Of a stretch of DNA of 64,000 bases, positions 1 to 64,000 are shown piece by piece. This stretch comes from Alteromonas macleodii (lineage in GTDB: Bacteria > Pseudomonadota > Gammaproteobacteria > Enterobacterales > Alteromonadaceae). Made by a program: the position numbers and the translations under genes. Within the stretch, counting starts at the first letter, position 1; the number at the start of each line of letters is the position of its first letter. Below the pieces are notes generated by a model that made no database searches, was not told the DNA's origin, and worked only from the letters and a program-made list of their open reading frames with translations. The stretch spans positions 2,957,397 to 3,021,396 of the forward strand of contig NZ_LR812090.1 in assembly GCF_903772925.1 (NCBI RefSeq), given 5' to 3'.

Positions 1-91
1 GCGCTTCGGGCACATCTTCGAAATGATCTTTTTTTGGCACATATAAATACATGCCTTCTTTTTTTCGCGTTTTATAAACTGCGCATAACAT
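1..91 (-). CDS. ycgL: YcgL family protein (5' part only)
   Basis: The first 30 codons of a gene on the minus strand whose remainder lies beyond the left window edge. Translation begins [18 protein letters not shown] and continues [12 protein letters not shown], which matches the conserved start of the YcgL family (a small protein of unknown function that typically begins M(L/I)CAVYKS). It lies 77 bases downstream of rnd in the same direction; rnd-ycgL adjacency is a recurrent arrangement in gammaproteobacteria, so co-transcription is likely. The start is the ATG at 91. Function is unknown; identity rests on the N-terminal motif only. Confidence 0.8.
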
Positions 92-168
92 AAATGATTT
101 ACTCGCTTTGTAATGAGTGCGGTCGTGAAAATTTTCACTTTTATACACCCACGTTGTTTTGTAGACGG

Positions 169-1326
169 TTACTGGGAAGGCGCGTCGCCTAACAGTCGGG
201 TTACGTGAGGACGAAATAATGGCTCACGCCAAGTAGACAACACGTCAGGCATTAAACCTTGTACACGGGTCTCATCAACTGGAAACCAGTACCATTTTAA
301 CAATTGATTTAGCTGTTTTTTAGAGGCAATAACGTCACTATTAACGGCATTGTCTTTCGCTATCTGGTCGCTGATGACTTTAAGCTCGGCCAGCGTCTTT
401 TTGTACTTGGCGATATCAATTAACCGCAGCACAACTGGAAGCCTAAGCTTTTCTGGCGTTTGCGCATATTTTGCTCTCGCCTCTTCAATTAGCGTGATAA
501 TGGTGTCTCCGTAACGACGGACCGACTGGTGATTCACGCCGTTAATGCGCGAAAGGCCAGATTTGCTATCAATAAGACGCTGAGCTGCTTCAAACAAGTG
601 ACCTTCTTTGAAAACAAAGTTTAGCGCCAAGTCTTTCTTTCGTGCTGTATTTAGACGCCATGCGGCTAACGCTTGTAATACTGTGAGCTGTTCGCTGTTT
701 AAGCGCCAATTGTTCTTAATACTTAAATAGGCAAAATCTTCTGGCATTTGAGCGCGTTTTTTATCCACTAGCAACGCTATTTCTTGGTAAATCCAATGCA
801 CTTTACCCGCTTCTTGGACTTTACTGGCTAGCTCTTGGTAGCATGGTAGTAAGTACAATACGTCGTTTGCTGCATAGCTAAGCTGAGATTCGCGAAGGGG
901 CCTGGCTATCCAGTCTGTTCGCGATTCACCTTTATCTAATGTTATATCGCATAGCAACTCTACTAGCTTTGCGTAGCCCAGTGATGGCCCCATATCCAAA
1001 ATACTTCCCGCCAACTGTGTATCAAATACCGGCGTTGGCACCGTATCAAAGGCGGTGAGAAACGCCTCTATATCCTCTGAGCACGAGTGCAGCACTTTTA
1101 CTACTTCGGTATTTTCCATAAGCTCAATAAACGGGCTCATGTTGTCTATAGCTAACGGGTCAATAAGCACTAGTTGATGGCCATCATAAAGCTGAATAAG
1201 CCCAAGGTGAGGAGTAAGGGTTCTTGTTCTTACAAATTCGGTGTCTAAGGCTACCGCCTCTTGACGTTGTGCTGCAGTGCACACTTTTTCGAGTTGTTCA
1301 GATGTTGTAATTAATTGATATTGCAT
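169..1326 (-). CDS. rnd: Ribonuclease D
   Basis: A 385-residue 3'-5' exoribonuclease acting in tRNA 3' maturation and RNA turnover in the cytoplasm. The DEDDy active site is visible: Exo I DTE (D28, E30), Exo II with D85 in [10 protein letters not shown], Exo III with Y151 and D155 in YAANDV. Helical HRDC-type domains follow from about residue 210 to the end (for example [13 protein letters not shown]). The length is normal for the family (E. coli about 375). It sits between the upstream fadD terminator and downstream ycgL. Start ATG at 1326. Confidence 0.95.
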
Positions 1327-1342
1327 ATTTTTGCACAGTAAT

Positions 1343-1370
1343 AAAAAAGCCGGCTAACGCCGGCTTTCAA
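1343..1370 (-). terminator. Rho-independent terminator after fadD
   Basis: Perfect 9-bp stem AAAGCCGGC/GCCGGCTTT (1346-1354 with 1359-1367) and a 4-base loop, followed on the minus strand by a run of T (complement of 1343-1348). It lies 19 bases after the fadD stop and before rnd, so rnd probably has its own promoter. Confidence 0.85.
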
Positions 1371-1388
1371 AAAACTATTTCAACGAAA

Positions 1389-3041
1389 TTAGTCTCGAAG
1401 CTCCCGACGCAGTATTTTACCTACATTGGTTTTTGGTAAGTCGTCTTTGAAAACAACTTGCTTAGGCACTTTGTAACCTGTTAAATGATTACGGCAGTGC
1501 GCGATAACGTCTTTTTCAGTGAGTGAATCGTTATTTTTAACTACGAATAGTTTCACAACTTCACCGCTGACTTCGTGAGGAACCCCAACTGCAGCTGCTT
1601 CAACAATATGGTCATGCATTGCAGCAACTTCTTCAATCTCGTTCGGGAACACGTTGAAGCCTGACACTAGGATCATATCCTTTTTACGGTCAACAATATA
1701 GAAGTAACCTTCATCATCTATTGTTGCTATGTCGCCAGTGGCTAGCCAACCGTCTTTTAAAATTTCTTCTGTTGCTTCAGGTCGGTTCAAATACCCTTTC
1801 ATCACCTGAGGGCCTTTTACCCACATTTCACCCGGCTCACCCTTTTCGACAGGGTTACCGTCATCATCAAGCAGCTTGATATCTGTAGAAGGCACGGGCA
1901 TACCGATTGCGCCTTTATAAGCTTCAATCTGAGGTGGGTTTACCGCAACCACAGGTGAGCACTCTGTAAGGCCATAGCCTTCAAGAAGCACAGTGTTAGT
2001 AATCTTCTCCCACTTCTCTGCAACAGGGCGCTGTACAGCCATACCGCCGCCTAAGCCAAATTTAAACTTACTGAAATCAAGCTCGCTGAACCCAGGCGTG
2101 TTTAACAGGCCGTTAAACAAAGTGTTAACGCCAGGCAGGATAGTAAATGGGTATTTGCTAAGTTCGTTCACAAAAGCTGGCATGTCGCGGGGGTTGGTAA
2201 TAAGCAAGTTGCGGCAGCCATATTTTACGAACATGAGGCAGTTCGCCAATAGTGCAAAGATATGATACAGCGGAAGCGCGGTAACAACAAAGTCTTCGCC
2301 TTCTTCTATAACGGTTTCTAGAATACCTGACACTTGTTCTAAGTTTGCCACCATGTTGCGGTGAGTTAGCATAGCCCCTTTAGAAACACCGGTTGTTCCA
2401 CCTGTGTACTGAAGGAATGCCAAATCGCCACTATCAATATCTGGACGCTTGTATTCAAGAGACTGACCTTTTTTAACCGCCGACATAAACGAAGTCGTTT
2501 CAGGCAGGTTGAATGAAGGCACCATCTTTTTGACGTACTTAACCACCGCGTTCACAACCCAACGCTTAGGAGCAGGCAACATATCACCCAATGCCGTCAA
2601 AAAGACTTCTTGTAGATTAGTATCTGCGATAACCTCTTCGAGAGTACAAGCGAAGTTCTCAACTATAACGATAGCTTTAGCGTTGGCATCGTTAAGCTGG
2701 TGCTTCAACTCGCGAGCGGTATAAAGAGGGTTAACGTTAACCACAACCATACCTGCACGCAATATCCCAAACATAGCAACAGGGTACTGAAGGAGATTAG
2801 GCATCATAATTGCCACAGCATCACCGCGTTTTAACCCGCTAGACTGTAAGTATGCAGCGAACTGCGCTGATAAGGTATCTAGCTCCTCAAACGAAATTGA
2901 GTGCCCCATGTTGATGAAGGCTTCTTTGTTTTTAAACTTCTTAACCGACTGCTCGAAAATGTCTACTACAGATGCGTAACGATCGGCATCGATTTCTGCG
3001 GAAACGCGAGGGTCGTAATGCTTAAGCCAGGTTTTTTCCAC
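1389..3041 (-). CDS. fadD: Long-chain fatty acid-CoA ligase
   Basis: An AMP-forming acyl-CoA synthetase that activates long-chain fatty acids for beta-oxidation or lipid synthesis. Adenylation-superfamily motifs are intact: the phosphate loop [23 protein letters not shown], the TGD with [18 protein letters not shown] signature, and the C-terminal catalytic lysine in GKILRREL. About 550 residues, as in E. coli FadD. Start choice: TTG at 3044 is only 2 bases from a strong GAGGAGG ribosome site, whereas GTG at 3041 is 5 bases away and aligns with the N-terminus of E. coli FadD (xxKxWL), so GTG 3041 is preferred. Transcribed alone, ending at the hairpin at 1343-1370. Confidence 0.95.
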
Positions 3042-3162
3042 CAAAACCTCCTCTACTTTATTCTTATACTATTTAATGAGCACTTTAGAAGACGTGCCCA
3101 TGTAACTGGTCTGATAACTTGCGAATAGTATAGGAAGTGTAAAAAAAAATAAACGGCACAAT

Positions 3163-4002
3163 TTACAATTGCTCAACAAAATTGCGAATTAATAGCCCTA
3201 CATCATCAGTATTTTCCATGTGAATATGATGACCGCCTACTAATTGTTCGTATTGTGCATTTAAAAACCACCCCTTCCTTTTTGGAAAGACTGACTCTAG
3301 ATTTTTAAAGCTATTAGATGCACCGATAAAAAGTACAGGACATACAATAGCACGCATAAGAGATTCTGCCTGTTTTTCTGTGAACCTTAACGATGATTTT
3401 GTGCGTAGTTTAGGATCGCTCGCCCAAAAGCAATGTCCACCAGCATCTTGGGTTAAGTTTCTAGACAATATTGAACGGGCGTGCTCTTCTGGAATATCTG
3501 AAATTTTGCATCTTGCTTTTACAGCATCTTCTAAATCGACGATTCGCAACTTATTACGCGATTTAGCATGACGGCTGATAATAGACTCTCGCATTTGCGA
3601 TGCAGTGGTCTCTTCGCTTTCTGTAAGCGGGCCGCATGCGTCAATGCTAATGACAGCAGAGACTTTTTCGGGGAAGAGCGCAGCGAATAAGCTAGCAAGG
3701 ATTCCACCAAGTGAGTGCCCCAGTAGAATTACCTCTTCCCAATTTTGAGATTCAATTAAGGCGTACAAGTCTTGCAGGTAGTCAGCTTGATTGTAATGCG
3801 CACCATGCACACGATGAGATGAACGGCCATGCCCTGCGAGATCAATTGCAATAAAGCGGTGGGTTTGAAGATAAGGCGCTAGCAACCTTAGGCTTTCTGC
3901 GTTATCCAAGTACCCGTGTAAACCAATAACAACTTTGCCACCACCTTGGTTATCTAACGCAGCTAGGTGTAGTGCTCCAATATTGAATTCTGTTTCAATC
4001 AT
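3163..4002 (-). CDS. Alpha/beta hydrolase
   Basis: An alpha/beta-fold hydrolase of about 279 residues, cytoplasmic (no signal peptide). Visible are the oxyanion motif GLHGYLDN, the nucleophile elbow GHSLGG, a likely acid in the DLAGHGRS-to-cap region and the C-terminal catalytic histidine in VGGHHIHMEN. The substrate cannot be told; members of this group include esterases, haloperoxidase-like enzymes and lipid hydrolases. The ATG at 4002 is chosen because GGAG stands 5 bases upstream; a TTG six codons earlier lacks a ribosome site. It lies upstream of fadD in the same direction (gap about 120 bases), so a link with acyl chain metabolism is possible but unproven. Confidence 0.85.
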   Translation of the reverse strand: MIETEFNIGALHLAALDNQGGGKVVIGLHGYLDNAESLRLLAPYLQTHRFIAIDLAGHGRSSHRVHGAHYNQADYLQDLYALIESQNWEEVILLGHSLGGILASLFAALFPEKVSAVISIDACGPLTESEETTASQMRESIISRHAKSRNKLRIVDLEDAVKARCKISDIPEEHARSILSRNLTQDAGGHCFWASDPKLRTKSSLRFTEKQAESLMRAIVCPVLFIGASNSFKNLESVFPKRKGWFLNAQYEQLVGGHHIHMENTDDVGLLIRNFVEQL

Positions 4003-4065
4003 AACGCTCCGTACCGGCAAATAACCGCCGCCTCCCTTACATTTTCATTCCACTAAAACCAATAA

Positions 4066-4085
4066 GGCGGCAATTATATGCCGCC
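4066..4085 (-). terminator. Hairpin after the Slp gene
   Basis: GGCGGCA/TGCCGCC stem of 7 bp with a 6-base loop, 14 bases after the stop of the Slp-family gene. There is only a weak T-rich tail on the minus strand, so it may be a terminator or a 3' protective hairpin. Confidence 0.5.
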
Positions 4086-4099
4086 CCAATTAACTATCC

Positions 4100-4756
4100 C
4101 TATTGTCGCTTGTTGGTACTTGGTGATTTACCGCGCGGCTCAGAATTGTTGTTACTTGGTCTATTGTTGGTAGAAGGTAACTTTGCTTTGCTCGGTGCAT
4201 TTTGATACCGGATTACGCGGGTCCTATTGAAATGCGGGTACATCCACGGCCCATTAAAGCGATAAAACGGTGAGTACCAGCCAGTGTGATAGTTAAAGAA
4301 GTAAGTATTTACATCGTAAACCTCTTGTTTTTTCCACATATGGTAGTCTTCGACGATAATTGTTGGGTAGATATAAGGTTGCTCCCCTACCATACCCGCA
4401 GTCGGCGCAGTAATACTGCCTAAAAACGTTGCGGAGCGCCCTTCTTCAAAAACTATAGGGTCAACAAAGCCATCTATTTGCACTTTAAATCGGCCTGACG
4501 TTTCGCCATTGGTGGAAGGTTTACCGTAGTGGTTCAAAGGAAAGTGTGCAAGCTCGATCAATGTTTTGTTGGGCTTATTTTCAACCCCAACAATCATACC
4601 ACCCCATCGCGCTTTTTGACCTTGCGCACTAGCACCTGAAGTCACCGCCTTAGAGTAGCTGACTAACTGGGTACCTTCAGGTACATCGATACTATCTGGA
4701 ACTATGGTACAGCCTGTAAATAACATGACCGTAATTAGAATTAAATAACGAGACAT
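4100..4756 (-). CDS. Slp family outer-membrane lipoprotein
   Basis: A 218-residue lipoprotein. The signal peptide begins MSRYLILITVML and ends in the lipobox LFTGC, giving a mature N-terminal lipidated Cys. The body matches the Slp/YeaY family: ARWGGMIVGVEN, GRFKVQIDGFVDP, and the W-x-K close to HMWKK. Slp proteins are induced in starvation or stationary phase in E. coli; their molecular function is unclear. The C-terminus is Asn/Ser/Pro/Lys rich and probably unstructured. The ATG at 4756 is preferred over an earlier one because it has GAGGAG 7 bases upstream and begins the signal peptide directly. Confidence 0.85.
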   Translation of the reverse strand: MSRYLILITVMLFTGCTIVPDSIDVPEGTQLVSYSKAVTSGASAQGQKARWGGMIVGVENKPNKTLIELAHFPLNHYGKPSTNGETSGRFKVQIDGFVDPIVFEEGRSATFLGSITAPTAGMVGEQPYIYPTIIVEDYHMWKKQEVYDVNTYFFNYHTGWYSPFYRFNGPWMYPHFNRTRVIRYQNAPSKAKLPSTNNRPSNNNSEPRGKSPSTNKRQ

Positions 4757-5105
4757 CAAAGCGCTCCTCTGAACCCTAGAAAAAATGTTGCGCCTAATTG
4801 AATCACAATGAATCAACAGGTGTTTTAAACGAAATTCTTGTGCGGCAACACATCTAAAAACTCTTATATACTCTTACGTATCTCTTTAAGTTACAAAGAA
4901 AAACCGCATCCTAGCAACTCAACATTAGCATTAATACGAGACGACTACCATTGTCGTTCAATTAATGTATTGGATAAACGCAAAAGGGGCCATATGCCAC
5001 ACTAATTTAGTGCAGGTACAGGGGGAGTTAGTTCAAAACGACGTGCGAGATTTAACAATTCGTTAAAATTAATTTGCAAGTAAAGAGGCAATAGTGTGCT
5101 GAAGT
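4757..5105. other. Intergenic region, no gene seen
   Basis: About 350 bases between two minus-strand genes. It should hold the promoter of the Slp gene, but no convincing sigma-70 hexamer pair was identified. The part near 5050-5100 is AT-rich. No RNA gene or repeat was seen. Confidence 0.5.
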
Positions 5106-5399
5106 TTATGCGTAGATGTCCACGCCGAACATAGATTGAATAGACTCGCGTTGCTGCTGCTTTTCAAAGCTCGTGTATGACGCTATGGCATTTTGAGAAT
5201 ACGTGTTGCCATCTTCACGAATAAATTGTTGGTACGCTTTGGCGTTATCCGTTCCCTGTTCGTCGGGCGCAACAACAATCGCCCTAGCAGACGATTCGCT
5301 TTGCCCTTTACTTTGCTGTTCAGGGTCTTTGTTAATTTTAGCGACACGGCCTTGCGAAGGTTCGGAAGACGGTACGGCGAAATTATTATTGATAATCAT
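5106..5399 (-). CDS. Hypothetical protein, 97 residues
   Basis: A small soluble protein, rich in Gln, Ser, Glu and Asn, beginning MIINNNFAVPSSEPSQGRV and ending SMFGVDIYA. No signal peptide or membrane segment. The composition suggests a largely disordered N-terminal half and a short helical C-terminal half (IASYTSFEKQQQRES). I do not recognise a family. It is a single gene upstream of the Slp gene and 130 bases downstream of tsaB. No clear ribosome site precedes the ATG. It is probably real because the frame is free of stops over its length in the direction of its neighbours, but this is not proof. Confidence 0.6.
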   Translation of the reverse strand: MIINNNFAVPSSEPSQGRVAKINKDPEQQSKGQSESSARAIVVAPDEQGTDNAKAYQQFIREDGNTYSQNAIASYTSFEKQQQRESIQSMFGVDIYA

Positions 5400-5529
5400 A
5401 TAAAGTTAACTGAGGCAAGAATCATACCATTGGGAAGCGAGCTTTAACCTTAAGACTCGCTCCTCTTTTCCCCGTTGCTCGATTTATCTTATTGTTAGTA
5501 ATGGGCGCCCAATATTTGGCGGCGTGTCG

Positions 5530-6246
5530 TTACTCTCTGCCTGGTAATTTTTTCCACGTTACTTTATCGCGCAGATATACAGGTTCTACATTCACAGCTT
5601 CAGATACTTCGCCTTTGCTATGTGCATCTATTGCAAGTTTAAGCATGTATTGAGCGTTTGGAAGGGTCACGTCAGACGCTACTTCGCCACATACCTCAGA
5701 CTTCCAGTTATCAAGCTCCTCGTAGGCAGACCAGCCGGTGCCCGCTGCAATTACAGCCGCGCCGCTTTCTTCTCTAAGTACTTTTAGCTGTTCAATAGCC
5801 ACTTCAGGCGGACAAACTTGCTCTTCAACGCAAAGTACAAGCCCATTTTGCGACTGTGAGTAAACCGCGAAGTAAACTTCACCCATACGCGCATCAGACG
5901 CGACGGCAATCCATACATCTTTATGCTGAGTTTTAGACACTACTTCAAACGCCATAGCTTCAAGCGTACTCACGCCCGCTACTTTTAAGCCTGTCCCTAA
6001 CGCTAAACCTTGAATCATTCCCGTCGCTATGCGAACACCGGTAAAGCTGCCTGGGCCTCGACCAAAAGCCAGTAAATCTAGGTCGCCCAGCGAAACCTTT
6101 GCTTCTTTTAACACCTCATCGACCATGGGAAGAAGTCGCTGACTATGCTGCTGAGGGCATATCTCAAAACGCGTTATGACGGCGTCTTTGTATTGAAGTG
6201 CCACCGAACAAGCTTCGGTTGCCGTGTCTATAGCTAAAATGTTCAT
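5530..6246 (-). CDS. tsaB: tRNA t6A biosynthesis protein TsaB
   Basis: A 238-residue ASKHA-fold partner of TsaD in the TsaBDE complex that transfers threonylcarbamoyl to A37 of ANN-decoding tRNAs. The N-terminus MNILAIDTATEACSVAL and the RGPGSFTGVRIATGMIQGLA motif are diagnostic of TsaB (YeaZ). The length is typical. It lies 77 bases downstream of the yoaA-type helicase in the same direction, the order seen in many gammaproteobacteria (yoaA-tsaB), so co-transcription is likely. Start ATG at 6246, preceded by AAGAGATAAAC. Confidence 0.95.
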   Translation of the reverse strand: MNILAIDTATEACSVALQYKDAVITRFEICPQQHSQRLLPMVDEVLKEAKVSLGDLDLLAFGRGPGSFTGVRIATGMIQGLALGTGLKVAGVSTLEAMAFEVVSKTQHKDVWIAVASDARMGEVYFAVYSQSQNGLVLCVEEQVCPPEVAIEQLKVLREESGAAVIAAGTGWSAYEELDNWKSEVCGEVASDVTLPNAQYMLKLAIDAHSKGEVSEAVNVEPVYLRDKVTWKKLPGRE

Positions 6247-6323
6247 GTTTATCTCTTATTTCATATAAGCTGAAAATGGGGCTAATGGCGTAAATACGCT
6301 TACCGCTTTTTCAGTGCTTTAAC

Positions 6324-8243
6324 TTAGGCTTCATCAATGCCGGCTAAAAATTTTTCTACTTCGTCCAAGCTTCTTGTTCTTTTCATATCTGGCAAGCTAC
6401 CGACGAAGGTTTTGGCGTAAGGTTTTGTCACTAGTCGATTGTCACATATTACCAATACGCCTTTATCTGATGGGTCTCGGATGAGTCGTCCTGCGCCCTG
6501 CTTTAACGTAATAACAGCTTGAGGAATTTGAATAACACCAAACGGGTTTGCTCCACGTTTTTTTACATCTTCCATACGGGCTTGAAGCAGCGGATCATCA
6601 GGTGACGCAAAGGGCAGCTTATCAATCATCACGCAAACCAAATCGTTGCCGCGTACGTCTACTCCTTCCCAAAACGCGCCTGTGCCCATTAGTACCGCTT
6701 TTTCATCTGCAAGGTACGCATCCAGCAATGCTTGCTTGGTGGTAGTCCCTTGCACCAGTAGCGGGTTGTCTATCTCATCTTCTAGCTTCTGCGCAATCTC
6801 TCTAAGCATAGCGTGACTTGTAAACAGCAAAAAACATCTGCCGCGACTCGCTTTAATTAACCGTTTGGCTGTTTCTAGCAAGGTTTCGCGCATAGCGTAG
6901 CTATTCGGTTCTGGTAAATAGCGGGGCACGCACAGCATGGCCTGTTCGGGGTAATTAAACGGGCTATCTAATCCTAACGTTTCTGCGTCTTCTAAGCCCA
7001 TGCGGCGCTGAAAGTGATCAAAACCGCCGTTTACCATTAAGGTTGCCGAGGTAAAAATCCACCCGCGCGGCGGCGATGATACGAATCGTCTGAATTTAGC
7101 GGCAATTGATAAAGGTGTTAAATGCATAATGAGGTGGCGCTGAGTAGTTTCATACCACAAACTTACATTTTCTTGCTTATTGTCGCTTAACGCATCTAAC
7201 TGCTCTCTTGCAGCCACAACACGTTCGTACATGTTGTCTAAATCTTTATCGCGGCCAATATGGAGTTTACACACTTCATGCAGTACACCTAGCGCTTCGG
7301 CCAGCTTGCCCACCTGCATGCGCACGTCGTCACGGTCTAACGCCTCAGCCCAGTTGCCGCGTTCAGCCGTATCCGGGAACAATAAGCGTAAGTCAGAGGC
7401 AATCATCCTGCATTTGTCAGCCGCTTTATCTAGCTGCCCAGCATCTTTTAGCACTGTTCTGAACAACAGCGTGATATCTTTCGCAATGTCGTGAATTTGT
7501 CTTGTTGACAGTGACTCGCCAAAGTAATCACTCGCAATATCGGGAATTTGATGAGCCTCATCAAAAATAATCGCGTCAGCTTCTGGGATAAGTTCGCCAA
7601 ACCCTGTGTCTTTCAGTGCCATATCAGCAAAGAAAAGGTGGTGGTTTACCACAATAATATCGGCGTCCAGCGCCTTTCTGCGTGCTTTAACCAAGTAACA
7701 ATCTTCATAATCTGGGCAATCGCGGCCCAAGCAGTTATCCACTGTAGAGGTAACAAGCGGTAAAACGCGGGCATCTTCAGGAAGGGTTTTAAGCTCCCCC
7801 ATATCACCTGTTTTCGTAGTACTAGACCAACGTTTCACTTCTGAAAGCTGACCCAATACCTCTTTTTCAACCAGCGTAGAATTACCACTGTGCTGTGCTA
7901 CTCGATGAAGACAAAGATAATTTGAACGGCCTTTTAACAGTGCAGTTTTTCGCTTGCTGCCCAAGGCCTTTTTTACCAGTGGTAAGTCGCGGTGAAATAA
8001 CTGCTCTTGTAAGTTTTTAGTTCCTGTAGAAACAATAGCCTTTCCGTCGCTCAACAATGCAGGGGCGAGATATGCGAAGGTTTTTCCCGTTCCCGTTCCC
8101 GCTTCAACGATCAAACTACCCGTGGTATCAATAGCGCGCTTAACCGCCTTTGCCATTTCAGTTTGAGCTTCGCGAGGTACAAACCCCTTGATAGCACCCG
8201 CAAGGAGGCCATCTGAAGAGAATACGTTATTTATTGTGGGCAT
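6324..8243 (-). CDS. yoaA: DinG-family iron-sulfur DNA helicase (YoaA type)
   Basis: A 639-residue superfamily 2 helicase of the XPD/DinG group, expected to unwind DNA 5'-3' in repair or replication-fork rescue. Walker A GTGTGKT is in VEAGTGTGKTFAYLAPALL; the four-cysteine iron-sulfur cluster region includes CLGRDCPDYEDC; the DEAH box is FDEAHQIPD; motif VI is QGAGRLIRDPSDKG. Length and motif order fit YoaA rather than the longer DinG. YoaA in E. coli partners with the polymerase clamp-loader protein HolC; that partner is not in the window. Followed by tsaB. Confidence 0.93.
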   Translation of the reverse strand: MPTINNVFSSDGLLAGAIKGFVPREAQTEMAKAVKRAIDTTGSLIVEAGTGTGKTFAYLAPALLSDGKAIVSTGTKNLQEQLFHRDLPLVKKALGSKRKTALLKGRSNYLCLHRVAQHSGNSTLVEKEVLGQLSEVKRWSSTTKTGDMGELKTLPEDARVLPLVTSTVDNCLGRDCPDYEDCYLVKARRKALDADIIVVNHHLFFADMALKDTGFGELIPEADAIIFDEAHQIPDIASDYFGESLSTRQIHDIAKDITLLFRTVLKDAGQLDKAADKCRMIASDLRLLFPDTAERGNWAEALDRDDVRMQVGKLAEALGVLHEVCKLHIGRDKDLDNMYERVVAAREQLDALSDNKQENVSLWYETTQRHLIMHLTPLSIAAKFRRFVSSPPRGWIFTSATLMVNGGFDHFQRRMGLEDAETLGLDSPFNYPEQAMLCVPRYLPEPNSYAMRETLLETAKRLIKASRGRCFLLFTSHAMLREIAQKLEDEIDNPLLVQGTTTKQALLDAYLADEKAVLMGTGAFWEGVDVRGNDLVCVMIDKLPFASPDDPLLQARMEDVKKRGANPFGVIQIPQAVITLKQGAGRLIRDPSDKGVLVICDNRLVTKPYAKTFVGSLPDMKRTRSLDEVEKFLAGIDEA

Positions 8244-8551
8244 GGTTTAAGCGCTGTCGTTACTTTTCTACTTTAGGCCGCGCATTATGCCAAAAAGCCT
8301 TCAAAATGCCCATCAAAGGTTTACACTTTAGCGTGAGCCTAGCCCACTCTCTTAAATCCTGAACTACCCAGATATCAAAAAACTTCCCACCTTAACTATT
8401 CGCTTCCTGACACTTTAAGAGTCAAAAAAATTGTTAAATTTTTGATGAAAAGAATTTGTCTTCTAGAACAAAAAAATTAGCTTTTTAATAGTAAAACTTA
8501 GGCGCAATATCCCGCTCGTAAATATTTACACAACTATTTAACGAGGTAATT
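8244..8551. other. Divergent intergenic region
   Basis: About 308 bases between yoaA (minus) and the small secreted protein gene (plus). It becomes AT-rich from about 8420 on and must hold the promoter of the plus-strand gene, but no hexamer pair is convincing. No gene seen. Confidence 0.5.
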
Positions 8552-8791
8552 ATGAAAGGTTTACGCATTATAGGTTTAGGCTTGGTAGGTTTAAGCGCAA
8601 TGGCGTTCTCTGTAATTGCAGCTGCATCGGAAGAAGCACCTGCAGAGCTGGTAGCGGAATTAACCCAGTTCTGTAAAGAAATTGCTGAAGAAGAAGGTAC
8701 AAAAGGTAAGTCGGAAGACGTATTCGTATTAGAATGCGTAAACGATGAGCTAGAAGCTGAAGGTTACCAGAAGCTGCAATCTTTAAACTAG
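8552..8791 (+). CDS. Small exported acidic protein, 79 residues
   Basis: A signal peptide (MKGLRIIGLGLVGLSAMAF, cleavage probably after the Ala run near residue 25) is followed by about 54 acidic residues with two cysteines (QFCKEIAEEEG and VLECVNDELEAEGY) that could form a disulfide in the periplasm. The family is not recognised. The ribosome site GAGG lies 7 bases before the ATG, and a strong terminator follows at 8839, so this is a compact single-gene transcript, consistent with a real and possibly abundant product. Confidence 0.75.
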   Translation: MKGLRIIGLGLVGLSAMAFSVIAAASEEAPAELVAELTQFCKEIAEEEGTKGKSEDVFVLECVNDELEAEGYQKLQSLN

Positions 8792-8838
8792 TCTAACAAG
8801 CTAGTTTGCTGATTCACGTTAACAGAATTAATAAACGT

Positions 8839-8866
8839 GCCTCGCCAGAAATGGCGGGGCTTTTTT
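8839..8866 (+). terminator. Rho-independent terminator
   Basis: GCCTCGCC/GGCGGGGC stem (one T-G pair) with a 6-base loop, then six T. It ends the 79-residue exported protein gene. Confidence 0.88.
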
Positions 8867-8870
8867 GTAC

Positions 8871-8887
8871 TTTTTTTTGGGGGGGGG
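8871..8887. repeat. T8-G9 homopolymer tract
   Basis: Eight T (8871-8878) directly followed by nine G (8879-8887), just after a terminator and outside any gene. Long G tracts are prone to length change on replication or to sequencing error. Confidence 0.9.
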
Positions 8888-8974
8888 CGTGGTTTCGGGC
8901 TCTGGTCTTAGAAAAATTTTTCGCTGTTAAGCGTTTTTAACGGCGACGTATACTGTAGCTGCTCAATATAAAAG

Positions 8975-9307
8975 TTAGCGCTCAAAAAAGGCGTCAACCA
9001 AATCGGCGAGTGATTCTTCTAACTCTTCTTCGAAAGCATCGATATCAATACCAAAGCTATCCATATATTTAGCCGCATTGTCGCGGGAAAGTACGGCATT
9101 TTTTATCTGAAATTCAAGCTCAGGCAGTGTCTTGTCGTAGCGGGGCTTAATGGTCCATCGCAAACAATGACCATGGTTGTCTTTTAGCTTTTTCTTGGCA
9201 AATACACAGAATTCTTCGACGTAGTCAGCACCTTGCGGCCCAAGGCAACCCGGTTCTATGCGGTACATCACAAGCAGCTTTTTATATAGCGGAAGTCGCG
9301 TTTCCAT
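8975..9307 (-). CDS. Hypothetical protein, 110 residues
   Basis: A soluble protein beginning METRLPLYKKLLVMYRIEPGCLGPQG, with three cysteines (EPGCLGP, EEFCVFAK, GHCLRWT) and an acidic helical C-terminus (DAFEEELEESLADLVDAFFER). I do not recognise a named domain. It is a single minus-strand gene between the CDF transporter and the T8-G9 tract. The ATG at 9307 is taken as start; a GTG codon immediately before it is the alternative. The balanced composition and alternating hydrophobic pattern look like a folded domain. Confidence 0.65.
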   Translation of the reverse strand: METRLPLYKKLLVMYRIEPGCLGPQGADYVEEFCVFAKKKLKDNHGHCLRWTIKPRYDKTLPELEFQIKNAVLSRDNAAKYMDSFGIDIDAFEEELEESLADLVDAFFER

Positions 9308-9370
9308 CACATCTTCAATTTGTTTAAAGATTTGATTATCGGAAAATTTTGAGAATTTTGCCAGCTACGC

Positions 9371-9406
9371 AAAGGGTGAATACGAGAAATGTCGTATTCA
9401 CCCTTT
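9371..9406 (-). terminator. Perfect 15-bp hairpin after the CDF gene
   Basis: Arms 9371-9385 and 9392-9406 pair perfectly over 15 bp around a 6-base loop, 4 bases after the CDF stop codon. There is no T run beyond the stem on the minus strand, so it may terminate with help from the paired UUU or mainly stabilise the mRNA 3' end. Confidence 0.7.
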
Positions 9407-9410
9407 ATCA

Positions 9411-10340
9411 CTACTCTGCTAGTTCAGGATCTTTTATGAACAAGATGTCCATAATGATTGCAGGGTCCCACTCGCGCATCTCTGCTTCGCATTTCAGTCG
9501 AATTTCATCTAACTCACTGATTGTTGCAATCGAGAATGCGTCATCTACTATAATGTGGACTAACAGATAAACATCCCTACCCCGCTTACTAATTCGCACT
9601 TCCACGTGCTCGTATGGGACGTCAGCCAAGGTTTTTTTGAATTTTTTCTCGATTACCCCCGAGATAGCTTCAGGCGGCGCTTTATTGATTACCTCATTAA
9701 GGCTTTCACGCAGAATCTTAAAAGGAACCGGCAGCATTACCGTGCCAAGAATAATCAATAAAACGGGGTCAACGTACGGCGACAGCGTTCTATATTCCGT
9801 CAACTCTAACGCGTAGGCCAAAATAAAAGCGAACAAGATGGATGCACTTAGCACGCCGTCTATCATCCAAGTATGAGAATCCACTTTTACTAAGTCGGAC
9901 AGTAAATCCTTACCTTTTACTCGCATGTACAGAGAGATACTAAAACAGCCAACCGTTGCCACAACACCGTAGATCATACCAATACCATACTCAGCTGCGT
10001 GCCCACCTGCTAATAAACTCTGAACAGAGCTCGCGACGGCATACACACACGTGGCAATGATAATAAGCGACTTAAACATGTTTAGCGTAGGTTCGATTGC
10101 CGTGTAACCAAAGTGGAACCGGTCATCATCAGGACGTTGAACCAAATTAGCTACTTTAAGCGTTAGCATTGACATAACAAAAGCGATTAACGAGTACGCG
10201 GCATCAAATAAAATAGCGCCTGAGCTCGTTAAAATGGCAAAACCAAGCGCAATAACGACAAATGCACCGGCAATGTAAAAAGAAAGCGTTAATAGGCGCT
10301 TTTCTTCAAGGTGATGGAAGCCAATGTCCATGAAAGTCAC
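9411..10340 (-). CDS. Cation diffusion facilitator (CDF) transporter
   Basis: A 309-residue inner-membrane transporter that should export divalent metal ions (Zn, Fe, Mn or Co) in exchange for protons. About six membrane segments fill residues 15-210, and the transport-site residues are visible: FDAAYS in TM2 and DSHTWMID (HxxxD) in TM5. The cytoplasmic C-terminal domain (about 215-309) is the usual ferredoxin-like dimerisation fold. Which metal it carries cannot be read from sequence. The start is GTG 10340 or ATG 10331; neither has a clear ribosome site. Ends at a long hairpin. Confidence 0.88.
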   Translation of the reverse strand: MTFMDIGFHHLEEKRLLTLSFYIAGAFVVIALGFAILTSSGAILFDAAYSLIAFVMSMLTLKVANLVQRPDDDRFHFGYTAIEPTLNMFKSLIIIATCVYAVASSVQSLLAGGHAAEYGIGMIYGVVATVGCFSISLYMRVKGKDLLSDLVKVDSHTWMIDGVLSASILFAFILAYALELTEYRTLSPYVDPVLLIILGTVMLPVPFKILRESLNEVINKAPPEAISGVIEKKFKKTLADVPYEHVEVRISKRGRDVYLLVHIIVDDAFSIATISELDEIRLKCEAEMREWDPAIIMDILFIKDPELAE

Positions 10341-10493
10341 ATCGAGATTAAGGTGCGCGGATTCTACTCCGTTATTTTAAAAAAAATAGTGCTTTGAACA
10401 AAAATATTGCTATTTTTTTAATCAATTCAGTGATACACAGCGCCTATATAATTTCGACTTAACGCAATGCGTTTTTAATACCTATTTTAAACT

Positions 10494-11558
10494 ATGAAAA
10501 CCGTTATCCACCCTTCTATAAAAAGTTATTTTGATGCTAATGAAAGCCAGCAGGAAATCGAACAGGCATTCTCTCGTGGGCTTGCTTATGCGGGCCATTC
10601 TCTCATGGTGCCAGAGAAGTTTAGTTATCAGGTGCTGCCGCACTTTAACGACCGTTATGTGTTATTTAATCAGGGTGAGAACCATGAACTTATATCCAAT
10701 GTTTGCTTACATCGACAAGCTCAACTTCTTGAAGGGCAAGGTCGGGCACGCAGCATTGTTTGTAAACTCCACTGTTGGGGCTATGACAACACAGGCCAGC
10801 TTAAAGGGACACCCCACTTTAAGGATGCTCCTAGCGGTCAGTTGAAAAAAGAATCGCTATCAGTGTGGAACGGCCTTCTATTTAGAGGGCGCTCTCCTGA
10901 TATGGACTTATCTGCCCTTGGGCTTGAAAACTATCTCGACTTTACCGATTACTTTTACGCCGGTTCTGAAACGTCGGAATATCAATTTAACTGGAAGACA
11001 TTTATCGAGATCTATCTAGAGAACTATCACGTGTACTCCATGCACCCTGGGCTTCGCCAGTTTGTTAAGCCCGATGATTTAGAGTGGTCCTTTGGCGATG
11101 ATTTTTCAATTCAAAAAGTAGGGCTAGGCGACCAGCTTACCAAGCGCACAACGCCGCGTTACAGAGAGTTCCAAGACGCATTATTGGCACGATTCGGGCA
11201 AACACTTCCTCGCTTTGGCGCAATATGGTGCTTTTTGTACCCTAATATTATGATTGAGTGGTACCCGGACATTATCGTTGTCAGCACGATTTACCCCAAG
11301 GGTGCGAGCGCGTGTATAAACCACGTAGAATTTTATTATCCAAAAGCGCTTTATAAGGATATGCCAGACTACTTTGCAGCAGAAAAAGCGGCCTATATGG
11401 AGACAGCGGTAGAAGATGAAGAAGCCTGCCTATTGTTAGAAAAAGGTCGACGGGCACTTTATTTATCAGGCGAAGAAGAACAAGGCCCCATAGAACCGTT
11501 TTTAGAAGCGGGCGTGGCGCATTTTTACGACTGGCTTGCTAAACAGCAGCAGTCTTAA
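10494..11558 (+). CDS. Rieske non-haem iron oxygenase, alpha-subunit type
   Basis: A 354-residue aromatic ring-hydroxylating-type oxygenase. The Rieske 2Fe-2S ligands are C71/H73 (CLHR) and C90/H93 (CKLH). The mononuclear iron site contains H179 and H184 in ENYHVYSMHPG. No reductase, ferredoxin or beta subunit gene lies next to it, so it must borrow electrons from elsewhere. The substrate is unknown; related single-gene proteins act on quaternary amines, sterols or aromatics. Followed after 35 bases by a GFA-family gene on the same strand. No strong ribosome site precedes the ATG. Confidence 0.88.
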   Translation: MKTVIHPSIKSYFDANESQQEIEQAFSRGLAYAGHSLMVPEKFSYQVLPHFNDRYVLFNQGENHELISNVCLHRQAQLLEGQGRARSIVCKLHCWGYDNTGQLKGTPHFKDAPSGQLKKESLSVWNGLLFRGRSPDMDLSALGLENYLDFTDYFYAGSETSEYQFNWKTFIEIYLENYHVYSMHPGLRQFVKPDDLEWSFGDDFSIQKVGLGDQLTKRTTPRYREFQDALLARFGQTLPRFGAIWCFLYPNIMIEWYPDIIVVSTIYPKGASACINHVEFYYPKALYKDMPDYFAAEKAAYMETAVEDEEACLLLEKGRRALYLSGEEEQGPIEPFLEAGVAHFYDWLAKQQQS

Positions 11559-11593
11559 TGCTTTAAATAGTATTATTTCACAAAAAAGGAGTT

Positions 11594-11995
11594 TTGATGA
11601 AAAATTACAAAGGGTCTTGTTTGTGCGGTTCAGTAACTTTTGAAATTGAGGGTAATTTCGACAGTTTTTATCTATGTCACTGCAAACATTGTCAAAAGGA
11701 TACAGGTTCGGCTTTCGCTGCCAACCTGTTTTCAAGTTCGGCTATATTAACTTGGACATCGGGTGTTGACTCTGTGACTACTTTTACTCTTGAAAACACC
11801 CGTCACTGCAAAAGTTTCTGTAAAATTTGTGGTTCAGCCCTCCCGAATACTCACTTCGGTAACATTCTAGCCGTACCCGCTGGGTGTTTGGATACAAAAC
11901 TACTCATTAAACCTACTGCACATATCTTTGGCGTAAGCAAAGCTGCGTGGGAACAAAGTTTAGAAACAATTACAAAATTCGAACGTTTACCGTAA
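11594..11995 (+). CDS. GFA family zinc-binding protein
   Basis: A 133-residue protein of the glutathione-dependent formaldehyde-activating-enzyme (GFA/CENP-V) fold. Zinc ligands are visible: CLCGSV near residues 8-10, CHCKHCQK, and CKICGS. Members bind zinc and sometimes glutathione adducts, but most have no proven reaction. A strong AAGGAG site precedes the ATG. It lies 35 bases behind the Rieske oxygenase gene, so the two are probably co-transcribed; a shared role in detoxification is only a guess. Confidence 0.88.
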   Translation: MMKNYKGSCLCGSVTFEIEGNFDSFYLCHCKHCQKDTGSAFAANLFSSSAILTWTSGVDSVTTFTLENTRHCKSFCKICGSALPNTHFGNILAVPAGCLDTKLLIKPTAHIFGVSKAAWEQSLETITKFERLP

Positions 11996-12314
11996 CAAAC
12001 ATCGAGCACTCATTCGAAACTTGGTGACTTTATATTAAACAAAACTCGCTGCTTGAATAGCTGCAGGTCGATTGATGCTTACGGTCTTAGCGAACCTAAA
12101 TCATCATGTATCACTTTTGTTAAAATCATTGGGTAACTTTTGCATGAAATTCTATAGTTCTCACAATTCAGCGTAACGCCCATTAGCCCCGCAAAAACCT
12201 AAAAAATTGATTTAATTCACCTTTATTGAAATGGCACATGCTGTGAATAGTCCATTGTGAATTCTCTCCTCCGTTTTTAAGCAGTATGGAGGCCGAAAAA
12301 CCAAGGAGTAAGAT
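11996..12314. other. Intergenic region, no gene seen
   Basis: About 319 bases before the EF-hand gene. It is AT-rich from 12195 to 12280, where a promoter is expected. No RNA gene, terminator or repeat stood out. Confidence 0.5.
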
Positions 12315-13010
12315 ATGAAAAAGTTAACTATTGCTACATTAATTAGTGCCGCTCTGTCTGCTGGTGCATTTGCTGGCAACGACATGGAAAAAATCGACAC
12401 AACCTTTGTTGATTTAGACAACGATGACAATGGATACATTTCACGAGAAGAGGCAGACGACGATGAGATTTATGCGCACTTCTCTAAAATTGATACCAAT
12501 TCAGACATGCAACTTTCAGCTAAAGAATTTAATGCTCATGTTATGAAACACCCTCAACATTTCGATGATGAAGTGCTTTCTTCAGTAAAGTCTATGAAAG
12601 AAAGCATGGGGTCAAACGGTACAATGGAAACAGAGGTTAACGTTGATACTGATGTAGATGAAGTGGTTGCCGCAACAAAAGATAAAAGGCTGACTCACGA
12701 GTTAAGAGCTGAAACTGAGCTTAAAGCTAATGGAAACTTAGAAAAGACAAAGGTCGATAAAGTAGCCGAAGATACTGTTGTGAACGATAAGACGGTGATC
12801 GCAGATGAAGCAGTAATCGCGCGTAGTAAATTCGAGATGATGGACGCAAACAACGATGGCGAGCTTACCAAAGCTGAAGCCTCAAGAAGTGGCGTAACGC
12901 GCAATTTCGATAAAATTGATTTAAATGATGATGAATTGATTACGCGCACAGAATTTAAGCGTTATCAGCGCTCATCTGAAGGAAATTTAGACGGTAATTC
13001 GGAAGAGTAA
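12315..13010 (+). CDS. Exported EF-hand calcium-binding protein
   Basis: 231 residues: a signal peptide (MKKLTIATLISAALSAGAFA), two EF-hand loops near the N-terminus (DLDNDDNGYISREE and KIDTNSDMQLSAKE), a charged central linker of about 90 residues, then two more loops (MDANNDGELTKAE and KIDLNDDELITRTE). Probably a periplasmic or secreted calcium-binding protein of unknown role; the linker is Thr/Val/Asp/Lys rich and likely flexible. A CCAAGGAG site precedes the ATG and a strong terminator follows, so it is a single-gene transcript. Confidence 0.9.
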   Translation: MKKLTIATLISAALSAGAFAGNDMEKIDTTFVDLDNDDNGYISREEADDDEIYAHFSKIDTNSDMQLSAKEFNAHVMKHPQHFDDEVLSSVKSMKESMGSNGTMETEVNVDTDVDEVVAATKDKRLTHELRAETELKANGNLEKTKVDKVAEDTVVNDKTVIADEAVIARSKFEMMDANNDGELTKAEASRSGVTRNFDKIDLNDDELITRTEFKRYQRSSEGNLDGNSEE

Positions 13011-13022
13011 TGTTGCAGTAAG

Positions 13023-13049
13023 AAAAGAGCCGCTCGTGCGGCTCTTTTT
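13023..13049 (+). terminator. Rho-independent terminator
   Basis: AAAAGAGCCGC/GCGGCTCTTTT, an 11-bp stem with TCGT loop and a T tail, 12 bases after the EF-hand gene. Confidence 0.9.
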
Positions 13050-13138
13050 ATTGTTTAAATACTTTTTCTGTACACGTGCTATCAAGCCTGCACTTATTGA
13101 TTCCCTTTCCCATCACTTCATCGAATAAAGGATTTTTT

Positions 13139-13753
13139 ATGTTAGCTTCAACAGGACTTAAAAGTTTACTCGCGTACCGAGCACTGCGCCAAATGAACGG
13201 GCCCAGTTCAGACAATGCGCAGAGTAAAGAGAACCTCATTACATCTAGTAAATTAAGCAATGCAACGACGCCGCCATCAGTCGCCGCAATAACAGGTTCA
13301 GCCTATGCTGTATCTCAGATGACGGACGCTCCAAAAATACAACGCTTCCTTCTAAAATCGACGTTATCAGCCTCAGTGGCAGGTCTACTTAATGCAGGCC
13401 TTAAGAGATTGATTGGACGAAAGCGTCCTAGAGCTGAGACAGGCCCTGAAATAAAAGGCCCGGCATTGAAAGACAAATTTAACTCTATGCCATCAGGACA
13501 TGCGGCAGCAGTAGCGGCAGTGGCAGGCTCAATACCTCGGACTTCTGGACCTTTACTATTAGCATCAGCGGCAGGTTTAGCTGCTACAGCTGTTATAGGA
13601 AAGTCGAGGACCAAGCGCGACGCGCATCACTTAACAGATGTTTTGGTGGGAAGTTGTTTGGGCTTTGGCGTTGCCTACGCAGTGTCTAAACTCGAGAAAC
13701 CTGTTGAAGCTGAAGTTGAAAATCTGAACAAAAATAAGCATCTACGGAAGTAA
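13139..13753 (+). CDS. PAP2-family phosphatase
   Basis: 204 residues with the three phosphatase motifs of the PAP2/vanadium haloperoxidase superfamily: KRLIGRKRPR, the MPSGHAAAV loop with catalytic His, and SRTKRDAHHLTDV with the nucleophile His and Asp. Hydrophobic stretches around the motifs suggest membrane attachment. The likely reaction is dephosphorylation of a lipid or prenyl phosphate. The ATG at 13139 is chosen because AAAGGA stands just upstream; the frame is open a further 21 codons 5' but without a ribosome site and across the region following the preceding terminator. Confidence 0.85.
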   Translation: MLASTGLKSLLAYRALRQMNGPSSDNAQSKENLITSSKLSNATTPPSVAAITGSAYAVSQMTDAPKIQRFLLKSTLSASVAGLLNAGLKRLIGRKRPRAETGPEIKGPALKDKFNSMPSGHAAAVAAVAGSIPRTSGPLLLASAAGLAATAVIGKSRTKRDAHHLTDVLVGSCLGFGVAYAVSKLEKPVEAEVENLNKNKHLRK

Positions 13754-13846
13754 TTTAAACAAAGTTGCGTTCGTAAGTATAAGCTATGGTGCGCCCCTTC
13801 CGGTAATAGAAGGGAACGCACTTACCTTAAGGTAAATAAGAAAAAG

Positions 13847-14065
13847 CTAACTTTCCGGCGTAGACTTGATTACTTCCTCTATCTCACTATTCCCACTTAA
13901 GCGCGCGAGATCAATTAAGTAGCCTTTTTCTAGCTTGTTTAAAGAATGCCCTTTGAGCCGCGTCTTGACCTCTCTTACATCACCATTGGCAATGGAAGTT
14001 TTCAGCGCAGCGTGATTATTTAAAGAGCGGTCTTCGCTTTTTTCACTTGAATCATTCGCAGTCAT
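13847..14065 (-). CDS. Small hypothetical protein, 72 residues
   Basis: A charged soluble protein with the pattern ANGDVREVKTRLKGHSLNK and YLIDLARLSGNSEIEEVIK, which resembles one or two degenerate ankyrin-like helical pairs. AAAGGAC lies 6 bases before the ATG at 14065. It stands alone between the convergent PAP2 gene and the GH13 gene. The family is not recognised; the ribosome site and the helical pattern are the main support. Confidence 0.6.
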   Translation of the reverse strand: MTANDSSEKSEDRSLNNHAALKTSIANGDVREVKTRLKGHSLNKLEKGYLIDLARLSGNSEIEEVIKSTPES

Positions 14066-14150
14066 AGTTCGTCCTTTATTTTTATTCAGGAAAAGATGAA
14101 AAATCTCATATACCTTTTGTAGTTAAACACGACGCCAAACGATCAACGCC

Positions 14151-15455
14151 TTAAGCTATCCATATTTCAAATTGCCACGGTTCAAGTTTATAGACCGAAT
14201 CAGCGTTAACCCTTCGTTTTTCATTACGCTGCCAATGTGTGTATTCGCCCTGAAATAATGGCTCTTCGAAGGTTACTTCGAGATGCTCATTTGAAAAGTT
14301 AATAACAACAAACACTTTTTCCCGCTCGTTATGGCGTACAAAGCTGAAAACCTTGTCCATTTTCGAGTTCGGGACCTGAATCATCCTTGCGCCATACTCT
14401 CCGTTTCCTAACACGGCTTTAGATTTTTTAAGCGTAATAAGCTCGCGATACAAATTGCCGATTTTATGGTCTTGCCATTCAATAGGATCGCGCTCGAAGA
14501 ATGCTAACCGTTTCGTTTCTCCCGCTTCTTGCCCGTTGTGAATTAGGGGCATGCCCTCACCTATTACCGATAAAGCAATGCAGGCTTCAAGTGCTTCGCC
14601 AAACTGTTCACGCTGCGTGCCATCCCAGGCATTTTTGTCGTGATTACTAACAAAGGTCATTCTATACGCAGAGGCTGGCCAGCTGCGTTCGTTCCACGAA
14701 TAATACTTGCGCAACCTATCCAGTGAGCACTTTCCGTGAGCGAGCTCATGAAGTGTTTCATTCCAGCTCCATGCGTAAGTCATATTGAACGCATTTTCGT
14801 GAAGGTCGCGATTCTCCCATTCAGCCAGCATAAAGACCGGCCGAATTGCATTTAATGTCTCGACAGCTTGACTCCAGAAGTCGTTGGGCACATAACCTGC
14901 CACATCACAACGAAAGCCGTCGATATTGAACTTTTCAACCCAGTAACACATTGCATTAATCATGTATTTTCGGAGGCCAACTTGTTCATAATCGAACTCA
15001 ATAATATCGCTCCAATCCCACCACGGCGAGGGACGAAAATCGCCTTTATAATCTTTGGCGTACCACTCAGGGTGCTGTTCAGCTAATTGATTATCCCATG
15101 CACTGTGATTTGGTACCCAATCTATGATGACTTTCAGCGATAGGCGGTGCGCTTCGTTCACCAGCGCTTTGAAATCTTCTTCGCTGCCAAATTCTGGATT
15201 AATGGCCAAGTAGTCTTTAACGGCATAGGGGCTGCCAAGCTCACCTTTTCTGTTTTTTTCACCGATAGGATGTACAGGCATAAGCCAAACGATATCCGCG
15301 CCCAAGGATTTAATATGCGCAAGCCCCTTCCTTACACCCTCGAAAGTTCCTTCTTCTGAAAACTGACGGGTGTTGACCTGATAAATAACCGCATGAGATG
15401 ACCATTGTGGCTGAAACACGTTGTAGCGTTTCTGAGGGGTAGGATTGATATCCAT
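14151..15455 (-). CDS. GH13 alpha-amylase family enzyme
   Basis: 434 residues, no signal peptide, so cytoplasmic. The four conserved GH13 regions are present: DWVPNH (112-117), GFRCDVAG with nucleophile D184, FMLAEWEN with acid/base E212, and FVSNHDKN with D273. A beta-sandwich domain C closes the protein (about 365-434). Such short intracellular enzymes degrade maltodextrins or trehalose-like sugars; the exact specificity is not readable. AAGGAAAG precedes the ATG. It is a single gene between the TauE-type permease and the 72-residue gene, with no maltose transport genes beside it. Confidence 0.92.
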   Translation of the reverse strand: MDINPTPQKRYNVFQPQWSSHAVIYQVNTRQFSEEGTFEGVRKGLAHIKSLGADIVWLMPVHPIGEKNRKGELGSPYAVKDYLAINPEFGSEEDFKALVNEAHRLSLKVIIDWVPNHSAWDNQLAEQHPEWYAKDYKGDFRPSPWWDWSDIIEFDYEQVGLRKYMINAMCYWVEKFNIDGFRCDVAGYVPNDFWSQAVETLNAIRPVFMLAEWENRDLHENAFNMTYAWSWNETLHELAHGKCSLDRLRKYYSWNERSWPASAYRMTFVSNHDKNAWDGTQREQFGEALEACIALSVIGEGMPLIHNGQEAGETKRLAFFERDPIEWQDHKIGNLYRELITLKKSKAVLGNGEYGARMIQVPNSKMDKVFSFVRHNEREKVFVVINFSNEHLEVTFEEPLFQGEYTHWQRNEKRRVNADSVYKLEPWQFEIWIA

Positions 15456-15553
15456 TTTATCTTTCCTTTTGCCGATTAGCGTTTTTAAAGAATAATTGGC
15501 ATCACACTTACGAGCTTATTTACTGGTGTTTGTAGTAGTACCGATAGCCACAC

Positions 15554-16462
15554 CTATAATATTGGTAAACTTGTAATGCCTAAAATTAATACCCACATGC
15601 CGAAAAAAAGTTTCAGCCGATGAACAGAAAAAGCTAAGACCACATATTTTGCAATCATTCCGCCAATAACTGCACCAGCCCCCGCAAACAAAACGACCTG
15701 CCAAACCACCGACGGATTTATAAAAGCGTGATACGGCAACGCTGACCACACAGTAAACGCAGATAAAATAACAGCTACCGCGATAGACATGGTGACATTA
15801 AACCCACGAATAATGAGGTAAACCGCCACTAACTCACCCACTCCCACCGAAAGCCAGGCCGTAATAATGCCGCCTAGAAAACCGATGAAGGGCAGAAACA
15901 CTAAGTCTTTTGTTTGTAACTCTTTTATAAAATGAGTGCGCTTCATTAGAGGAATAGAAGCAAAAATTGCAATCGCTAATAAGATAGAAAAACTTCCAAA
16001 AGCAATATGAAGGTTATTAGCTCCCCCCCATAAATGTTCGAGCAGAAGCTTGCTTTGCGACGAATATTGCGCAAAGCCTATACCGCAAATTGACGAAGGA
16101 ATGGTTAGCATTAGTGCGCTCGGCAGCGCTTGCCAGTAGCCATCGTACTTGTGCTGTCTTTTATAATACGCCGCCCACGTTAATGCGCCAGAGGTCATTC
16201 CGCAGCATTGAATAGCAAAGCTGGTTGCCACTACGCTTTGAGGAGAAAACGAGAGATAGTTAAAAAACGGAACAAACACCACACCTCCACCGGCGCCTGT
16301 AGCGTTTGCAAATATAGCCCCTATCACACCTAGCCCGCTGAAAATTCCAAATTCCTTAACAAGCTCAATGGGAGCAGGCTCTGCTAACCAAAGGCCACAC
16401 CAGATAAGAAGAAGTAAAGCTACAATTAATTTGCCCGTTTGGCGCTTTAAATAAGAAATCAC
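15554..16462 (-). CDS. TauE/SafE family permease
   Basis: A 302-residue polytopic inner-membrane protein with about eight hydrophobic segments. The glycine-rich N-terminal repeat GVIGAIFANATGAGGGVVFVPFF and the later GFLGGIITAWLSVGVGELVAVY are the paired motifs of the TauE/SafE (DUF81) family, which export sulfite, sulfoacetate or related organic anions. The substrate is not deducible; no sulfur-metabolism gene adjoins it. It is divergent from the DUF2244 gene, with the shared promoter region at 16463-16614. Confidence 0.85.
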   Translation of the reverse strand: MISYLKRQTGKLIVALLLLIWCGLWLAEPAPIELVKEFGIFSGLGVIGAIFANATGAGGGVVFVPFFNYLSFSPQSVVATSFAIQCCGMTSGALTWAAYYKRQHKYDGYWQALPSALMLTIPSSICGIGFAQYSSQSKLLLEHLWGGANNLHIAFGSFSILLAIAIFASIPLMKRTHFIKELQTKDLVFLPFIGFLGGIITAWLSVGVGELVAVYLIIRGFNVTMSIAVAVILSAFTVWSALPYHAFINPSVVWQVVLFAGAGAVIGGMIAKYVVLAFSVHRLKLFFGMWVLILGITSLPIL

Positions 16463-16614
16463 ATACGTCCTTACGACAAAACAATGATAATTTTTAGAAA
16501 ATAAATTCGCTTAACACGTTAATCATTAGCATTAGTACATTTTTCAAACTATTGTTAGCTCGAAACGTATAAGATTTTACTTACACAGTTATCATATACA
16601 GCACTCTGTAAAAT

Positions 16615-17097
16615 ATGGTTGAAGTATCTACATTTGAGCAACAGGTGCAACTGCATCTTTCGCCAAACCGCTCAGCAACATGGCAGCAGACTAAATACCT
16701 AATTATGGCGTTTGCTTTGTTCATTGGTTTAATCGCTATTGCGTGGTCAATAGTCGGTGCTTGGGTAATTTTGCCGTTTGCAGGGTTAGAAGTGGGGTTG
16801 CTCGCGTTAGTTATGTATTTGGTGTCTAAAGCCACCTACCGATGGGAAACAATTTTAGTTTCTGCTGACCGCATACAAATCTCCTGCTCGAACGGCACCA
16901 GCCTATGCTTCCACCGTCCAGACACATCCTTGTTTTATCAAAAAGACGTAAGCCTTAAGCGGATTTCACGATTGATTTTACAGACGCCTTTGCAGCAATT
17001 TGAGTTGGGCGCTTTTTTAAACTCGGAAGATAAAAAGCTAGTACACGATAATTTGTACAAAGCTGGGATCATGGTCTGCTCGAACAAATGGTGGTAA
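16615..17097 (+). CDS. DUF2244 membrane protein
   Basis: 160 residues with two membrane segments in the first half (LIMAFALFIGLIAIAWSIV and the stretch after WVILPFAGLEVGLLAL), then a soluble beta-rich tail. The AWVILPFAGLE box is characteristic of DUF2244, a family often found beside cytochrome c oxidase genes in proteobacteria, but no oxidase genes lie here. Function unknown. Confidence 0.8.
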   Translation: MVEVSTFEQQVQLHLSPNRSATWQQTKYLIMAFALFIGLIAIAWSIVGAWVILPFAGLEVGLLALVMYLVSKATYRWETILVSADRIQISCSNGTSLCFHRPDTSLFYQKDVSLKRISRLILQTPLQQFELGAFLNSEDKKLVHDNLYKAGIMVCSNKWW

Positions 17098-17279
17098 CGC
17101 TCGCTGTTACAGTTTCCTTCCAGCAAACTCTCGTCTGCTTCAAAGGTTTGGTGTTCGTTGTTCTAACGAGGCTGAATGAAAACCTTCATGACACAAAATT
17201 AATGATCATTGTCACTGTTTTCGACTAATTAATTAAAAGACGCAGCCAAAGTTAGCTGCGACCTAACGAGGGCAACATT

Positions 17280-17525
17280 ATGAATTTATACATTGAGTCA
17301 TTAGAAGGTGGTAACTACCTTGCTGCTACGGGTATGGGTGCATCGCGCAGCTTAGTTAGAGACAAAAAGTCGCAACCTAAAACGTTTCACTGCTTGAATG
17401 AAATTAGAGAACATTTCGACTCTCAGGCCTTTGAGCACGTTTGGCTGCGCCAAAGCACGCCGTATGAAGAAATGGTTGGTCAAACCGACCACCCTGGTGC
17501 GCTTGAGTTAGAAATCGAGTGGTAA
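17280..17525 (+). CDS. Small conserved protein, possibly DUF6482
   Basis: An 81-residue cytoplasmic protein beginning MNLYIESLEGGNYLAATG and ending ALELEIEW. The N-terminal IESLEGGxYLA pattern recalls the DUF6482 family seen in marine gammaproteobacteria, but this is from memory and not certain. GAGGGC lies 9 bases before the ATG. It is a single gene. No function is known. Confidence 0.7.
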   Translation: MNLYIESLEGGNYLAATGMGASRSLVRDKKSQPKTFHCLNEIREHFDSQAFEHVWLRQSTPYEEMVGQTDHPGALELEIEW

Positions 17526-17711
17526 ATCTTCATTTGAGTGAAGCTTAAAACGCATTTAATTTTTCTGATTTTAGTTTGGATGCATCACTTAGCACAGTTT
17601 TTGCGTACAAGTCATGAAACGTAAATAAAAACGGTATTTTATTTAATTACTAGCGTTAGAAGCTGTCTTTTAACGCAAGGGGTAAAATACCTACATGCTA
17701 AGGAGAATTGC

Positions 17712-18284
17712 ATGAAGATTAGTAAGTTAGCTATTAAGTCTGTATTTTTGGCTGCTGTTTTGGCATTGACTGCTTGCGCTTCTATGGGCGATGGCACTGT
17801 TGCTGAAAAGCAACAAGCTATTTTAGACATGCAAGAGAATGCGCTTGCACGCCTCTATACCGAGAAACCAGATACTCGCTCTCAAATAAGGGATGCCGCA
17901 GGCTATGCTGTATTCACCAACGCCAACATTAATGTGTTTTTTGTGGCCGCAGGTACAGGCTACGGGGTGGTGAACAACAACGTTACCGGTGCAAAAACAT
18001 ATATGAATATGGCCGAAGGCGGCGTTGGCCTTGGTTTAGGCGCTAAAGACTATCGCATTGTGATGGTTTTCCACACTCAAAAAGCGATGAACTACTTTAT
18101 CGAAAACGGCTGGACAGTGGGTGGCAATGCAGACGTCGCAGCGAAAGCAGGCAATAAAGGCGCATCTGCTGAAGGCGAAGGTTATCTTGGCAATGTAACA
18201 GTTTACACCATGACTGAAAGCGGTCTTACTTTACAGGCCACTGTGAAAGGCACGAAATTTTGGGTAGATAAAGAACTAAACTGA
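17712..18284 (+). CDS. SYLF/YSC84-domain lipoprotein
   Basis: 190 residues. Signal peptide with the lipobox LTAC (Cys at about residue 22), then a lipid-binding SYLF (Ysc84) domain with the typical glycine-rich core AAGTGYGVVNNN ... GGVGLGLGAKDYRIVMVF and the closing FWVDKELN. Expected to sit in the periplasm anchored to a membrane; bacterial members are often stress-linked but lack a defined reaction. TAAGGAG precedes the ATG and a strong terminator follows. Confidence 0.85.
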   Translation: MKISKLAIKSVFLAAVLALTACASMGDGTVAEKQQAILDMQENALARLYTEKPDTRSQIRDAAGYAVFTNANINVFFVAAGTGYGVVNNNVTGAKTYMNMAEGGVGLGLGAKDYRIVMVFHTQKAMNYFIENGWTVGGNADVAAKAGNKGASAEGEGYLGNVTVYTMTESGLTLQATVKGTKFWVDKELN

Positions 18285-18335
18285 TCCTGTTCTTGTTATG
18301 ACTAAACGAAATAGCGATTAGTGCTTTACCTAACC

Positions 18336-18365
18336 AAAGGCCTCTTGAATACAAGAGGCCTTTTT
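18336..18365 (+). terminator. Rho-independent terminator
   Basis: AAAGGCCTCTTG/CAAGAGGCCTTT, a 12-bp perfect stem with AATA loop and T tail, ends the SYLF lipoprotein transcript. Confidence 0.9.
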
Positions 18366-18497
18366 GTTTTTGCAGCATAGAATGTTCACTACAATCTAAA
18401 TCTTTAGGCAGTCTACACCACATAAATAAGCAGCATTGTGTCACCCGCATAGCTTCTCTTACCACCATCCTGTATACGAAACTCTCATTTTAGGGGG

Positions 18498-18590
18498 AAA
18501 CCCTCATAACTTTAGCGAACACTCGCGACTACGCTTTACCTGTAAAAGGCTCGCTTAGCAGCACGCTAAGCCATAAACGAGGGTTTCATC
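18498..18590 (+). promoter_or_regulatory. Structured 5' leader of the PEP-CTERM gene
   Basis: Within the 306-base gap before the PEP-CTERM gene. A perfect 7-bp hairpin GCTTAGC-AGCAC-GCTAAGC (18553-18571) stands directly in front of the ribosome site. The site itself, GAGGGTTT (18579-18586), is the exact complement of AAACCCTC (18498-18505), so the leader could fold to hide it. The pairing is seen; any regulatory role is inferred. It does not match a riboswitch consensus I know. Confidence 0.4.
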
Positions 18591-19580
18591 ATGCAACCAC
18601 AAAACAACAAAGTGATAAGAGCAGTAGTAAGAACGATATTAACGAGCGCATTGTTCGCTTCGGCGACGGTAGGCTTTTCAACTAACGCGGCAATAATAGG
18701 CAGCAGTTATGGGAATGCAGTCTATGTCGACCTATCCATTACGAGTAATGTTGGAAATGTGGTCTCTACAATTGCTAACTCAACTATTAACTTAGCTCAC
18801 ACCAGCGGTAGTGCTCCTGAAAATTATTCACAGATTGACACTATTATTGGCGCAAGCGCAAATGCTTCGGGTACGTTGGGCAGCCCGATTGACATTACAG
18901 AGTTTGATGGCGCGCTATCTACGGCCATTATTGAAGGCGATTCTCAATCTTCTTTAACGAGTTTTGTCCCAGCAAGTTTTTTTACCTCAGGCCGCGGAAC
19001 AATAAACGACCTCAATCTTGATTTATTTTCAGACTTGCTTGGCATAAGTGGCTTTCTAACCTTACGTGCTGATGTACTTTCAACTGTATCGCGAATTGAT
19101 GGAGACGCCACATCCGGCTCGAACGTCAACCTATCAACAGCAGGTACGTCTGACATTGCAGAAGCAGAGGTAAGCCTTTGGGGAAATAGCGTGAAAGCAA
19201 CTGCACTTGAAAATCAGTCTTTATTTGCTGGTTTGAATATTGCTGACTTCGGCTTAGGTATATTTGTTAATGAAGTTGAGAGAACTTGCTCCGACTTTAC
19301 ATGTACTGAGTCTCGAAACGCGGTTAGAGTATCATTTGAAGATTTCTCGCTGAACGCGCTCTACGATGCAATATTTCCTACAGGAACTCCGCTTAACGGG
19401 CCAGTGCTAAGTTTAACTAATAACCCCATTGTTAACGGAGAAATCATACTAGCAAGTTCGTTTGCTACCACCTCTTCTACAACTGAAGTGAATGCCCCCT
19501 CTACATTTGCACTCTTCCTTCTCGCTGTGGGCTTGCTCGGTGCGAGAAAATTCAGTAGGCAATGCGCTGAATACAGGTAG
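18591..19580 (+). CDS. PEP-CTERM-type exported protein
   Basis: 329 residues: a signal peptide (hydrophobic ILTSALFASATVGFS, cleavage near STNAA), a Ser/Thr/Asn-rich beta-type body with two cysteines (RTCSDFTCTES), and a C-terminal sorting signal in which APSTFALFLLAVGLLGARKF replaces the classic PEP motif, followed by basic residues. This tripartite tail (short motif, membrane helix, Arg/Lys cluster) marks substrates of exosortase, which anchor or release proteins linked to exopolysaccharide. No exosortase lies in the window. The body is not recognised. Confidence 0.78.
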   Translation: MQPQNNKVIRAVVRTILTSALFASATVGFSTNAAIIGSSYGNAVYVDLSITSNVGNVVSTIANSTINLAHTSGSAPENYSQIDTIIGASANASGTLGSPIDITEFDGALSTAIIEGDSQSSLTSFVPASFFTSGRGTINDLNLDLFSDLLGISGFLTLRADVLSTVSRIDGDATSGSNVNLSTAGTSDIAEAEVSLWGNSVKATALENQSLFAGLNIADFGLGIFVNEVERTCSDFTCTESRNAVRVSFEDFSLNALYDAIFPTGTPLNGPVLSLTNNPIVNGEIILASSFATTSSTTEVNAPSTFALFLLAVGLLGARKFSRQCAEYR

Positions 19581-19648
19581 CATCCGCCAGCAATTAGGCA
19601 AGAAGGCTGTGGCGTTCATTCTCTCTTTCTTGCCTTCATTCTCGAAGA

Positions 19649-20701
19649 CTATTTGGCCTGATAGCTTCGATTTTCCTCAATTCTCATCCACTGTGCGCGC
19701 GTGCAGTTTTCAAGCAGTTCAAATGCTTCTACAACTACATCTTGACCTTGGACAAAGGCATGTTTTTCATTACTCTGCCGGTTACTTAAGGCTTCAAGCT
19801 TTTCTCTGGTTCCAGCACGCCCAGGATGGTTCGATAAAAAAACATCAACATTTTGTTCTTTTATTATTCGTTTCATCGTAATGGCAGAGTCAGTATAAGA
19901 CTGAATGCGCGAGACATCAGGACCATAGTTGAGCCCAGTACCGCCCCACAACACAGCCCGATGTTTCTCGTTTCCGTCAACTACGGGAAAAATGACAGTT
20001 AAGGTACCTGGTGTATGGCCCGGCGTAACATAAAGCGATAGTTCAGCACCGTTAACGTTCAATTTTTCACCATCGTCTACCGCCACATCTCGGCTTGGCT
20101 TTTTACCCCAACGATAACTGGCGAATTTATCGTTTTCGAGATAATCCCACTCTACACTACTCATGACTATGCGAGGATCATATGTTGACTTGATAAGTTC
20201 AAACCCACCATAGTGGTCGCCATGGCCATGAGAAATAATAAGGTGAGAGATTGGCTTGTTGCCTAGTCCGAGCGCAGACAAACCATCAATAATGTACTGT
20301 TGAGCTTGGTCGTCATTATTCAACGCATCCACTAGGACAATGCTTTCACCCGTATCGATTGCCCAACTTGCAACGTTGCCTGCCCCCACGTAATAGAGGT
20401 TATCAAAGACCTGCTGGGGTGGTATTTGGCGCCGCCCCTTGCCTTTGCGATCGGACTTGCCTTCACTCTCGGCACGCTTAGGCCTTTCTCGTCGCTTTTC
20501 ATCGAGTTTAAACATATCTCTAGGTGGAGCACTAATATCACAGAGGCTTGCCAAACCAGGAAAATGCGTAGCACTCTCTAGGCCCTTTCGGGCGTAATCC
20601 TGAGCGGTTGGCGAAGAGTTAGCAGTAGTGCAACTAGCGCAAAAAAAAACAGCCCATAAAATAAACGCTATTTTCAGAACGTCCAATTTAACCCTACCCA
20701 C
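19649..20701 (-). CDS. Metallo-beta-lactamase-fold lipoprotein
   Basis: 350 residues. A signal peptide with lipobox CASC (Cys24) predicts a lipid-anchored periplasmic or outer-membrane hydrolase. The zinc motif HGHGDH spans 158-163, with further metal-site motifs TPGHTPGT and SNHPG, resembling the subclass B3 layout. An unusual basic stretch (about 68-92, many Arg/Lys/Glu) lies between the anchor and the catalytic domain. The start codon (GTG 20701) overlaps the 3' end of the TonB receptor gene by 28 bases, so the two are translationally coupled and share Fur control. The substrate is unknown; hydrolysis of an iron chelator is a guess, and a true beta-lactamase is not implied. Confidence 0.82.
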   Translation of the reverse strand: MGRVKLDVLKIAFILWAVFFCASCTTANSSPTAQDYARKGLESATHFPGLASLCDISAPPRDMFKLDEKRRERPKRAESEGKSDRKGKGRRQIPPQQVFDNLYYVGAGNVASWAIDTGESIVLVDALNNDDQAQQYIIDGLSALGLGNKPISHLIISHGHGDHYGGFELIKSTYDPRIVMSSVEWDYLENDKFASYRWGKKPSRDVAVDDGEKLNVNGAELSLYVTPGHTPGTLTVIFPVVDGNEKHRAVLWGGTGLNYGPDVSRIQSYTDSAITMKRIIKEQNVDVFLSNHPGRAGTREKLEALSNRQSNEKHAFVQGQDVVVEAFELLENCTRAQWMRIEENRSYQAK

Positions 20702-22596
20702 AATCTTCTTCCATCTTCAACATACCCAAACTCGTCGTAGCGCATGGTTTTATCAAATGCATTGTAGAGCCCCGTTTGCAATTTAATATTACGCGTAAGC
20801 TTGGTGTTGTAACCTATGTCAAACAAACCGACCCCTGGGGATAAAATAGAACGTGAAGATACTGACGTTAGCGCCGTTTCTTCCCCTCTCACTGTCCATC
20901 TAGACCAAATTTCGCTCACTTGTGATAGACGGTATGTAGTGTTCAACGTGAACAAATGTTTCGGCTGTTGTACCAAAGGTAGGCCTTCATTCGTGCCAGT
21001 TTTTTGCTCTGAACGCGTGAAGCTATACGCACCATTGAATGACCAATTACCAATGTTATATTTTGCTGCAAACTCGGCGCCGTAAGACTCAGCCTCGTCT
21101 ACGTTGATGTTATAGCGGTCAGTTTCATCTAAACAGACTGATAGTTCACATGATGCAATGGCAATTTTATCATCGAAATCATTATGGAAGACGGTGAGAC
21201 TGTACTCCAAGCCCGCATCACCTGAATAGTAAAGCGCGAGCTCTTTGTTTAACGTAGTTTCGGGTGACAAGTCCGGATTCCCATAAACATCTCCCCCTCG
21301 GCTTTCTTGTATCCACCCATCAGCCATTTCTCTTAATTCCGGCGTACGATAGCCAGTAGAGACACCACCTTTCAATACCCAATTATCGTTGATGTTATAC
21401 ACCGCGTACGCACGAGGGCTTATTTGAGAACTAAATTGTTCATTGTCATCTAGGCGAATACCTAACGTAAAGGCTAAGCTATCGTTAACACGCCACTCAT
21501 CTTCGCCATAGATAGACCACTGACTGTTTTCAATATTAGTGGCCTCGCCGCCGTTTGTATCAAAATCATCAAGTGACTCTTCTAGAAACTCTGCCCCTAC
21601 CGTTAGCATGTGGCTATCACTTACAGCCCAAGACCACTGCGAGTTAAGGACTAAATTATCGATGGTGATATCTCTGCCAACGTTTTCAATCGACTCTTGC
21701 TGAATATAACTGCGCGCGGTCAATTCCCCATATTTTCCTTCGTGAGTTAATGCATATGAGTATCTGTTACTTTCAGTCTCTGATAATGAATTTCTTTCTG
21801 GTAACGACTTACCCGGTGTTGAAGTACGTGTCTGATCTTGGAAAATATACTCAAACGTGAGCGTATCTGTCGTGTTTGGGGTTAAATGCAATGCTGTACG
21901 AATGTTGCTTAGGTCTTTTTCAGCGTAACCTCGCTCAATATCGTCTTCGTCTCGCTTTTGGTAAAGGCCGCTGGCTGTGATACTTAACAAATTCTCGATT
22001 AACGGCCCAGAAAAGGCTAGCTGAATTTGGCTATCTGACCCACTGTCCGAATTTTCTTGAATTTTTGTTTCTGCACGAAGGTTACCACTCCATTTTCTGA
22101 AGTTTTTGCGGGTGATGATATTGATTACCCCGCCCATTGCATCTGAACCATACAAGGTAGACATGGGTCCGCGCACAATCTCAATACGTTCTATGCTGTC
22201 CAAGGGAGGTAACCAATCTTGTTCATACCCTCCGCTGCCATTTGGCTGAGACTCTCTTCCCGTTTGTTTTTTTCCATCGACAAGTATTGTGGTGTACTGC
22301 GCGGGTAAACCCCGAATGCTGATATCTTGGCGGTATCCGCCACCTGTTACAGTTATACCGGGCACGTCTCGAAGCGCGTCAGTAATATCTTTGTAGGCGC
22401 GCTGTGCAAGTTGTTTTCTATCAATAACGCTCACTGAGGCAGGCGCCTGAGACAAAAGCTGTTCAAAGCCAGAGGCTGTGACAGTAATACTTTCCACATT
22501 GTTTTGGTTATTAGTTTGTTCACTAGATTGGGCAAACAAGCTCGAAGAAAATAGAGAACACAGTGAAATTGTCAAAAAAGAGGGAGTAAAACGCAT
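20674..22596 (-). CDS. TonB-dependent iron/siderophore receptor
   Basis: A 640-residue outer-membrane beta-barrel. Signal peptide ending SSSLFAQ, TonB box region SITVTASG, plug domain with SIRGLPAQYTTILVDGKK and the conserved GPMSTLYGSDAMGGVINIITRK, then a 22-strand-type barrel ending in aromatic WVGLNWTF. It resembles FepA/CirA/IrgA-type catecholate receptors. The ATG at 22596 is chosen because it starts the signal peptide and because upstream codons run through the Fur box. A downstream metallo-hydrolase is coupled to it. Expected to be induced by iron shortage. Confidence 0.92.
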   Translation of the reverse strand: MRFTPSFLTISLCSLFSSSLFAQSSEQTNNQNNVESITVTASGFEQLLSQAPASVSVIDRKQLAQRAYKDITDALRDVPGITVTGGGYRQDISIRGLPAQYTTILVDGKKQTGRESQPNGSGGYEQDWLPPLDSIERIEIVRGPMSTLYGSDAMGGVINIITRKNFRKWSGNLRAETKIQENSDSGSDSQIQLAFSGPLIENLLSITASGLYQKRDEDDIERGYAEKDLSNIRTALHLTPNTTDTLTFEYIFQDQTRTSTPGKSLPERNSLSETESNRYSYALTHEGKYGELTARSYIQQESIENVGRDITIDNLVLNSQWSWAVSDSHMLTVGAEFLEESLDDFDTNGGEATNIENSQWSIYGEDEWRVNDSLAFTLGIRLDDNEQFSSQISPRAYAVYNINDNWVLKGGVSTGYRTPELREMADGWIQESRGGDVYGNPDLSPETTLNKELALYYSGDAGLEYSLTVFHNDFDDKIAIASCELSVCLDETDRYNINVDEAESYGAEFAAKYNIGNWSFNGAYSFTRSEQKTGTNEGLPLVQQPKHLFTLNTTYRLSQVSEIWSRWTVRGEETALTSVSSRSILSPGVGLFDIGYNTKLTRNIKLQTGLYNAFDKTMRYDEFGYVEDGRRLWVGLNWTF

Positions 22597-22626
22597 ACTT
22601 AATCGATTAATATAAAATAATTCACC

Positions 22627-22645
22627 AATGATAATCATTATCATT
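22627..22645 (-). promoter_or_regulatory. Fur box
   Basis: AATGATAATCATTATCATT, a palindrome apart from its centre base, nearly identical to the classic Fur consensus of repeated GATAAT hexamers. It lies 31-49 bases before the receptor ATG, where it would cover the promoter. Repression by Fur with iron is inferred from the match. Confidence 0.88.
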
Positions 22646-22796
22646 TCAAAGTAAAGCAAGATTTTACTTCTATAATGTTATCGACACATATAACTGCAAT
22701 GTATCGTGGTTTAAGTGAAAACACGCTTTACATCAACTGTCGTATGCGGGCATATTTTAACCAGTTCGCTTATCAGTTTTTTACAAAGGTATTTTT

Positions 22797-23576
22797 ATGA
22801 TTACCGTGGTGTTTAACCAAAAAGGCGGCGTGGGCAAATCAACTATAAGCACCAACTTAGCCGCTCAAAGCGCCAAACTGGGCCATAGAACTTTATTAGT
22901 AGACTTAGACGCTCAAGGAAATAGCACTCACTACACGGGGTTTGACGTCAACGAGCAAAGCCTTACTGTGGCCGATATGTTTAAACAAGTGGTGGGAATA
23001 TTTAGAACCGCAAAGAAACCGAATGTGTTCGTTCACCCTACGCCTTTTGAAAATCTGTTTGTCATGCCGTCCTCACCAGCCTTAGCTGATGTAGAGCGAG
23101 AACTTGAATCTCGATACAAAATTTTTAAGCTTAAAGATGCGCTGAAGGAGTTAAAAGGGGAATTCGACCATATCTTTATTGATACGCCACCAAATTTTAA
23201 TTTCTATTCAAAAGCGGCACTTATTGCTGCAGATGGCTTTTGTGTACCTTTTGATTGTGATGACTTTTCCGCACAAGCTATCGAGCTCTTACTCGACAAT
23301 GCAACAGAACTTAAAGAGGACCATAACCCAGAACTTAAGCTATTGGGCATTGTAGTCAATCAATTTAGTAGTCAGGCAAAACTGCCTACAGAACTAGTGC
23401 AATCGCTCAAGCAACAAGGGTTGCCAGTGTTAGAAAGCTATATAAGTGCTACAGTGAAGGTGAAAGAGTCTCATTCTAAGCGTGTGCCGCTGCCCTTCTA
23501 TCTACCAAAGCACAAGGTCACCGGGCAAATAGAAGCGTTATTTGAAGCGTTAAACGCAGAAAAACGTAATCACTAG
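22797..23576 (+). CDS. ParA/MinD-family ATPase without ParB
   Basis: 259 residues. Deviant Walker A KGGVGKST (9-16), the DLDAQGNST switch I and the IDTPPNF switch II motif identify a ParA-type ATPase that would form DNA- or membrane-bound gradients to position a cargo. No ParB gene or parS-like repeats lie beside it, so it is an orphan that may position a protein complex rather than DNA. The convergent gene 6 bases away encodes a charged 79-residue protein. An AAAGG site precedes the ATG. Confidence 0.88.
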   Translation: MITVVFNQKGGVGKSTISTNLAAQSAKLGHRTLLVDLDAQGNSTHYTGFDVNEQSLTVADMFKQVVGIFRTAKKPNVFVHPTPFENLFVMPSSPALADVERELESRYKIFKLKDALKELKGEFDHIFIDTPPNFNFYSKAALIAADGFCVPFDCDDFSAQAIELLLDNATELKEDHNPELKLLGIVVNQFSSQAKLPTELVQSLKQQGLPVLESYISATVKVKESHSKRVPLPFYLPKHKVTGQIEALFEALNAEKRNH

Positions 23577-23582
23577 AAATGT

Positions 23583-23822
23583 CTAGACATCAATATCAAT
23601 GTGTTTGAGTCCGCCGCTGCTGTTGTCTCGCTCTTTGTCTTTCGAGTTCTCTATTGACGCATCGACTACCTCCGTGCGTTTTATGTCTTGATAGTTGTCG
23701 CGATCTTCTTCACTGAGATGCTCAGACTTTTTTGTTTTCTGCACTTTCTTCACCCGCTCATCGGGTTCCACGGGCACTTTGGTGTTACGAGGCAAAATGG
23801 GAAACAGTAAATCGTTGCTCAT
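23583..23822 (-). CDS. Charged hypothetical protein, 79 residues
   Basis: Very hydrophilic (Lys, Glu, Asp, Ser rich) and probably unstructured: begins MSNDLLFPILPRNTKVPVEPDER and ends GGLKHIDIDV. A consensus AGGAGG ribosome site stands 4 bases before the ATG, which supports translation. Convergent with the parA-like gene, only 6 bases apart. No family recognised. Similar small disordered proteins with a C-terminal H-I-D-(I/V) motif accompany flagellar or motility loci in related bacteria, but I cannot confirm this. Confidence 0.65.
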   Translation of the reverse strand: MSNDLLFPILPRNTKVPVEPDERVKKVQKTKKSEHLSEEDRDNYQDIKRTEVVDASIENSKDKERDNSSGGLKHIDIDV

Positions 23823-24031
23823 ACGCCCTCCTAAAATGTGTATCTGTTTTATAATTTATCGGCAGCAAAGTGCTCAAAATTATGGTTCACAACTAATTCA
23901 TAACGAATAGTTTTATTATATGTATATTAATTTAGAGTTAATGTAGCAAAAGAGTTCAATTTTGCCTTGCAAATCCATGCTCAAACCGCTAATGTTTCAG
24001 CCGTTCGAAATTAGGAATTTAATTCATCAAA

Positions 24032-24076
24032 ATGATTAACTGCGCGGCGAAACATCACCATCACCACAAAGCATAA
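24032..24076 (+). CDS. hisL: his operon leader peptide
   Basis: A 14-codon open frame, MINCAAKHHHHHKA, with five consecutive His codons (24053-24067). It lies 145 bases before hisG and directly in front of three mutually exclusive hairpins. Low histidyl-tRNA would stall the ribosome on the His run and allow antitermination, as in the enteric his operon. Translation from the ATG at 24032 is inferred from this architecture. Confidence 0.92.
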   Translation: MINCAAKHHHHHKA

Positions 24077-24169
24077 CCTTTCAGGTTCGTGCTGGAAGGT
24101 CTATGAATCCTTCCAGTGGCGCAGATAGAAAAATTCTCGACCCTCGGAAGGAAACTTCCGGGGGTTTTT
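24075..24169 (+). promoter_or_regulatory. his transcription attenuator
   Basis: Hairpin A:B AACCT/AGGTT (24075-24087), hairpin C:D CTGGAAGG/CCTTCCAG (24092-24116) and terminator E:F with arms 24140-24150 and 24155-24165 (one T-G pair) followed by five T. Segment D (CCTTCC) can pair with E (GGAAGG at 24146-24151), giving the antiterminator. This matches the classic his leader logic: the His-rich hisL peptide decides which structure forms. Confidence 0.88.
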
Positions 24170-24220
24170 CGTTTTAGGCGCAATCAAAAAGTTAAAACAC
24201 AACGTGTAAGGAACGTTTCA

Positions 24221-25123
24221 ATGAGTAACAGCAACAGACTTCGAATTGCCGTACAAAAATCAGGTCGCTTGAGTGATGACAGCATCGCACTTCTTAAAGC
24301 TATCGGCATTAAATTGAACATTCGTGATCGCCTGCTGATTGCGCACTCAACGAACGAGCCAATTGATTTACTTCGCGTACGTGATGACGACATTCCAGGC
24401 CTTGTTATGGATGGCGTTTGCGACCTTGGTTTCATTGGCGAAAATGAGCTTGAAGAAAAAATGCTTGAACGCAAAGCAGCAGGCAAGCCGTTTGAGTATG
24501 AAGTATTACGTCGTCTAGACTACGGCGGCTGCAGGCTGTCAATTGCCGTACCTAATGAGATGGATTACGACGGCATTAAGTCTTTAGAAGGTAAAAAAGT
24601 AGCAACCACTTACCCTTACCTTCTTGAGCGCTACTTCAAAGACCAAGGCATTAACGCAAAAGCTGTAATGCTACAGGGCTCAGTAGAAGTAGCACCTCGC
24701 GCTGGTGTAGCTGACGCTATCTGTGACCTTGTATCAACAGGCGCAACCCTTGAAGCAAATGGTCTTGTAGAAAAAGATGTCATCTTCCGCAGTAAAGCAG
24801 TACTTATCAAACGTACCGACAGCGAACTTAGCGACGAGAAAGTAACACTGGTTAATCGTCTTATGCCTCGTGTTGATGGGGTATTACTGGCGAAAGAAAG
24901 CAAGTACATCATGTTACACGCGCCGAAAGCCTATTTAGAGCAGGTTAAAAGCCTACTTCCAGGTGCTGAAAACCCAACGGTGCTTCCATTAGCTGGAAAT
25001 GAAGAGCAAGTAGCTATCCACGTTGTTTCTACAGAAACCTTATTCTGGGAAACCATGGAAAAGCTTAAAGCCCTTGGTTGTAGTTCTATTCTTGTAATGC
25101 CAATCGAAAAAATGATGGGCTAA
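24221..25123 (+). CDS. hisG: ATP phosphoribosyltransferase (long form)
   Basis: Catalyses the first step of histidine synthesis, ATP + PRPP to phosphoribosyl-ATP. 300 residues, the long HisG form with a C-terminal regulatory domain where histidine binds. Visible motifs: [16 protein letters not shown] at the N-terminus, [15 protein letters not shown], and the PRPP loop region [15 protein letters not shown]. The ATG at 24221 has TAAGGAA upstream and follows the attenuator; the frame is open further 5' but through the terminator hairpin, so that is not used. Confidence 0.97.
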
Positions 25124-25136
25124 AAGGCAGACAATT

Positions 25137-26441
25137 ATGATTACTTGGTCATCTCTCTCGGCAAATGAGAAAAAACAGGCGCTAGCCCGCCCGGCTATGG
25201 CCAATAGCCAACAGTTAAAGCAAACCGTGGGCGAGATAATCGCCCGCGTTGAGGCAGATGGTGATGCAGCAGTACTTGATTACACACGTAAATTTGACTG
25301 CCCAGATCTCACTGACCTTGTGCTTTCGCAAGAAAATATCGATACCCTTGCTGCTAAGGTAACGCCCGAGGTAGCAAGTGCTATCGATACTGCGTTTAAC
25401 AACATAAAAATGTTTCACGAAGCGCAAATGCCAAGTGATATTGCGCTAACTACCACACCAGGGGTTAAGTGTGAGCTGCGCTTCACTGCCCTTGACGCAG
25501 TAGGTCTTTATATTCCAGGCGGCAGTGCTCCACTTCCCTCTACCGTGCTGATGCTTGGTGTACCAGCGCTAGTGGCAGGTTGTGAGAACAAACTACTGTG
25601 CACACCGCCAAACAAAGAGCAGCTTATCGCCCCTGAAATTGCCTATGCAGCTAGAAAGTGCGGTATTGATAAGATCTTTTTATGCGGCGGAGCGCAAGCG
25701 GTTGCAGCCATGGCGCTAGGTACTGAAACGATTCCTCAGGTCGATAAAATTTTCGGGCCGGGCAATAGTTTTGTAACTGAAGCAAAACAACTAGTTAGCC
25801 AACGCGCTGATGGTGCGGCCATTGATATGCCGGCTGGTCCATCAGAAGTGTTAGTACTTGCTGATGAATTCGCAAACCCTGAGTTCGTCGCTGCAGACTT
25901 ACTTTCTCAAGCAGAGCACGGTCCTGACTCGCAGGCTATTTTGGTATCTAACAGCGCTACGCTCATTGAAGAAGCTAAAGCCGCCGTTGAACGTCAGTTA
26001 GCGACCTTATCTCGCGCTGAAATTGCACGCCCTGCTATGGAAAATGCACGCTATATACTGGCCGATTCAATTGAACAGGCTATTGAAGCAAGTAACGCTT
26101 ACGCGGCTGAACACTTAATCGTGCAAATAGAAAACGCCCGTGATTATTTACCAAAAATTAAATATGCCGGCTCGATTTTCTTAGGCCCTTGGTCGCCAGA
26201 ATCTGCAGGCGACTATGCGTCAGGCACTAACCACGTGCTGCCCACATACGGCTATGCTAAGAATTACTCTAGCCTTGGTCTGTTGGACTTTATGCGTCGC
26301 TACACGATTCAAGAGTTAAGTGAAGACGGCATGCGCAATTTAGGCCCTGCAATTATGGCACTAGCGGCAGCAGAAGGATTAGACGCCCACGAACAGGCTG
26401 TTGCACTTCGTATGCAGGCACTTAAGCAGGGAGACGCCTAA
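25137..26441 (+). CDS. hisD: Histidinol dehydrogenase
   Basis: 434 residues, NAD-dependent zinc enzyme that oxidises L-histidinol twice to L-histidine, the last two steps. Signature stretches: YIPGGSAPLPSTVLMLGVPA, IFGPGNSFVTEAKQL, DMPAGPSEVLVLAD, LLSQAEHGPDSQA, and SAGDYASGTNHVLPT. 13 bases behind hisG; its stop overlaps the hisC start as TAATG, indicating coupled translation. Confidence 0.97.
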   Translation: MITWSSLSANEKKQALARPAMANSQQLKQTVGEIIARVEADGDAAVLDYTRKFDCPDLTDLVLSQENIDTLAAKVTPEVASAIDTAFNNIKMFHEAQMPSDIALTTTPGVKCELRFTALDAVGLYIPGGSAPLPSTVLMLGVPALVAGCENKLLCTPPNKEQLIAPEIAYAARKCGIDKIFLCGGAQAVAAMALGTETIPQVDKIFGPGNSFVTEAKQLVSQRADGAAIDMPAGPSEVLVLADEFANPEFVAADLLSQAEHGPDSQAILVSNSATLIEEAKAAVERQLATLSRAEIARPAMENARYILADSIEQAIEASNAYAAEHLIVQIENARDYLPKIKYAGSIFLGPWSPESAGDYASGTNHVLPTYGYAKNYSSLGLLDFMRRYTIQELSEDGMRNLGPAIMALAAAEGLDAHEQAVALRMQALKQGDA

Positions 26442-27520
26442 TGTCGTCACTTATCGATAACCTAATCAACGACAACCTTGTGCCGCTAAAGCCGTATGAA
26501 TCGGCGCGTCGCTTGTTTTCAGGCGGTCAAGATTGGCTTAATGCCAACGAGTCACCTTATGCTAATGAATACAGCGTTAATAGCAGTAACTTTAACCGCT
26601 ATCCGTCGTGTCAGCCTGAAGCGGTAGTGAGTGGTTACGCCAATTATGCAGGCCTTGATAAGTCGCAGCTAATCGTTACTCGTGGTGCAGATGAAGGCAT
26701 TGAATTGCTTATTCGTACCTTCTGTACGCCGGGTAAAGATAAGATTCTTATCTGCCCGCCTACCTACGGTATGTATGCAATCAGCGCTGAAACCTGCGAT
26801 GTGGGCATTAAAAAAGTCCCTTTAAACGATGATTTCAGCTTGAATGTAAATGCCGTTTGCGCCGAAGAAGACGTGAATGTGATTTTCATCTGCGCGCCAA
26901 ATAACCCAACCGGTACGCCGGTCGCTCGCGAAGACATTAAAACTGTACTTAATCACTTTGCCGATAAAGCGCTCGTTGTTGTCGATGAAGCGTACATTGA
27001 GTTCGATGCTGACAATACCTGGGCAAATGAGATAAACAACTACCCTAACCTTGTTGTACTTCGTACGCTTTCGAAAGCGTTTGCGCTTGCTGGGCTTCGC
27101 TGTGGTTTTACACTCGCTCAGGCACCGGTGATTCAAGCTCTACTTAAAGTGATAGCGCCCTATCCTATCCCAGAGCCAGTGGCGCAGATTGCCGCGCAAG
27201 CATTATCGGCCGAGTCATTAACGTTACTTGAGCTACAGGTTGCAACGCTCAACCGCGAAAAAGAAACATTAGCTGAAGCGTTAGAAGCGGTTGAAGGCTT
27301 TGAGCTAGTTGGTGACAGGCGAGCAAACTTCATTTTGTTCCGCTATGCAAAAGCGCAAGCACTAATGCAATACTTGGTAAGCCAAGGCATGCTTATTCGC
27401 GACCAATCGAAGCAGCTTAATTTACAAAACTGTTTACGCGTAAGCATAGGCACAGAAGAACAAAATCAGCGTCTAATGCAGTTGATTAACGAATTTAAAA
27501 ATAGTGAGGATGCGGCATGA
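26441..27520 (+). CDS. hisC: Histidinol-phosphate aminotransferase
   Basis: 359 residues, PLP-dependent class I/II aminotransferase making histidinol phosphate from imidazole acetol phosphate with glutamate. Motifs: [47 protein letters not shown] and the PLP lysine in [14 protein letters not shown]. Starts at the TAATG overlap with hisD and ends in an ATGA overlap with hisB. Confidence 0.97.
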
Positions 27521-28586
27521 GTCAGCAAGCCATTTTATTTATTGACCGCGACGGTACACTTGTTGAAGAGCCGCCAGTCGATAAGCAATTAGACAGTCTT
27601 GAAAAGCTGGTTTTCGAGCCAAACGTCATTCCCGTGTTGCTAAAGCTTAAAGCAGCTGGGTTTAAACTCGTTATGGTAAGTAACCAAGACGGCTTGGGTA
27701 CAGACAGTTTCCCGCAAGAAGACTTCGACAAGCCACACAATGCCATGATGGCGATTTTTGAAAGTCAGGGTGTAGTGTTTGACGACGTACTTATTTGCCC
27801 GCACTTCGATGCTGATAACTGCACATGCCGCAAACCAAAGCTTGGCTTAGTGCAAGAATATTTGCAGCAGGGCAAAGTGGACTTCACCCGCTCTTTTGTA
27901 ATTGGTGACAGAATTACCGACGTACAGCTTGCTGAAAACATGGGTATTCGCAGCTTTCAGTACAATCGTGAAAGCTTAAACTGGAACGATATTCAGAAAA
28001 CCTTGCTGGCGTCTTCACGTATTGCAGAAGTAGTACGCACCACTTCTGAAACCGACATTCGCGTGCGTGTAGATCTTGATTCGCAGGCCAAGTCGACTAT
28101 TCAAACCGGCATGGGCTTTTTTGACCATATGCTCGATCAGATTGCTACACACGGTGGTTTTGAATTAAACCTGACTACCAATGGCGATTTGCACATTGAC
28201 GATCACCACAGCGTGGAAGATACCGCCCTTGCTTTAGGCGAAGCCCTTAAAAAGGCCCTAGGTGATAAACGCGGTATTGGCCGTTTTGGCTTTGCATTAC
28301 CAATGGATGAGTGTCGTGCTGAATGTATCATGGATATTTCAAACCGCCCTCACCTTAAATTTGATGCAGAGTTTAGTCGCGACCAAGTTGGCGAAATGGC
28401 TACTGAAATGGTACCGCACTTCTTCTACTCGCTAGCGCAAAGTATGGGGCTGTCACTGCACCTTTCCACCAGCGAAGGTAACGCTCACCACCAGGTAGAA
28501 AGCCTGTTTAAAGTATTTGGTCGTGCCCTTCGCCAAGCAATTACGCGCCAGGGTGATGCATTACCAAGCAGTAAAGGAGCACTGTA

Positions 28587-28587
<1 letters not shown>
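27517..28587 (+). CDS. hisB: Bifunctional histidinol-phosphatase / imidazoleglycerol-phosphate dehydratase
   Basis: 356 residues in two domains. N-terminal HAD phosphatase (1-165) with [13 protein letters not shown], a zinc loop ([17 protein letters not shown]) and [16 protein letters not shown]-terminal dehydratase (about 170-356) with [17 protein letters not shown] and [17 protein letters not shown], whose histidines bind Mn. The fused form is typical of gammaproteobacteria. Overlaps hisC by ATGA and hisH by TAATG. Confidence 0.97.
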
Positions 28588-30743
<2,156 letters not shown>

Positions 30744-30747
<4 letters not shown>

Positions 30748-31361
30748 TCATTACTAATGAAAACAGCAATAAACTAGCTTGGGACAAAATGGATAACCTG
30801 CTACCTGCCATAGTGCAAGACGCACTATCAGGCAAAGTATTAATGCAAGGCTACATGGACCAAGATGCGCTAGCGAAAACCCTTGAAACAGGTAAAGTAA
30901 CCTTTTTCAGCCGCTCGAAACAGCGCCTTTGGACTAAGGGTGAAACCTCAGGTAACACGCTAGATTTAGTGAGCGTTGCCTGCGATTGCGACCAAGATTC
31001 ACTATTGGTACTAGCTAACCCTAACGGCCCGACGTGCCATACAGGCGTTGAAAGCTGTTGGTTCGACGGCAACACACCCGCATTTACCTTTCTTGCAGAT
31101 TTAGAACGTGTCTTGGCTGCTCGTAAAGATGCCGACCCTAAAAGCAGCTACACCGCAAGCCTTTATAACAAAGGCATTAAGCGCATAGCTCAGAAGGTAG
31201 GTGAAGAAGGCGTTGAAACCGCACTAGCAGCTACTGTGCACGACAAAGAAGAGCTTAAAAACGAGGCCGCTGATTTGTTGTATCACTTAACTGTACTGCT
31301 TCAAGCAAGCGATATGTCACTAAACGATGCGCTAGATGTGCTTCGCGAGCGTCATAAGTAA
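30744..31361 (+). CDS. hisI: Bifunctional PR-AMP cyclohydrolase / PR-ATP pyrophosphatase
   Basis: 205 residues performing steps two and three of the pathway. The HisI part (about 1-115) has [18 protein letters not shown], the zinc ligands CDCDQDS and [12 protein letters not shown]. The HisE part (about 120-205) has [23 protein letters not shown] and [15 protein letters not shown]. The start is GTG at 30744, overlapping the hisF stop, with AAGGAG 8 bases upstream. Last gene of the operon; its terminator is now separated from it by an insertion sequence. Confidence 0.96.
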
Positions 31362-31452
31362 GCAGCACTCGCACTTACATATTAAAGTACTCTGACCCTG
31401 AGGTATCCCCACAAATAATGTAACGATATCAGTAAGATAAAAAAGACAGGAA

Positions 31453-31516
31453 CATTCATGACGTTTGGTGATCAGATCAATCGCCAAACTTCACCGAGAC
31501 CAAACAACCATGAATG
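31453..31516 (+). promoter_or_regulatory. Hairpin masking the transposase start codon
   Basis: CATTCATG (31453-31460) pairs with CATGAATG (31509-31516), which contains the ATG at 31510, and GTTTGGT (31463-31469) pairs with ACCAAAC (31499-31505). A competing hairpin uses GTTTGGTGAT with ATCGCCAAAC (31480-31489). Transcripts entering from outside would fold so that the start is hidden, the strategy known for IS10 and IS50. The pairing is seen; the effect is inferred. Confidence 0.6.
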
Positions 31517-32706
31517 CCCTATCTATTGTGAACAAAGTCGTTACGCTTGTCAGCTACAATATGCATAAAACACGTCTAAATGCGGTCACGGCGTGCGTCA
31601 AAAGTCTGCTTAATGGAAGCGCTGCAACCGTAACCAGCATAGGTCGAGGGATAAACACTAAAGCCTTTGAAAAACATAGAATTAAACGTGCAGACCGCTT
31701 GCTCTCAAATCCGCATTTACTAAGTGAAACACCGCTCATCTATGCATCTATATGCCAACTATTTTGCGGCAACACAACACGCCCTGTTATCTCAATCGAC
31801 TGGTCAGATTTAGACGACCGCAAAGCGCATTTTCTTTTACGTGCAGCAATATCTCTGAAAGGAAGGCCCATCACACTTTACCAAGAAGTACATTGCAACA
31901 AGACCAAAGAGAAACCTGCTACACACAAGGCATTTTTAAAGGCGTTACACGCTATATTACCTTCAAATTGCCGACCCATTATCGTTACCGATGCAGGGTA
32001 TAAATCGCCTTGGTTCAGAGAAGTTAGGGCCCTAGGATGGGACATTGTTGGGCGTATCCGCAAGCCACATCTTTATTCGCTTGATAGAGGAAATACGTGG
32101 CAATGTATTCGTCGTTTATACGCACAAGCAACCTGTCGACCGAAGCGTTTTGATAACAGCCAAATAGTAAGGAGCAACCCCTTTACCTGCACGCTAGTTC
32201 TTTTTAAACAGAAATCTAAAGGGCGTCATGCTTCAAATCCAGATGGTACACGTAAAGCCTCAAAACGCTCAAAAGTGCATGCACAAGGTGCAAAAGATCC
32301 ATGGCTATTAGCGACATCACTGGCACCTCATCGAAGCTTATCGAAGCAAGTAGTAGCCATTTACAGGCAACGAATGCAAATTGAAGAAGGCTTTAGAGAC
32401 ATGAAAAGCACGAAGTTCGGGCTTGGCTATGAACAGAATAAAAGCGTGAAAAAGCAACGTCTAATAATACTGATATTGCTGACAACGTTAGCGTCACTCG
32501 TGGCTATATTACTGGGTATGGTGCTCGTCTCATCGAATAGGCATCGGCGCTTCCAAGCCAATACCGAAACCAGAAGCGTGCTGTCATTCCATTACCTTGG
32601 ACTCAGGGCTGTCGCTTGTCGAATGCGATTTACTATGCGACAGTGGAAAGCTGCACTCAAATGGTACAGCTCCATAGTTGACGCAGCCTGGGCCGGAGAC
32701 ACATGA
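31510..32706 (+). CDS. IS4-family transposase, IS10 type
   Basis: 398 residues. The DDE triad aligns with Tn10 transposase almost position for position: D97 (SIDWSD), D161 (VTDAGYK) and E293 in the YREK-type motif RQRMQIEEGFRDMK. KRADRLLSN near the N-terminus also matches Tn10 KRIDRLLGN. Cut-and-paste transposition is expected. The frame is intact, so the element may be active. The ATG at 31510 is chosen by alignment to Tn10 transposase; a TTG 15 codons upstream is less likely. Confidence 0.95.
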   Translation: MNALSIVNKVVTLVSYNMHKTRLNAVTACVKSLLNGSAATVTSIGRGINTKAFEKHRIKRADRLLSNPHLLSETPLIYASICQLFCGNTTRPVISIDWSDLDDRKAHFLLRAAISLKGRPITLYQEVHCNKTKEKPATHKAFLKALHAILPSNCRPIIVTDAGYKSPWFREVRALGWDIVGRIRKPHLYSLDRGNTWQCIRRLYAQATCRPKRFDNSQIVRSNPFTCTLVLFKQKSKGRHASNPDGTRKASKRSKVHAQGAKDPWLLATSLAPHRSLSKQVVAIYRQRMQIEEGFRDMKSTKFGLGYEQNKSVKKQRLIILILLTTLASLVAILLGMVLVSSNRHRRFQANTETRSVLSFHYLGLRAVACRMRFTMRQWKAALKWYSSIVDAAWAGDT

Positions 32707-32736
32707 AACTAAATTCGTGGGGATCCCTCAGACTCT

Positions 32737-32778
32737 GACCCCCGATAATTTAATCGAATGATTATCGAGGGTCTTTTT
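32737..32778 (+). terminator. Displaced his operon terminator
   Basis: GACCCCCGATAAT (32737-32749) pairs with ATTATCGAGGGTC (32761-32773), one mismatch (C/A), followed by TTTTTATTT. It probably ended the his transcript before the insertion sequence separated it from hisIE by 1.34 kb. Part of the IS target duplication forms the base of its stem. Confidence 0.82.
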
Positions 32779-32802
32779 ATTTGTCAGTTAACCACTTAGC
32801 AT

Positions 32803-33108
32803 TTAGTCAAACCTTCGAAATTGACTCTCACATGGAATGCCATCGTCATCACCATCCATTTTCGTATTAGGGCAATTTTTCAGAAAGTACTTTGCCTCTT
32901 CATACGACGACATTTGACTGCAATATTGTCGTCCGTCGCACATAAAAGAAACGCGCTCAGGTTGAGTGAGACGCTCTTGAGTAAGCACCTCTTGAGTAGA
33001 AAGTTGATTTCGGTCCGATAGATTATCTGAGTATGGATGGCTGCTGTTTTCGAGGTAAAGTTTCACGCCAAAGACAACGACTAAAATAAGTAACAGTTTA
33101 TTCAACAT
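32803..33108 (-). CDS. Excalibur-domain membrane-anchored protein
   Basis: 101 residues: an N-terminal membrane anchor or signal (MLNKLLLILVVVFGVKLYL), a polar linker, then an Excalibur calcium-binding domain with the DxDxDGxxCE signature in CPNTKMDGDDDGIPCESQ and the partner cysteines in MCDGRQYCSQMSS. Such proteins lie on the periplasmic side or the surface; the function is not known. It is convergent with the his operon, whose terminator lies 25 bases past its stop. Confidence 0.85.
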   Translation of the reverse strand: MLNKLLLILVVVFGVKLYLENSSHPYSDNLSDRNQLSTQEVLTQERLTQPERVSFMCDGRQYCSQMSSYEEAKYFLKNCPNTKMDGDDDGIPCESQFRRFD

Positions 33109-33343
33109 AGTATTTTTCGTCCCTGAATGATTCGCTTGCCTACTTATTCGGTCTAGATAGCGTTAACATTTTCATGCACTAATGACTGCTATTATTAACT
33201 AGGCATTTACTAAAATTATGCGTAACACCTCTATTCTACTGTTTTGAAGACCAATAGCCAATGATGAAATAGCGACACATTCTATTAAGCAACATTCGCC
33301 ATAAGCTTACTAAGCCCCTTTCTCATTTAGTAAACGACTTAGG

Positions 33344-33589
33344 TTACTTAAATGCGCTTAACATTGATAAATTGAGCTTATTCCCAATAATCGATAACAA
33401 GCTTTTCCTGTTCAGCTTAAATGTGTCGCCATGTTGCTCCAAACAAGCTATTTTTGATAAATTTTTTAAGTCGCCCTCGCTATTCCTGAAAACTCCAAAG
33501 CTTTCTTCACTAGCAACAACACTTTTGTTTTTATTGGCTTGCAACAAAGTTGAATCTATCTTTTTCGCAGTTTTAGGAAGCTTTCTCAT
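33344..33589 (-). CDS. Hypothetical protein, 81 residues
   Basis: A basic soluble protein (MRKLPKTAKKIDSTLLQANKNK ... NLSMLSAFK) with no domain I recognise. It is divergent from the LysR gene, the layout often seen for a LysR target, but it carries no clear ribosome site. It may be a real small gene or a chance frame in AT-rich DNA. Confidence 0.4.
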   Translation of the reverse strand: MRKLPKTAKKIDSTLLQANKNKSVVASEESFGVFRNSEGDLKNLSKIACLEQHGDTFKLNRKSLLSIIGNKLNLSMLSAFK

Positions 33590-33692
33590 ATAAGTCTCAC
33601 TGAATGTATTTGAGACTAGTTTCTGTTTTTGAGCTTTACATGACCAACGATAAAAGTTAACTTTAAATATTAGGTGAACTTATATTTCGACT

Positions 33693-34634
33693 ATGGATAG
33701 AAGATTAAGATGGTTAAATAATTTGCTCTGCTTTGAAGTGGCTGCTAGACACGAGAGTTATAGTAAGGCTGCTAATGAGCTATGCATTACGCAAGCTGCA
33801 GTTAGTCAGCAGATGCGTCAATTAGAGCAGAGTTTACAGGTTAAACTTTTCAGACGAAGCGCAAGAAGGATGCTACTGACTTCTCAGGGACAGATACTCT
33901 TTGAAGCTTGTCAAAATGGCTTTAGTGAAGTTATAAACGGTTTAAACAAAGTTCAAGAAGAGCCATTAGAAGGAAGTTTGACAGTGAGTACTACACAGGC
34001 GTTTTGTGCTCTGTGGCTGTTACCAAATTTGTTTAAATTCTTTAATCAGTATCCAGATATAAATATTAATACTTTCGCCTCCAATAGAATAGAAAGCCTG
34101 CATGATGGCAAGATAGATATCGCAATTCGCTTTAGTACTTCGACTTCGTCAATTATTGAGGATGGCTTAGAGGTACAAAAGTTTGGTGAAAATGGAATTG
34201 TTCCAGTTTGTTCACCAGATTACAAACAAACGCTTGCGTTGAATACTCCATTTGATCTTCTTGATGCTAGATTACTTGCCCTAGCTTTTGGAGATAGAGC
34301 TAATTGGGAAAGCTATTTTGAGCATTGCAATATTGATATTACCAACAAAAACCTAAAAAAAACGGAAATTTCTTCCAGTGACTTAGCATTAAGTGCAGCA
34401 TTAACTGGTCAAGGTGTAATGCTGGCATCAGACGTAATGATTGGCCAGTATGTTAAATCAGGTCAGCTTGTTGTTCCGTTTAATATACCTCACCCTGTTC
34501 GTTGGAAATCTCATTTTGTATACCTTAAGAATTCACCACGTAAAAGGCGCATCGCTCTTTTTTGTAGTTGGTTAGCACAGCAGATGGAAAATGATGAAGC
34601 GCTTATGAACTTAGACCAACCTTCTTTAGGCTAA
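33693..34634 (+). CDS. LysR-family regulator (GcvA-like)
   Basis: 313 residues. An N-terminal winged helix (residues about 8-65) with FEVAARHESYSKAANELCITQAAVSQQMRQLEQ, then a two-lobe effector-binding domain. The layout (LRWLNNLLCFEVAARHESYSKAA) is of the GcvA/AmpR subgroup. The target is not known: the secreted beta-helix gene downstream and the divergent 81-residue gene are candidates. The gene is AT-rich compared with the his operon, suggesting a different origin. Confidence 0.88.
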   Translation: MDRRLRWLNNLLCFEVAARHESYSKAANELCITQAAVSQQMRQLEQSLQVKLFRRSARRMLLTSQGQILFEACQNGFSEVINGLNKVQEEPLEGSLTVSTTQAFCALWLLPNLFKFFNQYPDININTFASNRIESLHDGKIDIAIRFSTSTSSIIEDGLEVQKFGENGIVPVCSPDYKQTLALNTPFDLLDARLLALAFGDRANWESYFEHCNIDITNKNLKKTEISSSDLALSAALTGQGVMLASDVMIGQYVKSGQLVVPFNIPHPVRWKSHFVYLKNSPRKRRIALFCSWLAQQMENDEALMNLDQPSLG

Positions 34635-35002
34635 AATTTGTCTAAACGTTATTGACAGAACTCTTCGCGTCAAGCGTACCTACTCCCAGTTATCGGCAAA
34701 TAAAATCTGTTAAACGAAAAAGCAACCAAAAAACTTGTGCAAACAGTTTTATCTCCAACGAAAGCCCATCACAAAAATATATTTAGCAATTAATTTTTAC
34801 TGCTAAAAACATAATTATTTGATTTTACTTGAACTGTTAAACCACTCGTATCACTACTTATACGGGGACTTGAGGTTTGATACCGTTTGGACAAATGCGC
34901 TTACTACACTGTGCCAAGAGACATAAACAATTAGTTTTTTTAACTAACTATAGTTCGTCTTGTACCCAGAAATTTTAAGTCAGTAGTATCGAGTAGTCTA
35001 AT
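34635..35002. other. AT-rich intergenic region
   Basis: 368 bases between the LysR gene and the secreted beta-helix gene, strongly AT-rich. It should hold the promoter of the latter. No terminator, repeat or RNA gene was recognised. Confidence 0.5.
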
Positions 35003-37891
35003 ATGAATGGTTACAAAATTAAGTTTTTTCATTTCAGTAAAATATGGTTAATAGCTTTTTTTATGGGCGTAATTAGCTTACCAAGCTTCGCCCAAAGTCA
35101 ATGTGAAGAGAAGAGTGTTCGCCTCCTCAATGATTGGGGGGATAGGAATCAATTTACCTTTACTCCTACTTCACACAATGTTCAGGGAGCGGTAGTAGAA
35201 TCAGGCTGCGTTGTTTTAAACGAATTAGAAGAAGAGTTGACAGCAACAACTCAGCGCGGCTCTCTAATATCGCTAAACGGCAGCGACTTTTCGAATGGCC
35301 CAATCCGTGTTAGAAACAGGGATAAAATTGAGTTAATGTTCTTAACGCCTAATAAAATAGGCGAATCAGTTACTGATCGGCTTATTTTGACTAAGGCTGA
35401 AACTAATAGCCATTGGTATTATCCTTGGACTATCTCAACAGTGGAATCAGAAACACTACCAGAATCTTGCTTTGAAGCGAATTTTACGTTCGATGAGAAG
35501 CGTCAGCGTCTACGCGTATTTGAATTGCCTCCTAGTAAATATCAAAAGCCCAGTTCACAAATCATATCACGCTGTATAAAAGTAACTAATCTCCCTCAAC
35601 CAGTTTTGGCGAGTATGCAGCGCGATGGGGAGTTTTCAATAAATAACGAACCTTACTCTACCTCTACTAGAATAATTAGTAACGGCGATATAATTACGCT
35701 TCGAAAAAATGCATCAAATGTCAAAGGTGATGTATTGTTGGACCGTTTGACTCTTCAGCAAGAGCTAGACAGTGGGGAAATATCAACCACTTATTATCAA
35801 TGGTTTGTTGCTAACGAATCAAACAATTCCTTCGACCACATTTCAGACTGTTATGCCCTTTACAAACATAGTGCTAACTCCACAATTCTTCCTCACACCG
35901 TGGTATCTGATGAATCACCTCGCGCTATTTCACAATGTGTGGTCAATGCTGAACCACAATCCACACTAACTTTAAAGTCCTTACAAAAGCACTCACAAGT
36001 CTTTGTAAATAACAATCTCACTACAGATGAGTTGATCGAACTCAATTATGGTGATCGTTTACACTTTGAATATAGCTTTTCTGTACCTAGCTTTAGTTAC
36101 TCTTGGTTTAATTATCAAACAATATGGGAAGATGGAAGCGTTAGTGCGAGTAATATTAAATGGATAATTGAGAACAACATAACAACTTATAATGACTCAT
36201 TACCTGTAAATTCATCAGTCCCTTCTTACCAGGTTGACGTTTCCATGTTTGAAAACTGTCGCTCTTCTTCATTCCATTTAAGAGTCAATGATTCGAGGTT
36301 TTTTGCTGCTGCAGCTTTACCCTCGAACCTTTATCAGCCATTGAATACCGAGATATATTCTAATTGCATTCAGTTTGAGGGTTTAGAGGCACCTATGAAA
36401 TTGAAAAGTCATAACAACAGCTTTTTTTCCATAAATTCACAGCCGTTTAGTAATGAGGAGACACTGGTCACTAACGGAGATAAGTTAGTATTTGCAACAA
36501 CAACACCTAACGATTTTAACAGCTCTAAAACGATCAGAGCTCAAGTTATTCCTGGTGAGGGTGCTATTGACGACCGTGTGTTTTTTTTAAACTGGAGCAT
36601 CCAGACAACGAACACGGAAAGAGCACCAAAAACTTGGAAGATAGGACCCAATCAAAACTATAGAGAAATGGATGATATTGCTCACCAACTGATAGCAGGT
36701 GACGTTGTTGAGGTGCAAGGAGATGCAGACTATAAACCATTTATATTATTCAATACCAGCGGCACTCCCAGTTTGCCTATAAAAATTGTTGGTACAACAG
36801 TAAATAATAAAAGACCTAAATTCATAGGAAACCACAAAGATTGGAAGTGGACAATTGCTGTTAGAAATTCTCATTCGATTGAATTAGAAAATCTAGAAGT
36901 AACTGGTGGAGACAACATCTGTATTAGACATGAATCAGACAACTTAAAGATCATTAACTCTTATATTCACAACTGTCCACATATAGGAATAATGGGAACT
37001 GATTCTAATTCAGGCAGCATTTCTATATTGGATACGGAAGTTACTAACTCTGGAGGACTGCCTGACCCTTCTCAAAAATGGGGGCACCCCATCTATGTCG
37101 CCACAGATCAATTTAGATTCCCGGGTAGTGTTCTTCGCGTTGAAAACTCATTTTTACACAATAACCGAGGCAACAGTATAAAATCTAGAGCTGAAAATAC
37201 TAAGCTTTACTACAATTGGATTGAAGTTAGCGACATTGAGCAGTCCAGATACGCTATCGAACTTATAGGTCCCGAAATGAGAAGTGTAGGTGTTATGGAC
37301 CAAGATGTTGTTGGGAACTCTATTGTTATGAATAAAGATTTTGCTGTCGCTAGGTTCGGAAACGATGGTTCCGGAGGCTCTAACGGAAGAGTTCGCTTTG
37401 CAAATAACTTATTTGTTATAAATGCTGACTCATACAATACGTACCTCTTTAACTTAACTTACGCAATGACTTCGTTCACCCTGCAAAACAACTTAATTCA
37501 CTCATTAGATAATAACGTAGATATCCGTTATCTACTAAGAGATGATGTAAATCCTGGAAATTGGGAACAAGATTACGTGGGTATATTCATAGAAAACAAT
37601 ACGTTCTCGAATATTATGAGATTAAAGTCCTCTAACTTACCAGATACAGCGGGCAGTACTAGCGAGCACATTTTAGGTACTGAAAGATGGAGTAATAATG
37701 ATTATGCCCAAGATGTAATATCTACATCAGTTCACAACGGTTTAGTAGAACAAATTTGGGGTTATCAAGAGAACACAATGCCCTATCAATTAAACGTTCC
37801 TGACTACTTAATATTAGATGAGTACTTGGTAGGTGCACCTGTGGATAAGATGCGCCTAAGCAGACCTATACCTGGAGAAAGTATCCACTAA
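35003..37891 (+). CDS. Secreted four-module protein with right-handed beta-helix
   Basis: 962 residues. Signal peptide (MNGYKIKFFHFSKIWLIAFF, cleavage after SFA near residue 30). Four related modules of about 110-135 residues follow, starting near 31, 148, 279 and 413. Each has a first Cys, a second Cys about 35-45 residues later, and a late stretch of the form FSINxxPxS ... NGDxIxL, then a Trp-rich end (YPWTIST, YYQWFVAN, IKWIIEN, FLNWSIQT). From about 541 (TWKIGPNQNYREMDDIA) there is a parallel beta-helix with many N-rich turns, as in polysaccharide lyases and adhesins (about 541-880). No catalytic triad is obvious. Codons are AT-rich. A surface polysaccharide-binding or -cleaving role is inferred. 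Confidence 0.8.
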   Translation: MNGYKIKFFHFSKIWLIAFFMGVISLPSFAQSQCEEKSVRLLNDWGDRNQFTFTPTSHNVQGAVVESGCVVLNELEEELTATTQRGSLISLNGSDFSNGPIRVRNRDKIELMFLTPNKIGESVTDRLILTKAETNSHWYYPWTISTVESETLPESCFEANFTFDEKRQRLRVFELPPSKYQKPSSQIISRCIKVTNLPQPVLASMQRDGEFSINNEPYSTSTRIISNGDIITLRKNASNVKGDVLLDRLTLQQELDSGEISTTYYQWFVANESNNSFDHISDCYALYKHSANSTILPHTVVSDESPRAISQCVVNAEPQSTLTLKSLQKHSQVFVNNNLTTDELIELNYGDRLHFEYSFSVPSFSYSWFNYQTIWEDGSVSASNIKWIIENNITTYNDSLPVNSSVPSYQVDVSMFENCRSSSFHLRVNDSRFFAAAALPSNLYQPLNTEIYSNCIQFEGLEAPMKLKSHNNSFFSINSQPFSNEETLVTNGDKLVFATTTPNDFNSSKTIRAQVIPGEGAIDDRVFFLNWSIQTTNTERAPKTWKIGPNQNYREMDDIAHQLIAGDVVEVQGDADYKPFILFNTSGTPSLPIKIVGTTVNNKRPKFIGNHKDWKWTIAVRNSHSIELENLEVTGGDNICIRHESDNLKIINSYIHNCPHIGIMGTDSNSGSISILDTEVTNSGGLPDPSQKWGHPIYVATDQFRFPGSVLRVENSFLHNNRGNSIKSRAENTKLYYNWIEVSDIEQSRYAIELIGPEMRSVGVMDQDVVGNSIVMNKDFAVARFGNDGSGGSNGRVRFANNLFVINADSYNTYLFNLTYAMTSFTLQNNLIHSLDNNVDIRYLLRDDVNPGNWEQDYVGIFIENNTFSNIMRLKSSNLPDTAGSTSEHILGTERWSNNDYAQDVISTSVHNGLVEQIWGYQENTMPYQLNVPDYLILDEYLVGAPVDKMRLSRPIPGESIH

Positions 37892-37980
37892 CCTTACTTT
37901 TCAACACGATGTATTTAAATTTAGTCGAAACTACTTCAATTTAGTATTTTGATATGTCAAAAAACTGAAGATGTACTTTT

Positions 37981-38015
37981 AAATGCCCATATCAATTATC
38001 GTTATGGGCATTTTT
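37981..38015 (+). terminator. Rho-independent terminator
   Basis: AAATGCCCATA/TATGGGCATTT, an 11-bp stem with an 11-base loop and T tail, about 90 bases after the beta-helix gene. Confidence 0.85.
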
Positions 38016-38100
38016 CACAAGCACCTGCTTCTCATTAGAAAATAAAGTAATTCTTGTACCTCAATGGTAGAACCTGAGAGGTGGAATCTTCTAATCACGC

Positions 38101-38946
38101 TTACTCTTCTATTTCCCTTACTACCTGTCCATAAGCTAGTAGCGCGAACAGCCCCGTTCCGCCCACAATATTTCCTAATAGTGTTGCGCCAATTAGTGAG
38201 ATTGTTTCAAGAACGCTTATTTTATTTTGTAGTGCTAACAAGAACAGTTCTGTTGAACCGGCTATCACGTGCGTGAAATTTCCTATAGCTATTAAATAGG
38301 TAAAAATAACTATCATCCATATTTGCGAATGTTTAACCGAAGGCTTCATCCACACGATAGCGGCAATAATAAATCCAGACGTTATGCCATATGAGAAGGC
38401 GTCTGACGGTGATAACTTGGCATAGTGTTCAGATATAGCAGTCATTCCTTCCACCAGCTCTGATGGAACCGCTTGCAGAGTATAGCTGAAAAAGGCGGCT
38501 AAGAAGGTGCCAACCATGTTTGCGGCGAAAACGATAGTCCACAGTCGTGCAATGCACACTCCCATATTAAGAGATGGCTTACTTAGCAACGGCAAAATAA
38601 CTGACAGCGTATTTTCGGTAAATAGCTGTAATCTACCAACAATAACCAGTACAAAGCCCACTGTATAACCTAAGTTCTCTATCACAAACTGATAACGAGA
38701 ACCGGCAAAGAGGTGATGCAGGATCCCCTCAGCTAGAATAGACAGCGAAATGCCAATACCCGCCGCAACCCCAGACCACCAAAGCGACATCATAGGCCGC
38801 TGAAGCTCTTCCAGCCCTTCTCGATGCACAATTGCGTATAAAGAGACAGAGTTTAAACTTTGATTGTTTTGTACATCCTTTTCTTCGGTGTGACTAAGTG
38901 CCACATCCTGTTCTCGACGTCCAGATTCCTTCTCTTTCTCAGTCAC
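38101..38946 (-). CDS. Formate/nitrite transporter family protein (YfdC-like)
   Basis: 281 residues. A charged cytoplasmic N-terminus of about 45 residues precedes six membrane segments of the FNT pentameric channel fold. Motifs: VIVGRLQLFTENTLSV (FNT loop with the ENT stretch), FAANMVGTF and GNIVGGTGLFALLAYGQV at the end. The long N-terminus and RLQLFTENT match the YfdC branch, whose substrate is unknown, rather than FocA or NirC. Divergent from the signal peptidase gene across a region with a 14-bp direct repeat. Confidence 0.88.
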   Translation of the reverse strand: MTEKEKESGRREQDVALSHTEEKDVQNNQSLNSVSLYAIVHREGLEELQRPMMSLWWSGVAAGIGISLSILAEGILHHLFAGSRYQFVIENLGYTVGFVLVIVGRLQLFTENTLSVILPLLSKPSLNMGVCIARLWTIVFAANMVGTFLAAFFSYTLQAVPSELVEGMTAISEHYAKLSPSDAFSYGITSGFIIAAIVWMKPSVKHSQIWMIVIFTYLIAIGNFTHVIAGSTELFLLALQNKISVLETISLIGATLLGNIVGGTGLFALLAYGQVVREIEE

Positions 38947-39031
38947 TCATGCCTCCGTAACGCTTTTTTAAACTTCTAAACTTCGTTCAAACATTTTCAA
39001 CAGCGTAATAGCAGGTGAGTAATGCAGGACG

Positions 39032-39105
39032 ATATTAATTACACTAATACGTGTTCTTATACAGGTACGTCGGTTTCGCACCTTTTCGGTCATATTAATT
39101 ACACT
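39032..39105. repeat. 14-bp direct repeat, copies 60 bp apart
   Basis: ATATTAATTACACT occurs at 39032-39045 and 39092-39105, start to start exactly 60 bp, in the divergent intergenic region of the FNT gene and the signal peptidase gene. The spacing is close to six helical turns, so both copies would face the same side of DNA. A pair of operator sites is a possible reading. Confidence 0.85.
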
Positions 39106-39150
39106 CTTTAGAAGTTCGTACTTAAAAAAACTAAGATAGAAGTACTAGAG

Positions 39151-39945
39151 GTGAGGCGATTCTGTATAGGCAAAGACACAATTACTTACATTTTTCAAAC
39201 CGGTAAGTTGAACGAATGGGTTAAATTGACCTCTATATTCAATGAAAGAGGAGACTTCAAAAGTCTTTGCATGATTTTGCCAGATGCGAATAGCGAGAAC
39301 TCGATTTTGAAAAATATTAAACAAAGCGTAAAAAACAACCTGTCTTTTATCTTATTCATCGTCTTGCTTTTCTCATTTAGAAGTAGCGTAGCTGACTGGT
39401 ATCATGTTCCCAGCGGCTCTATGGAGCCAACTATTATGGTCGGGGACCGAGTGGTGGTAGATAAATCAGCATACACGCTAGAGCTTCCCTTTACCGATGT
39501 TGTAGTTGCTCGAACTGGTGATATAAAACGCGGCGATATCGTGATTATCGACAGCAGCGCTGCTGATACAAGGCTTATTAAGAGAGTCATTGCCGTTGCG
39601 GGCGATAAGGTCGCGTTAAAAAATAATGTGCTCTTTATTAACGGTGAGAAAGCGGCATTAACCTCCACAAATGAGCAGGTTTATTCTGAAGACATTCTAG
39701 GTCACAACCGCACTATTGCGCTTAATCCAATACCAAGCCCTGCAAAGAGTTTTAATATGGTCACAGTGCCCAAAGCTCATGTCCTTGCTATGGGGGACAA
39801 CAGAAACAATAGTGTCGATTCCCGCTACTATGGATTCATTCCAGTTGAAGAGATTCAAGGCAAGGCAACATCCGTTGCATTTTCTTTAGACACGCATAAT
39901 ATGTATTTACCAAGAAAAGACAGAGTTTTTGTGGCACTTCAATAG
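39151..39945 (+). CDS. Signal peptidase I
   Basis: Inner-membrane serine protease that removes signal peptides. Catalytic Ser90 is in VPSGSMEPT and the general-base Lys144 in TRLIKRVIAVAGD; the C-terminal MGDNRNNSVDSRYYGFIP box is intact. A single membrane segment (FILFIVLLFSF) precedes the catalytic domain, so the topology differs from E. coli LepB, which has two. It lies alone rather than beside lepA and rnc, so it is probably a second, accessory copy. The start is uncertain: GTG 39151 or ATG 39271 (224 residues); neither has a well-placed ribosome site. Confidence 0.88.
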   Translation: MRRFCIGKDTITYIFQTGKLNEWVKLTSIFNERGDFKSLCMILPDANSENSILKNIKQSVKNNLSFILFIVLLFSFRSSVADWYHVPSGSMEPTIMVGDRVVVDKSAYTLELPFTDVVVARTGDIKRGDIVIIDSSAADTRLIKRVIAVAGDKVALKNNVLFINGEKAALTSTNEQVYSEDILGHNRTIALNPIPSPAKSFNMVTVPKAHVLAMGDNRNNSVDSRYYGFIPVEEIQGKATSVAFSLDTHNMYLPRKDRVFVALQ

Positions 39946-40392
39946 AGCTATTTAAGTTCAGTCTTCATTGCGTTTTGAAAGCGACCTTTACTCACGTTCA
40001 AATTTTCATCATAAAAAGACTGGTCAGATCTGCGAAAATGAGAGGTCGCCAGTATCTCACGAAAAAAATATGAGCGCTCCCCCCCACCTAGCATATTAAA
40101 AACCATACGCTTGTATGTACAAATTATTTCTTAATTAAACCAAGCCAGTAGCACTCAGCTATCAGGCTTCAGCTCTCTGCCCGTTCGAGTTTTCAGCCCT
40201 TTAAGATCACTTCGTCTAGACAAGCACTACACTAAAAAGTAAGTCTTTATTTACACACCTTGTAACCAAGTGTCACATTTTTCGCGTTTTTCCCTATTGC
40301 AACTTTAGTATAAGGAATGCTATTCATAATTTCGCAGCATGACTATGTTGCAGAAACACACAACAAGTAAGATGGACAATAAGGAAATAATA
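39946..40392. other. Intergenic region before the large TonB receptor
   Basis: About 450 bases with no convincing gene. A C7 run lies at 40079-40085. The part from 40240 on (TTTACACACC, TTGTAACC, TTTTTCGCG) should hold the receptor promoter, but no hexamer pair is compelling. No Fur box was seen. Confidence 0.5.
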
Positions 40393-42987
40393 ATGAAACA
40401 AGGTCGTAAAGTAAGTGCAATTGCAGTGGGATTAGCACTTTCAGGATTAACTTCTCTATCTCCTGCGCATGCACAGCAAGCTGACGAAGAATCAGCGAAC
40501 CTCGAGCGCATAGCGGTCACCGGTTCTCGTATTAAGCGTACAGATATGGAAGGCCCCTCTCCTATTCAATCAATTGATGCAACCATGATTGAAGGTATGG
40601 GCTATGAAAACCTTCAACAGTTACTTGAGCGTATGCCTGCTACCGGCGCAGGTACCTTTTCAACCCGCAATAACAGTCAAGACTCGACTGCGAATGGTGC
40701 GGCTGCAGTATCGCTTCGCGGCATGGGCCCAGACGCGACGCTGGTACTAATTAACGGTCGCCGTGTCGCAATTAGCGCATTTGCAGAAAGCATCACGAAT
40801 TCATTTGTTGATATTAACTCTATTCCTGTATCTGCCATTGAGCGCATTGATATCTTAAAAGACGGTGCATCGGCGATTTATGGTTCAGACGCGGTAGCAG
40901 GTGTGGTTAACGTTGTTCTTAAGAAAGACTATGAAGGTCTTGAGATTAACGCCGGTTACGGTGGTACTACTGGACCAAACTATGATGAAACCACAGCAAG
41001 CATTTTGTGGGGCTCTCAAAGCGAAAAAAGCAGTGCTACTGTTATTATCGATTACTTTAACAACAGCACGCTAGGTGCTGATGAAATGGGACGTTTCGGT
41101 ACCGCGAACCAATCACCTTATGGCGGCATGGATTTTCGTTCATCGCGCGGCTACCCTGGCTACTTTTATGTAGATGGCGTTAAAACAATCGACCCAGACT
41201 GCCCAGAAGATAGCGCTACGGCATCTGGCAGCTGCTTGTTCGATTACGGTCCGTTTGGCTTAGTGATCCCTTCTTCTGAGCGCGTAGGCTTTATCGGCCA
41301 GTTTGATTACAAAATTGGCGATGAAACCACAGCGTTTATGGAAGTGGCTATGCAGCACAATACCTCTGAAGCAGGCGGCGCAGCAACCCCGCTCGATGAA
41401 GACGCGGGCTTAACCGTTCCAGGTACTCACCCGGACAACCCTTTCGGACAAGACATTGAAATTGGTCGCTATCGCCCTGTCGACGCTGGTGCTCGCCGCT
41501 GGGACATTGAGTCTGATACCTTACGTCTTGTCGCAGGCCTTCGCGGTACATTCAACGACTATGATTGGGAAGCGTCAGTACAAAAAGGCCGTAGCCGTTC
41601 AGAGCAAAGCGGTGACCAATCACAAGGTTGGGTTCGCGTTGACTGGTTACAAGAGCAAATCGACCTTGGCAACTACAACCCATTTGGTGGCGTTACTAAC
41701 CCACAAAGTGTAATTGATGAAATTACCACTAGACTTGTGCGTCGTGGTGAATCTCGCATGACCAGCGTTGATGCACATATTACGGGCGAAGCTTTTGATT
41801 TTGGTGACGACGTTGTCATGATGGCTGCGGGCGTGGAGTATCGTGAAGAACAAGTGTCTGACGTACCCGACGTACAGTTCCAACGCGGTTTGATCTTTGG
41901 TACTGAGTCTGTGTCAGCTTCAGCAGAACGCGACCAGTATGCGGCGTATTTAGAGCTTTCAATTCCTTTGGCTGAAGAGCTAGAACTTCAATTAGCTGGC
42001 CGCTACGACCACTACAGTGACTTTGGTAGCACAACCAACCCTAAAATTGCGTTACGTTGGGCGCCAAGCGACGAAGTAACAGTACGCGGCTCTTGGGCGC
42101 AAGGATTTAGAGCACCGTCTCTCGCTCAAGTTGGTCTTGGCCCGTCTCAGAAGAGCGTATTTTTTGTCGACCAATACCGCTGTGAAGCAACTGGCCAAGA
42201 TTGTGAGTCTCTGGACTACAACATCGAATTTGCGGGTAACCCTAATCTAGACGCCGAAGAGTCAGAGTCGTGGAACGTAGGTGTAATTTACGCGCCTATT
42301 CAAGAGCTAGGATTAAGCATTGATGTATGGAGCATTACTCAAGACAACAAAATTGACGAACAGCAGTTTGGTTTGGTTTACAACGCTGAGTGTAATAACC
42401 AAGACAGCACAGTCTGTGTTCGTTTAGACCCTCAGGAGGGTGAGTCTCTAGGTGTTATTCAGAAAATTTTCAACACCTACCAAAATGTGTCTTCACAAGA
42501 AGCCTCGGGTGTAGATTTCAGTGCCAATTACAGCATGGAACTTGAAGAATATGGTAACGTGCGCTTCAACCTGGACTGGTCATATATGGACGAGTTTGAA
42601 AAAGACGGTCTAGAATACACAGGCGAATACGGTTACCCAGAGCATCGTTGGTTGTTCGGTACAACGTGGTCTAAAGGTTCGTTTGACGCTAACTTAAACA
42701 TTAGCTTTATTGGTGAATTTGAAGACACGCCTGACATTGACTTCGACGGAGTATTAGACTTCGAAGAAAATACGTCAAGAACGGTTGATTCGCAAATGTT
42801 GGTAGACTTGCAGTTTGGTTACAACTATAGCGATAACCTTCGCTTAGTCATCGGTTCTAACAACTTGCTTGATGAAGAGCCTCCATTTGCTATTGGCGAT
42901 GGTGATAGCGACCTTTACGGTTACGTAGGTAGCGTGCACAACCCTCGTGGCCGCTTTGTTTACTCTAAACTAACTTACCGCTTCTAA
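40393..42987 (+). CDS. TonB-dependent receptor, large
   Basis: 864 residues. Signal peptide MKQGRKVSAIAVGLALSG ... AHAQQ, TonB box ERIAVTGSRIKRTD, plug with DATLVLINGRRVA and DGASAIYGSDAVAGVVNVVLKK, then the barrel ending RGRFVYSKLTYRF (aromatic end). The GSRIKRTDMEGPSP N-terminus is typical of receptors for carbohydrates or other organic substrates in marine bacteria rather than siderophores. No CAZyme or transporter gene adjoins it. Start chosen at 40393, where AAGGAAATAATA precedes the ATG. No Fur box was seen. Confidence 0.92.
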   Translation: MKQGRKVSAIAVGLALSGLTSLSPAHAQQADEESANLERIAVTGSRIKRTDMEGPSPIQSIDATMIEGMGYENLQQLLERMPATGAGTFSTRNNSQDSTANGAAAVSLRGMGPDATLVLINGRRVAISAFAESITNSFVDINSIPVSAIERIDILKDGASAIYGSDAVAGVVNVVLKKDYEGLEINAGYGGTTGPNYDETTASILWGSQSEKSSATVIIDYFNNSTLGADEMGRFGTANQSPYGGMDFRSSRGYPGYFYVDGVKTIDPDCPEDSATASGSCLFDYGPFGLVIPSSERVGFIGQFDYKIGDETTAFMEVAMQHNTSEAGGAATPLDEDAGLTVPGTHPDNPFGQDIEIGRYRPVDAGARRWDIESDTLRLVAGLRGTFNDYDWEASVQKGRSRSEQSGDQSQGWVRVDWLQEQIDLGNYNPFGGVTNPQSVIDEITTRLVRRGESRMTSVDAHITGEAFDFGDDVVMMAAGVEYREEQVSDVPDVQFQRGLIFGTESVSASAERDQYAAYLELSIPLAEELELQLAGRYDHYSDFGSTTNPKIALRWAPSDEVTVRGSWAQGFRAPSLAQVGLGPSQKSVFFVDQYRCEATGQDCESLDYNIEFAGNPNLDAEESESWNVGVIYAPIQELGLSIDVWSITQDNKIDEQQFGLVYNAECNNQDSTVCVRLDPQEGESLGVIQKIFNTYQNVSSQEASGVDFSANYSMELEEYGNVRFNLDWSYMDEFEKDGLEYTGEYGYPEHRWLFGTTWSKGSFDANLNISFIGEFEDTPDIDFDGVLDFEENTSRTVDSQMLVDLQFGYNYSDNLRLVIGSNNLLDEEPPFAIGDGDSDLYGYVGSVHNPRGRFVYSKLTYRF

Positions 42988-43003
42988 AAGCTTGTAAAAC
43001 GAC

Positions 43004-43052
43004 AAAGCGCTCAATGGTATTACTTCACATTACCGTACCTTGAGCGCTTTTT
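43004..43052 (+). terminator. Rho-independent terminator
   Basis: AAAGCGCTCAA (43004-43014) pairs with TTGAGCGCTTT (43040-43050), then more T. The loop of 25 bases can itself pair TGGTA with TACC(G). It ends the TonB receptor transcript. Confidence 0.82.
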
Positions 43053-43070
43053 AACTTCGATTAGCTTGCT

Positions 43071-43265
43071 CTAAAAGAACAAGTATTCAATTAGAACCGT
43101 CGTAAGCCATGCGAAAAGTACCGGCAGAATGATCATGATATAAACCATAATCTCTGACCCCACAATTTCGGCGCGCCAAGCATCCATCATCTTCACTTTA
43201 AACCTGCGCTTCAACAAGTAAGTGTAGAAGATCATAAATACCAGAGTCATCAAGATTTTAAGCAT
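43071..43265 (-). CDS. Small membrane protein, 64 residues
   Basis: Two hydrophobic helices (ILMTLVFMIFYTYLL and VYIMIILPVLFAWLTTVLIEYLFF) around a basic loop with KRRFKVKMMDAWRAE. The pattern is that of a genuine small inner-membrane protein. No ribosome site is obvious before the ATG. Family not recognised. Confidence 0.5.
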   Translation of the reverse strand: MLKILMTLVFMIFYTYLLKRRFKVKMMDAWRAEIVGSEIMVYIMIILPVLFAWLTTVLIEYLFF

Positions 43266-43456
43266 TTAAATAACAACCAAGATTATTTAACGGTTAAAAA
43301 GCTGAGGTAATAGCTTTGCTTGTGTATTTTCGAATGTGCCAGCAAAGTAAATAACTACGTGAGAATACTCAGCTGGTTTTCGTACTATACCTTCGCAACA
43401 CGCAAAGCGAACCTGTCTTAAATACCTGAATTAATATAACCTTCTTAGAAATGAGA

Positions 43457-43500
43457 TAAAAAAATGCCAGCTAATGAAGTGACCCAATTAAGCTGGCATT
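43457..43500 (-). terminator. Rho-independent terminator after the MAPEG gene
   Basis: AATGCCAGCT/AGCTGGCATT stem (43463-43472 with 43491-43500) followed on the minus strand by seven T. Confidence 0.82.
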
Positions 43501-43530
43501 CTTTACTTGTATTCAGTATTTGTGCTGTGA

Positions 43531-43926
43531 CTACAAGCCGAAATGAATAAGCACCAAATTACCTATTGCGGCGCACAACATAGCTAAAAATGTCAATATC
43601 ATTCCCGCAAAGCGTTGCCAACTGACGCCAGAGTGACGCCCTAATCCGTAAGCGTGAAAGACGCGACCGAATAACAATGCACTTCCCAGAGCGTGAACAG
43701 CCCATACTTGCCCAGTATTGGCTTCAAAACACGCGATCATAATAAGCGTAATGGGTACGTATTCACTGAAATTACCATGGGCTCTCGCTAGTCGACTAAG
43801 ATCTTCATGACCTCCATCGCCGATACTCACTTGGTGACGACGCCTAGCACCAATAACTAAAAACGACAAATACAGGTAACAAATACCCAATAGGCTGGCG
43901 TAAAACGCCGTGATTGGTAAAACCAT
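43531..43926 (-). CDS. MAPEG family membrane protein
   Basis: 131 residues with four membrane segments. RARRRHQVSIGDGG-like loop, LARAHGNFSEYVPITLIMI and LLFGRVFHAYGL are the family marks of MAPEG, glutathione-related membrane proteins. The bacterial function is uncertain. The ATG at 43926 is chosen because GGAG lies 6 bases before it; GTG at 43938 is the alternative. Ends at a strong terminator. Confidence 0.88.
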   Translation of the reverse strand: MVLPITAFYASLLGICYLYLSFLVIGARRRHQVSIGDGGHEDLSRLARAHGNFSEYVPITLIMIACFEANTGQVWAVHALGSALLFGRVFHAYGLGRHSGVSWQRFAGMILTFLAMLCAAIGNLVLIHFGL

Positions 43927-44032
43927 GGTCAACTCCACATGTTATAGTTATAGCGCGTAATTTTAATCAGTGATTAAATGGTACGTTTATTAGACGCTAT
44001 TAAACGTTATCCATTAACAAGTTACAAGCAAC

Positions 44033-44058
44033 AAAAAAGGCCGCATATGCGACCTTTT
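44033..44058 (-). terminator. Rho-independent terminator after adk
   Basis: AAAAGG and CGC pair with GCG and CCTTTT around the central ATAT, one mismatch (C/A), with six T on the minus strand. Confidence 0.82.
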
Positions 44059-44075
44059 ATAAACCTTTTTAGCGG

Positions 44076-45016
<941 letters not shown>

Positions 45017-45043
45017 AAAAAAACGGGCATGATGCCCGTTTTT
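45017..45043 (-). terminator. Rho-independent terminator after htpG
   Basis: AAAAACGGGCAT/ATGCCCGTTTTT with a single-G centre (effective loop about 5 bases) and T run on the minus strand. Confidence 0.88.
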
Positions 45044-45068
45044 AAATGTAAACCTTGTGTCTACGTAA

Positions 45069-46991
45069 TTATTTAGCCAACTTCATTAGCAATGTGTTCA
45101 AGTTCTGAACAAACGTAGACGGGTCTTTCAAACTACCTTGCTCTGACAATGCAGCTTGGTCGAACAATACACCAACCCACTGATTGAATAGCTCTTCATC
45201 CTGCGTGTCAGCAAGCAATTTAACTAAGCTATGTTCTGGGTTGAGTTCAAAGTGATACTTCACATCTGGCACGGTCTGGCCAGCCGCCTGCATCAACTTC
45301 ATCATCTGTGTAGTCATACCATTGTCGTCGGCAACAATAACGGCAGGAGAGTCAGTAAGACGGTGCGTAAACTTAACGTCTACAACCTTATCACCTAGTG
45401 CTGTTTTCGCTCGTTCTAGTACGCCTTCTACTTCTTTCTCTGCTTCTTCTTGAGCTTTCTTAGACTCTTCGTCTTCTAAGTCGCCTAAATCTAAGTTTCC
45501 TTTAGCGATAGAAACAAATTGTTTCTCGTTAAACTCAGTTAGGTGGGACATTAGCCATTCGTCAATGCGCTCGCCCATTAGCAATACTTCGATTCCCTTC
45601 TTACGGAAGATCTCAAGGTGTGGGCTAGACTTAGCAGCTTGCAGGCTGTCTGCGGTCACGTAGTAAATTTTATCCTGACCTTCCTTCATTCGCTCAATAT
45701 AATCAGCTAATGAAACCGTTTGAGCGTCAGATTCACCGTGTGTCGAAGCAAAGCGCAACAGACCAGCAATTTTCTCACGGTTGCTGAAGTCTTCCGCTGG
45801 GCCTTCTTTCAGTACATTACCAAACTCGTTCCAGAACGACTGGTACTTATCGCTGTCGTTCTTAGCCATCTTTTCAAGCATTTGTAGAACGCGCTTAGTA
45901 CAACCTTGACGAAGTGCCTGGGTAATCTTGTTGTCTTGAAGAATTTCACGAGACACATTTAGCGGAAGGTCGTTGCTATCTAGTAAACCTTTAACAAAAC
46001 GCAGATAGGTCGGCATAAACTGCTCTGCGTCATCCATGATGAAGACGCGTTGAACGTAAAGCTTAAGACCATGGTTTTGGTCGCGATTCCACATGTCGAA
46101 AGGCGCTTTAGAAGGGATATAAAGTAAGCTGGTATATTCAGTTTTACCTTCTACCTTGTTGTGCGCCCATGCTAGCGGATCTGCAAAGTCGTGAGAGATG
46201 TGCTTATAGAACTCGTTGTACTCTTCATCAGTAATATCAGACTTTTCACGAGTCCACAGCGCGGTGGCTTTGTTAACTACTTCCCACTCACCAGGCTGAG
46301 CTTCGATTTTCTCGCCATCTGGACCTTCACTTTCAGGCACTTCATCTTTCCACATTTGTACAGGAATGCTGATGTGGTCTGAGTATTTGCTTACGATTGA
46401 GCGCAGACGCCATGTATCGGCAAATTCTTTTTCATCTTCTCGAAGGTGAAGCGTAATCTCTGTGCCGCGAGTAGGCTTATTGATTTCAGCGATAGTGAAC
46501 TCACCTTCACCATCTGAAACCCATTCAACACCAGTAGATGCATCAGCACCAGCCGCACGAGTGCGAACAGTAACTTTGTCTGCAACGATAAATGCTGAGT
46601 AGAAACCTACACCGAACTGACCAATAAGCTGCGAGTCTTTTGCGCTATCGCCTGAAAGCTTGCTAAAGAAATCTTTAGTACCAGATTTAGCAATGGTACC
46701 TAAATTAGCGATGACTTCATCACGAGTCATACCAATACCATTATCAGAAATCGTAACTGTGTTCGCTTCTTTATCAACGCTAAGTTTTACGTTTAATTCA
46801 CCATCGTTTTCGTACAGGCTATCATTTTCTAAGGCGCGAAAACGCAGTTTATCTGCAGCATCTGCCGCGTTTGACACTAGCTCGCGTAGAAAAATTTCTT
46901 TGTTTGAATACAAAGAGTGAATCATCAGTTGAAGAAGCTGTTTTACTTCTGTTTGAAAACCGTGGGTTTCTTTATGGGCTGCTTCAGCCAT
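45069..46991 (-). CDS. htpG: Chaperone HtpG (Hsp90)
   Basis: 640 residues, ATP-dependent cytosolic chaperone. N-terminal GHKL ATPase with [17 protein letters not shown] (Mg-binding Asn), DNGIGMT and [15 protein letters not shown]; middle domain with [10 protein letters not shown] and NVSREILQ; C-terminal dimerisation domain without the MEEVD of eukaryotes. Start chosen at ATG 46991 ([15 protein letters not shown]), where homologues start and GAGGAG lies about 11 bases upstream; the frame is open 24 codons further. Usually heat-inducible; no sure sigma-32 promoter was read. Confidence 0.97.
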
Positions 46992-47226
46992 AATCCAATA
47001 TCTCCTCGTTGAATGGATCACGTTTGATGTTAAACAGGTAAGGTCACTCAACGCACTTTTCAACGTTTAGAACGAAAATTTATTTTCTATTCGTAAACTT
47101 TTTCGAGAAAGGACAAATACCGCTTATTTAATAAGCGAATAGGCAGGTATTAGCTTGGAAATGGGCAAACGATTTTATGAAAAGAGAGCGATTTATTTTG
47201 AATTCTTAAAACGCTCTGTATCTTAA

Positions 47227-47826
47227 TTACAGCTTGCGGCGACCTGAAAAAGCGTGGGTAAGTGTATTGCCGTCAATGTATTCAAGTTCTCCCCCAACAG
47301 GCACACCATGAGCAATGCGAGAGGCGTCGACGTTGTGACTTGTACATAGCTGAGCAATGTAGTGCGCCGTTGCTTCACCTTCGACGGTGGGGTTTGTGGC
47401 TAAGATAACTTCATTTATCCCACCAGCGGCTAAACGTGCCTCAAGCTCGGTTAAACCAATTTCTTCAGGCCCAACACCATCTATAGGAGACAAATGCCCC
47501 ATTAGTACAAAATACTGGCCTTTGTAGCTTAACGTCTGTTCTATCGCTAATACGTCTTGAGGGCTTTCCACAATACACAACAACCCGCTAGCTTCTCTTT
47601 CTGGGTGGCGGCAAATATCGCATAATTCATCTTCGGTGAACGTTCTGCAACGCTTACAATGATGAATATGCTCCATAGCGTTGTGTAGCACATTGCTTAA
47701 ATCAATCGCCCCCGTACGATTTCGCTCTAAAAGATGAAATGCCATTCGTTGGGCGCTCTTATTGCCTACGCCGGGAAGACAGGTTAATGCCTGTATTAGT
47801 TCTGAGAGTAGCGGGCTGAACTTCAT
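47227..47826 (-). CDS. recR: Recombination protein RecR
   Basis: 199 residues, with RecF/RecO loads RecA at gaps. N-terminal helix-hairpin-helix ([20 protein letters not shown]), zinc finger C57, C60, C69, C72, Toprim domain ([16 protein letters not shown]) and a C-terminal Walker-like [12 protein letters not shown]. Normally directly downstream of ybaB; here the gene upstream is a 315-residue membrane-anchored protein 5 bases away, and ybaB is 9.5 kb off. Confidence 0.97.
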
Positions 47827-47831
47827 AATGT

Positions 47832-48779
47832 TTACTGCTTAGATATTTGTTCGGTTTGTTTCGGGCTTTCGCGGTATTTAATCACGTTACGCTTCACTTG
47901 GTCGAGTTTAACTTCGTATACATTGCCGCCGAATAGGCCTTTGTATTCTTCGTCAGTAAACACGAGTGTGTTGTCATCATAGAAAGTTACCGCCTCTTTT
48001 TGTGTTACCACACCGAGATCGATGCGAGATACATCGCCACTAAAAAAGTTATCGCCTTCAAAATTCTCAAATAGCCACAAGCTGGTTGAATCTAATAATA
48101 CCAGCTTTGTTCTATCAGGACTTATCGCCGCAGACGTTATCCAACATAGCTTTTCAAGCGTGGTACAGGTTTTAAATTCTCCAATTAACTGTGCATCGAA
48201 GTTCGCTGCATGATCGCCCACTTTGTATAATTTTGTAATACCATCAAATGGCTTCGTTCTATTCTTCGTGAACAAGTAAAGGTTGCGTTTGTATTCCACA
48301 AAAGCTTCTAAATCATAGTTTTTATCTTCAGGTTTTACTTTACCCTCTCCCATTTCAGGGTAAGTAAACTTGATAATCTCCGCTTCCGTGGACTCCCCCT
48401 GAATATCGATAGGGTTTTCAATTCTATAAATGGTTAACCAGCGGCGGTTATTGTCATTATTGCCAAAGTCTCCTAGGAAGAAATGACCAAAACTGTTTTG
48501 TGTCATGTCTTCCCAATCAACATTTTTAGCATTTGAAACCGTCACCTCTCTCTCTATACTGCCGTCTTTATTCAGCATATATAGAATCGGACCATCACCA
48601 CTATCGTTGATAGCCCACAACCTTTTGTATTTGTCGAACTCTATTCCAGAAATTTCTTTGAGTTTTGGGTCTACCGTTACCGTTTTCATTTGAAACAGTT
48701 CGTGAATACTCATAAAAAACAGCACGGCTGCGATAGGAAGCAAAAGAACCGTGGTGATAACTAAGCCTTTCCTTAGCAC
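47832..48779 (-). CDS. Membrane-anchored beta-propeller-like protein
   Basis: 315 residues. An N-terminal membrane anchor ([20 protein letters not shown]), then an extracytoplasmic domain with repeated strand-turn patterns: [72 protein letters not shown]. The WAxNDSGD and LGDFGNNxxxR boxes occur in a conserved family of beta-propeller-like secreted proteins of unknown function. Only 5 bases separate it from recR, so it may be co-transcribed with it. It is not part of the ancestral recR cluster and probably marks one end of the insertion. Confidence 0.72.
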
Positions 48780-49062
48780 TACAAACCTCTATTTAGGGTG
48801 ATTGGTTTTCCGTTTCCCCTGCACATTTTTTTGGAAGAAACCTGTCTGAACGCTGCAGGGAATAAGAAGCAATAATATAACGAATCAGGTCAAATTAAGG
48901 ACCATTTCTAAGCGAATGAACATTTTAGTGCGATAGGTACACTTCTGTCGACGTAAAATAGTGCATGAGACCTCTCTAGCGCGAACAGATGTCGAAGAAA
49001 TGCAAAATGGTATAAAAGTGGAACAAAAAATTCAGCAGTACCACCTTAACTAACTGGCTCTT

Positions 49063-51477
49063 TTATTGCCCCTCCGTTGGTGCGGTAACGCTGACGAGCG
49101 GTGAGGCATGTTCGGCTTGCAGATACTCCATCAAGCCCACCAAGCTTAAAGGCTTGGTAAAGTAATACCCTTGCATAGCTTTGGCACCAATCTTTTTGGC
49201 GAAGGTTACCTGCTGAACGGTCTCTAAACCTTCTAACGTGCACGGCATGCCTAGCTTCACACACATCGACACCACATTCTCGATGATTAGCGCTCTACGC
49301 TTTTGTTGTTTACTTTGTAGTGGAAAGTCAGGCAGCAGCGAGCGGTCAATTTTGATAGCGTCATACGTTTCGTCAGCTAACTCTGATATGCAAGAAAAGC
49401 CTGTACCAAAGTCATCAATGGAAATAATAACCCCAAGTGCTTTAATTTTGGTAAGCACTTCCCTCGCCTTTGAACTTTGAAGCGTAGATTCAGTTATTTC
49501 TATCACTATTCGTCTAGGGTCAATATTATGAAAGGCAAACCGCTCTGCAAATAGCTCAATAACCCCGGTATTCTGTAACTGTACCGGTGACATATTCAAA
49601 TTGAACTTCACGTCTGAAAAACCCCATCCACTGAGAGCTTTAAGTGCGAAACAGACTTCGTCTAACATTAAAAGACCAATGTCATGAATGTGTTTTGTAC
49701 GTTCAGCTATCGGTATAAACTTTTCGGGGCTAATTGGCCCATGGCTAGGAATGTGCCAGCGAGCTAACGCCTCCACAGCTAAAACTTCACCATTCGAATC
49801 TATTATAGGCTGAAAGTAGGCTGTGATTTGTTTATTTTGAATTGCGCTTTTAAGCCCTTGTTGAATGAACAGCCTATACTCGATATTTTTCGAAAGATCT
49901 TCACTGAATGTGACAACACTATTCTTACCGCCTTGTTTTGCTGAAAACATTGCAATATCAGCATTTTTTAGTAGCTCTGTTGGCGACATGTTTTCTGTAG
50001 ATGACGCTAGACCAATACTTGCTGTAACTTGAAAGTCGCCCGATGTTGTCTTAAACACTGATTTCAGTGAAGAAGATAACCGGGATGTCATTTTGTTTAA
50101 AAGCTTTTGGCAAGTAGTACTTGTCACAATAACGAATTCGTCACCACCAAACCTTATAACAGTATCATCATCTCGTAGCGATGCTTTAAATCGGCTCGCG
50201 CATGCTCTTAGTATTTCATCTCCCACCTCATGCCCATGGGTATCGTTAATGAGCTTGAATTCATCGATATCAATAAAAATGATTGAGCAAGGCTCGCATG
50301 ATTCACTGTAAGTCTCGACAATACTGTTCAAAAAGTTTCGATTTCCAGCACCGGTGAGAGCGTCAGTGAATGCAAGGTACTTGAGTTGACTTTCCGATGA
50401 CTTTAGTTCTGAAACATCGGTAAGAATGGCAACGAAATTAGTTTCTCCATCATCAAGATTAAATGAAGTTACCGACATGGTTAAATGAAACCTTCGCCCT
50501 TCGCTTACAATAGTGAGCTCTGTTCTTAAACCGTCTTCCAGATAGTCTGGGCGAGGATCGTGTTTTCGCGCTTTAGGAAAAACATTGTTTATGTGAGTAG
50601 ATATAAGGTGCTCGGCTTGGGTGCCTAGCATCTCGCATAAGGATTGGTTTGCTTTTATTATGAGACCTTCAGCATCACAGACTAAAACCCCTTCTTTAAT
50701 TTCACTTACAATCTTATCTGCAACACTCAGGTTTGACTGAGTGCTCTGTAGGATAGATATATCTTGTATGGCACCAATTTGGACATAGTCTTCGCCCCAC
50801 CCAATATCGGAGAGGACAACCTGAAACCATTTAGTCGGTTGGCCTTCAATTTTTAGCTGCAACGTTGTGAGGTAATTCGACTTTAAATGTATCGCCTCTT
50901 TTAACTCAACTTCTTTTTCTTCGGGAAACAACGAAAGGAATTTGGATAATGGCATTTTGCGTGGAAAATCGAAAAGATTCTCCACACTTTCAATAACGAC
51001 TGACTGAGTAGAGGTATCAACTTCTAACACGCCTAACTTCGCAATCTCTGACGCCATTGCGAAACGCCTATTAGAAGAAGCTAGCGCTTTTTCCGTTTTT
51101 TTTCTTTCCAGCGCAACTTGAATAGTAGTAGTGAGTGAAAGCACACCGTACGGTTTTACTAGATATCCATAAGGGGAAATCGAGAGCGCATTAGAAATTG
51201 TGGTGTCATCACAGTAAGAGGTACTAAACACAATTGGTACTTTAAACCTTTCTGTAATGCTTTTCGCAATTCCAATACCAGAATCTGAACCACCCAAATC
51301 GATGTCCATTAAAATGAGGTCGGGAACACGTTTATCCACTAACGCATACAATTCGCTTTCCGTCTTTGCTATGCCTAACACCTGCATACCTGCCTGGATA
51401 AGCGCATTTTTAACGTTCATCGCTTCAACTAAATTGTCTTCAACAACAAGTATTAGGGGCCTGGTTATATCAGTCAC
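49063..51477 (-). CDS. REC-PAS-GGDEF-EAL cyclic-di-GMP response regulator
   Basis: 804 residues. Receiver domain (phosphoacceptor D58 in LILMDIDLGG, conserved Lys in LVKPYG), two PAS-like sensor segments (about 135-245 and 255-365), GGDEF domain (RFGGDEF at 442-448, with an I-site RDDD five residues before) and EAL domain (EALARW from 569, DDFGTGF, KIDRSL, EGLETV, QGYYF). Both catalytic sets look complete, so it could make and break c-di-GMP. The GTG at 51477 is chosen because AAGGTG lies 7 bases upstream; it is 4 bases after the phytochrome stop, so the two are coupled. The phytochrome kinase is the likely phosphodonor. Confidence 0.9.
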   Translation of the reverse strand: MTDITRPLILVVEDNLVEAMNVKNALIQAGMQVLGIAKTESELYALVDKRVPDLILMDIDLGGSDSGIGIAKSITERFKVPIVFSTSYCDDTTISNALSISPYGYLVKPYGVLSLTTTIQVALERKKTEKALASSNRRFAMASEIAKLGVLEVDTSTQSVVIESVENLFDFPRKMPLSKFLSLFPEEKEVELKEAIHLKSNYLTTLQLKIEGQPTKWFQVVLSDIGWGEDYVQIGAIQDISILQSTQSNLSVADKIVSEIKEGVLVCDAEGLIIKANQSLCEMLGTQAEHLISTHINNVFPKARKHDPRPDYLEDGLRTELTIVSEGRRFHLTMSVTSFNLDDGETNFVAILTDVSELKSSESQLKYLAFTDALTGAGNRNFLNSIVETYSESCEPCSIIFIDIDEFKLINDTHGHEVGDEILRACASRFKASLRDDDTVIRFGGDEFVIVTSTTCQKLLNKMTSRLSSSLKSVFKTTSGDFQVTASIGLASSTENMSPTELLKNADIAMFSAKQGGKNSVVTFSEDLSKNIEYRLFIQQGLKSAIQNKQITAYFQPIIDSNGEVLAVEALARWHIPSHGPISPEKFIPIAERTKHIHDIGLLMLDEVCFALKALSGWGFSDVKFNLNMSPVQLQNTGVIELFAERFAFHNIDPRRIVIEITESTLQSSKAREVLTKIKALGVIISIDDFGTGFSCISELADETYDAIKIDRSLLPDFPLQSKQQKRRALIIENVVSMCVKLGMPCTLEGLETVQQVTFAKKIGAKAMQGYYFTKPLSLVGLMEYLQAEHASPLVSVTAPTEGQ

Positions 51478-51481
51478 AAAT

Positions 51482-54043
51482 TTACACCTTGAAACCAAAA
51501 GCTTCGATAGAACGCTTTAGCAATGTGGTGTCGACGGGTTTGGTTAATATATCCACATCTGATAACTCCTCGGGCAGCTCTATTGCGGCTCCGTAACCCG
51601 TAATAAAGAGAAAGGGTATTGATAACTTTTGTATTTCAATCCCTAACTGAAAAGTATTTTCATTTCCCAAATGAACATCTAAAAACATCATCGACGGTTT
51701 ACCTTTAGCCAAAGCCGCTCTTGCAGAGCTTATATCGCCAAAAATATCAATTTTATCAATTCCCAACTGTTTAAGATGCTTCTTAAGGTCAAGCGAAATA
51801 AGCAGGTTATCTTCAACGATATAGGCGCTTGTGAGGATTTTTTCGGAATTAGCAGTGCTGATGGATTGATGCTTATCGCCATGAGTTACATGTTGAGTAC
51901 TTTTTTGGCTAGTATCCAGCTCTATATATTTACGAGGAATGAGAAACTCTGCATTTAGCCCGGTAATTTTGGTACTCACTGACGCCTTGCCTTTTAGCTC
52001 ATGGGGAATAACTGATTTTATAACCGTCATTCCAAACCCTTCCTCACCTAAACCATGTAAGGGAGGCCCCCCTAATTCTTCCCATTTGATAAAGCAGCCT
52101 TTCTCGTCTAACTCCCAAGTTATCGCCACTCTGCCGTCATTACTTGTCGCGCTTAAGGCTCCATATTTGGCTGCATTGGTAATCATTTCATGAAAGACCA
52201 ACACGATAGGCGTTACTGCATAGGGTAAGATCCTTATATCAGGGCCGCCTATTTTAAAAGATGACTCTTTGATCATGTAAGCTTTGAGCTCGTTATGAAG
52301 TAGGTCCTTGAATCTTACACTGTTGTATGAGGCATGCGTGAGCTGATCATGCCCTAGAGCAAGTGCGGATATTCTTGATGATAAGGAGAGCACAAATTCA
52401 TCGATATCTTTCTTATACTGTGATGTCTGTCCGATAATCGCACTGACTAAATTTAAGATATTGCGAACGCGGTGGTTTAGTTCACCAATAAGTAACTCGA
52501 GTCTTTTTTTGGCTTCACGTTGCAGTAGTTCTTTTTCGTGTAAATGGCGAATGGTCAGTTCCATTACACCGAGTCTAATAGATTTAGCACGCTCAATATC
52601 CAGCGTTGTCCATGGAGTAGAGGTAGATTCATTATTTTCTACCCACTTATCAAAACTCGCTCGGGGAGTAAGCGTTTCTTTACCGCCTTTCAATTCAACG
52701 CGTTTTGCAGGGTTACCGGCCCAGGAGACTTGTTGCACAACTGAGTTTCTAAAAAGAAAAATATAGTCCATTGGCTGATGAGAGATCTTTAATGCCAATA
52801 CCCCGGCAACACTCTCATCCGCTAACTCGTGGTGAATGTCTGCTAAGTTTTCAAATTGATGGATTTCTTCTTCGGGCAGTTCAGCAAGTATTGCTGTAAG
52901 ACGTTTGATTTTTCGTGCGCTAAATGCAGCGCCCGACTTAGTATATTCATTGCTAAAAATACAGCCGATGCCGTCAATATCTATAAGCGTCTTGAGCAGG
53001 GATAATTGTTGTACGATGGCATTATTAAGCGATTTGCCTAAAGAAAGGTTGCTAAGTACACGTGTAAATGTAGCGTTTGCTTTCTCGCTTACCCTTATCC
53101 GTTCATTTACCAGCCTTCGCGATAATTCTAGTGAAAACATCTCTGCGAAGAGTTCTAATTGCGAAACTAAGCGGCTAGGGATAACTTTTTTAGTGTTGTG
53201 ATGACAAGCAATCAGCCCCCACAGTTCACCTTCTACGATAAGAGATATAGACATAGAGGCGCCGACTTTCATATTCTTTAGATATTGAATATGAATTTCA
53301 GAAACCGCCCTAAGGCGTGAAAGGGAGAGATCTATAGAAGCTCCATCGCTTCTGTTGTTACCAATGATAGGGAAAGTTGCACCGTTAACGTCAGAAATAG
53401 TTCTGATAAGATTCTTCTTATAAAGCTGTCTTGCCTGACGCGGAATATCTGAGGCGGGATAACGCAACCCTAAAAAGGGCGTCATATCGCTTGAGGTCGA
53501 TTCAGCAATCACTTCACCTGAACCGTCTGATAGAAATTGGTAAAGCATTACCCTATCATACCCCGTTGCAGTCCTAACGCTTTCAACCAAACCTTCATAA
53601 AGGTCTTCGAGTTCAGAGAACATCGACATTTGCGCCATTAACGCTGTGATAACGCCCTCATACTTGCCGGAGCTCTCTGTTTGTTCGAATTCAAGAATTA
53701 AATGTTCTGCACTTTGATGAACACATAAATCGAAAATATCTTCACAGTGCGGTAGTGAAACAGAATGAAGGTGGCTTGCTTTACCGAGAATCATAGCTTG
53801 GCTCTGCGCGCCCCTTATCGCATGTATCAGCTTACGGTCGAGCAACTTCCAAAACGAGTGACCTATAAGCTTATCTTGTGGAATACTGGCAAAGCTGCCT
53901 AAGTTTTCGGACAAATGGGTAATAGAACCTTCTCTATCTACGACAATCATGAAACCATGATTTTGTATCCTACCAAGAAGGTGAATCGGTTCTTTGTCGC
54001 ATTCATTTACTAATGATGTGAGTTCGCTTGCTTCGTCATGCAT
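51482..54043 (-). CDS. Bacteriophytochrome HWE histidine kinase with receiver
   Basis: 853 residues. PAS-GAF-PHY photosensory core: Cys15 in NECDKEPIHLLGRIQNHG is the expected bilin-attachment residue; PASDIP (196-201), SEIHIQYLKNM (His251) and LIACHH (278-282) bind the chromophore; the PHY tongue keeps PRASF (460-464). HWE-type kinase domain with phospho-His524 in ELNHRVRN and ATP-binding HEMITNAAKYGALS; C-terminal receiver with D789 and K835. Red/far-red sensing with biliverdin is inferred. No haem oxygenase gene is in the window. Coupled to the GGDEF-EAL partner. Confidence 0.93.
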   Translation of the reverse strand: MHDEASELTSLVNECDKEPIHLLGRIQNHGFMIVVDREGSITHLSENLGSFASIPQDKLIGHSFWKLLDRKLIHAIRGAQSQAMILGKASHLHSVSLPHCEDIFDLCVHQSAEHLILEFEQTESSGKYEGVITALMAQMSMFSELEDLYEGLVESVRTATGYDRVMLYQFLSDGSGEVIAESTSSDMTPFLGLRYPASDIPRQARQLYKKNLIRTISDVNGATFPIIGNNRSDGASIDLSLSRLRAVSEIHIQYLKNMKVGASMSISLIVEGELWGLIACHHNTKKVIPSRLVSQLELFAEMFSLELSRRLVNERIRVSEKANATFTRVLSNLSLGKSLNNAIVQQLSLLKTLIDIDGIGCIFSNEYTKSGAAFSARKIKRLTAILAELPEEEIHQFENLADIHHELADESVAGVLALKISHQPMDYIFLFRNSVVQQVSWAGNPAKRVELKGGKETLTPRASFDKWVENNESTSTPWTTLDIERAKSIRLGVMELTIRHLHEKELLQREAKKRLELLIGELNHRVRNILNLVSAIIGQTSQYKKDIDEFVLSLSSRISALALGHDQLTHASYNSVRFKDLLHNELKAYMIKESSFKIGGPDIRILPYAVTPIVLVFHEMITNAAKYGALSATSNDGRVAITWELDEKGCFIKWEELGGPPLHGLGEEGFGMTVIKSVIPHELKGKASVSTKITGLNAEFLIPRKYIELDTSQKSTQHVTHGDKHQSISTANSEKILTSAYIVEDNLLISLDLKKHLKQLGIDKIDIFGDISSARAALAKGKPSMMFLDVHLGNENTFQLGIEIQKLSIPFLFITGYGAAIELPEELSDVDILTKPVDTTLLKRSIEAFGFKV

Positions 54044-54350
54044 TATTGTTAATCCAACAACCTTATTTGAATTAGACTAATTAAATAGCAGCGTTATCAG
54101 TCTTTAAAAAGCGCTGTAAAGTAAAACTGAAAAGAGAATAAACATAAAATATAGACCAAGAATAAGTTAAGCTAAACCTTTCATGCGCATTTATTAATAT
54201 TAGTGTAAATATAACCAAACGTTTGTTTTCAATGAGCTAAGCCTGAGCATTAGAATAAATGTATATATACAAGCCCGATTTATAAAAAGAGATATTAAGT
54301 TGGCATGAAAATAGAGTGGTTTGGGTGGTTTCGCTGAGGAGACTAGACAC

Positions 54351-54382
54351 AAAAAAGCTCTGGCAATGAACCAGAGCTTTTT
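54351..54382 (-). terminator. Terminator downstream of the ybaB-end duplicate
   Basis: AAAGCTCTGG/CCAGAGCTTT stem with a 7-base loop, flanked by A and T runs so it could work on both strands. It lies about 85 bases past the short frame ending in GFKMPF, roughly mirroring the spacing of the true ybaB terminator. Confidence 0.72.
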
Positions 54383-54462
54383 CAGAGCTAAGCCACTTAC
54401 ATAACCCGAAAGCCCAGCGAGTTTACGCAGGCTTAGCGTAAGGGACTAAAAGCTGTATATTT

Positions 54463-54486
54463 GCTTAAAACGGCATTTTGAAGCCA
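54463..54486 (-). repeat. 24-bp direct repeat, copy of the ybaB 3' end
   Basis: Identical over 24 bases to 57309-57332, which encodes GFKMPF-stop at the end of YbaB. A chance 24-base match in 64 kb is very unlikely. The two copies bracket the IS481 element and the 418-residue lipoprotein gene (about 2.85 kb). Confidence 0.85.
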
Positions 54487-54560
54487 AATGAGGCTTCGTT
54501 GCTGATTTGTGTCGATGTCACATTGTCGTTGGCTTGTAGCGCCATTAGCAATAGTTTCAT
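54465..54560 (-). pseudogene. 31-codon frame ending in the YbaB tail
   Basis: Reads MKLLLMALQANDNVTSTQIS then NEASFGFKMPF and stop, starting 9 bases from the edge of the IS481 element. Its last six codons are the duplicated YbaB end. It is more likely a remnant or an artefact of the duplication than a gene: there is no ribosome site, and the first 24 codons match nothing I know. Confidence 0.4.
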
Positions 54561-54568
54561 CACTTATC

Positions 54569-55591
54569 TGTGTGATTCATAGACATCATTTCACTTTTCG
54601 TAGTTGAAGATCACGCTGATAATTCGACAACTGAATACGTTCATTTCCAGCTTGGTAGTTAGCGTGAACATCTTCCCAAAGTGGTGTTTTTTCAAGGCGC
54701 TCACACACAATATCCATTGGTGCTTTACCTTTGAATGAACCGTGAGCGCGTTGCCAGTTGTAGTAATGCTGCCACTCAGGCAATGTTTCATGTTTGAGTT
54801 CTTCTAAGTCCAAATTAACAGTCGAATAAAACTCTTCTTTGTCGGTTCTCTGTGACCTCTCAACTTTGCCATTTAAGTGAGGTGAGCCAGGTTTGTTGGG
54901 GCGAAATTTGATGCCATGTTCCATCAATTTGAGCTGTACTTTTTCAGCAAAAAATTCCGTTCCGCGATCAGTTTGAACACGCTGTATTGGAAATGGCATT
55001 TCTTCGATGACCTTATCGATAAAGGTAAGGGTATTAGCTGCTGTTCTGCGCTTAAACACGTCTAATACGCGATATCTAGAGCAATCATCAATAGCTGTGT
55101 ATTGGTAAATCCCTGGTGCAATTTTACATGTGTCCATCTGTATCCGGTCGCCAGGAATAGGTCTCTGGTATCGAATAAAGTCTTTTTTCTTCCGCTGAAA
55201 TACTATTGGCTTAACCTCATTTTTGGTCAGCACTTTATGAATTGAGGCAAGCGATAACTGAAAATTATGCTCGCGAAGAAGTTCATTTTGAATTCTTCTA
55301 GCACCAAGTTTTCTTTCTTTTCTTAGGTCAAGAATCCATTCCTCAATCTGGGTGTCGATTTTGGTGTTTGGAGAGCTGTGAGGACGCCTAGAAACCTCCT
55401 GTAGGCCCTCTAATCCATGTTGATTATATCGATTTAACCACTTCCGAAGAGTGGGCCGAGATATACCGCATCTACGGCAGACTAGACCCGCATTTTTCGT
55501 TTCTTGGTAAAGCTCAATCCACTTTAACCGCTGTTTAATTTCTTTGTTCATAGAATCGAATTATATTGAAACGATCTCTATGAATCACACA
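54569..55591 (-). mobile_element. IS481-family insertion sequence
   Basis: 1023 bp with 25-bp terminal inverted repeats beginning TGTGTGATTCATAGA (54569-54593 and 55567-55591, two mismatches). One intact transposase gene. No target duplication is visible at the borders (TTATC left, CTAAT right), suggesting that a flank has been rearranged since insertion. Confidence 0.9.
54586..55551 (-). CDS. IS481-family transposase
   Basis: 321 residues in a single frame. N-terminal helix-turn-helix (CRRCGISRPTLRKWLNRYNQ, 26-45), then an rve/DDE integrase core with D140 (QMDTCK), D195 (QTDRGTEF) and E231 (NGKVERSQRTDKEEF). The protein is complete, so the element may be mobile. The 3' end of the gene enters the left inverted repeat. 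Confidence 0.93.
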   Translation of the reverse strand: MNKEIKQRLKWIELYQETKNAGLVCRRCGISRPTLRKWLNRYNQHGLEGLQEVSRRPHSSPNTKIDTQIEEWILDLRKERKLGARRIQNELLREHNFQLSLASIHKVLTKNEVKPIVFQRKKKDFIRYQRPIPGDRIQMDTCKIAPGIYQYTAIDDCSRYRVLDVFKRRTAANTLTFIDKVIEEMPFPIQRVQTDRGTEFFAEKVQLKLMEHGIKFRPNKPGSPHLNGKVERSQRTDKEEFYSTVNLDLEELKHETLPEWQHYYNWQRAHGSFKGKAPMDIVCERLEKTPLWEDVHANYQAGNERIQLSNYQRDLQLRKVK

Positions 55592-55615
55592 CTAATATCG
55601 ATGAGGATAGTCACA

Positions 55616-55645
55616 AAAAGGGAGCTGTTAGCTCAGCTCCCTTTT
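55616..55645 (-). terminator. Rho-independent terminator
   Basis: AAAAGGGAGCT/AGCTCCCTTTT, an 11-bp stem with an 8-base loop, ends the lipoprotein gene; T run on both sides. Confidence 0.85.
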
Positions 55646-55661
55646 ATTCATATTCTAGGAT

Positions 55662-56918
55662 CTAGGAACATGGATACCAGTTATTAACCGATTCCCAAAC
55701 TATCGTACCTAAAGGCACAGATATCCCTCCTAAGCTTGGGTTAGTCCCGCTCTTATATCTCAAGGTTCCATTGGACAATGCATGTCCACTTATTCTAAGT
55801 TTTACTCTATTCATATCTGGAGAATGTCCCTCAATGAATGCCTGCAATTGCCCAGGACGCTCGAACTCTGCCCAGCCGCTATAAGTCTGCCCGATGTACT
55901 TCATTGAACCATCTCGGCAGACTTTTTCTCCTACACTGTCGGGATTACGTAAAACTGCTAAAGAATACTCCCTTTTCTCTTTTTCTCGTTTTTCTTTCGC
56001 TAACCTTTTTCGGTTTTCGGCTTCATTCACTTTAGATTGAGCTATCTGATACAACTCCTTATCTGTGTATTTCGCATATCTAAATTTTTTAATAAAAGCC
56101 TTGTACTCACTGATACTCGGGCTATTTCCATAGGATGCAAATAAGTCACGTTGCTCTTTATAATGTGCTTCTTTCAATTTTTCTTCAGCAACAGCCGTTT
56201 TCGCGTTTAACTGATTTATAACAGAAGGAATGGAGTTAACAAAAAGTTCAAACTCCCCTAAATCAGAAAATCGCGTATCAACTGAATATTTTTCAACTTC
56301 ACTTTCTGATGCTTTATTCTTGAGCTTAGTAACAGTTTGGTTATAAGAATATTCGGCTTTTCTTAAGCTTGCTTTGTGCTCTTCGAACTTTTGAAGTAGT
56401 GTCGCGATTTTCTCTTTATCTTCTATTTTTGAAAGCGCGTCTTGGTAAGCTTCTACGTACTCTTCATATTGAAACTCAACAAGCATATAAGATGCTATGG
56501 CAGCTGACAGTCCAACCGTCACAAGCGCCATACTCCCGTTGGCTACGGCATCGTATTGTCTTTCCATGAATCTAATGTCACTAGCAGTGGTGCATGGCTC
56601 ACCCGATGTGTCATTACCTGTTGCAGTGACTACAGAACACCTCTGAATACTTTGGTAATTCCACTGAGGCTCGCCAGTGTTTACATTAACCCATGCATCA
56701 TTAACGTTTGTGGTGCGCTGAGCTTCAATTGAATACTCACCGAAATGAAAGCCATCTCCCTTTTTTTCAAGCTTTGCAAATAAAACACTCTTGTTATCAC
56801 TAACAGGAAATAAGTTTTGTAAGTGAGAGTTGTCAATTCCACCTTTCAGATTCGAAGATGTACTGGCACACCCAGCCAAACAAGATGAGACTAGAAGCGC
56901 TAATCCTAATTTTTTCAT
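55662..56918 (-). CDS. Lipoprotein of unknown function, 418 residues
   Basis: Signal peptide MKKLGLALLVSSCLAGC gives a lipidated Cys17. A middle hydrophobic stretch (SMALVTVGLSAAIASYMLV, about 148-166) is followed by a long charged coiled-coil region (about 170-330, many Lys/Glu) and a C-terminal beta domain with Trp and two Cys (VCRDGSMKYIGQTYSGWAE ... NNWYPCS). I do not recognise the family. It stands alone with its own terminator beside the IS481 element, within the ybaB-recR insertion, and may be cargo brought with it. Confidence 0.7.
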   Translation of the reverse strand: MKKLGLALLVSSCLAGCASTSSNLKGGIDNSHLQNLFPVSDNKSVLFAKLEKKGDGFHFGEYSIEAQRTTNVNDAWVNVNTGEPQWNYQSIQRCSVVTATGNDTSGEPCTTASDIRFMERQYDAVANGSMALVTVGLSAAIASYMLVEFQYEEYVEAYQDALSKIEDKEKIATLLQKFEEHKASLRKAEYSYNQTVTKLKNKASESEVEKYSVDTRFSDLGEFELFVNSIPSVINQLNAKTAVAEEKLKEAHYKEQRDLFASYGNSPSISEYKAFIKKFRYAKYTDKELYQIAQSKVNEAENRKRLAKEKREKEKREYSLAVLRNPDSVGEKVCRDGSMKYIGQTYSGWAEFERPGQLQAFIEGHSPDMNRVKLRISGHALSNGTLRYKSGTNPSLGGISVPLGTIVWESVNNWYPCS

Positions 56919-57310
56919 TTAAAATCCAATTTTTTATTAATATTTATCCTGCTGCTATTAACAGCGAGGCAGATGTTAATGACTTAATATTGATTTACAA
57001 GGAAAAATAAGATGGTTCACGTGTAACCTGCCAGAGTTACTTGACGGAAAATACATTTGCTACACGTACATAGCCCCCTGCTCCATGTCTTATAAATGAG
57101 ATCTGCTGACAACAAACGCAGAGGGACTTACGAACAATGATTGGAATTTATCGTGAGTATTTTTCGGGCTTTAAACTTTTATGAATAAAAGCAGCTACAG
57201 ACTTACAAAAAAGCTTGGGCCAAACCCAAGCTTTTTTTTAACACTTTTTCCCCTATTTGTTCCCCTAACTTTTCACAAAGCGAGAGACCAATGAATACGG
57301 GGCATAAAGC
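56919..57310. other. Intergenic region with the ybaB terminator
   Basis: 392 bases between the lipoprotein gene and ybaB. It contains the strong hairpin at 57207-57239 and, below it, AT-rich sequence likely to hold the lipoprotein promoter. No gene seen. Confidence 0.6.
57207..57239 (-). terminator. Terminator of the apt-dnaX-ybaB unit
   Basis: 13-bp perfect stem AAAAAAGCTTGGG/CCCAAGCTTTTTT with a CCAAA loop, about 70 bases after ybaB. In the ancestral order transcription would run on to recR; this hairpin now ends the unit. Confidence 0.88.
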
Positions 57311-57332
57311 TTAAAACGGCATTTTGAAGCCA
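57309..57332 (-). repeat. 24-bp direct repeat at the ybaB 3' end
   Basis: Second copy of the repeat at 54463-54486. It covers the last six codons and the stop of ybaB, leaving the gene intact, the usual signature of an integration or recombination site placed at the end of a conserved gene. Confidence 0.85.
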
Positions 57333-57637
57333 GGAGGTAGTGGCATACCACCGGTTACATCGCCCATCTTCTCTTTGCTAGTTTCCTGAACTCGACGTAC
57401 CGCGTCGTTAAATGCTGCAGCAACCAGGTCTTCAACCATATCTTTATCGTCGTCCATCAACGACTCATCAATGTCCACTCTGCGTACGTTGTGGTTGCAT
57501 GTCATTGTTACTTTGACCATGCCTGCACCCGCTTCACCGGTTACTTCTAGCTTAGCTAGGTCGTCTTGTACTTTTTGCATGCGCTCTTGCATTTGCTGCG
57601 CCTGCTTCATGATATTGCCCATTCCACCTTTAAACAT
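57311..57637 (-). CDS. ybaB: YbaB/EbfC nucleoid-associated protein
   Basis: 108 residues, small DNA-binding dimer. [35 protein letters not shown] is the family N-terminal helix; [21 protein letters not shown] and [13 protein letters not shown] follow. It lies 38 bases behind dnaX, as in most bacteria; recR should follow but is displaced. Confidence 0.96.
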
Positions 57638-57675
57638 AATTTTTGTCTCGCTTCGTTTTGGTGTTAATAATTCTG

Positions 57676-60675
57676 CTATCGCGCTTTAACCGAATCGGTT
57701 AGCACTGACGCATCGAAAGTCGATAGCAATGCTTGAATTGTATCGTCGGTTTTAATCACCGAGTGTGCATGCGCATGGCGCATGGCATGAATTTCTTGTT
57801 GTAACGCAAAAGGTGTAGATGCTGGTTCACCTAACGTGATATTTACTTCAACGCTTTCACCCAACCCATGATGGATTGCATCAACCAATTGCTTTTTCGC
57901 ACTGTCGTTTAATAAATGCGTCTGACTGTGGTCAATTTCAAGGGATACTTGATTGCCCGTTCGAGAAAATGATGCGTGCAGCACCAATTGTTTAAGTAAA
58001 CCAGCAACCGGCATTTGCTCTACCAGATTGCTCCATTCGTCAATTTGGCTAGCGTGAGTTAATTTACTTCCGTCATTTAAGTACGCTTTTAACTGACCGT
58101 CGTAGGTACTGCTCAGCGGCGTATCAAAATTTAGTGCATCCCGCGCAAACGACCGTTCTTCCGCATTTTCCATCTGCTCTGGAGCACTGTCGTAATTCGA
58201 GCTGCTATCAGAGGGCGCTTCAACATAGTCAGCACCTTCAAAAGGTTGAGGTGGTTGATTATCGTAATCAGTAGTCCAAGGTGGCATATCCTCAACAGGT
58301 GCTTCCAAGTATGCTTGCACCTCAGATTCGTCATTTGAAAAAGGCATATCCTCTTCAAATTCATCAAGAGCAAAATCATTTACGTCGTTTACACCAGATT
58401 GCGCTTTTACTGATTCGCCAGCATGCGCAGTGTCAGCTGACTCTGCGAGAGTGTTACCCTGAGGTGCGCCTTGTTGCAGAGAATTGTCGTCGTATTCATT
58501 GCTTTTATTTGTAGCGCTGTTAGCAAGCCCAGTGTTATTTCCTAAACGCTCAGAGTTGGTTTCAGATTCTAAGGAATTTACTTCACCACTCTTGATTTCG
58601 TTATCAGCACTAGCCTGCCCTGCACTATTTTCAGCATGGTCCGCAATTTCGTTTGTAGATTGCGCTGTATCTGAGGCTTTTGTTTTACTTCTGGTAAAGC
58701 GCGCTTGAATATCACTTGCACTTTCGCTCTTAGCATTTGCTGCGCTGGTACTTTTGGCCTCTGCGTCTTGTGCTTTTCTTTGCTTTAACTTTTGACGAAG
58801 TGCCAACATATCAGCCGTAGAAGTCAGCTGCTCTTCGGCGGTTAATGAAGACGCTTCGTTCTCGTGCGTCAACAACTCGCTGTTTTTATCAGAGCCTTCA
58901 GCATCATAAGAGCCTTCAGCGTTATGAGAGCCCTCAGCGTTATGAAAACCCTCAGCGCTTTGAAAGCCTTCAAAAGCAAAGGAGCCATCATCATCTGACG
59001 GAAGCGGCATATCGTCCATGTATGCATCTAGCGGAGGTCCATCGAAATGTTGCGCTGCTTCGTTATGAGGCTCTGCGGCAACGCTTTCTGCTTGTATCGC
59101 GGTGTTTTCTACTGGTACTTCTTCAGTAATAGGCGAAGCTGGTGCTTGCTTTACGGGTTCTTCACCATGAGCAGAATCACTCTCCAATGCTGTTGATCGA
59201 GTTGACGTTGTGCCCGACTCTACTTGAGGCAGCGCCGATTGAGTATCATTTTCACTCAACGCGCTTTCATCAACAGCTGCTTGTTCCTGCTCTTGCTGTG
59301 GTTCAAATGGAGACGTCGATTGAGGCTGTGCTTGCTGCTCTTCATCAATTTTCGATGTAGCAAGAGAATCTGGGGTAGAGGGCGCATTTTCTGACGACTG
59401 AGCAGAGGTAGATTCAACCGATAGATGTGAAGGCGTCTCCTCCTGCACTTTGGTTGCAGAAGTTTCGCTTAACTGCGCTTCCTCCTGCTTACCGACGTTT
59501 CCCGGGCCACCACTGGAAGAAGCATGATCTACAGGTAAACTATGCTCACTCCTCCCACTTTCAATCTCATTTGGTGTATTTTCAATGGGAATATTTGGCG
59601 CAAACGACATCATACGCATTAACGTCATTTCAAAAGCGCTTTTGCCATCTGCCGCAAAAGGTAAGTCTTTTCTGCCTTGAAGTGCAATTTGATAGAGTAG
59701 CTGCACTTGCTCTGCCGGAATAGTTTTGGCTAATTGAAATATCGCTTTGGCAGACGTGGTTTCTAACTTACATGCTTCTGGCACCCATTGCGTTAACGCT
59801 ATTTGGTGCAGTAGGCTAGCCAACTCGCTGTGTACGTTGTCATAATCTGGTGCTTGCTCTGCGATATCATTCACCAGCTGCAACACCTCAGCCGGGCTTT
59901 TGTTTACCACAGCGTGTACTACTTTAAGCAACTGGTTCTTGTCCATCAACCCAAGCATATCGGTTACCACCGATGCCAGAACTTGATTTCCGCCTTGCGC
60001 AATCGCTTGGTCCGTTAAACTTAGCGCATCACGCATACTGCCCTGAGCCGCTCTAGCTAAAAGCGCGAGTGCCTGTTGTTCATATGACAGCTGTTCATGC
60101 TCTAAAATATGCTTAAGCTGTCCAACAATCTGCTCCCGAGACATCGCTTTCAAATTGAACTGCAAGCAACGGGATAAAATGGTTATGGGAAGCTTCTGTG
60201 GATCAGTGGTCGCTAGTAAGAACTTGACGTGTGGAGGTGGCTCTTCTAACGTTTTCAACAGCGCATTAAAGCTGTGTTTTGAAAGCATGTGTACCTCATC
60301 AATAAGGTACACTTTATAGCGTCCGCGAGTAGGCTTGTATTGCACGTTATCAAGAAGTTCGCGAGTATCCTCGACTTTGGTTCTTGATGCTGCGTCAATC
60401 TCTAATAAATCAACGTAGTTGCCCTGCTCTATCTCTTTGCAGGTGTTACATTGACCGCAAGGGTTAGCCCCTTGCCCTTCTTCGCAGTTAAGGCTTTTTG
60501 AAAAAATACGCGCAATCGTGGTTTTGCCCACACCTCGCGTACCGGTAAAAAGGTATGCGTGGTGTAAACGGTCGTTATCTAAAGCGTTTGAAATGGCAGA
60601 GACGACATGTTCCTGACCTACAAGTTCACTGAACTTGCCTGGTCTCCACTTCCTTGCTAGTACCTGATAACTCAT
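57676..60675 (-). CDS. dnaX: DNA polymerase III subunit tau/gamma
   Basis: 999 residues, the clamp-loader ATPase. Residues 1-365 are the conserved AAA+ part: Walker A GTRGVGKT (45-52), zinc cysteines C64, C73, C76, C79, LIDEVHMLS, and sensor [17 protein letters not shown]. The C-terminal polymerase-binding domain (about 875-999) is present ([17 protein letters not shown] onward). The roughly 500 residues between are acidic and low-complexity with short repeats, making the protein far longer than E. coli tau (643). Whether a shorter gamma form is made by frameshift was not resolved. Confidence 0.95.
58891..58972 (-). repeat. 18-bp tandem repeats inside dnaX
   Basis: About four to five copies of an 18-bp unit, read as EGF/S-x-x-A hexapeptides ([28 protein letters not shown]). 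They lie in the disordered linker of tau, where copy number could vary without harm. Confidence 0.8.
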
Positions 60676-60716
60676 TATTACGTATTTCGCCTTTTGCTAA
60701 TTATGCTTTACAGCGA

Positions 60717-61253
60717 TTATTCGCCTTCAAATTCACAAATTGAATAACTCTCAATATCAAGCTGATTCAATTTTTGCTCGCCGCCTAAATCGGGAAGATT
60801 AATGATGAACCCTGCGTGGTTGATTTCGCCACCTAGAGAACGAATTAGCTTTGCAGATGCAGCTATAGTGCCGCCAGTTGCAAGTAGATCATCAATAAGA
60901 AGGACTTTATCGCCTGGCTCTATAGCATCTTTATGGATTTCCAACGTATCCATGCCGTATTCCAGTTCGTAGCTCTCACTTACTACTTCACGAGGAAGTT
61001 TGTTGGGTTTTCTTACTGGAACGAAACCAATGCCCATTTCGATGGCCAATGGCGCACCAAATAGGAATCCGCGCGCTTCAGTACCCGCAATTTTGGTAAA
61101 GCCCATACCTTGATACTTTTCTACAAGTAAAGAGATACAGCTACTGAATGCTTTGTGATCTTCTAAAACGCTGGTCACATCTCTAAATAAAATACCTGGC
61201 TTAGGATAGTCAGGTACGGTTTTCACTACTGATTTAATATATTCTGCAGTCAC
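60717..61253 (-). CDS. apt: Adenine phosphoribosyltransferase
   Basis: 178 residues, converts adenine and PRPP to AMP (purine salvage). Motifs: [28 protein letters not shown], the PRPP loop [16 protein letters not shown] and KPNKLPREV. Lies 41 bases before dnaX in the conserved apt-dnaX-ybaB order. Confidence 0.97.
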
Positions 61254-61275
61254 AATTTTGCCTTGAATGTCTGCG

Positions 61276-61398
61276 TTATAACCAGAAGGTGAACCAGCCG
61301 GCGATGATATGCATCAACGGGAACGCAATTAAAGTTACTAGCGAAGCTAGAAAGTACCACTTGTTATAGACTTCTTTGAAATCTGAATTGTTAGCCAT
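61276..61398 (-). CDS. Very small membrane protein, 40 residues
   Basis: Reads [20 protein letters not shown] and continues [20 protein letters not shown], then stop. One hydrophobic helix (about 16-38) with a short polar N-terminus, flanked by aromatic residues. AGGTAG lies 5 bases before the ATG at 61398. It is 22 bases upstream of apt in the same direction, so probably in the same transcript. The family is not recognised; small size and good ribosome site support a real protein. Confidence 0.68.
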
Positions 61399-61552
61399 TT
61401 GCACTACCTAAACAATTTTTGTGAACAAAAAAATGGTGCTAAATGTTAATCGAAAGCAAGCTCGATTGACAGCGCTAATGTGACTGATCGCTCACTTTCA
61501 ATACAGATCCTGGCGAAAGTTTAATATAAAGCAGTTAAATACTCTTTTTTAG

Positions 61553-62317
61553 CTAGCGTACAGGAAGAAATATCCCTTTTTGAAGCATATCCATGAGGGT
61601 TTGGTTCATGCCATTTACAAGCACATTCGAGGGTATTTGAGGAAGTTGTTGACATAAAGACTTGGATAATTGTTCTATTTTCATTCCCTGCTCACTTTGC
61701 TCCAGCGTGTTGACTAAAATAGCCGTTACCGGGTTAACATGAGCAAACTGTACGTTATAGTCTTGATCTCTATAGACTACATAGAACTGTTGTTCTTGAG
61801 CAGGTTGCTCAGGAATATAGTCCTCACCAATTAAATGAACTTCAAAGTGATAGGCAGCTAATGAAGCATACGGCGAAACTCTTATAGCATTAACTGTATG
61901 ATCTTGGGTGTAGAACTCAATATCTTCTTCGTTTTTTCTTATACTGACATCAAGCTCTAACCATTCATAATGAGCAAGTTCTGCGATAAAATCAGGCAAA
62001 TCCAACCCAAAAGACGGTGCTGTTGATAAGTACTCAACGAACTCTTTACTGATTTCTGCAAAATAAGGCGATCGGCATTCGTGCTCAATAAAAAACTGAC
62101 GCACAACACTCTCCCACCCTTTCTCCCCATACAATTTTAATACGATAGATTTTAGAACTGGGAAGCCTGTACTAACGAAGTTATCTATATTATTAAAAAA
62201 TAAAGACTGATAGATTTTCATTCGACGGGCGTTATCGCTGTCAGTGTCTCGATAAGTTTGTGGATCTTTTATCGCCTCGGCGAACGATTTTTGGGTGCGC
62301 TGAAATGATTGCGTCAT
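61553..62317 (-). CDS. bufC: DUF2063 MNIO-partner protein (BufC/HvfC type)
   Basis: 254 residues, soluble. The N-terminal DUF2063 helical domain (FQRTQKSFAEAIKDPQTYR ... RRMKIYQSLFFNNIDNFVSTGFPVLKSI) is the RiPP-recognition partner of DUF692 enzymes; databases often label it putative DNA-binding. The rest has a mixed fold with a C-terminal helical section (LCQQLPQIPSNVLVNGMNQ). Its ATG overlaps the bufB stop as ATGA, so the two are translated together. Role: bring the precursor peptide to BufB. No bufD or DoxX gene follows. Confidence 0.88.
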   Translation of the reverse strand: MTQSFQRTQKSFAEAIKDPQTYRDTDSDNARRMKIYQSLFFNNIDNFVSTGFPVLKSIVLKLYGEKGWESVVRQFFIEHECRSPYFAEISKEFVEYLSTAPSFGLDLPDFIAELAHYEWLELDVSIRKNEEDIEFYTQDHTVNAIRVSPYASLAAYHFEVHLIGEDYIPEQPAQEQQFYVVYRDQDYNVQFAHVNPVTAILVNTLEQSEQGMKIEQLSKSLCQQLPQIPSNVLVNGMNQTLMDMLQKGIFLPVR

Positions 62318-63165
62318 GCGACACTTCCATTTACGACTGATTCTCTAATAACTCCGCACTTTGTCTGAATCTGCTTAATCTTCCTTACTTCTGACAATAA
62401 CTCGTGCAAAGGAGGAATATTAAAGTCACGTTCTAACAAAGTGGGAAACACTCCATGAGTAAGGTAGGCGTGCTCTAATAAATCCCATACTGGCTCGATG
62501 ACATCTGCGCCGTGTGTATCAACCTTTAGATCCTCAGCTTCGTCATAGTGACCCGCAATATGCCCATAAACAATTTTTTCAGAAGGAAGGCCGTTGATAA
62601 ATGATTTTGCGTCATATTTGTGGTTGATGCTGTTCACGTACACGTTATTTACATCAAGAAGCATTTGGCATCCTGACTCTTTTAATATATTTGTAGTGAA
62701 TTCTAATTCATCCATTTCCTGACCGGGTGCGATGTAATAAGAGACATTCTCTAAAACCAGAGGCCGCTCAATAATATCTTGAACTTGAACAATGCGAGAT
62801 ACAACGTGCTTAATAGCTTGTTCAGTAAAAGGAATTGGCATTAGATCGTACATATGACCGTTACCAGAACAAAAGCTTAAGTGCTCACTGTACAATGCAA
62901 TATTATTAGCATCTAAAAATCGCTTAACGGTTTTTACGAACTCAACGTCTAGCTTGTCGCTACTTCCGATAGACAAAGATAAACCATGGGTGGTAAAAGA
63001 AGCTTGTGAAGATGCTTGCTGAAATTGATTTTGGTACTTTCCACCAAGTGGGATCCAGTTTTCAGGTGCAACTTCCCAGAAATCAACCTCCGATGGCAAC
63101 GTGGGTAATAGCTCTTTTAGCATTTCCCTACGAAAGCCTAAGCCAGCGCCATAGATGTCTTTCAT
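62314..63165 (-). CDS. bufB: DUF692 multinuclear non-haem iron oxidase (MNIO)
   Basis: 283 residues, TIM-barrel enzyme of the MNIO (DUF692) family, which uses two or three iron atoms to oxidise Cys side chains in RiPP precursors. Likely metal ligands: His in THGLSLS, Glu in SEHLSF, the NN in LLDVNNVYVN, His in YGHIAGHYD, DTHG and the final ERDFN. WEVAPENW and FCSGNGHMYDLMPIPF are family marks. Placed between the precursor and the partner protein, it is predicted to modify the EGKCG cysteines. Confidence 0.92.
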   Translation of the reverse strand: MKDIYGAGLGFRREMLKELLPTLPSEVDFWEVAPENWIPLGGKYQNQFQQASSQASFTTHGLSLSIGSSDKLDVEFVKTVKRFLDANNIALYSEHLSFCSGNGHMYDLMPIPFTEQAIKHVVSRIVQVQDIIERPLVLENVSYYIAPGQEMDELEFTTNILKESGCQMLLDVNNVYVNSINHKYDAKSFINGLPSEKIVYGHIAGHYDEAEDLKVDTHGADVIEPVWDLLEHAYLTHGVFPTLLERDFNIPPLHELLSEVRKIKQIQTKCGVIRESVVNGSVA

Positions 63166-63220
63166 ATTTCCCCCTTCTACCTCATGGGATTACATAATAT
63201 CAACTTACGTTATAAGACAG

Positions 63221-63246
63221 AAATGGCCATCATTCGACAGCCATTT
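63221..63246 (-). terminator. Hairpin between bufA and bufB
   Basis: AAATGGC (63221-63227) pairs with GCCATTT (63240-63246). It lies in the 150-base gap after the precursor gene and lacks a clear T run on the minus strand. It might partly end transcription so that more precursor than enzyme is made. Confidence 0.45.
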
Positions 63247-63315
63247 TTACTAAACGTAACTCGTGTAGCGTTTCATTACTTTATAATAAGCTACACAATG
63301 TTTTTTGAGTGGCAA

Positions 63316-63750
63316 TTACATGCTGCCGCATTTGCCTTCACCGCACTTGCCTTCTTTACCAGCTTTCTTGTCGCCGCCACATTTACCTTCGCCACACTTG
63401 CCTTCTTTTTCAGCTTTCTTGTCGCCGCCACATTTGCCTTCACCGCACTTGCCTTCTTTACCAGCTTTCTTGTCGCCGCCACATTTACCTTCGCCGCACT
63501 TGCCTTCTTTTTCAGCTTTCTTGTCGCCGCCGCATTTACCTTCGCCACACTTTCCTTCTTTTTCAGCTTTCTTCTCGCCGCCACATTTACCTTCACCACA
63601 CTTGCCTTCTGCAGCAAATTGGCTGTAGCCAGATTCTAGTGCCTGTATACCAAATGGATTAACGTCTGCTACTGCAACTGTTGACGCCAAAGAGCCAATT
63701 ACAACTGCACCCAAAGCTGTAGCTACTGATGATTTTTTAATTTGTTTCAT
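63316..63750 (-). CDS. bufA: Bufferin/HvfA-type RiPP precursor with EGKCG repeats
   Basis: 144 residues. Signal peptide MKQIKKSSVATALGAVVIGS to about VAVA (cleaved near residue 28), a leader-like DVNPFGIQALESGYSQFA, then from residue 48 six tandem units of the form EGKCGEGKCGGDKKAEK (last one ending EGKCGSM). Twelve EGKCG motifs and twelve cysteines, none elsewhere. This matches precursors modified by DUF692-DUF2063 pairs to bind copper in the periplasm or outside. ATG 63750 is chosen because GAGGG lies 7 bases before it; the frame is open 9 codons further. Confidence 0.92.
   Translation of the reverse strand: MKQIKKSSVATALGAVVIGSLASTVAVADVNPFGIQALESGYSQFAAEGKCGEGKCGGEKKAEKEGKCGEGKCGGDKKAEKEGKCGEGKCGGDKKAGKEGKCGEGKCGGDKKAEKEGKCGEGKCGGDKKAGKEGKCGEGKCGSM
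63319..63609 (-). repeat. 51-bp tandem repeats encoding the EGKCG units
   Basis: Five full 51-bp units and a partial sixth. Units 2 and 4 end KKAEK, and units 3 and 5 end KKAGK, so there is a second-order period of 102 bp, which points to duplication in pairs. Confidence 0.88.
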
Positions 63751-63948
63751 TGATGTACCCTCAATAATATTAGTCATGTTTGACGTACAGTAAGCACGTG
63801 TACTTTAAAAGACCTTATGGGCTTAAAGGTTATTTCACAAAAAATTAATTTTTTACAATTATTTCTTATCTAATTGATATTACTGATTTTTACATAAGTT
63901 TAAATGCACATTAAAGCTTCAATAAGTAACAAGTTTTGGGGTCAGAGT
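63751..63948. other. Promoter region of the buf operon
   Basis: About 200 bases between bufA and the insertion sequence. It is AT-rich from 63830 to 63930. A short inverted GTAC pair (63784-63787 and 63799-63802) is the only symmetry noted. No sigma-factor or metal-regulator site was identified. Confidence 0.5.
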
Positions 63949-64000
63949 CTGAGGTATCCCCACAAATAATGTAACGATATCAGTAAGATAAAAAAGACAG
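63949..64000 (+). mobile_element. Left end of a second IS10-like copy (cut by window)
   Basis: 52 bases identical to 31398-31449, the left end of the complete element. It is preceded by GGTCAGAGT (63940-63948), the reverse complement of the 9-bp target at the his site. The transposase would lie beyond the window. Confidence 0.93.

Follow-up and report, generated by a model that had tools for sequence, protein, structure and literature searches.

The window, a 64,000-nucleotide stretch of an Alteromonas macleodii contig, carries three minus-strand genes at 63750-61553 in the order hvfA, hvfB and hvfC, encoding a precursor peptide, an enzyme and its partner. The precursor gene (63750-63316) codes for 144 residues with twelve EGKCG motifs in six 17-residue repeats, hvfB (63165-62314) for a 283-residue MNIO (DUF692, PF05114) peptide-modifying enzyme, and hvfC (62317-61553) for a 254-residue partner with DUF2063 and a C-terminal RRE-type domain. 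The last two genes overlap by ATGA (minus strand, 62314-62317), and the order of secreted peptide, MNIO and DUF2063 gene given by the first-pass annotation holds in coordinates, strand and arrangement. Another in-frame ATG is present at 63777, 27 nt upstream of this hvfA start. Downstream, outside the operon but marking a conserved locus, lies an apt-like phosphoribosyltransferase gene (60717..61253, minus strand; assigned by its translation and PF00156), with a dnaX-like gene (57676-60675; identified by translation only) behind it. Similar neighbours were also present in those relatives whose flanking genes were listed. Upstream, 250 bases separate hvfA from the end of the window, where the assembly has a gap of 100 N. 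As 5S or 23S rRNA is found about 1 to 5.5 kb upstream of hvfA in three relatives (L044, L041 and L120), the gap is probably an rRNA operon. No DoxX gene was found in the reading frames examined on either side of the operon, genes inside the gap being invisible, and the genome carries two DoxX genes at other places, away from the hvf operon.

All 12 Cys residues of HvfA sit in 12 exact EGKCG motifs, which start at residues 48, 53, 65, 70, 82, 87, 99, 104, 116, 121, 133 and 138. The core, residues 48-144 (63319..63609, minus strand), comprises six EGKCGEGKCG repeats; the 17-residue unit, EGKCGEGKCGG(E/D)KKA(E/G)K, occurs six times with a short final unit, and in the DNA the repeat has a period of 51 nt with copies 87-93% identical to the reference copy. 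The N-terminus reads MKQIKK, then a hydrophobic stretch and AVA, and similar N-termini occur among relatives. Judged by eye, a Sec-type signal peptide spans residues 1-28 (63667..63750, minus strand), with likely cleavage between AVAVA and DVNPFG. The exact motif count agrees with the twelve-motif peptide first annotated. The relatives' precursors carry NPF...SGY or a similar sequence in their N-termini, and the N-terminal signal region of HvfA probably doubles as the leader recognised by HvfC. For oxazolin of Haemophilus, poor modification is reported when the signal peptide is missing (PMC13419390). Against the EGKCG-repeat model NF050137 the precursor scored 135.2 bits (cut-off 19.5), and against the narrower HvfA equivalog model NF050188 it scored 64 bits, below the cut-off of 95. 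By these profiles it is a member of the EGKCG-repeat family and not an HvfA equivalog. A Pfam search of the precursor with E values up to 1 gave no match, DUF2282 included. An AlphaFold2 prediction of the precursor from 21 sequences had low confidence (mean pLDDT 38.6) and did not reproduce the published beta-helix model.

The match of HvfB to PF05114 (3.5e-101, 338 bits) covers almost the entire protein, and HvfC matches both PF09836 (DUF2063; 1.1e-21) and PF22106 (NGO1945_C; 4.1e-21), which supports the enzyme and partner families proposed at the outset. The enzyme scored 429.4 bits with the HvfB model NF003818 (cut-off 360), 259.5 bits with the BufB model NF050167 (cut-off 310) and 37.8 bits with TIGR04159, the model for the MbnB group of methanobactin clusters (cut-off 325), while the partner scored 263.3 bits with the HvfC model NF050145 (cut-off 142). 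Since the HvfB, HvfC and EGKCG models score above their cut-offs and the BufB model below, the operon is classed by sequence as the hvfABC ("oxazolin/captophorin") type and not the classical bufferin type; of the bufABC/hvfABC type named by the first-pass annotation, the hvf half stands and the buf half falls. A classical bufferin operon (Buf1/DUF2282 or Buf2) would also have an MNIO-DUF2063 pair and a Sec-type N-terminus, which are common to both types. However, the precursor is without DUF2282 or any other Pfam match and the enzyme is under the BufB cut-off, and BufABC membership, which was rejected on these grounds, is extremely improbable. Of the solved structures, 3bww is nearest in sequence to HvfB (7.2e-69) and 3dee (NGO1945) to HvfC (1.3e-05), and both have been assigned to MNIO clusters of such a kind (PMC12668002). 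Among 81 HvfB sequences (the window and 80 loci, the best of 242 relatives), 29 positions with His, Asp, Glu, Asn or Cys are conserved in at least 79, including H60, H95, E139, D171, H202, D216, H218 and E245. In Haemophilus HvfB, N175, D242 and H244 are predicted ligands of the third iron site and their mutation is reported to abolish activity (PMC13419390). The spacing of D216 and H218 is that of Haemophilus D242 and H244, to which they may correspond.

A scan of named genomes with HvfB gave 242 confirmed relatives, the top ones being from Alteromonas at 86-92% identity; the locus counts below use the best 80 of the 242, which favours close relatives. In 79 of these 80 loci hvfC lies directly behind hvfB, the contig ending in the remaining one, and 71 have an EGKCG-type precursor. 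In eight of the nine loci without a detected precursor, the contig extends no more than 315 bases upstream of hvfB; at locus L093 a pattern search of the 3.9 kb before hvfB found no EGKCG-type precursor. The hvfABC architecture is not a product of chance, as it recurs in relatives. The 71 precursors carry 4 to 18 EGKCG motifs, with a median of 12, and 43 have at least 12 KCG motifs. Two of the 80 loci gave a DoxX match and 78 gave none; the profile combined two sequences from the window's genome with two hits, and some loci are short, which means that DoxX genes could have been missed. Absence of DoxX beside the operon is thus the rule in relatives. Because of these counts, neither the motif number nor the absent DoxX gene is remarkable. 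Twelve motifs had been thought to exceed the typical few, which the relatives contradict, and the missing DoxX gene, correctly noted, had been taken as unusual, which it is not; neither can be treated as an exceptional feature or a special loss. Based on a sample of 118 genomes of the family, HvfB scores above its cut-off in 57 and an EGKCG-repeat protein is present in 89. Three of the four same-genus genomes listed encode both HvfB and an EGKCG protein, and one (G100) encodes neither.

An alignment of the upstream DNA of Alteromonas relatives revealed a conserved TGAAAT ... GGTCT, which in the window is TGAAAT-N17-GGTCT at 63837-63810 (minus strand), its 3' end lying 60 nt ahead of the hvfA start codon. 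A looser pattern, [TG]GAA[AC][TC]-N15-18-[GC]GTCT within 250 bases upstream of hvfA, occurs in 49 of the 71 precursor-bearing relatives (from the best 80 of 242), as compared to a mean of 0.095 and a maximum of 1 in 200 mononucleotide shuffles and 0 on the reverse strand. All but one of the 49 read TGAAAT ... GGTCT, the exception (L118) having TGAAAC. The 22 relatives in which the looser pattern was not found include one (L042) that has the element and was missed through a wrong start. When spacers of 15 to 18 were allowed, 51 of the 52 exact TGAAAT/GGTCT matches before hvfB had a spacer of 17. The element is found across Alteromonas, Aliiglaciecola, Paraglaciecola, Pseudoalteromonas, Shewanella, Bowmanella, Catenovulum, Algicola and others, at loci that include close relatives and so are not all independent. 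A fixed distance between two blocks, the second of which contains GTC, suggests the promoter of an ECF sigma factor, and transcription of hvfABC probably starts there. A sigma-70 promoter search found 5 sites where 7.0 were expected. In the passages and abstracts retrieved by queries on the enzyme family and on ECF terms, no description of this element was found.

Across the genome the exact pattern TGAAATN16-18GGTCTT has 10 sites, compared to 2 for the reversed pattern, and three of the 10 are inside same-strand open frames. Of the remainder, one is 31 nt ahead of the 153-aa hvfA frame; three more precede frames that by their translations are secreted metallo-beta-lactamase-like (distance 31 nt), response-regulator-like (29 nt) and radical-SAM-like (158 nt). 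The same-genus genomes G024, G068 and G100 have 9, 5 and 3 sites, respectively, with control counts of 2, 2 and 3; the G068 sites include the hvf locus, and the site list of G024 has none at its hvf locus. As the exact pattern alone is weakly specific, no regulon was drawn from it.

Which sigma factor would read the element was approached through the 18 matches to Sigma70_r4_2 listed in the genome, some of which are response-regulator-like and not sigma factors. Among these listed matches, none of the ECF genes could be tied to the element. One candidate, L171, has a site with one mismatch, which is inside its open frame a few bases before a later possible ATG and is about as expected by chance. 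The presumed rpoE gene (L170) bears a GAACTT / GTC site of the sigma-E kind instead of TGAAAT/GGTCT; accordingly, an ECF factor other than the presumed RpoE likely reads the hvf element, or the element is a variant site. Control by ECF factors has been published for other MNIO-DUF2063 clusters. In Haemophilus, hypochlorite induces, via RpoE2, a DoxX-containing cluster that is very probably hvf to judge by its listed domains (PMC7907618), while the neisserial cluster is reported to be under sigma E (PMC2893595) and that of Caulobacter under sigma F (PMC3511200). The ECF sites published for such clusters, GTMAGBWTT / CGTCTAAH (12-13 nt) and GTAACC-N16-CGAA, differ from the one described here.

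Between hvfA and hvfB, a search for terminator-like sites found a hairpin of 11 pairs with a loop of 4 (63246-63221, minus strand). One such site was found where 1.9 were expected by chance, which by itself has little meaning. The hvfA-hvfB spacers of the window and 53 loci (from the best 80 of 242) were examined together, 18 of 71 spacers being left out as shorter than 40 or longer than 400 bases, overlapping or containing N. In these 54 spacers the best stem averages 9.9 pairs compared to 2.2 in mononucleotide shuffles, and 39 have stems of at least 9 pairs compared to 3% of shuffles. The stem sequences vary between groups of relatives, and in one spacer (L100) no stem was found. The hairpin is probably an attenuator or partial terminator, which would yield more precursor than enzyme.

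Some related genomes encode the precursor type without the enzymes. In 20 of the 118 family genomes an EGKCG-repeat protein is present, but six-frame searches gave no match to the HvfB model, PF05114 or PF09836; in 17 of the 20 genomes, completeness is 90% or more and contamination 5% or less. Each of the 20 orphan proteins combines KCG repeats with a Sec-like N-terminus that contains an NPF motif; the repeats are mostly of the type KCGEGKCGEG or KCGEGKCGE with a basic linker, unlike the repeat in the window. By eye, from the first 70 residues of the neighbours, 11 of the 20 genes have a same-strand apt homologue no further than about 2.2 kb downstream, in many cases with a response-regulator-like gene in between, and at 8 of these 11 a dnaX-like gene was also seen; in the window this locus holds hvfABC. 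The promoter pattern occurs at 8 of the 20. Buf_EGKCG proteins without an MNIO have been counted in 67 of 2583 complete genomes and termed rare (PMC12452194, Table 3). The orphan phenomenon is thus already known; in this family sample it is commoner (20/89) and partly syntenic. Given the 20 related genomes without an MNIO or DUF2063 match, modification is not needed for every EGKCG protein, and the orphans may work unmodified.

Taken together, we place a probability of about 0.88 on the window encoding an hvfABC operon for a secreted, 5-thiooxazole-bearing, Cu(I)-binding HvfA, with the ECF-type promoter and hairpin as described. Under this scenario, transcription would begin at TGAAAT-N17-GGTCT and HvfA would be made with its Sec signal peptide. 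The RRE domain of HvfC would then recognise the leader and present the core to the iron enzyme HvfB, which would oxidise the EGKCG Cys residues to 5-thiooxazole with loss of 4 H per Cys at up to 12 sites. The hairpin behind hvfA would keep the enzymes lower than their substrate, and the modified peptide would reach the periplasm, bind Cu(I) at many sites and buffer copper or envelope oxidative stress. The modification of the window peptide is predicted by analogy. In fontiphorin 4 H are lost per repeat to give 5-thiooxazole, a group also reported in oxazolin and gonophorin, along with copper binding (PMC12668002). Oxazolin bears six 5-thiooxazoles, five of the six sites having formed in one in vitro assay (PMC13419390). 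The oxazolone-thioamide or thiooxazole groups of the first-pass annotation are accordingly reduced to the latter, as oxazolin has been reassigned from oxazolone-thioamide to 5-thiooxazole (PMC12668002, PMC13419390); its broader link of the enzyme and partner families to copper-binding, Cys-derived heterocycles is upheld by the Pfam and NCBIfam matches and the literature (PMC12668002, PMC12452194).

HvfA might instead be mainly an unmodified, metallothionein-like periplasmic thiolate protein, its modification by HvfBC being partial or optional. The 20 genomes with a Sec-type EGKCG protein but neither enzyme, 11 of them with the gene adjoining apt as in the window, favour such a role, as does a hairpin that could leave HvfBC below HvfA. 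However, the orphans have a different repeat and may form a subgroup of their own, conservation of the enzyme is high and it adjoins its partner in nearly all loci, and co-expression is reported to give full or near-full modification of the HvfA and FonA peptides (PMC13419390, PMC12668002), all of which makes a mainly unmodified HvfA quite improbable. It is also conceivable, albeit somewhat unlikely, that the operon is primarily for the response to oxidative stress (hypochlorite or peroxide), or for another metal, with copper secondary. The ECF-like element in the window, the hypochlorite-induced, RpoE2-dependent cluster of Haemophilus (PMC7907618) and the sigma E-controlled cluster of Neisseria (PMC2893595) point in that direction, while products of the EGKCG motif class do bind copper (PMC12668002, PMC13419390), and roles in copper and stress can both hold. 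Induction of the operon by copper is itself uncertain, since Microbulbifer MmrA-C are reported as undetected under added copper (PMC12538549) and the probable Haemophilus hvf cluster is induced by hypochlorite. More speculatively, the EGKCG protein may itself be the metal buffer and the thiooxazole an add-on lost or never gained in some lineages, with the hairpin holding the enzymes below the precursor and an undescribed ECF-type promoter driving the unit. We consider this unlikely, but if true, the native periplasmic pool would be a mix of thiolate and thiooxazole forms. The orphans provide a natural experiment on whether the repeats function when unmodified.

The operon adds a common marine genus to a class of copper-binding peptides that was described only recently, with long precursors lacking a neighbouring DoxX gene as the normal form in Alteromonas. 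If the promoter element is real, it names the type of stress response in which to seek the product, which matters as a marine relative went unseen under copper. Like the window, hvfABC(X) of Haemophilus influenzae, the source of oxazolin, encodes an EGKCG precursor, with a Sec signal peptide that in the window is probable, an HvfB-family MNIO and an HvfC-family DUF2063/RRE partner; the Haemophilus precursor, however, has three AEGKCGEGKCG units (6 Cys) compared to 12 Cys here, and its operon includes the DoxX-like hvfX (PMC13419390), while no DoxX gene was found beside the Alteromonas operon. EGKCG repeats and an MNIO-PME1 pair are likewise shared with fonABC of Fontimonas (fontiphorin) and the proposed class of captophorins, although FonA has seven sites (PMC12668002) compared to twelve, and 5-thiooxazole was demonstrated there and is predicted here. 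The mmrABC cluster of marine Microbulbifer (bulbicupramide) is also a three-gene marine gammaproteobacterial cluster with EGKCG in two-Cys cassettes. Its precursors have five to eight Cys compared to twelve, and a figure legend gives the cluster as mmrA-C alone, with no DoxX gene (PMC12538549). Bufferins Buf1 and Buf2 (bufABC) share the MNIO, the DUF2063 partner and the probable Sec signal peptide but differ in precursor family and in the BufB score of the enzyme. From the Buf_EGKCG/oxazolin type 1, with its 17-residue repeats, as described in PMC12452194, no difference of the window protein was found. According to the same source, the core genes of Buf_EGKCG-oxazolin clusters occur in various combinations (PMC12452194). 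A DoxX gene is frequent but not obligatory in HvfABC/captophorin clusters, and EGKCG repeats with up to 58 Cys are already reported. The operon is therefore an Alteromonas-type member of a known copper-peptide family, ordinary in its repeat number and absent DoxX gene, and the newer details are the shared promoter-like element, the hairpin after hvfA and the relatives that encode the precursor without the enzymes.

An ECF-like promoter element, TGAAAT-N17-GGTCT, lies upstream of hvfA (63810-63837) and is conserved, being also found before hvfA among the hvfB loci of relatives (the best 80 of 242). The same TGAAAT/GGTCT element occurs elsewhere in the window's own genome (L149, G000:C1:3957597-3957625), 31 nt ahead of another frame, which by appearance looks like one for a secreted protein of the metallo-beta-lactamase fold. 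A same-genus genome, G024, carries a site (L165) near-identical to this second element. Immediately past the window (64000; G000:C1:3021397 onward) there is an assembly gap of 100 N, and the sequence beyond it looks like an rRNA leader; in relatives, 5S and 23S rRNA are found upstream.

Within the operon, the hvfA-hvfB spacer holds a hairpin (63221-63246) that is kept in relatives. The spacer between hvfC and the apt-like gene contains a small open frame (61276-61398, minus strand) of 40 aa with, by eye, a single hydrophobic stretch.

At the hvfBC locus of Neiella holothuriorum, a pattern search of 3.9 kb of upstream sequence found no EGKCG-type precursor, and these enzymes perhaps act with a different precursor type. 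Twenty family genomes from 10 genera that encode Sec-like proteins with EGKCG repeats have no matches to MNIO or DUF2063. In 11 of these 20 enzyme-less genomes apt adjoins the EGKCG-repeat gene, which puts it at the locus where Alteromonas carries hvfABC.
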